Below, piece by piece: positions 1-64,000 of a stretch of DNA of 64,000 bases (positions are counted from its first letter, which is position 1; the number at the start of each line of letters is the position of its first letter). The notes beneath the pieces were generated by a model. That model saw nothing but the letters and a program-made list of their open reading frames with translations, had not been told where the DNA came from and did not search any database. The DNA lies in the NCBI RefSeq assembly GCF_004564075.1, contig NZ_CP038256.1, forward strand, positions 1,922,001 through 1,986,000, written 5' to 3'. Made by a program: the position numbers and the translations under genes. The stretch comes from Microbacterium sediminis (GTDB lineage Bacteria; Actinomycetota; Actinomycetes; Actinomycetales; Microbacteriaceae).

Positions 1-438
1 GGCGGCGGACTTGAGCCGCAGCTGCTCGGACTGACCGTGCACGACCACCAGGTGCTCGGCGAGGTCGGCCAGCACGCCGGCGGGCGCGGTGCGTCCCCCG
101 ACCGCGGCGCGGCTGCGCCCCTCGCTCGACAGGGTGCGCGCGAGGTACAGCTCGGCGCGGTCGCCGCCGATCGGCTCGAGGTCTCCCCCGGCCTCGCGCA
201 CGCGATCGGCCACCGCCCCGTCCTCGGGAACGATCCACACGCCCTCGACCGACGCCTGCGGCGCGCCGGCGCGCACGGCCCCGGAATCGGCGCGGGCGCC
301 GAGCAGCAGGCCGAGGCCCGTCACCACCATGGTCTTGCCCGCGCCGGTCTCGCCGGTCACGGCGGTGAAGCCCGGGCCGAACGGCAGGGTCGCCTCGGCG
401 ATGACGCCGAGATCGCGCAGGCGCATCTCCTCGATCAC
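1..438 (-). CDS. recN: DNA repair ATPase RecN, N-terminal part (cut by window edge)
   Basis: This is the first 146 residues of RecN, an SMC-like ATPase used in double-strand break repair. A Walker A motif GETGAGKT sits at about residues 29-36 inside the usual opening (MIEEMRLRDLGVI). The GTG start at 438 overlaps the nadK stop by four bases (GTGA), which implies translational coupling. The coiled coil, signature motif and Walker B lie beyond position 1. The order nadK-recN is the usual actinobacterial one. The family call is secure; the rest of the gene cannot be judged here. Confidence 0.95.
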   Translation of the reverse strand, partial: MIEEMRLRDLGVIAEATLPFGPGFTAVTGETGAGKTMVVTGLGLLLGARADSGAVRAGAPQASVEGVWIVPEDGAVADRVREAGGDLEPIGGDRAELYLARTLSSEGRSRAAVGGRTAPAGVLADLAEHLVVVHGQSEQLRLKSAA

Positions 439-1394
439 GCGTCGCCTCCCGACAGCGGCAGGATGCTCACCGCATCGGTCATCATCGTGCCGGTGGGGCC
501 GCGCCACCCGTGCACGGGCAGCTGGAACTTCCGCACGAGCCGATCGGTGAACACCGCCGGGTGCAGCCGCGCGAGCCGCACGGGCTTCTCGGCACGGCGC
601 ACGGTGACGCGCGCGCCGGCCGGCAGGGGGTGGGAGCGGCGACCGTCGCACCACAGCACGCCGCTGCCGGCGATGCCGCCCTTCACCTCGAGCGCCACCG
701 CGTGCTCGGGGCCGACGACCAGCGGGCGCGAGAACAGCGCGTGCGCCGAGACGGGCACCACCGCGATCGCCTGCACCGACGGCCAGATGACCGGTCCGCC
801 CGCCGAGAACCCGTAGGCCGTGGAGCCGGTCGGGGTCGCGATCACGCAGCCGTCGGCGCCGAAGCTCGACAGGGGCCGACCGTCGATCTCGAGCACGAGC
901 TCGATCATGCGACCCGGCATGTCCTTCTCGACCGACGCCTCGTTCAGCGCCCACGTCTCGTACACGACCTCGCCGAGGCGATCGCGCACCTTGACCGAGA
1001 GGGCCAGGCGCTCCTCGACCTCGTACTCCCCCGCGATCGCGCGGCGGACGGCCTCGTCCATGTCGTCGCGCTCGATCTCGGCGAGGAAGCCCACGTGGCC
1101 CATGTTGATCCCGAGCACCGGCGCGGTGCCCTCGCGCACAAGCTCCGCCGCCCGCAGGATCGTGCCGTCGCCGCCGAGCACGATCGCGAGGTCGACGTCG
1201 TCGAGCGGAACATCGTGATCCAGCAGCGGCACGTCGGCGAGCGCGGGGGCGACGGCGGCGAGCTCGGCGCGGTCCTCGGGGTGCAGGATGGGTACGGCGC
1301 CACCGCGGCGCAGCGCGCCGACGATCCGCAGCGCCGCTTCGACGGTGTCGTCGCGGTGGGCGTGCGCGACCACCAGGATCCTGCGCTGCGTCAT
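435..1394 (-). CDS. nadK: NAD kinase
   Basis: The product is 319 residues and phosphorylates NAD to NADP in the cytoplasm. It shows the GGDGT nucleotide-binding motif (LGGDGTILRAAEL), the NEASVEKDMPGR segment and the glycine-rich GSTAYGFSAGGPVIWP motif typical of the family. I chose the ATG at 1394 (MTQRRILVV) because it is preceded by GGGGAGGA. An in-frame ATG at 1415 would add seven residues and has GGAGGGG too close in front of it. The frame stays open far upstream into tlyA, but that part reads as non-coding. It overlaps recN by 4 bp. Confidence 0.95.
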   Translation of the reverse strand: MTQRRILVVAHAHRDDTVEAALRIVGALRRGGAVPILHPEDRAELAAVAPALADVPLLDHDVPLDDVDLAIVLGGDGTILRAAELVREGTAPVLGINMGHVGFLAEIERDDMDEAVRRAIAGEYEVEERLALSVKVRDRLGEVVYETWALNEASVEKDMPGRMIELVLEIDGRPLSSFGADGCVIATPTGSTAYGFSAGGPVIWPSVQAIAVVPVSAHALFSRPLVVGPEHAVALEVKGGIAGSGVLWCDGRRSHPLPAGARVTVRRAEKPVRLARLHPAVFTDRLVRKFQLPVHGWRGPTGTMMTDAVSILPLSGGDA

Positions 1395-1455
1395 GGTCCT
1401 CCCCGCGTCCGACATCCCCTCCATTCTGTCGGAATCGGCGCCGGGCGGCCCGCCA

Positions 1456-1496
1456 TCCACAGGCGGTTCGCGCCGCAGAGCCGTTTCCACAGGCGG
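1456..1496. repeat. direct repeat resembling DnaA-type boxes
   Basis: The 11-mer TCCACAGGCGG occurs at 1456-1466 and again at 1486-1496, 30 bp apart, in the 110 bp between tlyA and nadK. The second copy is preceded by TT (TTTCCACAG), which resembles an actinobacterial DnaA box (TTNTCCACA). No other boxes, AT-rich region or dnaA/dnaN genes are nearby, so an origin is not supported. Chance similarity or a regulatory site for nadK are both possible. Confidence 0.3.
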
Positions 1497-1504
1497 GCGC
1501 GATC

Positions 1505-2296
1505 TCAGGACGCGGCGCGCGCGATCTCCTCGGCCCATCGATCCGGCGTGGATCCGCGGCCGGGCGCGAGGTGCACGAGCAGCTCCCGATTGCCGCGTGT
1601 GCCCGGCAGCGGCGACGGCAGCACGCCGAGGCACCCCAGCCCGACATCGTGAGCCGCCCAGAGGACGTCGGTGGCGGCCGTGATCCGCAGGCCCGGGTCG
1701 ACGACGATCCCCTCGCGGATGCCGGTGCGCCCCACCTCGAACTGCGGCTTCACGAGCAGCACGATGTCGGCGTCCTCCCGCGCCACGGCGGCGACGGCCG
1801 GCAGCACGTGCGCGAGCGAGATGAACGACAGGTCCCCGGTGACGACCGCCGGCGGCTCCGTCACGCCGCTGGCCGCGGCGAGGCTCTCGGGCGTCATGTA
1901 GCGCACGTTGAAGCCCTCGACCGCGCGCACCTCGGGGTCGGCGGCGACCTCGGCGGCGAGCTGATCGTGGCCGACGTCGACGGCGATCACCGGGCGCGCG
2001 CCGCGCTCGCGCAGCACCTGCGTGAAGCCGCCCGTGGAGGCTCCCATGTCGAGGGCGACGCGATCGGCCACGACGATGCCGAATCCGTCGAGCGCGGCGA
2101 GCAGCTTGTGGGCGCCGCGGCTGACGTAGTGGTCGGTGGCGACGTCGATGCTCGCCTCGTCGGCCACGCGGGTCGCGGCCTTCGTGATCACGGCGCCGTC
2201 GACCGCGACGCGCCCCTCGGCGATGAGCGCGGCCGCGTGAGTGCGCGAGCGCGCCAGTCCGCGCGCGGCGAGAGCGGCGTCGAGCCGCTGGCTCAT
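1505..2296 (-). CDS. tlyA: TlyA family rRNA 2'-O-methyltransferase
   Basis: The product is 263 residues. An N-terminal S4 RNA-binding domain (about residues 1-60, MSQRLDAALAARGLARSRT) is followed by an FtsJ/RrmJ-like methyltransferase domain with the SAM motif DMGASTGGFT and the conserved VSRGAHKL region. In mycobacteria TlyA methylates 16S and 23S rRNA riboses and its loss gives capreomycin resistance; that exact activity is inferred here. The start ATG overlaps the preceding small gene's stop (ATGA), and the HAD-small ORF-tlyA-nadK-recN order is the conserved actinobacterial arrangement. Confidence 0.93.
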   Translation of the reverse strand: MSQRLDAALAARGLARSRTHAAALIAEGRVAVDGAVITKAATRVADEASIDVATDHYVSRGAHKLLAALDGFGIVVADRVALDMGASTGGFTQVLRERGARPVIAVDVGHDQLAAEVAADPEVRAVEGFNVRYMTPESLAAASGVTEPPAVVTGDLSFISLAHVLPAVAAVAREDADIVLLVKPQFEVGRTGIREGIVVDPGLRITAATDVLWAAHDVGLGCLGVLPSPLPGTRGNRELLVHLAPGRGSTPDRWAEEIARAAS

Positions 2297-2451
2297 TCGC
2301 GCGGCTCGGCCGGCGCCTGCTCGAGGCGCCGCGCGAGCTCGTCGTGGAGGCTCGCGTAGGCGGCCGCGCGGCTCGCGAGCGGCTGGCCCTCGATCACGCG
2401 CACGCGGCTGACGAGGCCGTCGCCCGTCTGATCCTCGGTCGTCTCGCTCAC
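2293..2451 (-). CDS. small conserved hypothetical protein between HAD phosphatase and tlyA
   Basis: A 52-residue ORF starting at GTG 2451 and ending in an ATGA overlap with tlyA. The sequence is hydrophilic and probably helical (VSRVRVIEGQPLASRAAAYASL then a charged ARRLEQAPAEPRE tail), with no signal peptide or metal motif. I do not recognise a named domain. A small ORF in the same slot is also present, from memory, in Mycobacterium (Rv1693), so the position, length and overlap argue that it is a real, translationally coupled gene. Function is unknown. Confidence 0.7.
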   Translation of the reverse strand: MSETTEDQTGDGLVSRVRVIEGQPLASRAAAYASLHDELARRLEQAPAEPRE

Positions 2452-2485
2452 GGTTCCAGGGTACGCGGGGCGCCGCTCGCTCGCG

Positions 2486-3526
2486 TCAGCGGCGGGCGGT
2501 GTGGAACGGATCCGCGTAGAGACGCTCGGGCACGCGGAAGCCGAAGATCTGCCGGCCGGTCGCCCAGATCGCGTGGGCGGCGGCGCGGAGCAGGTCGATG
2601 TCGCTGCCCTCGGAGACGATCTCGACATCCGGCCCGGCGATCCGCACGGCCGCGTCGCGCACGGTCGTCACATCGCGCTTGTGCGTGACCACCGGATACG
2701 GCTCGAAGAGCTCGCGCAGGTCGCTCAGGATGTACGTCGGGCGCGAGTGGGCCGGCGCGGCGAGGATGTGCTTGGGCCGGTCGATCCCGGTGAGCACCAC
2801 CGCCGAGTCGATGCCGGCGGCCTGGGCGCCCTGGATGTCGGTGTCGAGCCGGTCGCCGAGGAACAGCGGTCGGTTCGCCCCGAACCGCGCCACCGCGGTG
2901 TGGAAGATCGGCGCCTCGGGCTTGCCCGCCACGGTCGCGAGCCGCCCGACCGCGGTGTGCACGGCCGAGACGAGGGTGCCGTTGCCCGGCGCGATCCCGC
3001 GCGCCTGCGGGATCGTCCAGTCGGTGTTGGTCGCGATCCAGGGGATCCCGCCCTCCTCCTCCGGCGTGGCCAGCGCGTACGCGGCCTCGGCGAGCTGGGT
3101 CCAGCCGACCTCGGGCGCGAAGCCCTGCACCACCGCGGCGGGCGCGTCGTCCGCGCTGCGCGTGACGACGTACCCCGCCTTCTCGAGCTCGACGACGAGC
3201 CCCTCGCCGCCGACCGCGAGGATCGTGGCGCCCGGAGCGACCTTCTCGCCGAGCAGGCGGACCGCCGCCTGCGGGCTGGTGACGACGTCCGTCGGCTGGG
3301 TGGGCAGACCGAGCGAGCTCAGGTGCGCCGCGACCGTCGCGTCGGTGCGCGAGGCGTTGTTGGTGATGTAGCCGAGCCGGCGCCCCTCGCTCGCCGCGCG
3401 GGTGAGGCTCTCGACGGCGTGCGGGATCGCGCCGGCGCCGGCGTAGATCACCCCGTCCAGATCCGCGAGAACCACATCCACGCCGTCGATCGGCGCCGGG
3501 CCGGTCTTCTTAGCGAACAGCGCCAT
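2486..3526 (-). CDS. HAD-IIA (NagD-like) sugar-phosphatase-type hydrolase
   Basis: This 346-residue HAD hydrolase has motif I DLDGVIY (nucleophile Asp about residue 22), a Thr/Asn motif II (ITNNASR), the cap domain of subclass IIA, and motif IV GDRLDTDIQGAQAAG. Relatives dephosphorylate small phosphometabolites such as glycerol phosphate or pNPP-type substrates; the physiological substrate here is not deducible. The extra C-terminal part (VTHKRDVTTVRDAAVRIAGP) is shared by actinobacterial members. I chose ATG 3526, which overlaps the upstream TPR gene's end by 17 bp; ATG 3544 is an alternative. The open frame upstream of this is a shadow of the TPR gene. Confidence 0.88.
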   Translation of the reverse strand: MALFAKKTGPAPIDGVDVVLADLDGVIYAGAGAIPHAVESLTRAASEGRRLGYITNNASRTDATVAAHLSSLGLPTQPTDVVTSPQAAVRLLGEKVAPGATILAVGGEGLVVELEKAGYVVTRSADDAPAAVVQGFAPEVGWTQLAEAAYALATPEEEGGIPWIATNTDWTIPQARGIAPGNGTLVSAVHTAVGRLATVAGKPEAPIFHTAVARFGANRPLFLGDRLDTDIQGAQAAGIDSAVVLTGIDRPKHILAAPAHSRPTYILSDLRELFEPYPVVTHKRDVTTVRDAAVRIAGPDVEIVSEGSDIDLLRAAAHAIWATGRQIFGFRVPERLYADPFHTARR

Positions 3527-5765
3527 CCTGCCCGTCTTCTCCATCCTTCGATCCGTCGGTTTCGGTGTCGTCGTCGGCCGCGTCGTCATCGCCGAGCAGG
3601 CCCGCCTCGGCGAGGATCTCGGCGACCTCGTCCTCGATCGTGACGTCGACGAACGCGTCCGCGTCGGCGTCGGCCTCCGGGGCCTCAGCCTCCTCGTCGG
3701 GCTGCGCGTCGTCCTCGTCCGGCTGGGCGTCGTCCTCGTCGGGGGCATCGTCCGCCGCGACGTCGGCGGCGTCTTCCGACTCCGTCTCACGCGGCTCGTT
3801 CCCGGCGCTCTCGATCTCGGTCGCGTCCTCGGCGGAGGCCGCGTCATCGTCAGACGCCTCGTCGTGGGCCGACTCACCGTCGTACGCCAGCTCATCGTCG
3901 TCGGCCGACTCATCGTCGTCGGCCGACTCATCGTCGCGGTCCGGGGCCTCGTCGAACTCGATCTCCTCGACCTCGTCGACCTCGAGCTCATCGCCCTCGG
4001 CGAGGCGCTGATCGATCGCCTCGGCGGCGATATCGGCCCGGCGGTACCACTCGGCGGCCTCGTCGTCTCGACCGAGATCCTCGAGCACGGCCGCGCGCGC
4101 GGCGAAGATGCCGGGGCTCCACGGGAACGCCTGGTCGGGGTCGACCTCGGCGATGTCGAGCTCGGCGAGAGCCAGCTCCGTCTGGCCCAGGTCGAGGCGC
4201 GCGCCCGACATGGCGATCGCCAGCTCGACCCGCTGCTCGACCGACAGCTCCTCGCGATCGGCCGCACGGCCCTCCTCGAGGGCCTTCTCCGGGCGACCGA
4301 CGCCGCGCTCGCTGTCGACGATCATGGCGACGTGGTCGTTGCGGCCGGTGATGCGACGCAGCGTGCGCAGCTCGCGCAGCGCGAGAGCGAAGTCGCCCGT
4401 CGCGTAGGCCGTGACCGCGAGGGTCTCGCGCGCCAGGGCGACGCGGCCGGCATGGCGCACCGCCGCGAGGGCATGCTCGTGGGCCAGAGCCGGGTCGTCG
4501 TCGATGAGGCGCGCCGCCATCACGATGTGGCGGGCCACGCGATCGGCGTTCTCCTTGCTCAGGGTCTTGAGCTCGTTCTGCTGGCCGCGCAGGTCCTTCG
4601 GCGTGACGTCGTCGGGCAGGAAGGGATCGGGGATGCGCGGGGCACGGTCCTCGTCGCGGTCCTGACGCGGACCCGTCGCGCGCTCGGGACGATCCTCCCA
4701 GCGGCGCGGCGCGGAGCCGCGGTCGCCGCGGGCGTCGAAGCCCCGACCGCCGCGGTCGAACCCGCGATCGCCGTCGCGACGGGGTCGATCGGCGCGCGGG
4801 CGGTCGCCGGAAGGCCGGCCACCCGAACGCCCCTCCTCGAAGCGACGGGGCCGATCGCCCTCATCGCGACGCGGGCGGAAGCCCTCCTGGCGGGGACGGT
4901 AGCCCTCCCCCTCGCGCCGGGGGCGGTCGCCCTCGTCGCGGCGCGGGCGGAAGCCCTCGCGATCCTGACGCGGACGGTAGCCCTCACCCTCCTGACGCGG
5001 ACGATAGCCGTCGCGGCTGTCGCGGGGGCGGTAGCCATCGCCGTCGCGACGGGGCCGATCGCCGTCCTCGCGACGGGGCCGGAAGCCCTCGCGATCCTGC
5101 CGCGGACGGAAGCCCCCGCCCTCCGGACGCGGACGGAACCCACCGCGATCCTCGCGGGGACGGTACCCCTCACCGTCGCGACGCGGACGATCCCCCTCGT
5201 CGCGGCGCGGGCGGAATCCCTCGCGATCCTGGCGCGGGCGGAATCCCTCGCGATCCTGACGCGGGCGGAAGCCCTCGCCCTCACGACGCGGACCGTAACC
5301 ACCGCGATCCTCGCGGGGACGGTAGCCCTCGCCCTCACGGCGAGGGCGATCGCCGTCCTCCCGACGCGGACGGAAGCCCTCGCGCGGACGATACCCGTCA
5401 CCGTCGCGACGCGGCCGCTCGCCGTCCTCACGACGGGGGCGGAAGCCCTCGCGATCCTGACGCGGGCGGTACCCGTCGCCCTCGCGGCGCGGACGCTCGG
5501 CCTCGTCGCGGCGCGGGCGGTACCCGTCGCGGTCCTGACGGGGACGGTAGCCGTCGCGGTCGTCACGCCGGGGCGCGCCGCCCTGCCGAGGTGCGTCGCC
5601 CTGACGGCGAGCCGGGCGCTCGTCGCGTCGGCCGGCGTCGTCGCGGCGCGCGTAGCCGCCACGATCGCCTGCGCCGTCGCGACGCGGTCCATTCTGCGGT
5701 GAGCGACGGGGGCCGTCCTTGCGGTCGCGCGAAGCGCGCTCGTCACGTTCGGAATCGTCAGCCAT
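3510..5765 (-). CDS. TPR-containing protein with long arginine-rich repeat region and acidic tail
   Basis: A 751-residue protein with three parts. Residues 1-375 are disordered and very basic, with 20 exact copies of G-(Y/F)-R-P-R between residues 72 and 300, embedded in RPRRDG/QDRE-type spacers. Residues about 395-588 are helical, TPR-like (LAHEHALAAVRHAG, ALRELRTLRRITG, LAELDIAEVDPDQAFPW) and form the conserved core. Residues 589-751 are strongly acidic (runs of D and E). The core is related to the TPR protein that sits beside the HAD phosphatase in other actinobacteria. RGG/RPR-rich tails often bind nucleic acid, but a role in RNA or ribosome biology is inference. ATG 5765 has an AGGACAGGA sequence upstream. 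Confidence 0.85.
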   Translation of the reverse strand: MADDSERDERASRDRKDGPRRSPQNGPRRDGAGDRGGYARRDDAGRRDERPARRQGDAPRQGGAPRRDDRDGYRPRQDRDGYRPRRDEAERPRREGDGYRPRQDREGFRPRREDGERPRRDGDGYRPREGFRPRREDGDRPRREGEGYRPREDRGGYGPRREGEGFRPRQDREGFRPRQDREGFRPRRDEGDRPRRDGEGYRPREDRGGFRPRPEGGGFRPRQDREGFRPRREDGDRPRRDGDGYRPRDSRDGYRPRQEGEGYRPRQDREGFRPRRDEGDRPRREGEGYRPRQEGFRPRRDEGDRPRRFEEGRSGGRPSGDRPRADRPRRDGDRGFDRGGRGFDARGDRGSAPRRWEDRPERATGPRQDRDEDRAPRIPDPFLPDDVTPKDLRGQQNELKTLSKENADRVARHIVMAARLIDDDPALAHEHALAAVRHAGRVALARETLAVTAYATGDFALALRELRTLRRITGRNDHVAMIVDSERGVGRPEKALEEGRAADREELSVEQRVELAIAMSGARLDLGQTELALAELDIAEVDPDQAFPWSPGIFAARAAVLEDLGRDDEAAEWYRRADIAAEAIDQRLAEGDELEVDEVEEIEFDEAPDRDDESADDDESADDDELAYDGESAHDEASDDDAASAEDATEIESAGNEPRETESEDAADVAADDAPDEDDAQPDEDDAQPDEEAEAPEADADADAFVDVTIEDEVAEILAEAGLLGDDDAADDDTETDGSKDGEDGQDGAVR
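4866..5552 (-). repeat. coding tandem repeat array (G-Y/F-R-P-R units)
   Basis: This is the DNA behind the repeat region of the TPR protein. Units of roughly 24-60 bp recur with high nucleotide identity, for example the plus-strand string CCCTCGCGATCCTG, which recurs several times. The array stays in frame throughout, so it is a coding repeat, not a CRISPR. Unit number probably varies between strains through slippage or recombination, and assembly collapse is possible here. Confidence 0.85.
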
Positions 5766-5833
5766 GGTCCTGTCCTCATCTACGGCGTCTCGTGCACCGT
5801 ACCGCTATTGGATTGTGAAGTGTCGTGTAAACG

Positions 5834-5867
5834 ACGAAAGGCCGCCCTGCGTTGGGCGGCCTTTCGT
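5834..5867 (-). terminator. rRNA operon terminator hairpin
   Basis: A perfect 14-bp inverted repeat (5834-5847 and 5854-5867) with a six-base loop lies directly after the 5S gene and before the TPR gene. The stem core is GGCCGCCC/GGGCGGCC flanked by AAA/TTT. There is no long T tract, as is usual in actinobacteria, but position and stem strength make it the obvious end of the rrn transcript. Confidence 0.9.
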
Positions 5868-5875
5868 GAAGTGGT

Positions 5876-5994
5876 GTCCGGCGGTGTCCTACTCTCCCAC
5901 AAGGTCCCCCTTGCAGTACCATCGGCGCTGAGAGGCTTAGCTTCCGGGTTCGGAATGTGACCGGGCGTTTCCCTCTCGCTATGACCGCCGAAAC
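5876..5994 (-). rRNA. rrf: 5S ribosomal RNA
   Basis: About 119 nt. On the minus strand it begins GTTTCGGCGGTCATAGCG and ends AGGACACCGCCGGAC; the two ends are complementary (GGCGGT/ACCGCC), forming helix I. The internal segment CGAACCCGGAAGCTAAGC is the classic conserved 5S core. It is the last gene of the rrs-rrl-rrf operon. End positions are accurate to within a few bases. Confidence 0.96.
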
Positions 5995-6095
5995 TCTTTC
6001 GATGTTTCAGCACATCAACACGATTCGTGTTGGTGTGGTTGCCCGTACATCGGGAACCACATAGTGGACGCGAGTTATCTCTCGGAAAGAAGAAG
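5995..6095 (-). other. 23S-5S spacer with 3' arm of the 23S processing stem
   Basis: A 101-bp spacer without a tRNA. The segment at 6063-6074 (AGTGGACGCGAG on the plus strand) is an exact inverted match to 9250-9261 in the 16S-23S spacer, and AAAGAAG at 6086-6092 matches CTTCTTT at 9237-9243. Together these bracket the 23S gene and would form the long precursor stem cut by RNase III. Confidence 0.85.
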
Positions 6096-11083
<4,988 letters not shown>

Positions 11084-11317
11084 AAACGAAAGCCACAACA
11101 CGACCGGGAAAACGATCACTGCTGCAGCGAGTTCAATCATGACCAAAAAAGGATGTCAAAACTGACTTCCAAAAATTGATCCAAAGGAATCTCACGACTG
11201 ACCAAAGTCAGCCGACGAGGTTATTTGGCATTTGACAAGTGCACGCTGTTGAGTTCTCAAGGATCGGACGCACCCAGCCCCACGACTCCCGCCGTGGCCC
11301 TCCGGGGCAACTTCACT
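11084..11317 (-). other. rrn leader RNA with antitermination and 16S processing elements
   Basis: The transcribed leader holds TTGAGAACTCAACAG (11246-11260, minus strand), matching from memory the NusA/boxA-type motif of mycobacterial rRNA leaders. It also holds TGTCAAATG (11229-11237, minus strand), which pairs with CATTTGACA after the 16S gene and would seal the 16S precursor stem. The rest is AT-richer than its surroundings and has no credible coding content. Confidence 0.8.
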
Positions 11318-11345
11318 ATCTTATCTCTCTCTCCCGACTTGTCAA
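11318..11345 (-). promoter_or_regulatory. rrn promoter proximal to 16S (P3)
   Basis: On the minus strand TTGACA (11345-11340), a 16-bp spacer and TAAGAT (11323-11318). The -35 is a perfect consensus and the -10 is a 4/6 match. It is the nearest of three tandem promoters to rrs. Confidence 0.82.
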
Positions 11346-11393
11346 ACCGACACGCTGTGTCGCTCGGACCGTCTCTCGGGAGTGAGAAGCCCC

Positions 11394-11422
11394 ATCCTAG
11401 GTCTCTCGACCGCGCAGCTCAA
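11394..11422 (-). promoter_or_regulatory. rrn promoter, middle (P2)
   Basis: On the minus strand TTGAGC (11422-11417), a 17-bp spacer and TAGGAT (11399-11394). Spacing is ideal for the housekeeping sigma factor. Confidence 0.75.
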
Positions 11423-11505
11423 GAGCCGCTCTTCAGAAGGGGTGTCGCTTGCTTGGGGTGGGAACCTTCCGGCTCAACCTCACCGCTTGGCGGCGACAAG
11501 GGAAT

Positions 11506-11534
11506 ACATTACGCGGATCGCGGGGCCTCGGCAA
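11506..11534 (-). promoter_or_regulatory. rrn promoter, distal (P1)
   Basis: On the minus strand TTGCCG (11534-11529), a 17-bp spacer and TAATGT (11511-11506). It lies 52 bp past the tyrS stop codon. The stretch 11346-11586 holds only these promoter elements and the tyrS tail; no gene is visible there. Confidence 0.75.
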
Positions 11535-11586
11535 ATCGGGGCGGCGTGACGGCGTGTCGCGCGCGATCCCGGGCCGCGGACCGCCG

Positions 11587-12888
11587 TCAGCCCGCGACGA
11601 AGATGCCCGCGAGCGCCTTCTTGCCGCGGCGGAGAACCGACACTCCCCCGGGCAGGCCGCCCGTGATCGTCGCGTCCTCCGACTCGACCTTGGCGCCGTC
11701 GAGGGTCACGCCGCCCTGGGCGATCGCCCGGCGCGCCTCCGACAGCGACGCGACGAGGCCCGTCTCGACGAGCGCCTGCAGCACGGGCGTGCCGGGGACG
11801 AGCGTCGCGTTCGGCAGCTCCCGCAGGGCCGAGGCGAGCGTGCCGGCGTCGAGTGCCGCGAGATCGCCCTTGCCGAACAGTGCCTCCGACGCGGCGATCG
11901 CCTTCTCGGCCGCGTCGATGCCGTGCACGGTCGCGGTCACCTCGAGCGCCAGGCGCTTCTGCGCCGCCCGCCGGAACGGCTCGGTCTCGACCTGCTGCGC
12001 GAGCTCCTCGATCTCGGCGCGCGTGAGGAACGTGAACACCTTCAGCAGCGTCACGACGATCGCGTCGTCGGCATTGAGCCAGAACTGATACATCGCGTAC
12101 GGGCTGCACATCTCGGCGTCGAGCCAGATCGCGTTGCCCTCGCTCTTGCCGAACTTCTTGCCGTCGGCGTCGGTGATGAGCGGGGTGCCGATCGCGTGCA
12201 CCGAGGTCCCCTCGACGCGATGGACGAGGTCGGTGCCGCTCGTGAGGTTGCCCCACTGGTCGGATCCGCCGGTCTGCAGCACGCACCCGTACTCGCGGTA
12301 CAGCTGCAGGAAGTCCATGCCCTGGAGGATCTGGTAGCTGAACTCGGTGTAGCTGATCCCCGTCTCCGAGTTGAGCCGCGCGCTCACCGAGTCCTTCTTG
12401 AGCATCGTGCCCACGCGGAAGTGCTTGCCGATGTCGCGGAGGAAGTCGATCGCGCTCATCGGCGCGGTCCAGTCGAGGTTGTTCACGATCCGCGCGGCGT
12501 TCTCGCCCTCGAAGCTGAGGAAGCGCTCGACCTGGGTGCGCAGGCGCGCCACCCATCCCGCCACCGTCTCGGCGTCGTTGAGGGTGCGCTCAGCCGTCGG
12601 CTTGGGATCGCCGATCAGACCGGTGGCGCCGCCCACGAGCCCGAGCGGACGGTGCCCCGCGAGCTGCAGGCGGCGCATCGTCAGCAACTGGACGAGGTTG
12701 CCCAGGTGCAGGCTCGGCGCGGTGGGATCGAAGCCGCAGTAGTAGACGATCGGGTCGCCGCCGAGGAGCTCGCGCAGAGCCTCCTGGTCGGTCGACACGT
12801 GGACGAGGCCACGCCACACCAGCTCGTCGAAGACGTTCTCGAACGTCGGGTCGTTCGCCTGCACGGCGACGGGGGTCACTGCGGTCAC
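11587..12888 (-). CDS. tyrS: tyrosyl-tRNA synthetase
   Basis: A 433-residue class I synthetase charging tRNA-Tyr. The HIGH-like motif is HLGN (61-64) and the KMSKS-like motif is KFGKS (245-249); the tyrosine pocket YCGFDPTAPSLH and GGSDQWGN are clear, and the last 60 residues are an S4-like tRNA-binding domain. GTG 12888 is preferred because TAGGCT lies six bases upstream (12895-12900), fitting a leaderless transcript. argH ends 33 bp upstream, so read-through is also likely. No T-box leader is present. Confidence 0.97.
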   Translation of the reverse strand: MTAVTPVAVQANDPTFENVFDELVWRGLVHVSTDQEALRELLGGDPIVYYCGFDPTAPSLHLGNLVQLLTMRRLQLAGHRPLGLVGGATGLIGDPKPTAERTLNDAETVAGWVARLRTQVERFLSFEGENAARIVNNLDWTAPMSAIDFLRDIGKHFRVGTMLKKDSVSARLNSETGISYTEFSYQILQGMDFLQLYREYGCVLQTGGSDQWGNLTSGTDLVHRVEGTSVHAIGTPLITDADGKKFGKSEGNAIWLDAEMCSPYAMYQFWLNADDAIVVTLLKVFTFLTRAEIEELAQQVETEPFRRAAQKRLALEVTATVHGIDAAEKAIAASEALFGKGDLAALDAGTLASALRELPNATLVPGTPVLQALVETGLVASLSEARRAIAQGGVTLDGAKVESEDATITGGLPGGVSVLRRGKKALAGIFVAG

Positions 12889-12920
12889 CCGTCCAGCCTA
12901 AAGGGCCGGACGAGCCGGGA

Positions 12921-14357
<1,437 letters not shown>

Positions 14358-15491
14358 CTACGGTGTGAGCCGCGAGCGCTCGTGCGGCGGGGTGAGGCGC
14401 CGGGCGAGCCAGGAGATCCCGGACTCGAGCGGCCCGCGCCCGACCAGCAGGGTCCAGGCGGTGCAGCCGACGAGCGTCGCCACCGTCATCGGCCAGAACG
14501 GCTCGAGCGCCCGGAACGCGAGGAGGTCGCTGCCCGTGGCCCCGGGGTCGGGCTGCAGCAGCGCCCAGGCGATGAGCTGCGCGGAGTAGGCGGTCAGCGG
14601 CATCGCCCCGACGGCGCGCAGCGGGATCGCGAGCCACCGCAGCGGCGTCGCGCACAGCAGCACGCACGCGGCGATCACCGCGATCGCGAACCCGCCCGAT
14701 CCGATCGCCTCGCCCACGCCGCTCGAGTGCGGTTCGGCCGAGAGCGCGTGCCACGGGCCGGCGGGGGCGGCCCAGCGCCCGAACAGCCCGTACCCGACGG
14801 CCGCCAGCACGGTGCCGGCGGCGAGCAGGAGCGCCGCCGTCAGCGGCATCGACAGGCGCAGCCGCCCGATGCCCAGGCCGGCCGCCACGAACGCCGCCCA
14901 CAGCGGGAACGGGTAGTTCCAGCCGATCGCGTCGGCCGCGACCTCGCCGCCGGGCGTCTGCCACATCGGCAGGGTGTTCAGCCACGCGATCGCGAACGGC
15001 ACGACGACCCCGATCGCCGCCGCGACGACGAAGAGCCGCGTGGCGCGCCAGCGCAGCGCGGGCAGCGCGAGGAGGAACAGGATCGCGTAGGCGGGCAGGA
15101 TCACGATGACCGGCGTCGCGAGGCTGATCAGCAGCAGTCCCCAGGCCCAGATGCACACGGCGCGCAGCGCGATGCGGCCGCGGGCGAGCGTGAGGTCTGT
15201 GCCGTCGGCACCGCGCCATCCCCCGGTCGTGAGGGCGAGCGAGACGCCGGCCAGCGTGGCGAACAGGATGGACGAGCGACCGTCGACCAGGCCGAGCCAG
15301 CTGCCCGGGTCGCGCCACACGAGCGCGGGCGTCGTGAGCAGATGCGCGGCGAACATGCCGACCACGGCGATCCCGCGGGCGAGGTCGACGCCCGCCTCGC
15401 GCCCGGGCCCGTCGAAGCGCCGCCATCGCGCGGCGAGACGCGACGGCGCCGGCTCCCCCGTGCGGGGCGAGGCGGCGCCGTCGATCGTCAT
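14358..15491 (-). CDS. multipass membrane protein, HGSNAT/DUF1624-DUF418-type acyltransferase-like
   Basis: A 377-residue membrane protein with about ten hydrophobic segments. The opening GVDLARGIAVVGMFAAHLL and the late AVGAMPLTAYSAQLIAWALL match the heparan-glucosaminide acetyltransferase-like/DUF418 group, which is thought to acylate or transport sugar-linked substrates; the substrate is unknown. It sits one base after argF and 9 bp before argH, where argR and argG are found in the mycobacterial cluster. It is probably co-transcribed with the arg genes, but I see no direct link to arginine. Confidence 0.75.
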   Translation of the reverse strand: MTIDGAASPRTGEPAPSRLAARWRRFDGPGREAGVDLARGIAVVGMFAAHLLTTPALVWRDPGSWLGLVDGRSSILFATLAGVSLALTTGGWRGADGTDLTLARGRIALRAVCIWAWGLLLISLATPVIVILPAYAILFLLALPALRWRATRLFVVAAAIGVVVPFAIAWLNTLPMWQTPGGEVAADAIGWNYPFPLWAAFVAAGLGIGRLRLSMPLTAALLLAAGTVLAAVGYGLFGRWAAPAGPWHALSAEPHSSGVGEAIGSGGFAIAVIAACVLLCATPLRWLAIPLRAVGAMPLTAYSAQLIAWALLQPDPGATGSDLLAFRALEPFWPMTVATLVGCTAWTLLVGRGPLESGISWLARRLTPPHERSRLTP

Positions 15492-15492
15492 G

Positions 15493-16416
15493 TCACTGCT
15501 GCCGCAGCAGCCAGACGAGCAGGGCCTTCTGCGCGTGCAGGCGGTTCTCCGCCTCGTCCCAGATCACGCTCTGCGGCCCGTCGATCACGTCGGCGTCGAC
15601 CTCGTACCCGCGATCGGCGGGGAGGCAGTGGATGAAGATCGCGGCGGGATCGGCGACCGACATCGTCTCCTGGGTCACCTTGTAGGCGCCGAGGTCGCGC
15701 AGGCGAGCGAGCTTCTCCTCCTCCTTGCCCATCGAGACCCACGTGTCGGTGACGACCACGTCTGCCCCCGCGGCGGCCTCGAGGGGGTCGGTGTAGAGCG
15801 TGACGGAGCCGCCCGTCTCGGCGGCGATCCGGTCGGCGTCGGCGACCACGTCCTCGCGGGGCGCGTAGTCCTCGGGCGAGGCCACGCGCACGTGCATGCC
15901 GGCCATCGCGCCGGCCAGCGCGTACGAGTGGGCCATGTTGCTGCGCCCGTCGCCGAAGAACGACAGCGTCAGCCCCTTCAGCTCGCCCTTGTGCTCGCGG
16001 ATCGTGAGCAGGTCGGCCAGCAGCTGGCAGGGGTGGAAGTCGTCGGAGAGCGCGTTGATGACCGGCACGCGGGTGCCCTCGGCCATCTCCTCGAGCCCGG
16101 CCTGCGCGTAGGTGCGCCACACGATCGCGGCGACCTGGCGCTCGAGCACCCGCGCGGTGTCGGCCGGCGTCTCCTTGCCGCCGAGCTGACTGCTGGCGGT
16201 GGAGATGATCAGCGGCGTGCCACCGAGATCGGCGATCCCGACCGCGAACGACACCCGGGTGCGGGTGGACGACTTGTCGAAGATCACCGCCACGGTCTGC
16301 GGGCCCTCGAGCGGGCGCTGCGACCACCGGTCGGCCTTCAGCTGCGCGGCGAGATCGAGGATCTCGGCCTGCTCGGCCGGGGTGATGCTGTCGTCGCGCA
16401 GGAAGTGGCGAGTCAT
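15493..16416 (-). CDS. argF: ornithine carbamoyltransferase
   Basis: A 307-residue enzyme making citrulline from ornithine and carbamoyl phosphate. The carbamoyl-phosphate loop STRTR is at 50-54, with the later HPCQ motif in [12 protein letters not shown] and the ornithine-loop HCLPADRG near residue 265. ATG 16416 overlaps the argD stop (ATGA); longer upstream reading in this frame is the shadow of argD. It is translationally coupled within the argC-J-B-D-F run. Confidence 0.97.
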
Positions 16417-17618
16417 GCGGGGATCTCCTGGGTCTGCGCGACGGCGGCGAGCGCCTCGCGGAAGAGGTTGAGGAACTCGTCGATCTCGGCGTCGCCGATC
16501 GTGTAGGCCGGCGCGAGGCGGATCACGTCGGCCGCCGGGGCGTTGACGATCAGGCCGCGCTCGAGCGCCGCGGCGGCGACCTGCGGCGCGACCGGCTCCT
16601 CGAGCGTCACGCCGATGAGCAGGCCGGCGCCGCGCGTGCCCGAGACGATCGGGTACTCCGCGACCGCGGCGCGCAGCTGGTCGCCGCGGGCGGTCACGTT
16701 GGCCAGCAGGTCCTCGCTCTCGATGAAGCCCAGCACCGCGTCGGCGACGTGGCTGGCGAGCGGGTTGCCGCCGAACGTGGAGTTGTGCGTGCCGGGCGAG
16801 AACAGCTCGCTCGCCGCGCCGAACGTGATCAGCCCGCCGAGCGGGAAGCCGGCGGCGACGCCCTTGGCGAAGGTCACCGCGTCGGGCACGACGTCGGTGT
16901 GCTGGAAGGCGAACCACCGCCCCGTGCGCCCCGAGCCGGTCTGCACCTCGTCGAGGATGAGCAGCGCGTCGTGCGCGGTCGCGAGCTCGCGCGCCCGGGC
17001 GAGGAAGCGCTCGGGCAGCTCGCGCACGCCGGCCTCGCCCTGGATCGGCTCGATCACGATGGCCGCCACGCCGCCCTCCGCGAACGCGGCCTCGAGCGCC
17101 TCGATCGTGACGGGGATCGCCTTCGCGCCCGGCAGCAGCGGCGCGAAGGGATCCTGGTAGGCGGCCTTGGGCGTGAGCGACAGCGCGCCCGTGGTGCGGC
17201 CGTGGAACGCGCCCTCGAGGCAGAGGATCGTCTGCGCGCCGCGCGGGTTGCCGTGCAGCCGCGCGAGCTTGATCGCCGACTCGTTGGCCTCGCTGCCGGA
17301 GTTGGCCAGGAACACCCGGCCCTGCTCGCCCGTGCCGGCGAGGCGCTTCAGCCGCGCGGCGAGCGCGAGCTGCGGCTCGGACGTGTAGAGGTTCGACACG
17401 TGCGCGAGGGTCGCGGCCTGGCGCGAGACCGCCTCGACGAACACGGGGTGGGCGTGCCCGAGGCAGTTCACCGCGATGCCGCCGAGGAAGTCGAGGTAGC
17501 GGGTGCCCTCGTCGTCCCACAGGTGGGACCCCTCGCCCCGCACGAACAGTCGCGGACGGCTCCCGAGGTTCATGAGGTCGCGCTCGGCGGCCACCTTCCA
17601 TTCGATGCTGCTGCTCAT
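16413..17618 (-). CDS. argD: acetylornithine aminotransferase
   Basis: A 401-residue class III PLP aminotransferase converting N-acetylglutamate semialdehyde to N-acetylornithine. The PLP lysine is K252 in [28 protein letters not shown] and [15 protein letters not shown] are the family motifs. ATG 17618 overlaps the argB stop by four bases. In many bacteria this enzyme also serves as the DAP-pathway succinyl-DAP transaminase, which may matter given the dap genes nearby; that is inference. Confidence 0.96.
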
Positions 17619-18517
17619 GCCACGACCTCCGTTCCGATTCCCTCACTGGTGAACAGTTCCACGAGCACCGAGTGCGGCACCCGCCCGTCGATGATCGACG
17701 CCTTCTCGACCCCACCCTCGACCGCGTCGAGGCAGGCCTGCATCTTGGGGATCATCCCCGACTCGAGCTTCGGCATGAGCTCGCGCAGCTCGGCCGCCCG
17801 CAGGTGCGAGACGAGCGAGTCGCGGCGCGGCCAGTCGGCGTAGAGCCCCGGCACGTCGGTGAGGATGACGAGCTTCTTGGCCCCCAGCGCCCGCGCGAGC
17901 GCGGAGGCCGCGGCGTCCGCGTTGATGTTGAGCGTCTGCCCGGGGCGATCGAGGTCGGGGGCCACGCCGGCGACGACGGGGATGCGATCGGCCTTGAGGT
18001 GATCGATCACCGGCGTCGGATCCACCTGCACCACGTCGCCCACGCGGCCGAGGCTCTCCTCGACGCCGTCGATCACGACGCCGCGGCGGCGGCCGCCGAA
18101 CAGGGCCGCGTCCTCGCCGGACAGGCCCACGGCGAAGGGGCCGTGCGAGTTGATCTTCGCCACGAGCTGCGGGTTGATCTGGCCCGTCAGCACCATCCGC
18201 ACCACCGAGATCGCCTCGGTCGAGGTGACGCGGTAGCCGCCCTTGAACTCGCTCGGGATGGCGAGGCGATCGAGCATGTTCGAGATCTGCGGGCCGCCGC
18301 CGTGCACGACCACGGGCTTGATGCCCACGTAGCGCAGGTAGGCGATGTCCTCCGCGAAGGCGTCCTGCAGCTCCTCGCTGATCATCGCGTTGCCGCCGTA
18401 CTTGACGACGACGATCTGGTCGCGGAACTGCTTGAGCCACGGCAGCGACTCGATGAGCGTGGTCGCCTTGAAGGCCGCCTGCTCGGGCGTGGTCTGCTGG
18501 AGATCGATCTCGCTCAT
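17615..18517 (-). CDS. argB: acetylglutamate kinase
   Basis: A 300-residue amino acid kinase that phosphorylates N-acetylglutamate and is usually the arginine-inhibited step. Motifs include [22 protein letters not shown] and the C-terminal [25 protein letters not shown] split around the active site. The N-terminal helix before residue 35 is the kind found in hexameric, arginine-sensitive enzymes. ATG 18517 overlaps the argJ stop (ATGA). Confidence 0.96.
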
Positions 18518-19671
18518 GAGCTGTAGGCGCTGTTCTCGTGGACGTACGCGTGGGTGAGGTCGTTCGTCATGATGGTCGCCGTCTCCTCGCCCGAGAACAG
18601 GTCGATCTCGATGGTCGTGGCCCGCGGCGTGAGGTCGACCTCCTCGCGCGGACGGTCGGGACCGCCCTGCGTGCACACGCGCACGCCGTTCATCCAGACG
18701 TCCACGTTGTAGGGGTCGAACTCGGCGCTCGTCGTGCCGATCGCGGCGAGCACGCGCCCCCAGTTGGGGTCGTTGCCGAAGATCGCGGTCTTGAAGAGGC
18801 TGTTGCGGGCCAGCGCGCGGCCCACCTCGACGGCGTCGTCCTCGGTGGCTGCCCCGCGCACGTGGATCGAGATCTCGTGGCTGGCTCCCTCCGCGTCGGC
18901 CATGAGCTGCGTGGCGAGATCCCGGCACACGTCGGTGAGCGCGGCGCGGAACGCCTCCGGCTCCGGCTCGACCCCCGAGGCGCCGCTCGCGAGGAGGGTG
19001 ACCTGGTCGTTGGTCGACATCGCGCCGTCGGAGTCGAGGCGATCGAACGTCACCCGGGTGGCCGCGCGCAGGTGCGCGTCGGCCTGCTCCGGCGTGAGCA
19101 CGGCATCGGTGGTCAGCACGACGAGCATCGTGGCCAGCGCCGGCGCGAGCATGCCCGCGCCCTTCGCCATGCCGCCGATCGTCCAGCCGTCGCCCGCGAA
19201 CGTCGCGGTCTTGGGCACGGTGTCGGTCGTCATGATCGCCTCCGCCGCGGCGGGGCCGCCGTCGGCGCTCAGCTGCGCGATCGCGGTCTCGGTGCCCGCG
19301 AGCACCTTGGCGCGGAAGGCCTCGTCGCCCGTGCCGATCAGCCCGGTCGAGCACACGAGCACATCGCCGGCGCTGACGCCCAGGAGCTCGGCCGCCTTCT
19401 CGGCGGTCTGGTGCGTGGTCTGGAAGCCGAACGAACCCGTGAAGCAGTTGGCGCCGCCCGAGTTGAGCACGATCGCCTCGACGGCGCCGTCCGCGATGGC
19501 CTGCTGCGACCACAGGATCGGGTTGGCCTTGGCGCGGTTGCTCGTGAACACCGCCGCGCCCGTCTTGAGCGGGCCGCGGTTGACCACGACGGCGACGTCG
19601 GGCTTGCCCGTCGACTTCAGTCCGGCCGCGACTCCGGTCGCCTCGAATCCTGCGGGGGCGGTCACGCTCAC
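18514..19671 (-). CDS. argJ: glutamate N-acetyltransferase / amino-acid acetyltransferase
   Basis: A 385-residue self-cleaving ornithine acetyltransferase that recycles the acetyl group, so the cyclic arginine pathway is used. The autocleavage nucleophile is T181 in the ALATMLV motif after KGAGMLAP. I chose GTG 19671, which overlaps the argC stop (GTGA), giving the expected N-terminus [19 protein letters not shown]. Confidence 0.96.
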
Positions 19672-20711
19672 GGCGCCACTCCGTTCACTGAGAGCGCGGT
19701 GCCTTCCGGCAGGCCCAGCGCGAGGTTCATGGACTGGATCGCGGCGCCCGCGGTCCCCTTGGTGAGGTTGTCGACCGCCGTGACGACGACGACGCGGCCC
19801 GCCGCGCGATCGATCGCGAGCCCCATCAGCGCCGTGTTGGCGCCGAGCACGTCGGCCGTGCGGGGCATCTGGCCCTCCGGGAGCAGCTGCACGAAGGTCT
19901 CGTCGCCGTACGCGGCCTCCCACGCGTCGCGGATCTGCGCGTCCGTCGCTCCGGCCGCGATCGGCGCGGTGCTCGTGGCGAGGATGCCGCGGGCCATGGG
20001 GACGATCACGGGCGTGAACGAGATGCGCGGGTCCGCGGCGCCGGCGGCGCGCAGCGCCTGCTGGATCTCGGGGATGTGCCGGTGGCTGCCGCCGACGGCG
20101 TACGGGTTGGCGGTGCCGAGGATCTCGCTGCCCAGCAGGTGCGGCTTGAGGCTCTTGCCCGCGCCCGAGGGGCCCACGGCGAGCACGCTCACGATGTCGC
20201 CCGCGTCGATGACGCCCGCGGCCACGCCGGGGGCGAGGCTCAGCGACACCGTCGAGGCGTTGCAGCCGGGGGCCGCGATGCGCGTCGCGCCGCGCAGCCT
20301 CTCGCGCTGCTTGCCGCCGTCGACGAGCAGCTCGGGCACGCCGTACGCCCACGGCTCGTGGAAGTCGCCGCCGTAGAACGCGTCCCAGTCGGCCCGGGCG
20401 GTGAGGCGGTGGTCGGCGCCGGCGTCGATCACGAGCGCCGCGTCGCCGAGCGCGTCGGTGTACTGACCCGACTGCCCGTGCGGCAGCGCGAGGAAGACGA
20501 CGTCGTGGCCGGCGAGGACCTCCGGGGTGGTCGGCTGCAGCTGCAGGTGGCGCAGCGAGCGCAGGTGCGGCTGGTGGGCGATGAGCGGATCGCCCGCGTG
20601 CGAGTGGGCCGTGACGGTGCGGATCTCGATGTCGGGATGATCGGCCAGCAGGCGCAGGATCTCCCCGCCCGCGTAGCCAGATGCGCCGGAGACGGCGACC
20701 GAATAGGTCAT
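19668..20711 (-). CDS. argC: N-acetyl-gamma-glutamyl-phosphate reductase
   Basis: A 347-residue NADPH-dependent reductase, first gene of the argCJBDF run. The N-terminal [14 protein letters not shown] is the Rossmann dinucleotide loop and C150 in AAPGCNAST is the catalytic cysteine. ATG 20711 follows AAGG (10 bases upstream) and also has TAAGGT seven bases before it (20719-20724), so either a weak ribosome site or a leaderless start is possible. The 84 bp before it hold a nested hairpin and an arginine-rich ORF. Confidence 0.96.
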
Positions 20712-20724
20712 GACTTCTACCTTA

Positions 20725-20774
20725 TGTCCGTGGGAATGGGTGCCTGATCACGGGCGGCACCGCTCCCCCGGACA
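20725..20774 (-). promoter_or_regulatory. nested hairpin before argC (candidate attenuation element)
   Basis: On the minus strand the outer arms TGTCCG (20774-20769) and CGGACA (20730-20725) enclose GGGGA/TTCCC and an inner 6-bp stem GGTGCC/GGCACC (20761-20756 with 20744-20739), loop 11 nt. The 3' base abuts the AAGG that precedes argC. No T run follows, so control of translation or of an actinobacterial-type terminator are both conceivable. Confidence 0.5.
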
Positions 20775-20795
20775 CGCCGGAACGTCGCGGGCCGC

Positions 20796-20876
20796 CTAGA
20801 TTCGGCGGGCGCGCGGACGTCGGAGCGCGACGGTGCGGCTCGGAACGAGCGGCACATCCATCGCGGTCGAGGTCAT
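20796..20876 (-). CDS. candidate arginine-rich leader peptide of the arg operon
   Basis: A 26-codon ORF whose second half is unusually arginine-rich: six Arg codons (CGC, CGA, CGT, CGC, CGC, CGA) at residues 14, 19, 20, 22, 24 and 25, in SRTVALRRPRARRI. It stops 84 bp before argC. There is no Shine-Dalgarno, but TAGCCT lies seven bases before the ATG (20884-20889), fitting a leaderless start. Length, position and enrichment in the end product of the downstream operon are those of an attenuator leader peptide. Chance is possible because the genome is rich in CG codons. Confidence 0.5.
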   Translation of the reverse strand: MTSTAMDVPLVPSRTVALRRPRARRI

Positions 20877-20883
20877 GTGCGGC

Positions 20884-20889
20884 AGGCTA
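20884..20889 (-). promoter_or_regulatory. -10 element of the putative arg leader transcript
   Basis: TAGCCT on the minus strand, seven bases before the ATG of the leader ORF. No good -35 is visible at the usual distance. A stretch of 235 bp (20712-20946) separates argC from divergent pcm and contains only these leader elements. Confidence 0.45.
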
Positions 20890-20946
20890 GCACGGCGCCT
20901 GTTCCCGACGCGACGCCGCGCGTACCGTGGATCGCGGGGTGTGCTC

Positions 20947-21621
20947 ATGACGGGGTTCTCGCCGACGGCGTCCTCGCCGCACGCGGCGGCGCGGGCGCGG
21001 GCGCGGATGATCGACCGGCACCTGCGGGCGCGCGGCATCCGCGACGCGCGCGTGCTGGACGCGATGGCACGCGTGCCGCGGGAGCTGTTCGTGCCCGATC
21101 ACCTCGCCGGCGAGGCCTACGCCGATGCGCCCCTGCCGATCGGGCACGGCCAGACGATCTCGCAGCCGTACATCGTGGCCCTCACGGCGGAGGCGGCGCG
21201 CCTCTCCCCCGGCGATCGCGTGCTCGACGTCGGCACCGGGTCCGGCTACGCCGCCGCCGTGTACGCCGCGATGGGCGCGGAGGTGTGGTCGGTGGAGCTC
21301 GTGCCCGAGCTCGCGGGGCGGGCGCGCGAGGCGCTCCCGCGCGCGGGGTTCGCGCACGTGACGGTCGTCACGGCCGACGGCTCGCTCGGCCTGCCCGCGC
21401 GGGCGCCCTTCGACGCGATCCTCGCGGCCGCCGCAGGCGCGGAGATCCCGCCGCCCTGGCTCGCCCAGCTCGCGGACGGCGGGCGCATCGTGCTGCCCGT
21501 GGAGCGCCACGCCGGCTGGCAGCGCCTGCTGCGCGTGACCCGCCGCGGCGAGCGCGAGGAGCGCGAGGACCTGGGCGCGGTGCGCTTCGTGCCGCTGCGC
21601 GGCGCGCACGGTCGGCGCTGA
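20947..21621 (+). CDS. pcm: protein-L-isoaspartate O-methyltransferase
   Basis: A 224-residue SAM-dependent methyltransferase that repairs isoaspartyl residues. Family motifs are MIDRHLRARGIRDARVLDAMARVPRELFVP near the start, GHGQTISQPYIVALT, and the SAM loop VLDVGTGSGYAAAVYA. ATG 20947 is preferred; an in-frame GTG at 20941 is possible, and the frame is open back to 20833 but that part overlaps the arg leader on the other strand. It is divergent from argC and followed by the AAA ATPase 37 bp downstream. Confidence 0.9.
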   Translation: MTGFSPTASSPHAAARARARMIDRHLRARGIRDARVLDAMARVPRELFVPDHLAGEAYADAPLPIGHGQTISQPYIVALTAEAARLSPGDRVLDVGTGSGYAAAVYAAMGAEVWSVELVPELAGRAREALPRAGFAHVTVVTADGSLGLPARAPFDAILAAAAGAEIPPPWLAQLADGGRIVLPVERHAGWQRLLRVTRRGEREEREDLGAVRFVPLRGAHGRR

Positions 21622-21658
21622 CCGGCCGGATGTCGCCGGTTCGCGGCAGGATGGGCGC

Positions 21659-22789
<1,131 letters not shown>

Positions 22790-22804
22790 GCCCGCTCCGT
22801 TCCG

Positions 22805-23125
22805 GGCACAGGGCCACGACCTCGACTCCGCGCTCCGCGCTCCGCTCGGTCCGTCTCCGCTCCGGCGGCTTCGCCGCCTCCGGTCGACGAGCCCGGAGGG
22901 TTCCGGCTCGGGCGACCTGAGGCGACGCCACCAGCACCCTTCCACGCCCGAACGCCACCACGGCTCGTCGAGCGAAGTGAGCGCAGCGAACGCAGCCGAG
23001 ACGGGTCGAGCGAGCGCAGCGAGTCGAGACCTCCAGGCACAGGGCCACGACCTCGACTCCGCTCCGGCGCTGCGCGCCTCCGGTCGACGAGCCCGGAGGG
23101 TTCCGGCTCGGGCGACCTGAGGCGA
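22805..23125. repeat. duplicated intergenic repeat between the ATPase gene and pheT
   Basis: The 357-bp gap 22790-23146 holds no credible gene. A 26-bp block (22805-22830) recurs exactly at 23036-23061, and a 50-bp block (22876-22925) recurs exactly at 23076-23125. Between the copies lies a segment (about 22961-23031) made of GAGCGAAGTGAGCGCAGCG-type alternating palindromes (CGAGCGAGCGCAGCGAGTCGAG), of the kind dispersed between genes in Microbacteriaceae. It may act as a transcription-end or REP-like element; no transposase is present. Confidence 0.8.
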
Positions 23126-23146
23126 GACCGCCAGCGCCGATCGGGC

Positions 23147-25645
23147 TCAGTCGCGGATCTTCGCCCCGAACCGGTCCTCGGCGACCGCGACGCCGGCGAG
23201 CTTCGCCTCCGTCGCCTCCGCCGCCGTGAGCGTGCGGTCGTCGGCGCGGAAGCGCAGCGCGAACGTCAGGCTCTTGGAGCCGGCGGGCACGCCCTCGCCG
23301 CGGTAGTCGTCCACGAGCCGGATCGACTCCAGCAGCGGGCCGGCGCCCTCGACGAGCGCCGCGCGCAGCTCGGCCGCGGGCAGGGCCGCGTCGACGACGA
23401 GCGAGACGTCCTGGGTCGCCGCGGGGTAGGTCGACAGCGAGGCCACCACGACCCGCTCCCCCGCCAGGGAGAGCACACGGTCGAGGTCGAGCTCGGCGAC
23501 CGTGACGCGGCCGGGCAGGTCGGCATCGGCCGCCACCCGGGGCAGCAGCTCGCCGACGTAGCCGACCTCCGCACCGTCGACCGAGAGCACGCCCGTGCGC
23601 CCCGGGTGCAGCGCGGCGCGCGCGCCCTGGGCGACGTCGATCGTCACGCCGGCGGCGACCCCGATCGCGCGGATCGCGTCGAGGGCCACCTCGAGGCCCG
23701 CGGCCTCGGCCGCGCGGCCCGGCTGCTTCGGCGAGACGTTGCCCGCCAGCAGCAGCGCGACGTGGCGCGGCTGCGGCGGCACCGAGGCCTCGATCTGCGC
23801 GAGCATCTCGTCGCTCGGCTTCTGCGCACGCGGCGGGTTGACGTCCGTGCCGTAGACGACGCCCGCCTCGGGCAGAAACACGCTGCCGACCTCGAACAGG
23901 GCCAGATCGGTGGTGCCGCGCGACAGGTTGCGGTGCGCCGTCTGCAGCAGGCCGGGGATGAGCGATCGCCGCAGGAACGGCGTGGTCTGATCGAGGGCGT
24001 TGGCGAGCCGGATGCCGGGCACCGGCTCCCCGGTGGCCGAGCCGTGGAGGTCGTTCTGCGTGGCCGAGACGAACGGGAACGAGGGCGTCTCGACGAAGCC
24101 GATCGCGGCCAGCGTGTTCGCCACGCGCCGGCGGCCCTGCTGGGCGGGCGTGTAGCCGCGGCCCGAGGGCGGCGTCGGCAGGATCGACGGCACCTTGTCG
24201 ACATCGTCGACGCGCGCGACCTCCTCGGCCAGGGTCCACTTGTCGGTGAGGTCGGGGCGCCACGACGGCGGCGTGACCGTCCACCCGTCGGCGGCGTCCT
24301 CGACCGTGCAGCCGATGAGCTCGAGCGTCTCGCGGATGCGATCGGCGGCGTAGTCGACCCCGATCAGCCCCGGCACGAACGCGGCGGGCAGCGCGATGGC
24401 CTCGCGCTCGACGACGGCGCCGAGCGAGGAGCCGAGGGCGTCGGCGGTGCCGCCGGCGAGCTCCACCATGAGGTCGACCACGCGCTGCGCGGCCACCGGG
24501 GCGATGAGCGGGTCGACGCCGCGCTCGAAGCGGCGCGACGCCTCGCTGGGCAGCTTGTGCCGGCGCGCGGTGCGGGCGATCGACACGGCGTCGAAGGTCG
24601 CCGCCTCGACGAGCACGTCGGTGGTCGAGGCGCTCATCTCGGTCGCGGCCCCGCCCATGACGCCGGCGAGCCCGATCGGGCCGGACTCGTCGGCGATGAG
24701 CAGGTCCTCCGCGAAGAGCGCGCGCTCCTGGCCGTCGAGCGTGACGAGCGTCTCGCCCTCCGCCGCGCGGCGGACCGTGATGCCGCCGGTGAGGGTCGCC
24801 AGGTCGTAGCCGTGGATCGGCTGGCCCAGCTCGATCATGACGTAGTTCGTGATGTCGACGAGCAGCGAGATCGAGCGGATGCCCGCGAGCGTGAGGCGCG
24901 CGACCATCCACGGCGGCGTCGGGCGCGTGGCGTCCACTCCGCGCACCACCCGGGTGACGAACTCCGTCGCGCCCACGTTGCCGCGGATCGGCACGTCGTC
25001 GCGGACGGTCACGGGGAAGCCGGAGGCCGCCGCGACATCTTCGCGCAGGCCCGGGTCGGTGAACCGCGCGCCGGTCGAGAGCGCGTACTCGCGGGCCAGG
25101 CCGCGGATCGACAGCGCGTAGCCGCGGTCGGGGGTCACGTTCACGTCGACGGCGACGTCGTCGAGCCCGAGCAGCGCGATCGCGTCGGTGCCCACCTCGG
25201 CATCGACGCCCCACTCCACGAGGCGGATGATGCCGGAGTGCTCGTCGCCGAGCCCGAGTTCCTTGGCCGAGGCGATCATGCCGTCGGAGACGTGCCCGTA
25301 GGTCTTGCGCGCGGCGATCGGGAACGGACCGGGCAGCACGGCGCCCGGCAGCGTCACGACGACGGTGTCGCCCGGGACGAAGTTGGACGCGCCGCACACG
25401 ATTCCGCGCACGCCGCCGTGGGCCTCGCCCACGTCGACCTGGCACCAGCGGATCGTCTTGCCGTTGGACTGCGGCTCTTCGACGAACTCGAGCACCTTGC
25501 CGACGACGATCGGCCCGGTCAGGTCGAAGGAGACGATCTCCTCCTCCTCGAAGCCGACCGACACGAGCGCCGCGAAGACGTCGTCGGGCGTCGCGTCCTG
25601 GGGAACCTCGACGAACTCACGCAGCCACGAAAGCGGGACGCGCAT
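23147..25645 (-). CDS. pheT: phenylalanyl-tRNA synthetase beta subunit
   Basis: An 832-residue beta chain. It shows the N-terminal EMAP/OB-type tRNA-binding domain (GPIVVGKVLEFVEEPQ near residue 40), the B3/B4 editing domain (YVMIELGQPIHGYDL, ASRRFERGVDP), B5 (IGVDYAADRIRETLELIG) and the C-terminal ferredoxin-fold anticodon-binding domain (SLSTYPAATQDVSLVV). ATG 25645 shares one base with the pheS stop (TGATG). The frame continues far upstream in pheS but that is not coding. Confidence 0.97.
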   Translation of the reverse strand: MRVPLSWLREFVEVPQDATPDDVFAALVSVGFEEEEIVSFDLTGPIVVGKVLEFVEEPQSNGKTIRWCQVDVGEAHGGVRGIVCGASNFVPGDTVVVTLPGAVLPGPFPIAARKTYGHVSDGMIASAKELGLGDEHSGIIRLVEWGVDAEVGTDAIALLGLDDVAVDVNVTPDRGYALSIRGLAREYALSTGARFTDPGLREDVAAASGFPVTVRDDVPIRGNVGATEFVTRVVRGVDATRPTPPWMVARLTLAGIRSISLLVDITNYVMIELGQPIHGYDLATLTGGITVRRAAEGETLVTLDGQERALFAEDLLIADESGPIGLAGVMGGAATEMSASTTDVLVEAATFDAVSIARTARRHKLPSEASRRFERGVDPLIAPVAAQRVVDLMVELAGGTADALGSSLGAVVEREAIALPAAFVPGLIGVDYAADRIRETLELIGCTVEDAADGWTVTPPSWRPDLTDKWTLAEEVARVDDVDKVPSILPTPPSGRGYTPAQQGRRRVANTLAAIGFVETPSFPFVSATQNDLHGSATGEPVPGIRLANALDQTTPFLRRSLIPGLLQTAHRNLSRGTTDLALFEVGSVFLPEAGVVYGTDVNPPRAQKPSDEMLAQIEASVPPQPRHVALLLAGNVSPKQPGRAAEAAGLEVALDAIRAIGVAAGVTIDVAQGARAALHPGRTGVLSVDGAEVGYVGELLPRVAADADLPGRVTVAELDLDRVLSLAGERVVVASLSTYPAATQDVSLVVDAALPAAELRAALVEGAGPLLESIRLVDDYRGEGVPAGSKSLTFALRFRADDRTLTAAEATEAKLAGVAVAEDRFGAKIRD

Positions 25646-26685
25646 CACACCACCATCCCGAACTGCTCGCTGAAGCGCACATCGCCCTCGGCCATGTCGC
25701 GCATGTCCTGCACGTCCGAGCGGAACATCAGGGCCCGCTCGATCCCGATCCCGAACGCGAAGCCGCTGTAGACCTCCGGGTCGATCCCCGCCGCGCGCAG
25801 CACGTTGGGGTTGACCATGCCGCATCCGCCCCACTCGATCCAGCGCGCGCCGCCCTTGAACGTGGGGTGCCACAGGTCGAACTCGGCACTCGGCTCGGTG
25901 AACGGGAAGTAGTTGGTGCGCAGGCGCGTCTTGGCCTCCGGCCCGAACAGCTCGCGGGCGAGGTGGTCGAGCGTGCCCTTGAGGTGCGCCATCGTGATGC
26001 CCTTGTCGATCACGAGGCCCTCGGCCTGGGTGAAGACGGGCAGGTGCGTCGCGTCGAACTCGTCCGTGCGGTACACCTTGCCGGGCGAGAGCACGTAGAT
26101 CGGCAGCTCGCGCTCGAGCATCGAGCGCATCTGCACGGGGCTCGTCTGCGTGCGCATGACGAGGTGCCGCTCGATCGGGTCGACGAAGAACGTGTCCTGG
26201 AGCTGACGGGCGGGGTGGTCCTCGTCGAGGTTGAGCGCGTCGAAGTTGAACCACTCGTGTTCGAGCTCGGGGCCCTCCGCGATCTCCCATCCCATGCCGA
26301 CGAAGATGTCGCTGATCTGCTCCTGGAGCAGGCTCATCGGGTGGCGGGCGCCGGTGCGCGTGCGGCTGGCGACGGCCGTGATGTCGATGCGCTCGGCCTC
26401 GAGCTGCGCGGCGAGCTCGGCCTGCGCCAGCTCCTCCTCGCGGGCCGCGAGCGCCTGGCTCACGCGACCGCGCGCCGAGCCCACGAGCTTGCCGAACTCG
26501 GCCTTCTTCTCGTTGGGGACGTGGCGCATCTGCGCGTTGAGCGTCGCGAGCGCGCTTCCCTCTCCCTGGTGAGCGGAGCGGGCGGCCTTGAGCGCGGCGG
26601 TGTCGGGCGCGGCGGCGATCGCGGCCAGCGCGTCCGCGACCGCGGCCTCGACGGCCTCTGGCGTGATTTCGGGTGCATCGGACAC
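25645..26685 (-). CDS. pheS: phenylalanyl-tRNA synthetase alpha subunit
   Basis: A 346-residue class II catalytic subunit. An N-terminal coiled coil (residues 1-85) precedes TGARHPMSLL and motif 2 TDEFDATHLPVFTQAEG; motif 3 is FGIGIERALMF. I chose GTG 26685 (VSDAPEITPEA) because TAGACT lies eight bases upstream (26694-26699) and upstream codons lack similarity. pheS and pheT form one transcript. No T-box or leader peptide for phenylalanine was seen. Confidence 0.96.
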   Translation of the reverse strand: MSDAPEITPEAVEAAVADALAAIAAAPDTAALKAARSAHQGEGSALATLNAQMRHVPNEKKAEFGKLVGSARGRVSQALAAREEELAQAELAAQLEAERIDITAVASRTRTGARHPMSLLQEQISDIFVGMGWEIAEGPELEHEWFNFDALNLDEDHPARQLQDTFFVDPIERHLVMRTQTSPVQMRSMLERELPIYVLSPGKVYRTDEFDATHLPVFTQAEGLVIDKGITMAHLKGTLDHLARELFGPEAKTRLRTNYFPFTEPSAEFDLWHPTFKGGARWIEWGGCGMVNPNVLRAAGIDPEVYSGFAFGIGIERALMFRSDVQDMRDMAEGDVRFSEQFGMVV

Positions 26686-26728
26686 GAGAGTCGAGTCTAG
26701 TTCGTCGCCCCGCGCCTCCCCGCCGACG

Positions 26729-26766
26729 ACGACGCCCCCGCGGACCGGAGTCGGCGGGGGCGTCGT
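26729..26766 (-). terminator. terminator hairpin after the glutamate transporter operon
   Basis: A perfect 13-bp stem (26729-26741 with 26754-26766; ACGACGCCCCCGC and its complement) with a 12-nt loop lies 10 bp past the gluD stop and before the pheS promoter. No T tract follows. Confidence 0.8.
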
Positions 26767-26776
26767 GCGGGAGGGG

Positions 26777-27730
26777 TCAGAGGTGCATACCCGGCCCCGG
26801 TGTCTGGCTGTGGCTCGACTTGGCCGTCGCGTTCGCATCGGCCTGAACCATGGCAATCGCACTCGTCGGGTCGGCGAGTTCCTCCGGCGTGTTCGCCACG
26901 CGGCTGCCCGTGCGCTTCGTTCCGCGCCGCGCGAGCCAGCGTGCGAACCAGGACAGACTCAGGTTCATAACCAGGTAGATCGCCAGCGTGACGAAGAAGA
27001 GCGAGAACAGGTACCGGTTGCCATAGAACGCGTTCAGGTTCGTCATCGTCGTGCGGATGATCTCCTGGTACGCCACGATGTAGCCGAGCGAGGTGTCCTT
27101 GAGAAGCACCACGAGCTGCGCGACGATGATCGGCAGCATCTGACGGAACGCCTGTGGGAACTCGACGATGAGGCGCGACTGCAACGTGGTCATGCCGACG
27201 CTCAGCGCCGCCTCACGCTGCCCCTTCGGCAGCGCGACGAGGCCGGCCCGGAGGGCCTCGCCGATCAGCGTGCCGTTATAGAGGATGAGCGCGATAACGA
27301 CCGCCCAGAAGCTCCCGGTAGAGGCGACGAGGAGGATGAAGAGCATCATCAGCAGCACGGGCATGCCGCGGAGGAACTCCTGGAGCCACGTGATCGGCAC
27401 ACGGATCCACGGGTTCGTTGCGCTGCGCAGCAGCGAGAACACGACACCCAGGATGATCGCGCCGACCGCAGCGAGAGCCGCAGCACGGAGGGTATTCACA
27501 ACGCCGGAGCCAATGAAGGTCCACACCTCGGGGTCGGCGAAGATGTCCCACCGACTGCCGTCGAACATGCCGGGCAAGGTGATGCCGCCCGATTGGCGGG
27601 GCGCCGCCAGGATCGCGATCCCCCAGGCAAGCACAGCCGCGATCGCGAGAAGAGCGACGACCGACAGCGTGCGGGAGAGCGCCCGCGCGCGGGGACCAGG
27701 GGCGTCGAACAAGACGCTCGAACCGCTCAT
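26777..27730 (-). CDS. gluD: glutamate-type amino acid ABC transporter, permease
   Basis: A 317-residue inner-membrane permease of the polar amino acid (HisMQ) family. The EAA loop reads EALRAGLVALPKGQREAALSVGM. Compared with its partner it has an extra N-terminal membrane segment and a roughly 50-residue C-terminal cytoplasmic tail rich in A, S and T. ATG 27730 overlaps the gluC stop (ATGA). Substrate glutamate is inferred from gluABCD gene order and similarity. Confidence 0.9.
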   Translation of the reverse strand: MSGSSVLFDAPGPRARALSRTLSVVALLAIAAVLAWGIAILAAPRQSGGITLPGMFDGSRWDIFADPEVWTFIGSGVVNTLRAAALAAVGAIILGVVFSLLRSATNPWIRVPITWLQEFLRGMPVLLMMLFILLVASTGSFWAVVIALILYNGTLIGEALRAGLVALPKGQREAALSVGMTTLQSRLIVEFPQAFRQMLPIIVAQLVVLLKDTSLGYIVAYQEIIRTTMTNLNAFYGNRYLFSLFFVTLAIYLVMNLSLSWFARWLARRGTKRTGSRVANTPEELADPTSAIAMVQADANATAKSSHSQTPGPGMHL

Positions 27731-28374
27731 CGTCGCACCACCAGCTTCTTCTCGAGTGCGCCGGCGGCAACGCCCAGCGGCACAGTGATCACGAGATACA
27801 GGGCCGCTGCCGTCACGAGGATCGGGATGACCATGTTCCCGTTGTCGTTGGCGAGCTGACGCGTCGACGCGAAGAGCTCCACGATGAAGAAGCCGCCCGC
27901 GACCGAGGTGTTTTTCGTCAGCGCGATGAAGACATTGATCAGCGGCGGGATCGTCATGCGGAACGCCTGCGGAAGCACCACGAGGGTGACCGTCTGCGCA
28001 AAGCCCAGGCCGATGCTGCGCGCTGCCTCCGCCTGCCCGACCGGCACGCCGTTGATGCCGGAGCGCAGGGCCTCCGCGACGAACGGCGAGGTGTAGTACG
28101 CCAGCGCGAGGAATGCGAGCGGCAGGTAGTCCCACCGCAGCCCGAGGAACGGGATGACGAAGGCGAAGAAGATGAAGACGAGCGTCAGCGGCGTGTTGCG
28201 CGCCACCTCGGTCCACACGGCTGCGAAGCCGCGCAACGAAGCGATAGGCGAGATGCGCATCGCGGCGATGATCGTGCCGAGCACCAGCGAGGCCATGCCC
28301 GCGACCGCGAGCAGCAGCAGCGTGACGAGGAAACCGTCGATGAAGGCTGGCCAGAGCGAGAGGTACTGCTCCAT
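27727..28374 (-). CDS. gluC: glutamate-type amino acid ABC transporter, permease
   Basis: A 215-residue permease with about five membrane segments and the EAA loop EALRSGINGVPVGQAEAARSIGLG, typical of the His/Glu/Gln/Arg importer family. It pairs with the downstream permease as a heterodimer. Its ATG is preceded by GGAAAGGAAGGCGC, and the gene is separated from the binding-protein gene by a strong hairpin. Confidence 0.9.
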   Translation of the reverse strand: MEQYLSLWPAFIDGFLVTLLLLAVAGMASLVLGTIIAAMRISPIASLRGFAAVWTEVARNTPLTLVFIFFAFVIPFLGLRWDYLPLAFLALAYYTSPFVAEALRSGINGVPVGQAEAARSIGLGFAQTVTLVVLPQAFRMTIPPLINVFIALTKNTSVAGGFFIVELFASTRQLANDNGNMVIPILVTAAALYLVITVPLGVAAGALEKKLVVRR

Positions 28375-28403
28375 GCGCCTTCCTTTCCGTTGATGTCAGG
28401 GGC

Positions 28404-28435
28404 GGTGCCCCGGGCTCCTGAGAGCCCGGGGCACC
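28404..28435 (-). terminator. strong intra-operon hairpin between gluB and gluC
   Basis: A perfect 14-bp stem (28404-28417 and 28422-28435; GGTGCCCCGGGCTC and its complement) with a 4-nt loop. It sits in the 84 bp between the binding-protein and permease genes. It is placed to act as a partial terminator or RNA stabiliser, giving more binding protein than permease. Confidence 0.8.
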
Positions 28436-28458
28436 TGCTCACAGCTGAGCGGGATCGA

Positions 28459-29319
28459 TCAGTAGCGGTCGACTGCCGGCGGCTCGACATACGGGAGCAC
28501 GGTGCCGGCGGTGGCGTTCCACGCCTCCTCGTAGCGACCGTCCTCGTACGCCTCCTCCAGAACGTCGTTGATCCACATGCGGAACTCGGTGTCGTCCTTG
28601 GCCAGGCCGATGCCATAGGGCTCCTCCGTGAAGGGCTCGCCCACGACCTTGAACTCGCCCTCGTTCTGGGCGGCGAGGCCCGCGAGGATCACGTTGTCCG
28701 TCGAGACGGCCACGACCTGGCCGCTGCGCAGCGGCTCGAGGCAGTTGCCGTAGGCGTCGGTGGCGACGACCTCGGCACCGAGCGTCTCGAGGTTGGCGGC
28801 CGGCGTGGAGCCCGTCACCGAGCACACCGGCTGACCGACGAGGTCCTCTTCGCTCTGGATGTCGTCGTTGTCTGCGAGCACGAGGATCGACTGACCAGCC
28901 ATGTAGTACGGGCCGGCGAACGAGATGACTTCCTTGCGCTCGTCGTTGATCGTGTAGGTCGCGACGACGATGTCCACCTCGCCGTTCTCGATGAACGGCT
29001 CGCGGTTGGCCGAGACGGTCTCGACCCAGTTGATGTTGTCCTCGGAGATGCCCAGCTCGGCCGCGATGATCTTGCCGATCTCGACGTCGAAGCCCTCGGG
29101 GGTGCCCGACGGGCCCTGCAGGCCGAACAGCGGCTGGTCGAACTTGGTGCCGATGGTGATCTCACCGGCCTCCGCGAGCTCGGCCATGGTGGTGCCGGCC
29201 TCGAACTCCGGGTTCTCGACGGGCTCGGTGCCCGGGTCCTCGGTGGCGGTGGAGCACGCGGTGAGCGCCAGGGCGCCGGCCGCGGCCAGTGCCAGGAGCG
29301 GGAGTCGCATACGCTTCAT
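28459..29319 (-). CDS. gluB: glutamate-type ABC transporter substrate-binding lipoprotein
   Basis: A 286-residue periplasmic-binding-protein-fold lipoprotein. The signal peptide ends in a lipobox LTAC with the lipidated Cys at 22. The mature part has the family markers EITIGTKFDQPLFGLQ, GFDVEIGKIIAAELG and a C-terminal EEAWNATAG segment. It would capture the amino acid outside the membrane and deliver it to gluCD. ATG 29319 is preceded by AAGGAAAAA. Confidence 0.92.
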   Translation of the reverse strand: MKRMRLPLLALAAAGALALTACSTATEDPGTEPVENPEFEAGTTMAELAEAGEITIGTKFDQPLFGLQGPSGTPEGFDVEIGKIIAAELGISEDNINWVETVSANREPFIENGEVDIVVATYTINDERKEVISFAGPYYMAGQSILVLADNDDIQSEEDLVGQPVCSVTGSTPAANLETLGAEVVATDAYGNCLEPLRSGQVVAVSTDNVILAGLAAQNEGEFKVVGEPFTEEPYGIGLAKDDTEFRMWINDVLEEAYEDGRYEEAWNATAGTVLPYVEPPAVDRY

Positions 29320-29384
29320 GGTTTTTCCTTTGCTGTGTGTCGCCGCCAGGCGGCGCCGGGTCCGACCTCGTGGATCGGGCGGTC

Positions 29385-30179
29385 TCAGTGGGTAAGGATC
29401 TTCGACAGGAAGTCCTTGGCACGGTCGGACTGCGGGCTCGTGAAGAACTGCTCCGGCTCGGCCTCCTCGACGATCGCGCCGTCTGCCATGAAAAGCACGC
29501 GATCCGCCGCCTTCCGCGCGAAGCCCATCTCGTGGGTGACGACGATCATCGTCATCCCGTCCTGGGCGAGGCCCACCATGACATCGAGCACCTCGTTGAT
29601 CATCTCGGGGTCGAGCGCGCTCGTGGGCTCGTCCATGAGGATCACCTTGGGGTTCATCGCGAGCGACCGGGCGATCGCGACGCGCTGCTGCTGTCCGCCG
29701 GAGAGCTGGCTCGGCATCTTGTTCGCCTGATTGGCCACACCGACGCGATCGAGGAGCGCCATCGCCTTCGCCTCAGCCTCAGCCTTCTTCATGCCGCGGA
29801 CCTTGATGGGGCCCAGCGTGACGTTCTCGAGGACCGTCTTGTGCGCGAAGAGATTGAACGACTGGAAGACCATCCCCACGTCGCTGCGGAGCTCGGCGAG
29901 TGCCTTGCCTTCTTCGGGCAGCGCCTTGCCGTCGATCGAGATCCGGCCGGAATCGATCGTCTCGAGCCGATTGATCGCGCGGCAGAGGGTCGACTTGCCG
30001 GAGCCCGAGGGGCCGATGACGACGACCACCTCGCCGCGGTTGACGGTCGTGTTGATGTCCTTCAACACGTGAAGGTCGCCATAGTGCTTGTTTACGTTCT
30101 CGACCACGACCAGTGGCTCGCCGCGGCGAACCGAGATGTTCGACGTAGGAGGCGCAGGCGTGGATGCGTCGCTTGCCAT
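29385..30179 (-). CDS. gluA: glutamate-type amino acid ABC transporter ATP-binding protein
   Basis: A 264-residue ATPase and first gene of the operon: Walker [11 protein letters not shown]-loop MVFQSFNLF, signature [13 protein letters not shown], Walker [15 protein letters not shown] and the H-loop [11 protein letters not shown]. Residues 1-20 are a variable extension. The promoter directly upstream leaves six bases between TAGGGT and the ATG, so the mRNA is probably leaderless. Confidence 0.94.
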
Positions 30180-30185
30180 GGGATC

Positions 30186-30215
30186 ACCCTAGGCGGCAGA
30201 CGATCTCTCGGCCAA
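30186..30215 (-). promoter_or_regulatory. promoter of the glutamate transporter operon
   Basis: On the minus strand TTGGCC (30215-30210), an 18-bp spacer and TAGGGT (30191-30186), six bases before the gluA ATG. Both hexamers are reasonable and the position fits a leaderless transcript. Confidence 0.6.
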
Positions 30216-30290
30216 CTGGCGTGAGCCGCTTTACCGAGACGTAACACGACGGCGTCGCCGGTCGAACCCGCAGGGCGCGAGCTCGCGGGG

Positions 30291-31091
30291 TCAGGAGCGC
30301 TGGGCGAACGCGCTCTCGTAGAGGCACACGCTCGCGGCGGTGGCGAGGTTGAGCGACTCGGCCTTGCCGAAGATCGGCAGGCGCAGCGCGCGGTCGACGA
30401 GCTCGAGCGCGCCGTCCTCGAGCCCCCGGGCCTCGTTGCCGAACACCCAGGCGGTCGGGCCGGCCAGCGCGCCCTCGGCGCGCGCGGTCAGGAGGTCGTC
30501 GCCCTTGACGTCGGCGGCGATCACGGTCATCCCGGCGGCGTGGGCGCGCTCGATCACGTCGGGGAGGGCCGCGCCCACCGCGTACGGCAGGTGGAAGAGC
30601 GATCCGGTCGTGGAGCGGACGACCTTGGGGTTGTGCGGGTCGACCGTGCGGCCGGTGAGGATGACGGCATCGGCTCCGGCGGCGTCGGCGGCGCGGATGA
30701 TCGTGCCCAGGTTGCCGGGATCGCGCACCTCCTCGCAGATGGCGACGAGCCGCGGCTCCCCCGCGAAGATCTCGCGGACGGACGTGGGCGTCTGTCGCGC
30801 GACGGCGAGGACGCCCTGCGGGGTGACGGTGTCGGCCATGGCCGAGAGCACCTGCTCGGTGACGTACTCGGCCTCGACGCCGGCGTCGGTGGCGAGGGTG
30901 CGGATGTCACCGTGGCGCTCGAGCGCGGTGGGCGTGACGAAGAGGTCGACGATCGCGCCGGGCGCGTACTCGAGGCCCTCGCGCACGGCCTGCGGGCCCT
31001 CGAGCAGGTACAGACCGGTCTCGTCGCGCGCGTTGCGCTTGGCGAGCTTGGCGACGGCCCGCACGCGCGGGGATCGGGGGTTCTCGAGCAC
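30291..31091 (-). CDS. SpoU/TrmH-family RNA 2'-O-methyltransferase
   Basis: A 266-residue SPOUT methyltransferase. After an N-terminal RNA-binding domain (L30e-like, about 1-110) come the three SpoU motifs: NLGTIIRAADAAG, VFGNEARGL and LPIFGKAESLNLATAASVCLYE. It likely methylates an rRNA ribose; in mycobacteria the gene in this slot is called tsnR. GTG 31091 has TAGGCT six bases upstream (31098-31103). It follows rplT, with a terminator between. Confidence 0.9.
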   Translation of the reverse strand: MLENPRSPRVRAVAKLAKRNARDETGLYLLEGPQAVREGLEYAPGAIVDLFVTPTALERHGDIRTLATDAGVEAEYVTEQVLSAMADTVTPQGVLAVARQTPTSVREIFAGEPRLVAICEEVRDPGNLGTIIRAADAAGADAVILTGRTVDPHNPKVVRSTTGSLFHLPYAVGAALPDVIERAHAAGMTVIAADVKGDDLLTARAEGALAGPTAWVFGNEARGLEDGALELVDRALRLPIFGKAESLNLATAASVCLYESAFAQRS

Positions 31092-31160
31092 GTCTCCAGC
31101 CTAGGCGCGGCCCCGCCCCGGCCGGGTGCGACGCGCGCCCGCAGGAGCGCGGGAACGCGA

Positions 31161-31192
31161 AAGCGGGGCGCCCCCGAAGGGACGCCCCGCTT
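31161..31192 (-). terminator. terminator after rplT
   Basis: Arms AAGCGGGGCG (31161-31170) and CGCCCCGCTT (31183-31192) form a 10-bp stem, with an inner CCC/GGG extension; it begins 15 bp after the rplT stop. It ends the infC-rpmI-rplT unit before the SpoU gene's own promoter. Confidence 0.82.
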
Positions 31193-31206
31193 CACGAGGG
31201 TGATGC

Positions 31207-31590
31207 TTACGCGGCCTTGGGCGCGTTCACGTCGGCCGGCAGGGCCTTCTTGGCGACCTCGACGAGCGAGGCGAAGGCGGCGGGCTCGTTGACGGCCAGC
31301 TCGGCGAGCATGCGGCGGTCGACCTCGACCTCGGCCAGGGCGAGGCCCTGGATGAGGCGGTTGTAGGTGATGCCGTTCTGGCGGGCAGCGGCGTTGATGC
31401 GCTGGATCCAGAGGCGACGGAACTCGCCCTTCTTCTTGCGGCGGTCGCGGTACGCGTAGACGAGCGAGTGGGTGACCTGCTCCTTCGCCTTGCGGTACAG
31501 GCGCGAACGCTGGCCACGGTAACCCGAGGCGCGCTCGAGGATGACGCGACGCTTCTTCTGGGCGTTGACAGCCCGCTTGACTCTAGCCAT
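31207..31590 (-). CDS. rplT: ribosomal protein bL20
   Basis: A 127-residue basic protein of the 50S subunit ([15 protein letters not shown] start, [15 protein letters not shown] core). It is slightly longer than the common 117-120 residues because of a C-terminal extension. It binds 23S rRNA early in assembly and closes the infC-rpmI-rplT operon. Confidence 0.98.
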
Positions 31591-31622
31591 TCTTCAGATT
31601 CCTAACGTGATCTCGCGTCGTC

Positions 31623-31817
31623 TCAGCGACCGAGGAGCTTCTTGACGACCTTGAGGTCGTTGCCCGAGATGACCTGGTCCTGGTTGAGGCGGCGGGTGCG
31701 ACGGCTCGACTTGTGCTCGAGGTTGTGGCGCATGCCAGCCTGCTGCTTCTTGATCTTGCCGCTGCCGGTGATCTTGAAGCGCTTCTTGCTGCCCGAGTGG
31801 GTCTTCTGCTTCGGCAT
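31623..31817 (-). CDS. rpmI: ribosomal protein bL35
   Basis: A 64-residue 50S protein ([21 protein letters not shown]). Length and sequence are standard for actinobacteria. The start has TAAGGAAGAG upstream. Located 32 bp before rplT and 77 bp after infC. Confidence 0.98.
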
Positions 31818-31894
31818 CTTCTCTTCCTTACGTTGGCGCCCCTCGGGGCGACGCTTTGTGCTTGCCCGCCGCGGCGGGAAGTGTGTGGGGGGGC

Positions 31895-32515
<621 letters not shown>

Positions 32516-32786
32516 GCGGAACTCCTTGGGTGCGATGGCTGCGGCCACCGTGGCGCGACGTTCACGACACGGGCGGGAGAGAAACTCAGCATCCACCCGT
32601 GCACGACGAAGACGTCGGCTCACCCGAACATCCAGAACCCGCCGTTACTCGTTCTCTGGATGACTACCCGCTGATCGCGGGCGGAGTGTGACCCGGTAGC
32701 CTTAGACGGCAAGCGCGGGTGGGATGTGAATCCTCTTTCGTCCGGAATACATTCCGGAGCCGCCCCAAGACTACCAGAAAGCCCCG
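32516..32786 (-). promoter_or_regulatory. infC leader and divergent intergenic region
   Basis: The 271 bp between infC and the divergent DUF1844 gene contain a hairpin with 8-bp arms CATCCAGA/TCTGGATG (between 32629 and 32662) and a 16-bp inverted repeat CCGGAAT-AC-ATTCCGG at 32742-32757. The first would lie in the infC mRNA leader and could take part in L20/IF-3 feedback; the second could be an operator or hairpin. No clear -35/-10 pair was identified. Confidence 0.5.
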
Positions 32787-33197
32787 ATGAGCACCATTCC
32801 GTCTCACAGCCACTCGTTCGACGCGGACCGCCACGCGCGCTGGGAGGAACAGGAGCAGGCCGCCGAGGCGGCGGGCGCCGCGCGCGACATCGCGGACGTG
32901 CCGGCCGTGGAGGTCATCGCCTCCGCCTGCATCCACCTCATGAGCGCCGCCGCCGTCAAGCTCGGCCTGGGCGAGGAGGAGAACGCCGAGGAGCTGACCG
33001 ACCTCGACGAGGCGCGCAAGCTGATCAACGCCCTCGCGGGCCTCGTGACGGCCGCCGCCCCCGAGATCAGCGACTCGCACGCGCGCCCCATCCGCGACGG
33101 CCTGCGCTCGCTGCAGCTGCGCTTCCGCGAGATCTCGACAATCCCCGACGCGCCCGGCAAGGGCCCCGGCGAGAAGTTCACCGGCTCCGTCATCTGA
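32787..33197 (+). CDS. DUF1844 domain protein
   Basis: A 136-residue cytoplasmic protein. The central part (VEVIASACIHLMSAAAVKLGLGE, then a DEARKLINALAGLV helix) is the DUF1844 signature. The N-terminal 35 residues are charged and the C-terminus (PDAPGKGPGEKFTGSVI) is conserved among actinobacteria. It is divergent from infC, a conserved neighbourhood, but its function is unknown. It ends 5 bp from the convergent SseB-like gene within the palindrome CTGACGCCGTCAG, which supplies both stop codons. Confidence 0.85.
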   Translation: MSTIPSHSHSFDADRHARWEEQEQAAEAAGAARDIADVPAVEVIASACIHLMSAAAVKLGLGEEENAEELTDLDEARKLINALAGLVTAAAPEISDSHARPIRDGLRSLQLRFREISTIPDAPGKGPGEKFTGSVI

Positions 33198-33202
33198 CGC
33201 CG

Positions 33203-33991
33203 TCAGCCGCGGGCGAGCGACACCTGGAGCGAATCGACGAGCACGGCGATCCGGTCATCGCTCGCCCAGCGGCGCGCGAGGCGCTGCAGCACGGCGTCGA
33301 GCTCGGATCGCTCCAGCCCGTCGACGAGCGTGAGCTGCACGATCAGCTCAGGGCCGCGCAGGCGCGCCTGGGGGTCGCCGGGCGCGACGCCCAGATCGAG
33401 CACCGCGAGCTCCTGCCCGATCGACTCCTGCAGCCCCCGGTAGACCTCGGGGCTGGTCCACGACGGCTCCCACGGCTGCGCCTGGGCGATCGCCCACACG
33501 GCGGGCCGGCGCACGACGAACTCCGTGTCGCTGGTGGGATCGACGACGACCAGGTCGGTCTGCTCCCCCGCCGCCGCCAGCGCCGCGCGGGTGCCGGCGA
33601 CGGGGATCGGCCGCGCCTGCGGATCCCAGCGGCGCATCGTCTCGACGCAGGAGAACACCGGGAGCACCGTGCGGCCATCGGGGGCCGCCACCGTGACGAT
33701 CGACAGCTCCTGCGTCTTGTCGACGGCCAGCCCGTGGGCGCCGATCCCCTCGTCACCCTTCTCGGCCACGAGGGGCACGAGCACGCGGGCCTCGCGCAGG
33801 GCGTCGACGACCGCGACGGGATCGCCGGTGCCGTCGCGGAAGCGCGTCAGCGCCTCCCAGAGCCGGGGGTCGGCCGATCCGTCATCGCCCGCCGCGGGGT
33901 TCGGGCGGAACGCGCGACCCTGCCACGGCACCCCCGCCGAGTCCTCGCGCGACGGGTCGTGCGATCCCTGCGGAGCGCCGTGATCGGGCAT
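33203..33991 (-). CDS. SseB family protein
   Basis: A 262-residue cytoplasmic protein. The region 55-150 (LWEALTRFRDG, ARVLVPLVAEKGDE, LPVFSCVETMRRW) matches the SseB N-terminal domain and the rest the SseB-like C domain. SseB was named for enhanced serine sensitivity in E. coli but its biochemistry is unclear. ATG 33991 shares one base with the priA stop (TGATG). It appears co-transcribed with the his genes in this family; any role in histidine metabolism is unproven. Confidence 0.82.
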   Translation of the reverse strand: MPDHGAPQGSHDPSREDSAGVPWQGRAFRPNPAAGDDGSADPRLWEALTRFRDGTGDPVAVVDALREARVLVPLVAEKGDEGIGAHGLAVDKTQELSIVTVAAPDGRTVLPVFSCVETMRRWDPQARPIPVAGTRAALAAAGEQTDLVVVDPTSDTEFVVRRPAVWAIAQAQPWEPSWTSPEVYRGLQESIGQELAVLDLGVAPGDPQARLRGPELIVQLTLVDGLERSELDAVLQRLARRWASDDRIAVLVDSLQVSLARG

Positions 33992-34737
33992 CAGTTCGAG
34001 GCGACGTCGAGGGCCTCGGCCAGCGTGAAGGCGCCGGCGTAGAGCGCCTTGCCGACGATCGCGCCCTCGACGCCCTCGGGCACCAGCTCGCGCAGGGCGA
34101 TGAGGTCGTCGAGGCTCGAGACGCCGCCGGAGGCGATGACCGGCTTGTCGGTGCGCGAGGCGACCTCGCTCAGCAGCTGCAGGTTCGGGCCCTTGAGCGT
34201 GCCGTCCTTGGTGACGTCGGTGACGACGTAGCGGGCACAGCCGGCCTCCTCGAGGCGGTCGAGCACCTCCCAGAGGTCGCCGCCCTCCTGGGTCCAGCCG
34301 CGCGCCGCGAGGGTGGTGCCGCGCACGTCGAGGCCGACGGCGATCGCGTCGCCGTAGCGGCCGATGATCGACGCGGTCCACTCGGGGTTCTCGAGCGCCG
34401 CCGTGCCGAGGTTGATGCGGTGGGCGCCGCTGTCGAGCGCGGCCTCCAGCGACGCGTCGTCGCGGATGCCGCCCGACAGCTCGATGTTCACGCCGCGCAC
34501 GTGCTTGAGCACCTTGCGGATGATGCCGGCGTTGTTGCCCCGGCCGAAGGCCGCGTCGAGGTCGACCAGGTGGATCCATTCGGCCCCCTGGTCGGCCCAC
34601 TGCTCGGCGGCCTCGATGGGGTCGCCGTAGCTGGTCTCCGTGCCGGCCTCACCCTGGGTGAGTCGGACGGCCTTGCCACCCGCGACGTCGACGGCCGGAA
34701 GCAGGATCAGGCCGGGGGTGGACGCGAAATCGTTCAT
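33991..34737 (-). CDS. priA: phosphoribosyl isomerase A (bifunctional HisA/TrpF)
   Basis: A 248-residue TIM barrel with the two half-barrel repeats ([36 protein letters not shown]). In actinobacteria without a separate trpF this enzyme serves both histidine and tryptophan synthesis; the sequence is of that PriA type, although I cannot see whether trpF is missing elsewhere. ATG 34737 has GAGGAGCT just upstream. It is 94 bp after hisH. Confidence 0.93.
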
Positions 34738-34831
34738 AGCTCCTCGTGCGGGCGGGGACGTTACCGCAGAACGCACAAGCTCCGAGGGTACGCGCGCAAC
34801 GCCGATCGATCCAATCGGACGGGAATGTCGG

Positions 34832-35473
34832 TCAGGCTCGCAGCGTTTCGATCCAGTTACGCAGCAGCGCGATGCCCGCCGCGCCCGACTTCTCGGGGTG
34901 GAACTGCGTCGCCGTGAGCGGCCCGTTCTCGACCGCGGCGATGAAGCGCCCGCCGTGCGTGGCCCACGTGACCGCGGGCTGCGGGAAGGGCGCCTGCACG
35001 TCGAGCGTCCACTCCTGCGCCGCGTAGGAGTGGACGAAGTAGAAGCGCTCGTCGGCGATGCCGCGGAACAGCACCGAGTCCTCCGGCGCCTCGACGGTGT
35101 TCCAGCCCATGTGCGGCACCACGGGGGCCTCGAGCTCGGTCACCACGCCCGGCCACTCCCCCAGTCCCTCGGTGTCGGCCCCGCGCTCGATGCCGCGCTC
35201 GAACATCACCTGCATGCCCACGCAGATGCCCATGACGGGACGTCCGCCGGCGAGGCGGCGCTCGATGAGCTCGCCGCCGCGGACGGCCTCGAGCTGCTCC
35301 ATCACGGCCTGGAAGGCGCCGACGCCGGGCACGAGCAGGCCGTCGGCCTCCAGCACGAGCGCGCGGTCGCGGGTGAGGCGCACGTCGCCGCCGGCGGCCT
35401 GCAGCGCCTTGACGGCCGAGTGGACGTTGCCCGATCCGTAGTCGAGGACGGCGACGAGGGGACGCTCGGTCAC
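34832..35473 (-). CDS. hisH: imidazole glycerol phosphate synthase, glutaminase subunit
   Basis: A 213-residue class I glutamine amidotransferase. The nucleophile Cys lies in [12 protein letters not shown] and the catalytic His/Glu in QFHPEKSG. It supplies ammonia to HisF, which is not in this window. GTG 35473 overlaps the hisB stop (GTGA). Confidence 0.95.
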
Positions 35474-36075
35474 AGCGCGCCCTTCGTGGACGGGATGCCC
35501 TGCACGAGCGGGTCGAGCGCCTTGGCCTGCCGGAAGGCGCGCGCGAAGGCCTTGAACTCGGCCTCCGCGATGTGGTGCGGGTCGCGGCCGCCCAGCACGC
35601 GCACGTGGACCGTCAGGCCCGCGTTGAACGCGATCGCCTCGAAGGAGTGGCGCACGAGGGAGCCGGTGAAGTGGCCGCCGATGAGGTGGTGCTCGAAGCC
35701 CGCGGGCTCGCCGGTGTGCACGAGGTAGGGGCGGCCCGAGATGTCGACCACCGCCTGCGCGAGTGCCTCGTCGAGCGGCACGAGCGCGTCGCCGTAGCGG
35801 GAGATGCCGGCCTTGTCGCCCAGCGCCTCGCGGATGGCCTGGCCCAGGACGATCGAGACGTCCTCGGCGGTGTGGTGCGCGTCGATGTGCGTGTCGCCGG
35901 TCGCCTTCACGGTGAGGTCGGTCAGCGAGTGCTTCGCGAACGCCGTGAGGAGGTGATCGAAGAACGGCACGCTCGTGTCGATGCTGCTGTGCCCCGTGCC
36001 GTCGAGGTTCAGCTCGAGCTCGACGGAGGACTCGCTCGTGGAGCGGACACGGCTGGCGGTGCGCGCGGTCGTCAT
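35470..36075 (-). CDS. hisB: imidazoleglycerol-phosphate dehydratase
   Basis: A 201-residue monofunctional dehydratase, seventh step... of the HisB type without a phosphatase domain. Metal-binding signatures [16 protein letters not shown] and the later [16 protein letters not shown] are intact. ATG 36075 has TAGACT six bases upstream (36082-36087), suggesting a leaderless transcript starting here inside the his run, 43 bp after hisC. Confidence 0.95.
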
Positions 36076-36118
36076 GACTCGAGTCTAGTTCCGCGCGTCG
36101 GGAGGCTCCTCGGAGTCG

Positions 36119-37249
36119 TCAGTTGCCGATCTCCGCGAGCGCCTCGAGGAACGCGGTCGTCTCCTCCTCGGTCCCCGCGGTCACGCGCAGGTGGCCGGGG
36201 ATGCCGATGTCGCGCACGAGGATGCCCCGTTCGCGCAGCAGCTCCCAGGTGCGGGCCGGATCGGCGACGCCGCCGAAGAGCACGAAGTTCGTCCAGGAGG
36301 GGTAGACCGTGTAGCCGAGGGCCTCGAGCGTCGCCGACATCCGATTGCGCTGCTCCACGATCTCCTCGACCGTGTGCAGCATCGTGTCGGCGTGACGCAG
36401 CGCGGCCGTGGCCGCCGCCTGGGTGAGCGCGGACAGGTGGTACGGCAGCCGGACGAGCCGGAGCGCGTCGATGAACGCCGGATCGGCGGCGAGATAGCCC
36501 ACGCGCGCGCCGGCGAACGCGAACGCCTTGCTCATGGTGCGTGACACGGCCAGCCGCGGGCGCCCCTCGAGCAGGGTGAGCGCCGACTGCTCCTCGCGCG
36601 GCGCGAACTCCCAGTACGCCTCGTCGACGATCACGATGCCGTCGGTGGCGTCGTAGACCGCCTCGATCACGTCGAGCGACAGGGGCGTGCCGGTGGGGTT
36701 GTTCGGCGAGCAGAGGAACACGATGTCGGGACGGGCGTCGGCGACCTGACGCGCCGCGTCGTCGGCGTCGATGGCGAAGCCGGGGCCGCGGGTGCCCGCG
36801 ATCCATTCCGAGCCGACGCCGCGCGCGATCAGGCTGTACATCGAGTAGGTGGGCGCGAAGCCGAACGCCGTGCGCCCCGGGCCGCCGAAGGCCTGCAGGA
36901 CGTGCTGGAGCACCTCGTTCGATCCGTTGCCGGCCCAGATCTGCTCCGGCGCCAGGCCGTGGCCGAGGTAGTCGGCGAAGCCCTGGCGCAGCTCGGTGAA
37001 CTCGCGGTCGGGGTAGCGGTTGACGTCGCGCAGCACGCGCGCGACGGCGTCGGCGATGTCGTCGGCGACCTCGTCGGGGACCGGGTGGGTGTTCTCGTTG
37101 ACGTTGAGGGCCACCGGGACCGGCATCTGCGGCGCCCCGTAGGGCTTCTGCCCGCGCAGGTCGGGGCGGAGGGGAAGGTCGTCGAGTCCGATCGCTCGAT
37201 CGACGGTCACGGAAGCGGGATTGGCAGGGTCCGAGGTCACGGACACCAT
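36119..37249 (-). CDS. hisC: histidinol-phosphate aminotransferase
   Basis: A 376-residue class I/II PLP aminotransferase. Motifs are LNVNENTHPVPDEV, FLCSPNNPTGTPL, the PLP-lysine SRTMSKAFAFAGARVGYL and the C-terminal HLRVTAGTEEE (substrate Arg). The ATG at 37249 is annotated, but a GTG at 37240 has TACCAT exactly seven bases upstream (37248-37253), matching the leaderless pattern of this window, and would shorten the protein by three residues. Confidence 0.94.
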   Translation of the reverse strand: MVSVTSDPANPASVTVDRAIGLDDLPLRPDLRGQKPYGAPQMPVPVALNVNENTHPVPDEVADDIADAVARVLRDVNRYPDREFTELRQGFADYLGHGLAPEQIWAGNGSNEVLQHVLQAFGGPGRTAFGFAPTYSMYSLIARGVGSEWIAGTRGPGFAIDADDAARQVADARPDIVFLCSPNNPTGTPLSLDVIEAVYDATDGIVIVDEAYWEFAPREEQSALTLLEGRPRLAVSRTMSKAFAFAGARVGYLAADPAFIDALRLVRLPYHLSALTQAAATAALRHADTMLHTVEEIVEQRNRMSATLEALGYTVYPSWTNFVLFGGVADPARTWELLRERGILVRDIGIPGHLRVTAGTEEETTAFLEALAEIGN

Positions 37250-37274
37250 GGTAAGACCGCCGGGCTGTGCGCGC

Positions 37275-37646
37275 TCAGTGTCCGAACGCGGCCGGCACGG
37301 AGATCTGCTGCCCCGGGGTGAGCATGCCACCGGCGAGGTTGTTGAGGTTCTTGAGCTCGTAGATCACGTCGCGCGGGTCGTGCCCGGGGGCGACCTCCTG
37401 CGCGATGCTCCACAGCGTGTCGCCCGCGGACACCGTGACGATGTCGAACGCCTCGGCGCCCGCGCCGTCCTCGCGCGAGGCGAGCGCGGTGCCGCCGCCG
37501 ATGATCGCGGCGGCCAGGCCGGCGACGACGGGAGCGGCCGCCAGGGCGGCCAGCACGCGGCGCCCGCGCGCCGTCAAGCGCAGGCGGGTGCGAGGCGCGG
37601 CGATGCGGGGTGCCGAGGGACCTGCCGAGAGGATCGCGGTGCTCAT
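37275..37646 (-). CDS. LysM-domain membrane protein, DivS/ChiZ/YneA-type SOS cell-division inhibitor candidate
   Basis: A 123-residue protein: cytoplasmic N-terminus, one membrane segment (about 30-55) and an external LysM domain (about 68-117, VSAGDTLWSIAQEVAPGHD and NNLAGGMLTPGQQISVP). Divergent from lexA, exactly where YneA (Bacillus), DivS (Corynebacterium) and ChiZ/Rv2719c (Mycobacterium) lie; these halt division after DNA damage. ATG 37646 has AAGGAG seven bases upstream. The intergenic region carries a damage-type promoter. Function by context, not by direct motif. Confidence 0.82.
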   Translation of the reverse strand: MSTAILSAGPSAPRIAAPRTRLRLTARGRRVLAALAAAPVVAGLAAAIIGGGTALASREDGAGAEAFDIVTVSAGDTLWSIAQEVAPGHDPRDVIYELKNLNNLAGGMLTPGQQISVPAAFGH

Positions 37647-37715
37647 GTCGTGCTCCTTGTCTGAGAGGCCTCGCACCCGCCTCGGCCGGGAGGCGGGGTG
37701 CGAAGCTCTGTTCCG

Positions 37716-37745
37716 AGTATATCTTCGAGTGTTCGAACGTGTCAA
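37716..37745 (-). promoter_or_regulatory. sigma-A promoter of the LysM gene with inverted repeat in spacer
   Basis: On the minus strand TTGACA (37745-37740), an 18-bp spacer and TATACT (37721-37716), a near-perfect promoter. The spacer holds TTCGAACACTCGAA (37724-37737), an inverted repeat with a TCGAAC half-site of the actinobacterial LexA box but not a full box. Confidence 0.75.
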
Positions 37746-37766
37746 CGGTATTCGGAACCCCCGACA
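37745..37766 (-). promoter_or_regulatory. RecA-NDp (PafBC)-type promoter of the LysM gene
   Basis: On the minus strand TGTCGGGG (37766-37759), exactly eight bases, then TACCGT (37750-37745). This fits the mycobacterial LexA-independent damage promoter tTGTCRgtg-N8-TAnnnT. It lies just upstream of the sigma-A promoter and overlaps its -35 by one base. Confidence 0.6.
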
Positions 37767-37883
37767 TTCGGATCGGAACCGACACGCTCGAACAAATCTC
37801 CCGAAGACCCCGACGAATTCGCTACTGTCGAGGGCGAGGGACACGTAACCAGTGACCTCCGACATTCGAACGAGGAGCATGAG

Positions 37884-38579
37884 ATGAGCGACGCCGCGGC
37901 CGACATCGCCGGCATCGACGACAAGCCGCGCACGCGTCGTCGCCGGAACCTCAGCGAGAAGCAGATGGCCATCCTCGAGGTGATCCAGCGCTCCATTCAG
38001 CGCAACGGGTACCCGCCGAGCATGCGCGAGATCGGCGACGCCGTGGGCCTGAAGTCGCTCTCCAGCGTCACCCACCAGCTCGGCCAGCTCGAGCTGAGCG
38101 GCTACCTGCGCCGCGATCCCGGCAAGACCCGGGCCATGGAGGTCCTCATCGACCTGCCCGGCCTGTCGGGCGAGAACGTCGACGCCGACGCCCCCTCGGT
38201 CGGCGACGCGGCGATGGTCCCGCTCGTGGGCCGCATCGCCGCCGGCGTGCCGATCACCGCCGATCAGCAGGTCGAGGAGATCTTCCCGCTCCCCCGCCAG
38301 CTCGTGGGCAAGGGCGAGCTGTTCATGCTGAAGGTGGTCGGCGAGTCGATGATCGACGCCGCCATCTGCGACGGCGACTGGGTGGTCGTCCGGGCGCAGA
38401 ACACGGCCGAGAACGGCGACATCGTGGCCGCCATGCTCGACGGCGAGGCGACCGTCAAGGCGTTCCGGCAGCGCGACGGCCACACCTGGCTGCTGCCGCG
38501 GAACTCGGCGTTCGAGCCGATCCTGGGCGACGAAGCGACGGTGCTCGGCAAGGTCGTCGCCGTGCTGCGCGCCGTCTGA
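37884..38579 (+). CDS. lexA: LexA repressor
   Basis: A 231-residue SOS repressor. The winged-helix domain (residues about 22-90, [28 protein letters not shown]) is followed by the S24 protease-like domain: cleavage bond A120-G121 in RIAAGVPI, Ser155 in GESMID and Lys192 in TVKAF. ATG 37884 follows GAGGAG. The upstream region has several TCGAAC half-sites (for example 37788-37793 and 37866-37871), but I see no full LexA box within 37647-37883. Confidence 0.97.
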
Positions 38580-38632
38580 GCCCGGCATATCGCGACCTGC
38601 ACCACGGGTGGGACTCGCCTAGGTTGGGACGC

Positions 38633-40600
38633 GTGACGATTGCACCCTACGGATCCTGGCCGTCCCCGATCAGCGCCGCCGACGTGGCGGGAGGGTCGCT
38701 GCGCCTCGACGGCGCGCGCTTCGTCGGCGACGAGATCTGGTGGAGCGAGGGCATCCCGGCCGAGCGCGGCCGCACGGCGCTGCTGCGCACCGGGAGCGAT
38801 GCGCAGACGGGCGAGGCCGAGGTGCTGCTGCCGGCGCCGTGGAGCATGCGCTCGCGCGTGCACGAGTACGGCGGCGGCGCCTGGACGGCCGACGACCGCG
38901 GCACGGCCTACTTCGTCGAGCAGTCCGATCAGCGGGTCTACCGCTTCACCCCCGGCAACGAGCCGGTGCCGCTCACGCCCGCCGGCGGCGGCGCGCACGG
39001 CGACCTGACCCTGGCCGAGGGCGCGCTCTGGGCGGTGCGCGAGCGCGACAGCGGCACCGCCGTGCCGGCGCGCGACATCGTGCGCATCCCGCTCGACGGA
39101 TCGGGGGCGGACGACGCCGACGCGATCACGAGCGTCGTCGCCGGGAGCGACTTCCTCGCCTACCCCGCGCCGCGGGCCGGCCGGCTCGCATGGATCGCCT
39201 GGAACCACCCCGACATGCCATGGGACGCCGCCGAGCTGCGCGTGGGCGCGCTCGGCGCCGACGGCCGCGTGGCGGAGCAGACCGTCGTGGCGGGCGGCCG
39301 CGCGGACGGACGCAGCATCTCGGCGCTCCAGCCCGAGTGGACCGGCGACCACGAGCTCGTCTTCGTCGCCGACATCCCGCGCGAGGGAGGGGACGCGCGC
39401 TGGAACCTGCACTGGGTCCGCTTCGACGGCCTCACGGCCATCGGGCCCGAGCCGATCATGCCGGCCGACGCCGACACGGGAGGCCCGCTGTGGAACCTCG
39501 GCGCCCGCTGGTACGGCGCCCTCGATGACGGCCGCATCGTCGCGGTCCAGACGAACGGCTCGGACGCGCTCGTCGTGATCGACCCGACCTGCGGCGGCGA
39601 GGACAGCCTCGTCACGCCGCTGACCGGAGACGTGCTCGTGCGCCACGTGCGCGGCGAGCGCCTGCTGCTCACGGGCGCCGGTGCGACGGTGCCGGGCGGG
39701 CTGTGGCTGCTCGACGTCGACGCCCACACGATCGTTCCCGTCCGCGGCGGGGTGCCCAGCGGCGATCTCGACCCGAGCTGGATGTCCGTCGCCCGCGCGA
39801 TGACGTTCCCTGGCCCCAACGGACCGGTGCACGCGTTCGACTATCCCCCCACGAACCCCGAGGTCACCGCGCCGCCCGAGGAGCGGCCGCCGTACCTCGT
39901 GCTCGTCCACGGCGGGCCCACCAGCCGCGTCTCGGGCACGCAGTCGCTCGTGGTGTCGTACTTCACGAGCCGCGGCATCGGCGTGCTCGATGTGAACTAC
40001 GGCGGCTCCAGCGGCTACGGCCGCGCCTACCGCGAGCGGCTGCGCGGCGCGTGGGGCGTGGTGGACGTGCAGGACACGGCGGCCGCGGTGACCGGCATGG
40101 TGGAGGCGGGCCTGGCGGACGGCGCGCGCGTGGCGATCAAGGGCGGCTCCGCCGGCGGCTGGACGGTGCTGTGCGCCGTCGCCGACACCGACGTGTTCGC
40201 GGCCGGGATCAGCCGCTACGGCGTCGCCGACCTGCGCCGGCTCGCCGAGGACACGCACGACTTCGAGGCCCGTTACCTCGACGGGCTCGTGGGCCCGCTG
40301 CCGGAGGCCGAGGACGTCTACATCGCCCGCTCCCCGCTGTCGCGGCCCGAGACGCTGCGCACGCCGCTGCTGATCCTGCAGGGCGCCGATGACCCGGTCG
40401 TGCCGCCCAGCCAGTCCGAGGCGCTGCGCGACGCGCTGGCCGGCAACGGCGTGCCGCACGCGTACATCCTGTTCGAGGGCGAGTCCCACGGCTTCCGCCG
40501 CGCCGAGACGCTGCAGCGGGCGTTCGAGGCGGAGCTGGCGTTCCTCGGCGCCGTGCTCGGCTTCTCCACCCCCGGCGTCGCGCCGCTGCCCCTGGACTGA
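38633..40600 (+). CDS. S9 family prolyl oligopeptidase-type peptidase
   Basis: A 655-residue protein: a beta-propeller-like N-terminal part (1-400) and a C-terminal alpha/beta hydrolase. The active-site serine is in IKGGSAGGW, aspartate in LQGADDPVVPP and histidine in ESHGFR. There is no signal peptide, so it is probably cytosolic and cuts short peptides or acylated peptides. The GTG at 38633 has TAGGTT seven bases upstream (38620-38625). It ends 3 bp from the convergent DUF2809 gene. Confidence 0.9.
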   Translation: MTIAPYGSWPSPISAADVAGGSLRLDGARFVGDEIWWSEGIPAERGRTALLRTGSDAQTGEAEVLLPAPWSMRSRVHEYGGGAWTADDRGTAYFVEQSDQRVYRFTPGNEPVPLTPAGGGAHGDLTLAEGALWAVRERDSGTAVPARDIVRIPLDGSGADDADAITSVVAGSDFLAYPAPRAGRLAWIAWNHPDMPWDAAELRVGALGADGRVAEQTVVAGGRADGRSISALQPEWTGDHELVFVADIPREGGDARWNLHWVRFDGLTAIGPEPIMPADADTGGPLWNLGARWYGALDDGRIVAVQTNGSDALVVIDPTCGGEDSLVTPLTGDVLVRHVRGERLLLTGAGATVPGGLWLLDVDAHTIVPVRGGVPSGDLDPSWMSVARAMTFPGPNGPVHAFDYPPTNPEVTAPPEERPPYLVLVHGGPTSRVSGTQSLVVSYFTSRGIGVLDVNYGGSSGYGRAYRERLRGAWGVVDVQDTAAAVTGMVEAGLADGARVAIKGGSAGGWTVLCAVADTDVFAAGISRYGVADLRRLAEDTHDFEARYLDGLVGPLPEAEDVYIARSPLSRPETLRTPLLILQGADDPVVPPSQSEALRDALAGNGVPHAYILFEGESHGFRRAETLQRAFEAELAFLGAVLGFSTPGVAPLPLD

Positions 40601-40603
40601 GGC

Positions 40604-41017
40604 TCAGCCGCGGCGGCGCACGGCCGCCAGCAGCAGCGCGCCGGCGGCGGCCCCGACCGCGTACCACGCCAGGTCGGGGCCGTGAAAGGTCGTGCCGAGG
40701 ATCAGCCGGGCGAGGGGGTGGCCCGCCAGCTGCGCCGGGATGCGGGTGAGCTGGAACAGCTCGACGGCGGCGCTCAGCGCGAACGCGATGACGCCCGCGA
40801 GCACCGCTCGGATCCGCGGCGCGACGAGCACGACGAGCCACAGCACGAGCACGGCGTACAGCGCGACCCCCGCGTCCTTGGCCACGTCGCCGCCGCCGAA
40901 CGCACGCACGCCCAGGCCGGCCGCGATCGTGAGCGCCGCGGCCGCCGCGGCGGTCCACCGTGTGCGCTCGGCGCCCGTCGCCGCGGCCTCGACCGGCGCC
41001 GCGCGCTCGTCCCGCAC
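40604..41017 (-). CDS. DUF2809 family membrane protein
   Basis: A 137-residue protein with four hydrophobic segments. The blocks DAGVALYAVLVLWLVVLVAP, ELFQLTRIPAQLAGHPLAR and LGTTFHGPDLAWYAVG are the family pattern. Function is not known. GTG 41017 starts 14 bp after hflX, so the gene is probably in the same transcript. Confidence 0.78.
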   Translation of the reverse strand: MRDERAAPVEAAATGAERTRWTAAAAAALTIAAGLGVRAFGGGDVAKDAGVALYAVLVLWLVVLVAPRIRAVLAGVIAFALSAAVELFQLTRIPAQLAGHPLARLILGTTFHGPDLAWYAVGAAAGALLLAAVRRRG

Positions 41018-41031
41018 CGACGGATCCCGGC

Positions 41032-42552
41032 TCAGAGCGTGAACGGCTCGAGCTCGGACGCCAGGCGAGCGCTCACCCGCGCGTGCACGAACGTGCCCTC
41101 CGACTCGTGCCGACGCTCGAGCAGCTGACCGGTCTCGTGGATCGCCGAGACGAGATCGCCGCGGCTGTACGGCACGACGGCGCGCAGCTCGACCTCGGGC
41201 AGCGGCAGCGCGTCCTCCACGACGCGCCGCAGCTCATCGATCCCCTCCCCCGTGCGCGACGAGACGAACACGGCCTTGGGCTCGAGCCCGTGCAGCACGA
41301 GACGGGTGGCCTCGTCGACGAGATCGGACTTGTTGAAGACGATGATCTCCGGCACCTCGCGCGCGCCGACCTCGCCCATGACGTCGCGGACCGTCTGGAT
41401 CTGCCCGGCCGGGTCGGGGTGGTGGGCGTCGACGACGTGCAGGAGCACGTCGGCGTCCGCGACCTCCTCGAGCGTGGAGCGGAAGGCCTCGACGAGCTGG
41501 TGCGGCAGGTTCCGCACGAAGCCGACGGTGTCGGCGAGCGTGTACACGCGGCCGTCGCTCGTCTCGGTGCGGCGCACGGTCGCATCCAGCGTGGCGAACA
41601 GCGCGTTCTCGACGAGCACGCCGGCGCTCGTGAGCCGGTTCAGCAGGCTCGACTTGCCGGCGTTGGTGTAGCCGGCGATCGCGACCGACGGGATCGTGTT
41701 GCGCTTGCGCTCGCTGCGCTTGGCGTCGCGCGCCGGGGCGAAGTCGCGGATCTGGCGGCGCAGCTGCGCCATGCGCGTGCGGATGCGGCGCCGGTCCAGC
41801 TCGATCTTCGTCTCACCGGGGCCGCGCGATCCCATGCCGGCGCCGCCGGCGCCCACCTGGCCACCGGCCTGACGGCTCATCGACTCACCCCAGCCGCGCA
41901 GGCGCGGGAGCAGGTACTCGAGCTGTGCGAGCTCGACCTGCGCCTTGCCCTCGCGGGTCTTGGCGTGCTGGGCGAAGATGTCGAGGATCACGGCGGTGCG
42001 GTCGATCACCTTGACCTTGACGACGTCCTCGAGGGCACGCCGCTGCGACGAGGCGAGCTCGGTGTCGGCGATCACGGTGTCGGCGCCGAGCGAGGCGACG
42101 AGGTCCTTGAGCTCCTCGGCCTTGCCGCGGCCGAGGTAGGTGGCGGGGTCGGGGTGCGGGCGCCGCTGCAGCACGCCGTCGAGCACCACGGCGCCGGCGG
42201 TCTCGGCGAGCGCCGCCAGCTCGCGCAGGGAGTTCTCGGCGTCGACCTGCGAGCCCTGGGAGTACACGCCCACGAGCACGACGTTCTCGAGGCGCAGCTG
42301 CCGGTACTCGACCTCGGTGACGTCCTCGAGCTCGGTCGACAGGCCGGGCACGCGGCGCAGCGCGTGGCGCTCCTCGCGGTCCCACTGCTCGCCGTCGTCG
42401 GAGCCGTAGGCGGTCGCCTCGTCCTGCAGCGCCTGGGCCGCGCCGAACACCCGCACGCCCGATCGGGTGTCGGCGTGCGAGAGCACGCGCTCGACCGGAT
42501 CGATCAGCTCCTCGTGAGTGGTGGACGATTCGGACGACGTGGATTCCGTCAT
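41032..42552 (-). CDS. hflX: ribosome-associated GTPase HflX
   Basis: A 506-residue GTPase that splits or rescues stalled ribosomes. The N-terminal HflX domain (GRGKAEEL and the GGQVGAGGAGMGSRGPGETK linker) precedes the G domain with G1 GYTNAGKSS, G3 DTVGFV and G4 NKSD. The N-terminal 60 residues are a variable acidic extension. ATG 42552 has AGGGAG seven bases upstream. The location beside dapF-miaA-miaB is conserved in actinobacteria. Confidence 0.94.
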   Translation of the reverse strand: MTESTSSESSTTHEELIDPVERVLSHADTRSGVRVFGAAQALQDEATAYGSDDGEQWDREERHALRRVPGLSTELEDVTEVEYRQLRLENVVLVGVYSQGSQVDAENSLRELAALAETAGAVVLDGVLQRRPHPDPATYLGRGKAEELKDLVASLGADTVIADTELASSQRRALEDVVKVKVIDRTAVILDIFAQHAKTREGKAQVELAQLEYLLPRLRGWGESMSRQAGGQVGAGGAGMGSRGPGETKIELDRRRIRTRMAQLRRQIRDFAPARDAKRSERKRNTIPSVAIAGYTNAGKSSLLNRLTSAGVLVENALFATLDATVRRTETSDGRVYTLADTVGFVRNLPHQLVEAFRSTLEEVADADVLLHVVDAHHPDPAGQIQTVRDVMGEVGAREVPEIIVFNKSDLVDEATRLVLHGLEPKAVFVSSRTGEGIDELRRVVEDALPLPEVELRAVVPYSRGDLVSAIHETGQLLERRHESEGTFVHARVSARLASELEPFTL

Positions 42553-42678
42553 GCGCTCCCTGTCTGTGTGCGATGCAAGCCCTTCAGGATATGCGATCCA
42601 GCTGGATAACGGCAGGTGGTGGTCTGCTCGGATCTGGGCGTAGGAGCGAGGCGGTGCTCTCCGGTACGGTGGACGCCT

Positions 42679-43317
42679 ATGGCGGATCACTATTTCAGCG
42701 AGACGCCCGCCAGCGCCGAGAACCTTCGGCGCATCCGCATCCCGATCGCCGGCCGTGAGGTCGAGCTGACGACCGCGGCCGGTGTCTTCAGCCCCGAACG
42801 CCTCGACATCGGCACGAAGGTCCTGCTCGACAGCATGCCGGAGCCGCCCGCGGGCGGGGACTTCCTGGACCTGGGGTGCGGCTGGGGGCCGATCTCGCTC
42901 ACGCTCGCGACGCTGTCGCCGCACGCCCGCATCTGGGCGGTCGACGTCAACGAGCGCGCGCTCGACCTGGTGCGGCGCAACGCCGACGAGCTCGGGCTGT
43001 CGAACGTCCGCGCCGTCCGGCCGGAGGAGGTCCCCTCCGACGTCTCGTTCCGCACGATCCGCTCGAATCCCCCGATCCGCGTGGGCAAGTCGATCCTGCA
43101 CGAGCTGCTGGAGACGTGGATCCCGCGGCTGGCGGAGCGCTCCGATGCCTACCTCGTCGTGAAACGGGATCTCGGATCCGACTCCCTGCAGCGCTGGCTG
43201 GCGGCGACGTTCGCCGACGGGTACAGCGTGTATCGCACCGCGACCGCCAAGGGGTTCCGCGTGCTGAAGGTGCGCCGCCACGGCGATCCCGCCACGGCGC
43301 CGATCGAGACGCTCTAG
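42679..43317 (+). CDS. RsmC-like class I SAM-dependent methyltransferase
   Basis: A 212-residue single-domain methyltransferase of the MTS group: motif I FLDLGCGWGPISL, post-I WAVDVNERALDLVRRNA and motif IV NPPIRVGK, the NPP(Y/I) sequence of base N-methyltransferases. It resembles the C-terminal half of RsmC, so 16S rRNA guanine methylation is likely but unproven. TACGGT lies eight bases before the ATG (42665-42670). It is divergent from hflX. Confidence 0.88.
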   Translation: MADHYFSETPASAENLRRIRIPIAGREVELTTAAGVFSPERLDIGTKVLLDSMPEPPAGGDFLDLGCGWGPISLTLATLSPHARIWAVDVNERALDLVRRNADELGLSNVRAVRPEEVPSDVSFRTIRSNPPIRVGKSILHELLETWIPRLAERSDAYLVVKRDLGSDSLQRWLAATFADGYSVYRTATAKGFRVLKVRRHGDPATAPIETL

Positions 43318-43347
43318 CGTCAGCCCTCGAGCGTTCGGCGCGCGGCC

Positions 43348-44226
43348 TCAGGCCAGCGTGACCGTGCCGGTGTAGACGAGCGTGGCCGGTCCCGACAGGG
43401 CGACGTGCTCGCCGTCCTCGGCCGGAAACATGCGCACCCCGAGCCGCCCGCCGGGCACGTCGACGCGCCAGTGGCTCGGGGCGCCCTGCCCGGCCCACTC
43501 GCGCACGGCCAGCGCGGTCGCCGCGACGCCCGTGCCGCAGCTCAGGGTCTCGCCCACGCCGCGCTCGAACACGCGCATGCGCACGTGGCCGACGCCGTCG
43601 CGCACGAGCGGTTCCTGCGGCACGACGAACTCGATGTTGGCGCCGTGCTCGGGCAGGGGCTCGACGATCGGCTGCACCGTGAGGTCGAGGCTCGCCAGCT
43701 CGTCCTCCGAGGCGATCGCCACGACGACGTGCGGGTTGCCGACGTCGATGCCGAGGCCCGGTCGGGCGACGTCGATGCCGCGCGCGCGGACGGTCGGCTC
43801 CCCCGGCGTCGCGCGCCAGCGGCCGAGGTCCACCTGGAAGCCGGTCTCGCTCCGCGTGACGTCGCGGACGCCGGCGCGCGTGCCGATGGGAAGCGTCGAG
43901 CCGGGCTCGAGCGCGGCCAGGCCGGTGTCGAGCAGGTACTTCGCGAACACGCGGACGCCGTTGCCGCACATCTCGGCCTTCGATCCGTCGGCGTTGCGGT
44001 AGTCCATGAACCACTCCGCGGCCGGCTCCTCCTCGAGCGACGCGGCACCCTCGGGGATGTTCGCCGAGCGCACGACCCGCAGCAGGCCGTCTGCCCCGAT
44101 GCCGAAGCGGCGGTCGCACAGCGCCGCGACCTGGTCGTCGCGGAGGTCGAGCTCGCCGTCGGGATCGGCGACGATGACGAAGTCGTTGCCCGTGCCGTGG
44201 CCCTTGGTGAACGCGATCTCGGTCAT
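43348..44226 (-). CDS. dapF: diaminopimelate epimerase
   Basis: A 292-residue cofactor-independent racemase making meso-DAP for lysine and peptidoglycan. The two catalytic cysteines are C87 in [10 protein letters not shown] and the one in [17 protein letters not shown] 44226 has TAGACT six bases upstream (44233-44238). It stands 37 bp after miaA, so it has both read-through and its own probable promoter. Confidence 0.96.
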
Positions 44227-44263
44227 CGCCCCAGTCTACGGAGGCGCCGCGCCGCCCCGGCGC

Positions 44264-45175
44264 TCAGGACCGGGCGAGCGCGCGCGGGTCGGCGGTGCCC
44301 GCCTCGAGCCAGCGCACGCCCGCGTAGCGCTTGAACCAGCTCACCTGGCGACGGGCGTAGCGGCGGGTGAGGGCCTGCGTCTCGGCGATCGCCTCGTCGT
44401 GGGTCAGCTCGCCCCGCAGCTGCGCGAGCGCCTGGGCGTAGCCGATCGCCCGGCGCGCGGTGGTGCCCCGCTCCAGGCCGCGTTCGCGCAGCCGCGCCGT
44501 CTCCTGGAGCATGCCGTCGGCCCACATGCGCTCCACGCGGCGGTCGAGCCGCTCGATGAGCGCGGGCCGATCGAGCGCGAGGCCGATGACCGTCGCCTCG
44601 CGCCACGGCAGCGGCTCGTCGGGCAGCGCGGCCCCGTGCGTGCGCTCGCCCTGCGCGAGGATCTCGAGCGCGCGCACGATGCGCCGGCCGTTGCGCGGGT
44701 CCACGCGCTCGGCGGTGGCCGGATCGAGCTCGCGCAGGCGCGCGTACAGCGTGCCGGGGCCGCTGCGCTCCAGCTCGGCCTCGAGCTGCGCGCGCGTCGT
44801 CTCGTCGCGCGGCGGGAAGCGGAAGTCGAACAGCACGCTCGAGACGTACAGCCCCGAGCCGCCGACGAGGATCGCGTGGTGACCGCGGCCGAGGATCGCG
44901 TCGATCGCGCCGCGCGCATCGTCCTGGTAGCGGGCGACGGCGGCGTCCTCGGTCACGTCGAGCACGTCGAAGAGGTGATGCGGGATCCCGCGCCGCTCAC
45001 CCGGCGGCACCTTGGCGGTCCCGATGTCCATGCCGCGGTAGAGCTGCATGGCGTCGGCGTTGACGATCTCGGCCGGCGTGCCGTCGTCGCCGAGGGCCTC
45101 GGCGAGGTCGAGGGACAGATCACTCTTGCCGGTCCCCGTGGCGCCGATGACGGCCCAGAGCCGCGCACCGGGCAT
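44264..45175 (-). CDS. miaA: tRNA dimethylallyltransferase
   Basis: A 303-residue enzyme that adds a dimethylallyl group to A37 of UNN-reading tRNAs. The P-loop GATGTGKSD is at 11-19, followed by [18 protein letters not shown], the LVGGSGLYV motif and the C-terminal [14 protein letters not shown] 45175 starts 5 bp after miaB. Its product is the substrate of MiaB. Confidence 0.95.
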
Positions 45176-45180
45176 CGCGG

Positions 45181-46737
45181 TCAGACGCCGACGCGCAGGG
45201 TCGGCAGGCCGAGCCTGACGGGGCCGCCCGCCGCACCCGATGGGTGGCCGTCGGCGGCGGGAACGCCGCACGACTCGGCCTGGGTGCGGTCCCAGGCGTC
45301 GCCGGCCCGCGTGCGGCGGATGCGCAGCGGGGCGCCGTCGATCGAGTCGGCCAGCAGGTGCGACGGGGCGGCGTGCGTGACGGTGACCGTCACCACGTCG
45401 CCCGGGCGCGGCAGGTCGCTGCCGGCGGGCACCTCGAAGTGCACGAGGCGGTTGTCCTCGGCGCGGCCGGTGAGGCGATGCGTCTCCGCGTCCTTCTTGC
45501 CCTCGCCCGTGGAGACGAGCACCTCGAGCTCGCGGCCGAGCTGCTTCTCGTTCTCCTCGAGCGTGATGCGCTGCTGGAGCGCGATGAGGCGGTCGTAGCG
45601 CTCCTGCACGACCTCCTTCGGCACCTGGTTCGGCATCGTCGCGGCGGGGGTGCCCTCGCGGATGGAGTACTGGAACGTGAAGGCGCTCGCGAAGCGGGCC
45701 TGCTCGACGACGCGGAGCGTGTCCTGGAAGTCCTCCTCGGTCTCGCCCGGGAAGCCGACGATGATGTCGGTCGAGATGGCGGCGTGCGGGATCCGCTCGC
45801 GCACCTTCTCGAGGATGCCGAGGAACTTCTCGCTGCGGTACGAGCGGCGCATGGCGCGCAGGATGCGGTCGCTGCCCGACTGCAGCGGCATGTGCAGCTG
45901 TGGCATGACCTGCGGCGTCTCCGCCATCGCGTCGATCACGTCGTCGGTGAAGGCGGCGGGGTGGGGGCTCGTGAAGCGGATGCGCTCGAGGCCCGGAATC
46001 TCGCCCGCGGCGCGCAGCAGCTTGCCGAACGCCTGGCGGTCGCCGAACTCGACGCCGTACGAGTTGACGTTCTGCCCGAGGAGGGTGACCTCGATGGCGC
46101 CGTCCTCGACGAGCAGCCGGATCTCGTTCAGGATGTCGCCGGGGCGGCGGTCCTTCTCCTTGCCGCGCAGGCTCGGCACGATGCAGAACGTGCACGTGTT
46201 GTTGCACCCGACCGAGATCGACACCCAGCCGCTGTAGACCGAGTCGCGCTTGGTGGGGAGCGTGGACGGGAAGGTCTCGAGCGACTCGAGGATCTCGAGC
46301 TCGGCCTCCTCGTTGTGGCGCGAGCGCTCGAGCAGACGCGGCAGCGAGCCCATGTTGTGGGTGCCGAACACCACGTCGACCCACGGCGCCTTGCGCTGCA
46401 CGGTCTCCTTGTCCATCTGCGCGAGGCAGCCGCCGACGGCGATCTGCATCCCCTCGTGCTTGTCCTTGCGGGACTTGAGGTGCCCGAGGGTGCCGTAGAG
46501 CTTGCCGGCGGCGTTCTCGCGCACGGCGCAGGTGTTGATGATGACGACGTCGGCGTCCTCGCCCTCCGCCGCCCGCACGTAGCCGGCGCTCTCGAGCGAG
46601 CCCGCGAGCCGCTCCGAGTCGTGCACGTTCATCTGGCACCCGAAGGTGCGCACCTCGTACGAGCGGGGCCGTCCGTCGGCGGTGAGCGCGGCGGGCGACG
46701 CTTCGATGAGGGTGGGGGTGCTGGATGGAGTGCTCAT
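45181..46737 (-). CDS. miaB: tRNA-2-methylthio-N6-dimethylallyladenosine synthase
   Basis: A 518-residue radical-SAM methylthiotransferase that thiomethylates i6A37. The N-terminal UPF0004 domain (first cluster Cys34 in [14 protein letters not shown]) precedes the radical-SAM CX3CX2C in [18 protein letters not shown] and a TRAM domain near residue 400-460. A C-terminal extension of about 40 residues ([18 protein letters not shown]) is typical of actinobacteria. TAGAAT lies nine bases before the ATG, slightly wider than at other leaderless starts. Confidence 0.96.
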
Positions 46738-46781
46738 GACCTGGTCATTCTACGGTCCCGCGGATGGGGCGAGCCGGGGAG

Positions 46782-47654
46782 TCATTCGAATCGCACGCCG
46801 CCCGACGGGCGCCGGGATTCGTCGAGCGCGCGACGGGCCGCCGACATCGCGAGCGAGCCGCCGAAGCCGCGGCGCGCGAGCTGCCCCACGAGGCGGCGCA
46901 GGGCGGTGTCGTCGTCGAACCGTGCCAGCTGGCCCGCCTTGGAGCGCGCGAACTCGAGCGCGCGATCGGCGTCGTCGTCGGGCAGCTCGGCCAGCGCGGC
47001 GTCGGCGACCTCGCGGGCGATGCCGCGGGCGACCAGGGCCTGCGCGATCGCGCGACGCCCCTGCTTCTTGCGCGCCGTGGCGGAGTGGACGAGCTGCTCG
47101 GCGAGCCGCGCGTCGTCGAGGGCACCGGTGCGCAGCAGGCGATCGATGATGTCGTCGACCAGCTCGGCCGGCACCTCCTGCTGGCGCAGCTTGGTGCGGG
47201 CCTCCGACACGGACAGCCCGCGCGAACCGAGGGAGCGCAGCAGGCGCCGCTCGGCGCGCGCGGCCACGTCGGCGGCATCCGCGCCGGATTCGTCGGGCGC
47301 GCCGGGGCCCTCGGCGAGCTCGACGAAGCGCACTCCCCCGCGGTTCACGGTGGTCAGCGCGGGCGCCGGCGCGGGGCCCGTGCGCTCCGGCGCCAGATCG
47401 CGCCAGGTCGTGTGCCAGCTCTCGGCTGCGGGCGTCTCCTGCCCCGGCGCCTCGGCGCCCGCGCGCGGCCCGTTCGGTGCCGGCCCGTCACCCGACACCG
47501 GCGCCGCCCCATCGCCGGTCGCCGCGGGCTCGTCCCCGCGGCGGCTCGGCCGGGAGCCGCCCGGTCCGAACAGGGGGATGACGGGGGCGATGTGCTCGCC
47601 CCCGTCATGCCCGTCGCTCGCGCCGGCCCGCGGCGGTCGCTCCGTGCCCGTCAT
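46782..47654 (-). CDS. recX: recombination regulator RecX
   Basis: A 290-residue protein. Residues about 125-285 form three-helix RecX repeats (LRSLGSRGLSVSEARTKLRQQEV, RAIAQALVARGIAREVADAAL, FGGSLAMSAARRALDE). The first 120 residues are a Pro/Ala/Gly-rich disordered extension, making it far longer than the usual 150-170. It starts 4 bp after recA, so the two are co-transcribed, and RecX is expected to restrain RecA filaments. Confidence 0.9.
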   Translation of the reverse strand: MTGTERPPRAGASDGHDGGEHIAPVIPLFGPGGSRPSRRGDEPAATGDGAAPVSGDGPAPNGPRAGAEAPGQETPAAESWHTTWRDLAPERTGPAPAPALTTVNRGGVRFVELAEGPGAPDESGADAADVAARAERRLLRSLGSRGLSVSEARTKLRQQEVPAELVDDIIDRLLRTGALDDARLAEQLVHSATARKKQGRRAIAQALVARGIAREVADAALAELPDDDADRALEFARSKAGQLARFDDDTALRRLVGQLARRGFGGSLAMSAARRALDESRRPSGGVRFE

Positions 47655-47658
47655 GGCC

Positions 47659-48714
<1,056 letters not shown>

Positions 48715-48816
48715 GACGTGCTCCTTCTGCTCGTGATTCCGCCGCCTGTAGGCTGTCGCGATCCGGCCGGGTGGCCGGATTCTCCGACAAGGCGTGGTGG
48801 CTGTGTGCCTTCTGCC

Positions 48817-48838
48817 ACGGTAGGAGGAGCCTCCGACA
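48817..48838 (-). promoter_or_regulatory. RecA-NDp (PafBC)-type promoter of recA
   Basis: On the minus strand TGTCGGAG (48838-48831), exactly eight bases, then TACCGT (48822-48817). It matches tTGTCRgtg-N8-TAnnnT except for one base in the gtg part. About 100 nt of leader would precede recA. Confidence 0.68.
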
Positions 48839-48911
48839 TTCGAGCCGGGGAGCCTCAGACTGTGGAGGGGTCGGCACGCGATCCCACCTGTGAGCGAGCG
48901 TACGCGCCGAC

Positions 48912-48950
48912 TCGAACAGATGTTCGACGACACGCCGAACGGGTGTTCGA
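48912..48950 (-). promoter_or_regulatory. two LexA (SOS) boxes upstream of recA
   Basis: TCGAACAGATGTTCGA (48912-48927) is a perfect TCGAAC-N4-GTTCGA box; CCGAACGGGTGTTCGA (48935-48950) has one mismatch. Centres are 23 bp apart, about two helical turns, so cooperative LexA binding is likely. They begin 6 bp after the DUF3046 stop codon. Confidence 0.88.
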
Positions 48951-48955
48951 GTGCG

Positions 48956-49174
48956 TCAGCGGCGCGCTTCGAGCCGCCCCGCGCCGTAGCGACGCGACTC
49001 CGGCACGTCGAGCTCCTCGCACAGCGCGAGCCAGATCTCGCGCGGCGGAACGCCGGCGTCGAGCGCGTCGAACGCGGTCCGGCCGATGCCGGGCAGCACC
49101 AGGTCGCGGGTGAAGCCGTCCGCGCGATCGCCGAACTCGTCGTCGACGGCGCGCAGGAACTCGCTGCGTCTCAA
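48956..49174 (-). CDS. DUF3046 protein with TTG start
   Basis: A 72-residue protein. The sequence ([53 protein letters not shown]) is the DUF3046 signature, found beside recA throughout actinobacteria. I chose TTG 49174, four bases after the clgR stop; no ATG or GTG gives the family N-terminus. Expression probably depends on coupling to clgR. Function unknown. Confidence 0.85.
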
Positions 49175-49178
49175 GACG

Positions 49179-49487
49179 TCAGCGCAGCGACAGTTCGGGG
49201 CCGACCTCGGCCATGAGGTCGTCGGGCACGACGTCGGGGAAGTGATCCACGCCCTCGAGCACCGCGATGCGGTCGCCGACCTCGCGCATGATCGTGGAGA
49301 TGGGCACATCGAGGGCGTCGGCCACCGACGCGAGGATCTCGCTCGAGGCCTCCTTCTGCCCGCGCTCCACCTCGCTGAGGTAGCCGAGCGCGACGCTGGC
49401 CTTGCTCGCCACCTGGCGGAGGGTCTGGCCCTGCTGCTGGCGGAAGTCCCGCAGGACGTCGCCGATCTCTTGACGAACCAGGATCAT
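49179..49487 (-). CDS. clgR: XRE-family regulator ClgR
   Basis: A 102-residue helix-turn-helix regulator. LRQVASKASVALGYLSEVERGQKEASSEILASVADALDV is nearly the canonical ClgR helix-turn-helix; in Streptomyces, Corynebacterium and Mycobacterium ClgR activates clp protease and other stress genes. I chose ATG 49487 (MILVRQEIGDVLRDF), the family start, with GAGGGGG upstream; a longer frame from 49538 lacks similarity. The C-terminus is shorter than in Streptomyces. Confidence 0.88.
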   Translation of the reverse strand: MILVRQEIGDVLRDFRQQQGQTLRQVASKASVALGYLSEVERGQKEASSEILASVADALDVPISTIMREVGDRIAVLEGVDHFPDVVPDDLMAEVGPELSLR

Positions 49488-49603
49488 CTCGGGCCCCCTC
49501 CTCTTACTGCAGCCTGTCGAATCTCTCGGGTGCACCACAGTACAACACCGTCGACGCCAATCTAATCCCGCTCAGACTGTGAATTCTCGGAATCGGGCAA
49601 GAT

Positions 49604-50128
49604 TCATGCGCCCGTAACGCGGTCGCGCACCGCCTCGAGCGCGAACTCGAGCGCGCGGCCCGCCGCCTGGGCGCGGATCGCATCGCGATCGCCGCGGAAG
49701 ACGTCTCGCTCCGTGTACGTCGCCCCCGGCAGCGCGACGGCGAGATCGACCGTGCCCACCGGCTTGCCGTCGGGCGAGACGGGCCCCGCGATTCCCGTGG
49801 TGGCGAGGCCCACGTGGGCCTCCTCGCCCTCGACGGCCAGCGCGCGACGCGCGCCGCGCGCCATCTGCGCCGCGACCTCCGGCTGCACGGGACCCCCGGC
49901 GTCGAGCAGCGCCTGCGAGACGCCGAGCACGGCGTGCTTGATGCGGGTGTCGTACGCGACGACGGCGCCGCGCAGGCTCGCCGAGGCGCCGGGGATCTCC
50001 ACGATCGCCGAGGTGAGCAGGCCGCCGGTCAGCGACTCGGCCACGGCGAGCGACCAGCCTCGGGCCTGCAGCTCCGCAAGCAGCTGCGATGCGACGGCGA
50101 AGGTGCCGGGAACGGAGGGCGATGTCAT
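49604..50128 (-). CDS. CinA-family nicotinamide-nucleotide amidase (PncC type)
   Basis: A 174-residue protein equal to the C-terminal half of CinA. VAESLTGGLLTSAIVEIPGAS, GVVAYDTRIK-like and GLATTGIAGPVSPDGKPVGTV are the PncC motifs, so it probably deamidates NMN. The N-terminal COG1058 domain of full CinA is missing, normal for this locus. ATG 50128 overlaps the pgsA stop (ATGA). Confidence 0.9.
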   Translation of the reverse strand: MTSPSVPGTFAVASQLLAELQARGWSLAVAESLTGGLLTSAIVEIPGASASLRGAVVAYDTRIKHAVLGVSQALLDAGGPVQPEVAAQMARGARRALAVEGEEAHVGLATTGIAGPVSPDGKPVGTVDLAVALPGATYTERDVFRGDRDAIRAQAAGRALEFALEAVRDRVTGA

Positions 50129-50700
50129 CGTGCGACGCGCGCTCCGCGCACCTGGGCGATGAAGTAGTCGATGCCGCTGGCGATCGTGAGGACGACGACG
50201 ACCCACATGAGCACCGTCGTCACGAGCGCCCACGGCGCCACGCCCATGAGCACGTGCAGCGGCAGCAGCGCCCACGAGAGCGCGACGCCCTGCACCGCGG
50301 TCTTGACCTTGCCCATCCACGCGGCGGCGACGACGTGCTCCTTGGCCACGACGAGGCGATGCGCCGTGATGCCCCACTCGCGCAGGAGGATCACGACCAC
50401 CATCCACCAGGCCATCTCGCCCAGGATCGCCAGCCCCACGAACGCGAGGCCGGTCAGCAGCTTGTCGGCGATCGGATCCCACAGCTTGCCGAAGTCGCTG
50501 ACGATGTCGTAGCGGCGGGCGAGGTAGCCGTCGACCCAGTCGGTCGAGATCGCCACGATGAACAGCACCGCGGCGGTCCACCGCGCCGGCAGGCTCGCAT
50601 CGCCCTGGGGCCCGGCCAGGAGCAGGATCACGAGGAAGACGATCGCGAGCGGGATGCGCGCGACCGTGATCGCGTTCGGCAGCTGCCGGGGAATGGCCAT
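50125..50700 (-). CDS. pgsA: CDP-diacylglycerol-glycerol-3-phosphate 3-phosphatidyltransferase
   Basis: A 191-residue inner-membrane enzyme making phosphatidylglycerol phosphate. The CDP-alcohol phosphotransferase signature DGYLAR-N8-G-N3-D-N3-D is at residues 57-79 (with FGKLWDPIAD). About five membrane segments. It lies 12 bp after ftsK and overlaps cinA by 4 bp, the conserved ftsK-pgsA-cinA-clgR run. Confidence 0.94.
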   Translation of the reverse strand: MAIPRQLPNAITVARIPLAIVFLVILLLAGPQGDASLPARWTAAVLFIVAISTDWVDGYLARRYDIVSDFGKLWDPIADKLLTGLAFVGLAILGEMAWWMVVVILLREWGITAHRLVVAKEHVVAAAWMGKVKTAVQGVALSWALLPLHVLMGVAPWALVTTVLMWVVVVLTIASGIDYFIAQVRGARVAR

Positions 50701-50712
50701 GGGAAGAGTCTG

Positions 50713-53448
50713 TCAGTCGCGGCCGGTGAGCTGCCAGGCGTCCTCGTCGCCCTCGTCGTCCTCCACCGGGCGGCCGGCGAACTGCGCCTCGATCGGGTCG
50801 TCCGCGTAGCGGTCGTCGGCGTCCGGGGCCGCGGGTGCCGGCTCGGCCGGCGCAGCGGCGGGGACGTCCTCGCCCTTGATCTTGGCCAGCACCTCGGGCA
50901 GCTGCTCGGGCGTGACGAGCACGTCGCGGGCCTTGGATCCCTCGGAGGGACCGACGATCTCCCGGGACTCGAGCAGGTCCATGAGGCGACCGGCCTTCGC
51001 GAAGCCGACGCGCAGCTTGCGCTGCAGCATCGACGTCGACCCGAACTGGCTCGACACGACGAGCTCGGCGGCCGCGAGGAGCACCTCGAGGTCGTCGCCG
51101 ATGTCCTCGTCGATCTCCTTCTTCTTCGCCTCGATCGCCTCGGCCACGTCGGCGCGGTACTCGGGGCGGGCCTGGCCCGTGACGTGCTTGACGACCCGGT
51201 CGATCTCCTCCTCCGTGACCCACGCGCCCTGCACGCGGAACGGCTTGGACGATCCCATGGGCGAGAACAGCGCGTCGCCCTGACCGATCAGCTTGTCGGC
51301 GCCGCCCTCGTCGAGGATGACGCGGCTGTCGGTGACGCTCGTGACCGCGAACGCCAGGCGCGAGGGGACGTTGGCCTTGATGAGGCCCGTGACCACGTTG
51401 ACCGACGGTCGCTGCGTGGCCAGCACGAGGTGGATGCCGGCGGCGCGGGCGAGCTGGGTGATGCGGACGATCGAGTCCTCGACGTCGCGCGGGGCGACCA
51501 TCATGAGGTCGGCGAGCTCGTCGACCACCACGAGCAGGTACGGGTACGGCTTGAGCACGCGCTCGCTGCCCGCGGGCAGCTGCACCTCGCCGCGCGCGAG
51601 GGCGGCGTTGAAGTCGTCGACGTGGCGGAAGCCGAACGACGCGAGGTCGTCGTACCGCATGTCCATCTCCTTCACGACCCACTGCAGCGCCTCGGCGGCC
51701 TTCTTGGGGTTCGTGATGATGGGCGTGATGAGGTGCGGCACGCCGGCGTAGTTCGTCAGCTCCACGCGCTTGGGGTCGACGAGCACCATGCGCACCTCGC
51801 TGGGCTTGGCGCGCATGAGGATGCTCGTGATCATCGAGTTCACGAAGCTCGACTTGCCGGAGCCGGTCGAACCGGCCACGAGCAGGTGCGGCATCTTCGC
51901 GAGGTTCGCCACGACGTAGCCGCCCGAGACGTCCTTGCCGACGCCGATCGTCATCGGGTGCGTGGACTTCTGCGCGGCGGCCGAGCGCAGCACGTCGCCG
52001 AGGGCGACCGTCTCGCGGTCGAGGTTGGGGATCTCGATGCCGATCGCGCTCTTGCCGGGGATCGGCGCGAGGATGCGGACGTCGTTCGATGCCACCGCGT
52101 AGGCGATGTTGTTGGCGAGCTGGGTGATCTTCTCGACCTTCACGCCCGGGCCCACCTCGACCTCGTACTGCGTGACCGTCGGGCCGCGCGAGAAGCCGGT
52201 GACCTTGGCGTCGACCTTGAACTGCTCGAAGACGCCCTCGATCTGCTTCACCATGCGCTCGTTCGCCTCGGACTTGACGATCGAGGGAGGCCCGGCCGAC
52301 AGCGACGCGGGCGAGGGCAGCACGTAGGGGGCGGCGGGCGGCTGCGGGCCGCGGCCGCCGGGGCCGTCGGTGCCGAAGCCGCTCAGGCCGGGCAGCGACT
52401 CGCTGAGGTCGCCGGTGTCGTCGCCGTCGCCCATGAGGCCGGTCGAGCCGGTCTCGCGCAGATCCGCGACCACGCCGCTGATGCCGGAGAGCACCTCGGT
52501 CGCGTCGCTGCGCGGCTCCGGCTCGACGACGAGCGCGTTGTGGTAGCCGCCGTCGGTCTGCGTGCCCAGCAGCTCGGTGAGGTCCTGCGGCTCGGAGATG
52601 ACGTCGGTCTCCTCCTCGCGGCCCGTCTTGTTGCGGCGCCACCACGGCAGGTCGTCGTCGCCGTCGGCCTCCGCCTCGTCGTCGGCGTCCGCGCCCTTCT
52701 TGCGGCCCTTGCCGAGGACCTTGGTCGGCGCGGTCTCCGCGGCGTCCTCGACCACGCGCTCGGTGCCGAACATCCAGGCGTACAGGTCGCCGAGGCGGCT
52801 GACGATGCGGTTCGGCGGGGTCTTGGTGAGGATCAGCAGGCTGAGCGCGGCGAGCACGCCCAGCAGCACGTTGGCGCCGATCGGCGTGAGGCCCATCGCG
52901 AGGGGCTCGCCGACCATCCAGCCGAACAGGCCACCCGCCTCGCTCAGGGCGGGCATGCCGGCCGAGGGCTGCGGGCGCCCGCCGGCCACGTGGCAGAAGC
53001 CCGCGATGACGACGGTGAGCAGGCCGAAGCCGATGCCGATGCGGCCGTTGTCGTGCACGGACGACGGGTGGCGGAACAGCCATCCGGCGAGCAGGAGCAG
53101 CAGCACCGGGAAGACGAACGCGGCGCGACCGATCAGCATGCCGAACGTGTAGGCGCTGACCTGCACGGCGATCTCGTTGCCGATGAAGAACCACTCGGTG
53201 ACGGCGCCGGCCACCGCCAGCAGCACGAGCAGCAGCGGGAACCCGTCGCGGCGGTCGTCCTTGCTCAGCGTCTCGGGGCCGAACGCCCGGAAGAGCCCGC
53301 CCACGGCGTGCCCGAGGCCGTTCCAGACGCGCACGGGCACCGGCGGCTTGTCGTCGCCGACGTACTTCTTCGGCGCGGGAGCGGGCTTGCTCGCGCGCGA
53401 CGAGGACCGCGAGCGGGCGCTCTTGGGCTCGGTGGACGTGCGTGCCAT
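50713..53448 (-). CDS. ftsK: DNA translocase FtsK
   Basis: A 911-residue DNA pump of the septum. A basic N-terminal tail precedes four membrane segments (about 60-200), then an acidic linker (220-390), the motor with Walker [16 protein letters not shown], Walker [14 protein letters not shown] and a C-terminal gamma winged helix ([24 protein letters not shown]). ATG 53448 has TAGCCT seven bases upstream (53456-53461). The linker is shorter than in E. coli. Confidence 0.95.
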
Positions 53449-53530
53449 GCCGTTCAGGCTACGTCCGCCCACCGACAACGCCCGGAAGCGACCCGGGTTT
53501 GCGCGGATCTCCCGGGCGCGTCGGCGCGCG

Positions 53531-55207
53531 TCAGGCCTCGATCACGACCGGCACGATCATCGGCCGGCGGCGCAGCGAGTTGCCCACCCAGCGGCCGATC
53601 GTGCGGCGCACCGTCTGCGAGAGCGCGTGGTTGTCGCGCACACCGTTCTGGGCGGCCTCCTCGAGGGCGGCGGCGATCTTCGGCTTGACCTTGTCGAACA
53701 CCGCGTCGTCCTCGGCCACGCCGCGTGCCTGGATCTCGGGGCCCGAGATGATGCGGCCGGTCTGGGCGTCGACGACCACGATGACCGAGACGAAGCCCTC
53801 CTCCCCCAGCACGCGGCGGTCCTTGAGGTCGGCATCGGTGATCGCGCCGACGCTGGAGCCGTCGACGTACACGAAGCCGAGGTCGAGCTGACCGGCGACC
53901 GTGGCCACGCCGTCCCTGAGGTCGACCACGGTGCCGTTCTGGCCGATGATCGTGTTCTCCGCGGGGATGCCCGTGTCCTGCGCGAGCTTGGCGTTGGCCA
54001 TGAGGTGGCGGTACTCGCCGTGCACCGGCAGCACGTTCTTGGGCGTGAGGATGTTGTAGCAGTACAGCAGCTCGCCCGCCGCGGCATGGCCCGACACGTG
54101 CACGCGCGCGTTGGCCTTGTGCACGACGTTGGCGCCGAGCTTGGTGAGCCCGTCGATCACGCGGTAGACCGCGTTCTCGTTGCCCGGGATCAGCGAGGAC
54201 GCGAGGATCACGGTGTCGCCCGGGCGCGGCTCGATCTCGTGCTCGAGGTTGGCCATGCGGCTGAGCACGGCCATCGGCTCGCCCTGCGAGCCCGTCGACA
54301 TGTAGACGATCTCGTTGTCGGGGATGTCGCGCGCCTTCTTGTAGTCGATCAGCACGCCATTGGGCACGTTCAGGTAGCCCAGGTCGGCGGCGATCGTCAT
54401 GTTGCGCACCATGCTGCGGCCGAGCAGCGCGACCCGGCGGCCGTTGGCGGCGGCGGCGTCGAGCACCTGCTGCACGCGGTGCACGTGGCTCGAGAAGCTC
54501 GCGACGACCACGCGCCCCGGCGTCTGGTGCATGACCTGCTCGATCACGGGCCCGATCGCGCGCTCGGTGGGCGTGAAGCCCGGCACGTCGGCGTTGGTCG
54601 AGTCGGGCAGGAAGAGGTCGACGCCCTCCTCGCCCAGCCGGGCGAAGGCGCGCAGATCGGTGATGCGGCCGTCGAGCGGCAGCTGGTCCATCTTGTAGTC
54701 GCCCGTGTGCAGCACGAGGCCGGCGGGGGTGCGGATCGCCACGGCCAGCGCGTCGGGGATGGAGTGGTTGACCGCGATGAACTCGAGGTCGAACGGGCCC
54801 ACCGTGATCCGCTCACCCTCGGTCACCTTCTGCGACACGGGGCGCAGGCGGTGCTCCTTGAGCTTGGCCTGCGTGAGCGCGAGGGTGAGGCCGGAGCCGA
54901 TGATCGGGATGTCCTCGCGCACGCGCAGCAGGTACGGCACGGCGCCGATGTGGTCCTCGTGGCCGTGCGTGAGCACGACGCCGACGACGTCGTCGAGGCG
55001 ATCGCGCACCGGCGAGATGTCGGGGAGGATCAGATCGACGCCGGGCTGGTGCTCCTCGGGGAAGAGCACGCCGCAGTCGACGATGAGGATCTTGCCGTCG
55101 AACTCGTACGTGGTCATGTTCCGGCCGACCTCGCCGAGGCCGCCGATCGGGGTGACGCGCAGAGTGCCCTTCGCGAGGGGCTGCGGGTCGTAGACAGGTG
55201 TGGACAT
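53531..55207 (-). CDS. rnj: ribonuclease J
   Basis: A 558-residue metallo-beta-lactamase/beta-CASP nuclease. The zinc motif HGHEDH is at 81-86, with [18 protein letters not shown] (beta-CASP) and [11 protein letters not shown]. It processes mRNA and rRNA 5' ends in actinobacteria. ATG 55207 gives the family N-terminus [17 protein letters not shown]; a weak AAGGCGGA lies upstream. It is 56 bp after dapA. Confidence 0.94.
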
Positions 55208-55263
55208 GTGGGTCCGCCTTCGTGTTCTGTTGTGCGGTGCGGGCCCTCGCCCGCGGACGTCTG

Positions 55264-56241
55264 TCAGCGCGTGGTGCCGGGCACCTTCGGGAGCGCACCG
55301 CCCGCGGCCGCGTTGCGGTCGGGGCGGAAGTTGGAGAAGTCGACGCCCTCGACGCCGGCGACGAGCGCGAGCTCGTCCTCGATGATCGCGGCCTCCCATT
55401 CCTCCGGGCCGACGAGCGGCAGGCGCACGCGCGGGCTGGAGATGCGGCCGAGGCCGTGCAGGATGTACTTGGCCGAGACCGTGCCCGGCACGTGGGTCAT
55501 CACGGCACGCACGAGCGGCTCGAGCTTGCGGTGCTGCGCGGTCGCCGCGGCGAGGTCGCCGCGGTTGACCGCGTCGACGATCGCCCGGTACGGACCGGCG
55601 GCGATGTTCGCCGTCACACCGATCAGGCCGGTGGCGCCGATGGAGAGGTGCGGCAGCACGTTGGCGTCGTCGCCGGAGAAGTACATCAGGCCGGTCTGGT
55701 TCAGCACCCGGCTGACCTCGCTGAAGTCGCCCTTGGCGTCCTTGATCGCGAGGATGTTGGGGTGCTTGGCGAGGCGCAGGATCGTCTCGTACTTGATCGG
55801 CACGCCGGTGCGGCCCGGGATGTCGTAGAGGATCACCGGCAGGTCGGTCGCGTCGGCGACGAGGCGGAAGTGCGTGAGGATGCCCGCCTGCGTGGGCTTG
55901 TTGTAGTACGGCGTGACGATCATGATGCCGTCGGCGCCGGCCTTCTCGCTCTTCTGGTAGAGCTCGATGGCGTGCGCGGTCTCGTTCGAGCCGCCGCCCG
56001 TGATGATCTTGGCCCGGCCCGCGGCGACGTCCTTGCCGACCTCGACGAGCCGGATCTTCTCCGGATCGGTGAGCGTGGAGGTCTCGCCCGTGGTGCCGGT
56101 GACGACGATGCCGTCCGCCCCCGCGGTGATGACATCGTCGATGTGCTTCTCGACGCTGGGCCAGTCCACTTCGCCGTCGGCCGTCATCGGAGTGACGAGC
56201 GCGACGAGCACCTGTCCGAAGGGGTTGCCCGAGTGCGTCAT
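55264..56241 (-). CDS. dapA: 4-hydroxy-tetrahydrodipicolinate synthase
   Basis: A 325-residue TIM-barrel aldolase condensing pyruvate with aspartate semialdehyde, first step of the DAP branch. The Schiff-base lysine is K167 (AIKDAKGD), with Y139 in YDIPGRTG and the GTTGE loop. ATG 56241 has TAACCT seven bases upstream (56249-56254); the intervening GGGAGGC is too close to the ATG to act as a ribosome site. The C-terminal tail (DRNAAAGGALPKVPGTTR) is longer than in E. coli. Confidence 0.96.
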   Translation of the reverse strand: MTHSGNPFGQVLVALVTPMTADGEVDWPSVEKHIDDVITAGADGIVVTGTTGETSTLTDPEKIRLVEVGKDVAAGRAKIITGGGSNETAHAIELYQKSEKAGADGIMIVTPYYNKPTQAGILTHFRLVADATDLPVILYDIPGRTGVPIKYETILRLAKHPNILAIKDAKGDFSEVSRVLNQTGLMYFSGDDANVLPHLSIGATGLIGVTANIAAGPYRAIVDAVNRGDLAAATAQHRKLEPLVRAVMTHVPGTVSAKYILHGLGRISSPRVRLPLVGPEEWEAAIIEDELALVAGVEGVDFSNFRPDRNAAAGGALPKVPGTTR

Positions 56242-56285
56242 GCCTCCCAGGTTATCGGTTCCCCCTGAGCGCGCACGCCGGGCGA

Positions 56286-56786
56286 TCAGGCGCGGGCGTA
56301 GACGAGGAAGCGGTACGCCAGGCCGGTGCGGCTCGTGTGGCGGCCCTCGGCCGGGTCGGCGCGGACGACGCGCCACTCGGGCCCGATCGGCGGGGCGAAC
56401 GCGTCGCCGTCGACATCGATCTCGATCTCGGTCACCCACAGCTCGTCGAGGATCGGCATCGCCTGCTCATAGATCTGCGCTCCCCCGATGATCCAGGCGT
56501 CGTCGGAGGCCGCGCGCGCCGCCCGCACGCCCTCGTCGAGCGAGGGCACGATCGTGGCGCCCGGCGCGTCGAACTCGGCATTGCGCGTGACGACGATGTT
56601 GGTCCGCCCCGGGAGCGGTCGCCACTGCGGCGGGAACGACTCCCACGTGCGCCGCCCCATCACGACGGGCGCCCCGAGGGTCGCGGCCTTGAAGTACGCG
56701 AGATCCTCGGGCAGCTCCCAGGGCATGTCGCCGGCCGCGCCGATCGCCCCGCCGCGCGCCTGCGCCCAGATGGCCCGCAGCGTCAT
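56286..56786 (-). CDS. folA: dihydrofolate reductase
   Basis: A 166-residue reductase. The opening AIWAQARGGAIGAAGDMPWELPEDLAYFK contains the active-site acidic residue and tryptophan; VVMGRRTWESFPPQ and IIGGAQIYEQAMP are the NADPH-binding motifs. ATG 56786 shares one base with the thyA stop (TGATG), so thyA and folA are coupled, matching their linked reactions (ThyA consumes methylene-THF and FolA regenerates THF). Confidence 0.95.
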   Translation of the reverse strand: MTLRAIWAQARGGAIGAAGDMPWELPEDLAYFKAATLGAPVVMGRRTWESFPPQWRPLPGRTNIVVTRNAEFDAPGATIVPSLDEGVRAARAASDDAWIIGGAQIYEQAMPILDELWVTEIEIDVDGDAFAPPIGPEWRVVRADPAEGRHTSRTGLAYRFLVYARA

Positions 56787-57595
56787 CAGACCGCGACCGG
56801 CGCCTTGATCGACGGGTGGTGCTGGTAGTCGCGGATCTCGAAGTCCTCGTACGCGTAGTCGAAGATCGACGCCGGCTTGCGCGCGAAGTGCAGCGTCGGG
56901 TACGGGTACGGGTCGCGCGTGAGCTGCTCGGCCACCTGGTCGCGGTGGTTGTCGTAGATGTGCACGTCGCCGCCGGTCCACACGAAGTCGCCGAGCCCCA
57001 GGTCGGTCTGGTGCGCCACCATCGCCGTCAGCAGCGCGTAGGAGGCGATGTTGAAGGGCACGCCGAGGAACATGTCGGCGCTGCGCTGGTACAGCTGGCA
57101 GCTGAGCTTGCCGTCGGCCACGTAGAACTGGAACATCGCGTGGCACGGCGGCAGGGCCATGCCCTCGATCTCCGACGGGTTCCACGCCGTGACCATGTGG
57201 CGGCGCGAGTCCGGATTGCGCTTGATCTGCTCGACGACGTTCGCGATCTGGTCGATCTGCTGGCCGTCGGGGGCCGGCCACGACCGCCACTGCACGCCGT
57301 ATACGGGGCCGAGGTCGCCGTTCTCGTCGGCCCACTCGTCCCAGATCGTCACGCCCCGCTCCTGCAGCCAGCGCACGTTGCCGTCGCCGCGCAGGAACCA
57401 CAGCAGCTCCAGCGCCACCGACTTGAAGTGCACCCGCTTGGTCGTGATGAGCGGGAAGCCCTGGCTGAGGTCGTAGCGCAGCTGCCGGCCGAACACGCTC
57501 GTCGTGCCGGTGCCGGTGCGATCGTCCTTGTGCGTGCCGTTGGCGAGGACGTCGCGCAGCAGGTCCTCGTAGGGTGTGGGGATGGCGGCGGTCAT
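56786..57595 (-). CDS. thyA: thymidylate synthase
   Basis: A 269-residue ThyA. The nucleophile is C151 in [42 protein letters not shown] and YDNHRDQ are the other signatures. ATG 57595 has TACCCT seven bases upstream (57603-57608), fitting a leaderless mRNA. The frame is open upstream but has no similarity there. Confidence 0.97.
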
Positions 57596-57645
57596 GGCAT
57601 CAAGGGTACGTCCGCGGGGGCCGCCGACGGCCCTCGGCGCGCTGC

Positions 57646-58215
57646 TCACGCGGCGCGGCCGACGAGCCCGACGCGCTGCAGCCCCAGGTACATCTGGCAG
57701 CCCAGGCAGAACGCGAACGCGGCGTTGAGGAAGGCCGCGATGAAGGCGGCCGCCGACGCGATCGGCAGCGCCAGCGGCACGCCGAGCAGGTGCAGCACGA
57801 GGCCCACCCCGGTGACGAACAGGCCGACGCCCTGGGCGAACCGCGGCGGGCGGGGATCCTCGAGCTCCGCGGGCGGGGCGAGGCGCGGCCGCACGAGGCG
57901 GCGGAAGACGACGCCCCACGGCGCGGTCCGCGGCGAGACGACGCCCCAGAGGAACAGCAGCGCGACGACGAGCACGGCGAGGAAGCCGGGATCGGCGATC
58001 CGCTCGGTCAGGCTCGCGACCGGCAGCGCCCAGGTCGACGGCGCCCCGTCGGGAACGGCCTCGCCCTCCTGGCCCAGCCAGCCGAACGTCAGCACGGTGC
58101 GCCAGGTCGAGATGCCGATCAGCGCGAGGAACGTGGCCACGAGCAGCAGCGCCGCGGTGATGGCGGCGGCGAACCGCGGTCCGCGCGGGTCGATCCCCGC
58201 GGGTGCGTCAGACAT
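57646..58215 (-). CDS. DUF4395 membrane protein
   Basis: A 189-residue membrane protein with about four segments. [24 protein letters not shown] at the start and [15 protein letters not shown] at the end are the DUF4395 hallmarks; the CLGC pair suggests thiol redox chemistry. It overlaps the thioredoxin-like gene by 8 bp and is probably its membrane partner. The exact function is unknown. Confidence 0.82.
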
Positions 58216-58642
58216 GGACCCCTCCGATCCGATCGAGCTCGGCGATCACCGTGGCGCGCGGCGGCGCTCCGCCGATGCGGGCGTGCGGGGCCCCGGCGCC
58301 GTCGAGCACGAGCACGGTCGGCGTCTGCAGCACCCGGAACCGCCGCGCGAGATCGGGCCGATGCGTGAGATCGACGTCGACGTGCCGCACCCCGGGGCGC
58401 GAGGCCGCCACATCGGCCAGCAGCCGGCGGGTGGCGGGGCACTTGGCGCACACCTCGGTGCTGAACTGCAGGAGCGTCGCCCGCTCGCCGAACGCGCCCG
58501 CCTCGATCCCCAGCTCGCGCGAGGAGATCGCCCCGTGTCCCCCGCGGCGCGCCCGCCCCTGCCCGCGGCGCAGCGCGAGCCCGGCGAGCACCGCGACGAG
58601 CGCGATGCCGGCGAGCACGAGCGCTGCGGCGAGGGGCGACAT
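58208..58642 (-). CDS. membrane-anchored thioredoxin-like protein
   Basis: A 144-residue protein: an N-terminal membrane anchor (5-24), then a thioredoxin fold with the redox motif CAKC in LLQFSTEVCAKCPATRRLL and the cis-proline loop QTPTVLVLDG. ATG 58642 is the start that places the anchor at the N-terminus; a longer frame is unsupported. It likely works with DUF4395 in extracytoplasmic thiol exchange, which is inference from the pairing. Confidence 0.82.
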   Translation of the reverse strand: MSPLAAALVLAGIALVAVLAGLALRRGQGRARRGGHGAISSRELGIEAGAFGERATLLQFSTEVCAKCPATRRLLADVAASRPGVRHVDVDLTHRPDLARRFRVLQTPTVLVLDGAGAPHARIGGAPPRATVIAELDRIGGVHV

Positions 58643-58766
58643 GCTCCGATGCTGACACGATCCCGGCCGCCGCGGGCCGATGCGAAGAACTATGACGGCG
58701 AGACCCCCTGCTGCGGGGCCGCCGGGATCACTAGGCTGGCGACGAACCCGCAATCGAGGAGGACAC

Positions 58767-59189
58767 ATGAGCGTCACGAGCAAGGCCACCACCACCTGGA
58801 GCGGTTCGCTCTTCGAGGGATCCGGCACCGTCGCACCCGGATCGGGCATCGGCACCTTCCCCGTGAACTGGAAGGCCCGCAGCGAGGGATCGGAGAGCAC
58901 CACCACGCCGGAGGAGCTCATCGCGGCCGCTCACTCGTCGTGCTTCAGCATGGCCCTCTCCAACGCGCTCGCGCAGAACGGCACCCCGCCGGAGCGCATC
59001 GACACGACGGCCGCTGTCACCTTCGTGCCCGGCACCGGCATCACCGGCAGCCACCTCACGGTCGAGGCGTCGGTCCCCGGCCTCGACCCCGAGAAGTTCA
59101 CCGAGCTCGCCGAGGGCGCGAAGGCGGGCTGCCCCGTCTCGCAGGCCCTCGCGGGCATCGAGATCACGATCGAGGCGACGCTGTCCTGA
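58767..59189 (+). CDS. OsmC/Ohr-family peroxiredoxin
   Basis: A 140-residue thiol peroxidase. The two reactive cysteines are C59 (AAAHSSCFSMALSNAL) and C122 (AKAGCPVSQAL), with the usual TTPEELIAAAH stretch. It detoxifies organic hydroperoxides in this family. It has a good GAGGAGG ribosome site before ATG 58767 and TAGGCT about 27 bases farther up (58733-58738). It abuts the convergent TPR-like gene: both stops share TGATCA. Confidence 0.92.
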   Translation: MSVTSKATTTWSGSLFEGSGTVAPGSGIGTFPVNWKARSEGSESTTTPEELIAAAHSSCFSMALSNALAQNGTPPERIDTTAAVTFVPGTGITGSHLTVEASVPGLDPEKFTELAEGAKAGCPVSQALAGIEITIEATLS

Positions 59190-59633
59190 TCAGCGCGCGC
59201 GCTTCTCGAGCGTGATCGACTCCCGGATCGCCGCCCGCGCGCGGCGGCGATCCCCCGCCGCGTCGTAGGCGAGGCCCAGCCGGTACCACGCACGCCAGTC
59301 GTCCGGGTGGGCCTCGACCACGGCGCGGTACCGGGGGAAGACGGCGTCGCCGTCGGCCTGCACGATGCGGCCGCTGGGGCGCACCGCCACCTCGTCGGTC
59401 GGCAGCGCGCCCTCCCGCTCCAGGCGCGCGCCCACCTGCTCGGCGCGGGCGCCGAACCACAGCTCGCGCGCGATGGCCCACGCCGCGATGGCGGGGAGCA
59501 CGAGCATCGCGACGCCCATGGCGACGCCGACCGGCTGGCCGGAGCGGAGCAGGGCGATCGCCTCCAGGGCCACGACGGACAGATACAGGACGAGGGCGAG
59601 CGCGATCACCGCGACGCCGATGCGGACCTTCAC
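59190..59633 (-). CDS. small TPR-like membrane protein
   Basis: A 147-residue protein with two N-terminal membrane segments (about 5-28 and 35-60) and a C-terminal single TPR-like hairpin (YRAVVEAHPDDWRAWYRLGLAYDAAGDRR split over residues 100-130). It overlaps the dapB stop by 4 bp. I recognise no named family; a role near dapB is not evident. Confidence 0.7.
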   Translation of the reverse strand: MKVRIGVAVIALALVLYLSVVALEAIALLRSGQPVGVAMGVAMLVLPAIAAWAIARELWFGARAEQVGARLEREGALPTDEVAVRPSGRIVQADGDAVFPRYRAVVEAHPDDWRAWYRLGLAYDAAGDRRRARAAIRESITLEKRAR

Positions 59634-60448
59634 GAGGTGGCGATCGTTCCGGTCGTCGCGGCGACCTGGCCGCCGACCTCGCCCTCGGCGACGGGACGCG
59701 TCTCGCGCTGCCGCGGCGTGCCGATGCCGATGTCGATGAAGTTCTCGAGGCCGATGACGACGCCGCGGGCCTCGCGCGCGTTCTCGAGGGCGATCCGGAT
59801 GCCGGGCGCGTACGCGGCGGCGGGATCGCTCGTGTCGTGGACGATCGAGAGCGTCTCGCCCGGCCCCGAGAGGATCGCCTCCTGACGGGCGATCACGCCC
59901 GGGCGACGCAGGGAGTGCACCGGCACGCTCGCCACCTGCTGCCCCCGCGCGCGCTGATCCACATGCGGCGCCTCGACGGGCCCCCGCCGCGCAGCCGTGA
60001 TGAGCTCGGCCGTGCGCACCGCGGTGCCCGACGGCGAGTCGATCTTGGTGTCGCGGTGGGCCTCGACGATCTCGGCGAACGGGAAGAAGCGGCTCGCCGC
60101 GGCGGCGATCGCGGTGCCGAGCACCGAGCCCAGCGAGAAGTTGGGGATGAACACCGCCCCGGTGCCGGCGGCCTCCACGAGCGGGCGCACGAGCGCGATG
60201 CGCTCGGCGGACCAGCCGCTCGTGCCCACGAGCACGTTGATCCCCCGCTCGGTCGCGGCGCGCACGACGTCGATGCTGATCGCCGGCGTCGACGCGTCGA
60301 CGACGAGGTCGGCGCCGTCGAGCTCGGCCAGGTCGCTGCTCGAGCCGAGCACCGCCGCGACCTCGAACCCGTCGAGCTCCTCGACGACCTCGCGGATGAT
60401 CGACCCCAGCTTGCCGGTTCCGCCCACGATGGCGACGCGCGTGCTCAT
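59630..60448 (-). CDS. dapB: 4-hydroxy-tetrahydrodipicolinate reductase
   Basis: A 272-residue NAD(P)H-dependent enzyme of the DAP pathway. The nucleotide loop is VGGTGKLGSIIREVV (GxxGKxG) and the active-site motif EAHRDTKIDSPSGTA. ATG 60448 has TAGGAT seven bases upstream (60456-60461); an in-frame ATG at 60457 overlaps that hexamer and is disfavoured. A terminator lies just before the promoter. Confidence 0.95.
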   Translation of the reverse strand: MSTRVAIVGGTGKLGSIIREVVEELDGFEVAAVLGSSSDLAELDGADLVVDASTPAISIDVVRAATERGINVLVGTSGWSAERIALVRPLVEAAGTGAVFIPNFSLGSVLGTAIAAAASRFFPFAEIVEAHRDTKIDSPSGTAVRTAELITAARRGPVEAPHVDQRARGQQVASVPVHSLRRPGVIARQEAILSGPGETLSIVHDTSDPAAAYAPGIRIALENAREARGVVIGLENFIDIGIGTPRQRETRPVAEGEVGGQVAATTGTIATS

Positions 60449-60461
60449 GTGGTCCATCCTA

Positions 60462-60494
60462 CGGCGGTCCCGGCGAGCGCCCCCGGGACCGCCG
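60462..60494 (-). terminator. terminator after the nucleoside transporter operon
   Basis: Arms CGGCGGTCCCGG (60462-60473) and CCGGGACCGCCG (60483-60494) form a perfect 12-bp stem with a 9-nt loop, starting 11 bp after the permease stop and ending directly before the dapB -10. Confidence 0.82.
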
Positions 60495-60505
60495 CGAGGG
60501 GACGG

Positions 60506-61789
60506 TCAGTGCCCGGCGACGTACGGCTTGCCGGTGGCGGCGGGGCCGATCGCGCGACCGATGAGGCCGGCGACGGCGATGAGCGTGACGACGTACGGCG
60601 TCGTCGCGATGAGGTCGGCGGGGATGTCGCTGCCCGCCTGGTTCGCGACCACGGCGAGGTTGCGGGCGAAGCCGAACATGAGCGCCGCGAGGGCGGCCAT
60701 GACCGGGTTCCAGCGCCCGAGGATCACGCAGGCCAGCGCGATGTAGCCCTGTCCGTTCGACATCTCTCGCACGAAGGCGTTGGACTCGCCGAGGGTCAGC
60801 ACCGCCCCGCCCAGGCCGGCGATGAGGCCGGCGACCGTGACGGTCCAGAACCGCGTGCGGTTGACATTGATGCCCACGGTGTCGGCCGCGAGCGGGTGCT
60901 CGCCGACGGCGCGGATGCGCAGGCCGATGCGGGTCTTGAACAGCACGAACCACACCACGGGCACGAGCACGTACATGAGGTAGGTCGTGATGCGCTGGTC
61001 GAACAGCGTGGGGCCGATCACCGGGATGTCCGAGAGGACCGGGATGGCGACCTTCGGGAACGTGCCGGGGAAGTTCAGCTCCTGCGCGTTGGCCGACAGC
61101 ACCGCGGAGAAGAAGAAGTTCGTGATGCCGATCACGAGCACGTTCAGCACGACGCCGACGATGATCTGATCCACGAGGTAGGTGATCGAGAACGCCGCGA
61201 GCACGAGCGAGACGAGCGCGCCGCCGATCATGCCGGCGAGGACGCCCGCCCACAGGCTGTCGGTGATCGAGCCCACCACGGCGCCCAGGAAGGCGCCCAT
61301 GAGCAGCTGACCCTCGATCGCGATGTTGGCCACGCCGACCCGCTCGCCGATGACGCCCGCGAGCGCGCCGTAGATGAGCGGCGTCGCCAGGCTCAGCGCG
61401 CCGGTGGTGAGCAGCACGATCGACAGCGTGGTGCCCTGGCCGATCTGCCCGAGCAGGGCCGCCAGCCACACCACGCCGAAGCCGACGACGAGCCACAGCG
61501 ACACCCGGACGCGGCGCTGCACGAGCACCGCGCTGACGACGGTGACGATCGCGAGGATCACGGTGGCGACGATCGCGAGCGCCTTCGCCGAGAGCACCGT
61601 GTCGGGCACCTGCAGGGCGTCGCGGGTCTGCGACCAGCGGAACGCGACCTCCTCGCCGCCCGTGCCGAGCACGAACCACAGCAGCGCCACGACGGTGAAC
61701 GCGGCCATGACGATCGGGGTCTTCCAGGCGCGCGGGGCGTCCTTGGTGACCACCACGTCCGCCTGGGGAAGGACGACGGCGCCGCTCAC
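60506..61789 (-). CDS. nucleoside (BMP/YufQ-type) ABC transporter permease
   Basis: A 427-residue membrane protein with about ten to twelve segments. The motif RVGVANIAIEGQLLMGAFLGAVVGS and RIRAVGEHPLAADTVGINV mark the simple-sugar/nucleoside permease family (YufQ/RnsD-like). GTG 61789 overlaps the upstream permease stop (GTGA). A long hydrophobic N-terminus extends the usual family length of about 310 residues. Nucleoside is the likely cargo, by similarity only. Confidence 0.86.
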   Translation of the reverse strand: MSGAVVLPQADVVVTKDAPRAWKTPIVMAAFTVVALLWFVLGTGGEEVAFRWSQTRDALQVPDTVLSAKALAIVATVILAIVTVVSAVLVQRRVRVSLWLVVGFGVVWLAALLGQIGQGTTLSIVLLTTGALSLATPLIYGALAGVIGERVGVANIAIEGQLLMGAFLGAVVGSITDSLWAGVLAGMIGGALVSLVLAAFSITYLVDQIIVGVVLNVLVIGITNFFFSAVLSANAQELNFPGTFPKVAIPVLSDIPVIGPTLFDQRITTYLMYVLVPVVWFVLFKTRIGLRIRAVGEHPLAADTVGINVNRTRFWTVTVAGLIAGLGGAVLTLGESNAFVREMSNGQGYIALACVILGRWNPVMAALAALMFGFARNLAVVANQAGSDIPADLIATTPYVVTLIAVAGLIGRAIGPAATGKPYVAGH

Positions 61790-63054
61790 TTCGCCACCTC
61801 CTCGGTCTCGGCGGTGCGCGTTCGCGCGAGGACCGCGCGCACTCCCGCACCGGGGGCGGGCAGCCGGAAGATCGCCCGCACGAGCGGCGGAGCCGCGATG
61901 AACAGCACGATGACGCCCTGGACGACGCTCATCACCTCGGGCGCGACGCCGACGAACTGCATCGTGGACGAGGCGGCCTTGAACGCGCCGAAGAGCAGGC
62001 CCGCGAAGACCACGCCGCCCGCGCGCGAGCCGCCCAGCAGGGCGACCGTGATCGCGTCCCAGCCGATGCCGGCGTCGATCGACGGCGTGAAGCCGGCCGT
62101 GCGGCCGAGCGCCTGGTTCACGCCCGCGAGCGCGACGAAGGCGCCCGAGGCGGCCATCGTGTAGACGAAGATCCGCTCGACGTTGATGCCGGCGGTCCGG
62201 GCGGCGTCGGGGTTGAGGCCGACGGCGCGGAACTTGAAGCCCAGCGACGAGCGCTCCATGAGCCACCAGAACAGCACGGCGGCGGCGATCGCGAGGACGA
62301 AGCCGAGGTGCAGCTGGAACGACGGGCCGAGGATCGCCGGCAGCTGGGCGGTCTCGGCGGGCGCCATCGAGGTGGGGTCGTTGCCCGAGCCGGGGTTGTG
62401 CATCGGCGAGGTGCGCAGCACCCACGTGAGCACGTTGACGGCCACGTAGTTGAGCATGATCGTGACGATCACCTCGTGGGCGCCCGTCTGCGCCTTGAGG
62501 AAGCCGACGACGGCGCCCCAGACGGATCCGCCGATGAGGCCGAACACGATGGCGACGAGCAGGTGCAGCCCGCCTGGCATCGGCCACTGCGTGGCGGCCC
62601 ACATGGCGCAGCCGGCGGCGACGAGCAGCTGGCCCTGGCCGCCGATGTTGAACATGCCGACGCGGAAGCTCAGCGCCACGCCGAGTCCGGCCGCGATGAG
62701 CGGGCCGGCGAAGCGCGCCGTCTCGGTCAGCGATCGGATGCCGGCGACGAACGAGTCGGCCTCGGTGTTGTAGATCGCGCCGCGGAAGAGCGCTCCGTAC
62801 GCCTCGGCCACGGCGCCCCAGGCCGCGGAAAGGGTGTCGAGCGGGCGGGCGAAGAAGTAGCCGGCGGCCGAGATCACGTCGTCGTTTGTGCTGACGATGA
62901 GGATCGCGCCGACGACGAAGGCGATGAGGATCGCCAGGGCGCCGCGCACGACGCTGCCGGCGAGGATCTCGCGCAGCGCGTCGCGCAGCACCGAGTCGAC
63001 GCGCGAGGGCGTCTGCGGCGGGCGCCGCGTGGTCACAGGGGTGGTCTCGCTCAT
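61786..63054 (-). CDS. nucleoside (BMP/YufP-type) ABC transporter permease
   Basis: A 422-residue partner permease. FRVGMFNIGGQGQLLVAAG and FRAVGLNPDAARTAGINVERIF are the YufP-type signatures. The start ATG overlaps the ATPase stop (ATGA). The two permeases would form the channel beneath one double-domain ATPase. Confidence 0.86.
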   Translation of the reverse strand: MSETTPVTTRRPPQTPSRVDSVLRDALREILAGSVVRGALAILIAFVVGAILIVSTNDDVISAAGYFFARPLDTLSAAWGAVAEAYGALFRGAIYNTEADSFVAGIRSLTETARFAGPLIAAGLGVALSFRVGMFNIGGQGQLLVAAGCAMWAATQWPMPGGLHLLVAIVFGLIGGSVWGAVVGFLKAQTGAHEVIVTIMLNYVAVNVLTWVLRTSPMHNPGSGNDPTSMAPAETAQLPAILGPSFQLHLGFVLAIAAAVLFWWLMERSSLGFKFRAVGLNPDAARTAGINVERIFVYTMAASGAFVALAGVNQALGRTAGFTPSIDAGIGWDAITVALLGGSRAGGVVFAGLLFGAFKAASSTMQFVGVAPEVMSVVQGVIVLFIAAPPLVRAIFRLPAPGAGVRAVLARTRTAETEEVAK

Positions 63055-64000
63055 GCCGCGACTCCCGCCATCATCTGGCCGAGGGTCGCGCGCGGCGTGT
63101 CGCCGTCGACGATCCCGACGATCCGTCCGTGGTACATGACCGCGATGCGGTCGGCCAGCCCGATCACCTCGTCGAGCTCCGTCGACACGATGAGCACCGG
63201 AATGCCCGAGTCGCGCGCGGCGACGATACGGTCGTGCACGAACTCGATCGAGCCGACGTCGAGGCCGCGCGTGGGCTGCGACGCGATGAACAGGCGCAGG
63301 TCGCGGCCCAGCTCGCGCGCCAGGACGACCTTCTGCTGGTTGCCGCCCGAGAGGCGCCCGGCCGCCTGGTCGATGCCCTGGGCGCGGATGTCGAACTCCT
63401 CGATCGCCTGCTCCGCGAAGGCGGCGATCGCCCGCTCGTCGACGGTGCCGAAGCGCACGAACGGCGCGCCGTCGCTGCGGTCGAGCATGAGGTTCTCGGC
63501 GATCGAGAAGTCGCCGACCAGGCCGTCCTTCTTCCGGTCCTCCGGCACGAAGCCGACGCCCGCGTCGATGACCTGCCGCACGCTCTTGCCCAGCAGCTGC
63601 CGGCCGTCGAGCAGAATCGATCCCCGCGCGTGTTTGCGCAGGCCGAGGATCGCCTCGGTCAGCTCGGTCTGGCCGTTGCCCTGCACGCCCGCGATGGCGA
63701 GGACCTCTCCCCCGCGGACCGTGAAGCTCACGCCGTCGAGCAGGTGCTCGCCCGAGGCGCCGACGAGCGTGAGGTCGTCGACCTCGAAGCTCGAGTCGGT
63801 GTACGTCGGCGGCTGCTTGTCGACCTCGAGGTCGACGTCGCGGCCCACCATGAGCGAGGCCAGTTCGGCCGGCTCGGCGCTGGGCTCGGCCGTGGCGACG
63901 ATCTTGCCGCGGCGGATCACGGTGATCCGGTCGGCGACCTCGCGCACCTCGCGCAGCTTGTGGGTGATGAAGACGATCGACGTGCCGCTGGCGGCGAGCT
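63051..64000 (-). CDS. nucleoside/sugar-type ABC ATPase, C-terminal part (cut by window edge)
   Basis: About 316 residues of a two-domain ATPase whose start lies beyond 64000. What remains is the end of domain 1 (FITHKLREVREVADR) and domain 2, with a degenerate Walker A GVQGNGQTE, the signature LSGGNQQKVVLARELG and an altered Walker B LFIASQPTRGLDVG. Such degeneracy is normal for the second domain of YufO/RbsA-type proteins. The BMP-type binding lipoprotein should be just upstream, outside the window. Confidence 0.9.
   Translation of the reverse strand, partial: LAASGTSIVFITHKLREVREVADRITVIRRGKIVATAEPSAEPAELASLMVGRDVDLEVDKQPPTYTDSSFEVDDLTLVGASGEHLLDGVSFTVRGGEVLAIAGVQGNGQTELTEAILGLRKHARGSILLDGRQLLGKSVRQVIDAGVGFVPEDRKKDGLVGDFSIAENLMLDRSDGAPFVRFGTVDERAIAAFAEQAIEEFDIRAQGIDQAAGRLSGGNQQKVVLARELGRDLRLFIASQPTRGLDVGSIEFVHDRIVAARDSGIPVLIVSTELDEVIGLADRIAVMYHGRIVGIVDGDTPRATLGQMMAGVAA

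Follow-up and report, generated by a model that had tools for sequence, protein, structure and literature searches.

ArgR control of bacterial arginine synthesis is a textbook case, and repression through ArgR and the ARG box acts on the same operon, and in response to the same signal, as the leader analyzed here. ArgR (PF01316, TIGR01529) is, however, a protein repressor, and it was not found in the Microbacteriaceae, the family of Microbacterium sediminis and of Leifsonia xyli. An upstream ORF (uORF) also places an arginine gene under arginine control in fungi; there, in eukaryotes, stalling by the arginine attenuator peptide depends on the peptide sequence and occurs at high arginine.

Polycysteine leaderless uORFs have reportedly been described in mycobacteria (by Canestrari et al. 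in 2020), and by analogy they appear to be the nearest relatives of the arginine leader: each is a short ORF of an actinobacterium, leaderless in mycobacteria and predicted to be so here, with a run of codons for one amino acid upstream of the genes for that amino acid. Here the amino acid is arginine and the gene argC, not cysteine, no ArgR was found in the family, and the leader contains a predicted set of covarying helices, 1-2-3-4. Part of an earlier report also concerns mycobacterial leaderless uORFs (Shell et al. 2015, PMC4633059).

The trp/ilv-type attenuators of Actinobacteria, as presented in parts of two accounts (Seliverstov et al. 2005, PMC1262725; M. tuberculosis ilvB1, PMC13236596), resemble this leader in having regulatory codons in a leader peptide and hairpins that exclude one another, but the arginine leader has no U-tract, its last hairpin precedes the Shine-Dalgarno sequence (SD), its uORF is predicted to be leaderless and its amino acid is arginine. 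According to one part of the 2005 survey, the regions in front of arginine operons showed no conserved RNA structures; the portion of its genome list that was examined includes Leifsonia xyli (PMC1262725). No other member of the Microbacteriaceae appears there. The section of a report on the Salmonella speF leader, with its Arg codons, has arginine level likewise acting through leader mRNA; speF, by contrast, is a polyamine gene, in another phylum, with another RNA (PMC6386406). No argC motif is named in part of a structured-RNA survey (PMC8632094). A search made largely of open-access papers turned up no account of an arginine attenuator from the Microbacteriaceae or from any other Actinobacteria.

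The window, meaning the whole stretch of 64,000 nucleotides of M. sediminis DNA that was analyzed, contains the argCJBDF operon on its minus strand (Table 1). Upstream of argC we found a leader which probably acts as an arginine-responsive, ribosome-mediated attenuator with a leaderless uORF, controlling argCJBDF in a family without detected ArgR. The nearest relatives of this argC, among the best 80 of 350, are from Microbacterium, with 92% identity at best. The argG gene is located far from the operon (C1:84597-85817 in the same genome); TAGGCT stands 7 nt 5' of its ATG, and no Arg-rich uORF was found in about 350 nt upstream from it.

Table 1. Operon and leader features on the M. sediminis window
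Feature	Position	Strand	Remarks
TAGCCT, -10-like box, proposed leaderless promoter P1	20884..20889	minus	ends 7 nt 5' of uORF ATG
Leader peptide uORF, MTSTAMDVPLVPSRTVALRRPRARRI	20796..20876	minus	26 codons + TAG, Arg crowded at 3' end; ATG at 20876, TAG at 20796 by direct reading
Segment 1, CCGCC around last two Arg codons (CGC CGA)	20804..20808	minus	can pair with segment 2
Segment 2, GGCGGC CCGC, from last base of uORF stop	20787..20796	minus	GGCG invariant in 69/69
Segment 3, GCGG T GCCGCC	20753..20763	minus	pairs with segment 2 (proposed ON); overlaps 5' side of 3:4
3:4 hairpin, proposed OFF structure	20724..20775	minus	last paired base directly against AAGG in the window
AAGG, argC Shine-Dalgarno	20720..20723	minus	inside TAAGGT 20719-20724, possible -10 box P2
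argC	19668..20711	minus	first gene of argCJBDF
argJ	18514..19671	minus	NF003802
argB	17615..18514	minus	TIGR00761
argD	16413..17618	minus	NF002874
argF, putative start	15493..16437	minus	ornithine carbamoyltransferase domains PF00185 and PF02729 in frame 15493-16500

A preliminary description of this DNA had reported an ORF of 26 codons ending 84 bp before argC, with six Arg codons among its last 13 residues and TAGCCT seven bases 5' of its ATG. Reading of the minus strand bears out each of these points: the six codons are CGC, CGA, CGT, CGC, CGC and CGA, and 84 nt separate the uORF stop from the argC ATG. The operon thus has, 5' of its first gene, a short ORF in which codons for its end product abound, as expected of an attenuator. 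The uORF transcript would begin at the ATG itself, judging by the TANNNT at 6-7 nt (73/76 loci, see below). A TTG -35 motif was found at the uORF promoters of 85/136 loci, and none at P1 in the window. On the opposite strand a divergent protein-L-isoaspartate O-methyltransferase-like frame (PF01135; 20800-21621, plus) overlaps the uORF region if a far-upstream start is used; its PF01135 domain starts near 21007.

For the analysis of conservation, the best 80 of 350 argC relatives, together referred to as the Microbacterium group, were from 76 Microbacterium, one Frigoribacterium (L002) and three Actinomycetota bacterium MAGs (L039, L059, L066). Besides the M. sediminis genome, 109 upstream regions of the family were used, 29 from a family-wide argC search and 80 further ones. 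A strict filter, which required an Arg-rich uORF within a limit of 240 nt and a TANNNT 5-8 nt 5' of the uORF start, was applied to 190 upstream regions (81 of the Microbacterium group, 109 others) and was passed by 136, that is 79 and 57. L082 is a Microbacterium genome (G034), yet it was tallied among the other genera in the filter, fold, argC-box, codon and -35 counts. In the Microbacterium group (80 fetched regions and the window) 79/81 loci passed. The two that failed are L015, whose ORF, preceded by TACTGT 6 nt 5' of its ATG, lies just beyond the 240-nt limit, and L041, for which 52 nt of upstream sequence were available. Across the family, argC was found in 143/150 genomes and 81/85 genera. 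The strict filter detected the leaderless Arg uORF in 39 of these 81 sampled genera, Microbacterium included, and no genus was mixed; in the remaining 42/81 the leader was missing by this filter, nor was any ArgR found there.

ATG ORFs with at least five Arg in nine codons were present in 73/80 regions of the Microbacterium group (79 loci and the window), in 44/108 other Microbacteriaceae loci and in 2/40 argC upstream regions from other families of the order, the last value being close to the 3.5-4.5% at which shuffled upstream regions yield such ORFs. When ORFs of 14-60 codons starting with ATG or GTG were chosen by Arg content only, the counts were 76/80, 54/108 and 3/40; L041 and L082 were left out of both comparisons. 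TANNNT was found 6-7 nt before the in-frame start of 73/76 of the chosen ORFs in the Microbacterium group, against 7/270 for other ATG or GTG codons of the same regions, and of 42/54 in other Microbacteriaceae, against a background of 20/453. None of the three Arg ORFs from other families had it (0/3). The peptides of the Microbacterium group commonly end in RRRR-x-RR-L-stop. The upstream regions had a GC content of about 71%, against 67% for argC upstream regions of families with ArgR.

A search with PF01316 returned no ArgR in 59 genomes of the genus Microbacterium, nor in any of 150 Microbacteriaceae genomes from 85 genera, and matched 110/111 genomes from other families of the order; the single negative genome among the 111 measures 0.8 Mb, and argC was not found in it either. 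With TIGR01529, 0/40 exceeded the cut-off and 11/40 gave weak partial matches (best E 0.055). Controls, among them C. glutamicum and E. coli, matched. The earlier remark that no argR lies in the cluster can therefore be widened to the whole M. sediminis genome, which has no ArgR match. Membership of the operon in an ArgR regulon was rejected, no ArgR having been found in this genome or in the family sample. The leader and the absence of ArgR are not perfectly tied, because the leader occurs in just about half of the genera.

Codon choice in the uORFs was compared with that of argC; usage from seven frames of the window was excluded from these claims because two of the frames are unverified genes. 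Among 1320 Arg codons in argC of 80 Microbacterium-group loci, CGA made up 2.2%, CGT 9.2% and CGG 25.4%, so that the first of the two codons singled out in the preliminary description is rare and the second uncommon. CGG accounted for 2.3% of Arg codons in the uORFs of the Microbacterium group (79 loci, 517 codons) and 7.9% in the others (57 loci, 441 codons), and 94/136 uORFs had no CGG at all. Within the 19 uORF-bearing loci of L082-L110, which are related to each other, CGG reached 9.2% in the uORF and 27.8% in argC (Fisher p 4e-6). Over the 136 loci the uORFs strongly avoid CGG and are enriched in CGA, compared with argC. The M. sediminis genome gave 45 tRNA matches, of which 36 could be typed, including one each for the Arg anticodons ACG, CCG, CCT and TCT; the nine matches without type were 82-90 bases long. 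We take tRNA-Arg(ACG), as ICG, to read CGC, CGT and CGA, and CGG to be read by another tRNA.

The leader RNA appears to have a 1-2-3-4 layout, made up of the Arg codons (1), GGCG at the uORF end or slightly 5' of it (2), a GCC block (3) and the arm that precedes the argC SD (4). It has two overlapping helices, 2:3 and 3:4, both of which show covariation. The 5-bp stem straddling the uORF stop that had been proposed (CCGCC/GGCGG, 20808-20804/20796-20792) is present, as are both arms of the proposed nested hairpin, the outer TGTCCG/CGGACA (20774-20769/20730-20725) and the inner GGTGCC/GGCACC (20761-20756/20744-20739). Helix 2:3, formed by 20796-20787 with 20763-20753, comes in addition to them. 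Compared with dinucleotide shuffles, the whole leader fold had a z of -3.9 and the SD-proximal 3:4 hairpin (-31.4 kcal/mol) a z of -4.6, with 0/200 shuffles as stable in either case.

Three of the 136 loci (L115, L162, L181) lack an AGG where one is expected and were omitted from the duplex, RNAalifold, masking, alignment and 3:4 permutation tests. Of the 133 remaining leaders, 69 were aligned after those longer than 165 nt or at least 82% similar were dropped: 30 from the Microbacterium group, L082 included, and 39 from other genera. In this alignment, A1, the row of the window is one column off at segment 3. The invariant blocks in the 69 leaders are CGA, GGCG, a downstream GCC and the second A of AAGG. 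The CGA is in frame with the uORF in 69/69. In 47/69 GGCG starts on the final base of the uORF stop, and in 22/69 GGCG lies inside the uORF; masking geometry is therefore different in those.

The core of helix 2:3 is GGCG-AC paired with GT-CGCC. Over its 11 pairs, 83.2% of cells can pair, against 79.6% after shuffling; double-change cells numbered 33 against 16.5 +/- 3.3 (0/500 shuffles), and the covariation score was 0.156 against 0.109 (0/500). On all five measures the given register did better than registers shifted by 1-3 columns. Pairs showing a double change numbered 7 against 5.7, which is not unusual (38/500). In helix 3:4 the partner of the arm that precedes AAGG is located at the GCC block or immediately 5' of it, examples being GAGTGGGCG/CGCCCACTC, GCTGTGCGGGG/TTCCGCACAGC and CGTGAGCGG/CCGCTCACG. 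A contiguous-helix permutation over 65 of the 69 leaders (in the rest the core motif was not found or the loop exceeded 60) gave 14.4 for own pairs and 12.7 for permuted ones (z 5.4, 0/2000); relatedness among the leaders stays in both this test and the covariation shuffles. For several of the 65 loci, 3:4 has no more than 3-4 bp. Segments 1 and 2 can pair in most loci; segment 1 hardly varies, and the duplex test gave no covariation support for helix 1:2.

That coarse test, made on whole segments of 133 loci, returned p 0.001 for 2:3, 0.06 for 3:4 and 0.8 for 1:2; for other genera it gave p 0.98 for 3:4, and p 0.008 in the opposite direction for the control 1:3. Being too diffuse in GC-rich RNA, it was replaced by the alignment counts and the contiguous-helix permutation. 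RNAalifold found four nearly invariant pairs without covariation on A1, and little beyond the 2:3 core on mixed alignments. Prediction and covariation together point to mutually exclusive helices, placed such that a ribosome on the control codons and one at the stop codon would favour different ones; the stop overlaps segment 2 in 47/69 leaders. Short ORF, Arg run, leaderless spacing and competing stems are all conserved within the Microbacterium group and in roughly half of the Microbacteriaceae genera sampled, and do not exceed the shuffled rate in ArgR-bearing families; such conservation, which the preliminary description had asked for in relatives, supports its reading of the architecture as ribosome-mediated attenuation.

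A covariance model (R1) built on the 69 leaders found one site at E <= 1 in the M. sediminis genome. Among 85 genera, one genome each, there were 39 sites at E <= 3e-4, and 39/39 abut argC; 14 of the 39 are outside the training set (G059, G060, G062, G067, G081, G089, G093, G101, G108, G111, G121, G124, G127, G134), some of these being close to training members. The next match, at G059:C1:2115868-2115981 on the minus strand (E about 7e-4; 6.8e-4), is not at argC. In an order-wide sample of 99 genomes, R1 matched 7/7 Microbacteriaceae and 0/92 others at E <= 0.01; the seven comprise five Microbacterium and a pair from a single other genus, no fewer than four of the seven are in the training set, and one match (G298) is at a contig end, apart from argC.

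Folding of the window, with segment 2 unmasked, gave 2:3 as the best structure as long as segment 4 had not been transcribed; once segment 4 is made, 3:4 is more stable than 2:3 by 2.2 kcal/mol, even though segment 2 is free to pair. A kinetic switch is plausible on these models; an equilibrium switch would favour OFF. Two-state folds were compared for 129/133 loci, no GGCG being found in four. With segment 2 masked, local pairing of the pre-SD region rose both in the Microbacterium group (0.41 to 0.58) and in the others (0.21 to 0.49), and SD access hardly shifted between the two states (0.48 to 0.45 and 0.43 to 0.39, respectively). The 3:4 hairpin abuts AAGG in the window, unlike in the 65 relatives, where the best contiguous arm ends at a median of 10 nt 5' of it. 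No U-tract (TTTT, or five T in 6 nt) was found within 60 nt of argC in any of 136 loci, which agrees with the lack of a T-rich terminator noted earlier and rules out a classical trp-type transcription attenuator. Control is therefore probably exerted on translation, through a hindered 30S landing site, or by a U-less or Rho-dependent stop, translation being favoured. A search of Rfam with 20500-21100 of the window gave one match (E 1.9), below the gathering score and outside the leader, and a known T-box or riboswitch was rejected.

These observations suggest the following model. The P1 transcript would start at the uORF ATG, where ribosomes would load without an SD. With ample Arg-tRNA, the ribosome would pass the Arg codons and reach the TAG, which overlaps segment 2, masking it; segments 3 and 4 would then pair into a strong hairpin before the AAGG of argC, and either argC initiation would be hindered or RNA polymerase, or Rho, would end the transcript. 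Under arginine shortage the ribosome would stall on the Arg run and cover segment 1, so that segment 2 could pair with segment 3 before segment 4 is made; 3:4 would be delayed or prevented, and argC expressed. If the uORF is not translated, 1:2 and 3:4 would both form, giving the OFF state.

The TAAGGT before argC, which the preliminary description counted against its own reading, contains the SD of argC and may double as a second leaderless promoter, P2. If argC were transcribed chiefly from there, the leader would have little control, a possibility that we consider real though unlikely. TAAGGT stands 5-8 nt before argC in 78/79 uORF-bearing loci of the Microbacterium group and in 42/57 others; an SD does not need the T after AAGG, and the near-constancy of this T suggests that the sequence may also serve as a -10 box. 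Some uORFs have TAAGGT as their own -10, and TANNNT is found at argC in 35/52 uORF-less loci. In uORF-less Microbacteriaceae such as L100, L113, L127 and L152, argC itself looks leaderless, with TAGATT or TACATT 6 nt 5' of the start. Beyond the Microbacterium group, however, AAGG precedes argC in 51/57 uORF-bearing loci, nine of them without TANNNT (two loci show the reverse and four have neither), against 9/52 uORF-less loci, 32/52 of which have TANNNT without AAGG; AAGG therefore accompanies the leader, and a leaderless-type argC accompanies its absence. A TTG -35 was found at 1/123 argC-proximal boxes, against the 85/136 for P1, but also at 0/32 argC promoters of uORF-less loci, so the -35 test cannot settle the matter of P2. 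Transcription from P2 would moreover leave the conserved Arg run and the covarying helices unexplained.

Other readings accept the leader and differ in what it senses. A translated uORF with a hairpin near the SD would suffice to couple argC to general ribosome traffic, so that translation stress and not arginine is sensed. This seems improbable to us, given that Arg is the commonest residue at 7/8 of the last run positions in the Microbacterium group (-7 to -3, -1 and 0, the last by construction), that CGC, CGA and CGT interchange at run positions, that CGG is avoided, and that the product of the operon is arginine. Alternatively, the nascent Arg-rich peptide could arrest the ribosome on binding free arginine, like the fungal peptide; the N-terminal half is loosely alike within the Microbacterium group, but from one genus to another the peptide varies freely except in the Arg run, and stalling on the Arg codons at high arginine would, with the helices found, switch on argC, the opposite of what a biosynthetic operon needs. 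We regard this as very improbable. The worry, voiced earlier, that Arg codons are common in GC-rich DNA would make the frame and the hairpins products of chance. The GC content of the upstream regions and the yield of Arg-rich ORFs from shuffles give it some ground; it is contradicted by conservation well above that yield and by ArgR-family regions, which stay at the shuffled rate and, with GTG starts admitted, have no ORF preceded by TANNNT. Chance is hardly credible as an explanation.

The arginine attenuator remains the reading that we prefer. There is about an even chance that its wider form also holds, namely that the whole family is devoid of ArgR and that some half of its sampled genera use a leaderless attenuator, working without a U-tract, which reads the charging of one tRNA (nearly all uORF Arg codons are CGC, CGT or CGA, read by tRNA-Arg(ACG), and CGG is avoided). 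The choice of codons in the leader offers a direct test of selective tRNA charging, the theory of which is set out in part of an earlier work (PMC1183508). In the Microbacteriaceae, where no ArgR was found, the leader device would do the work of the repressor; if this is true, about half of the sampled genera present a natural case of an RNA attenuator on argC standing in for a protein repressor.
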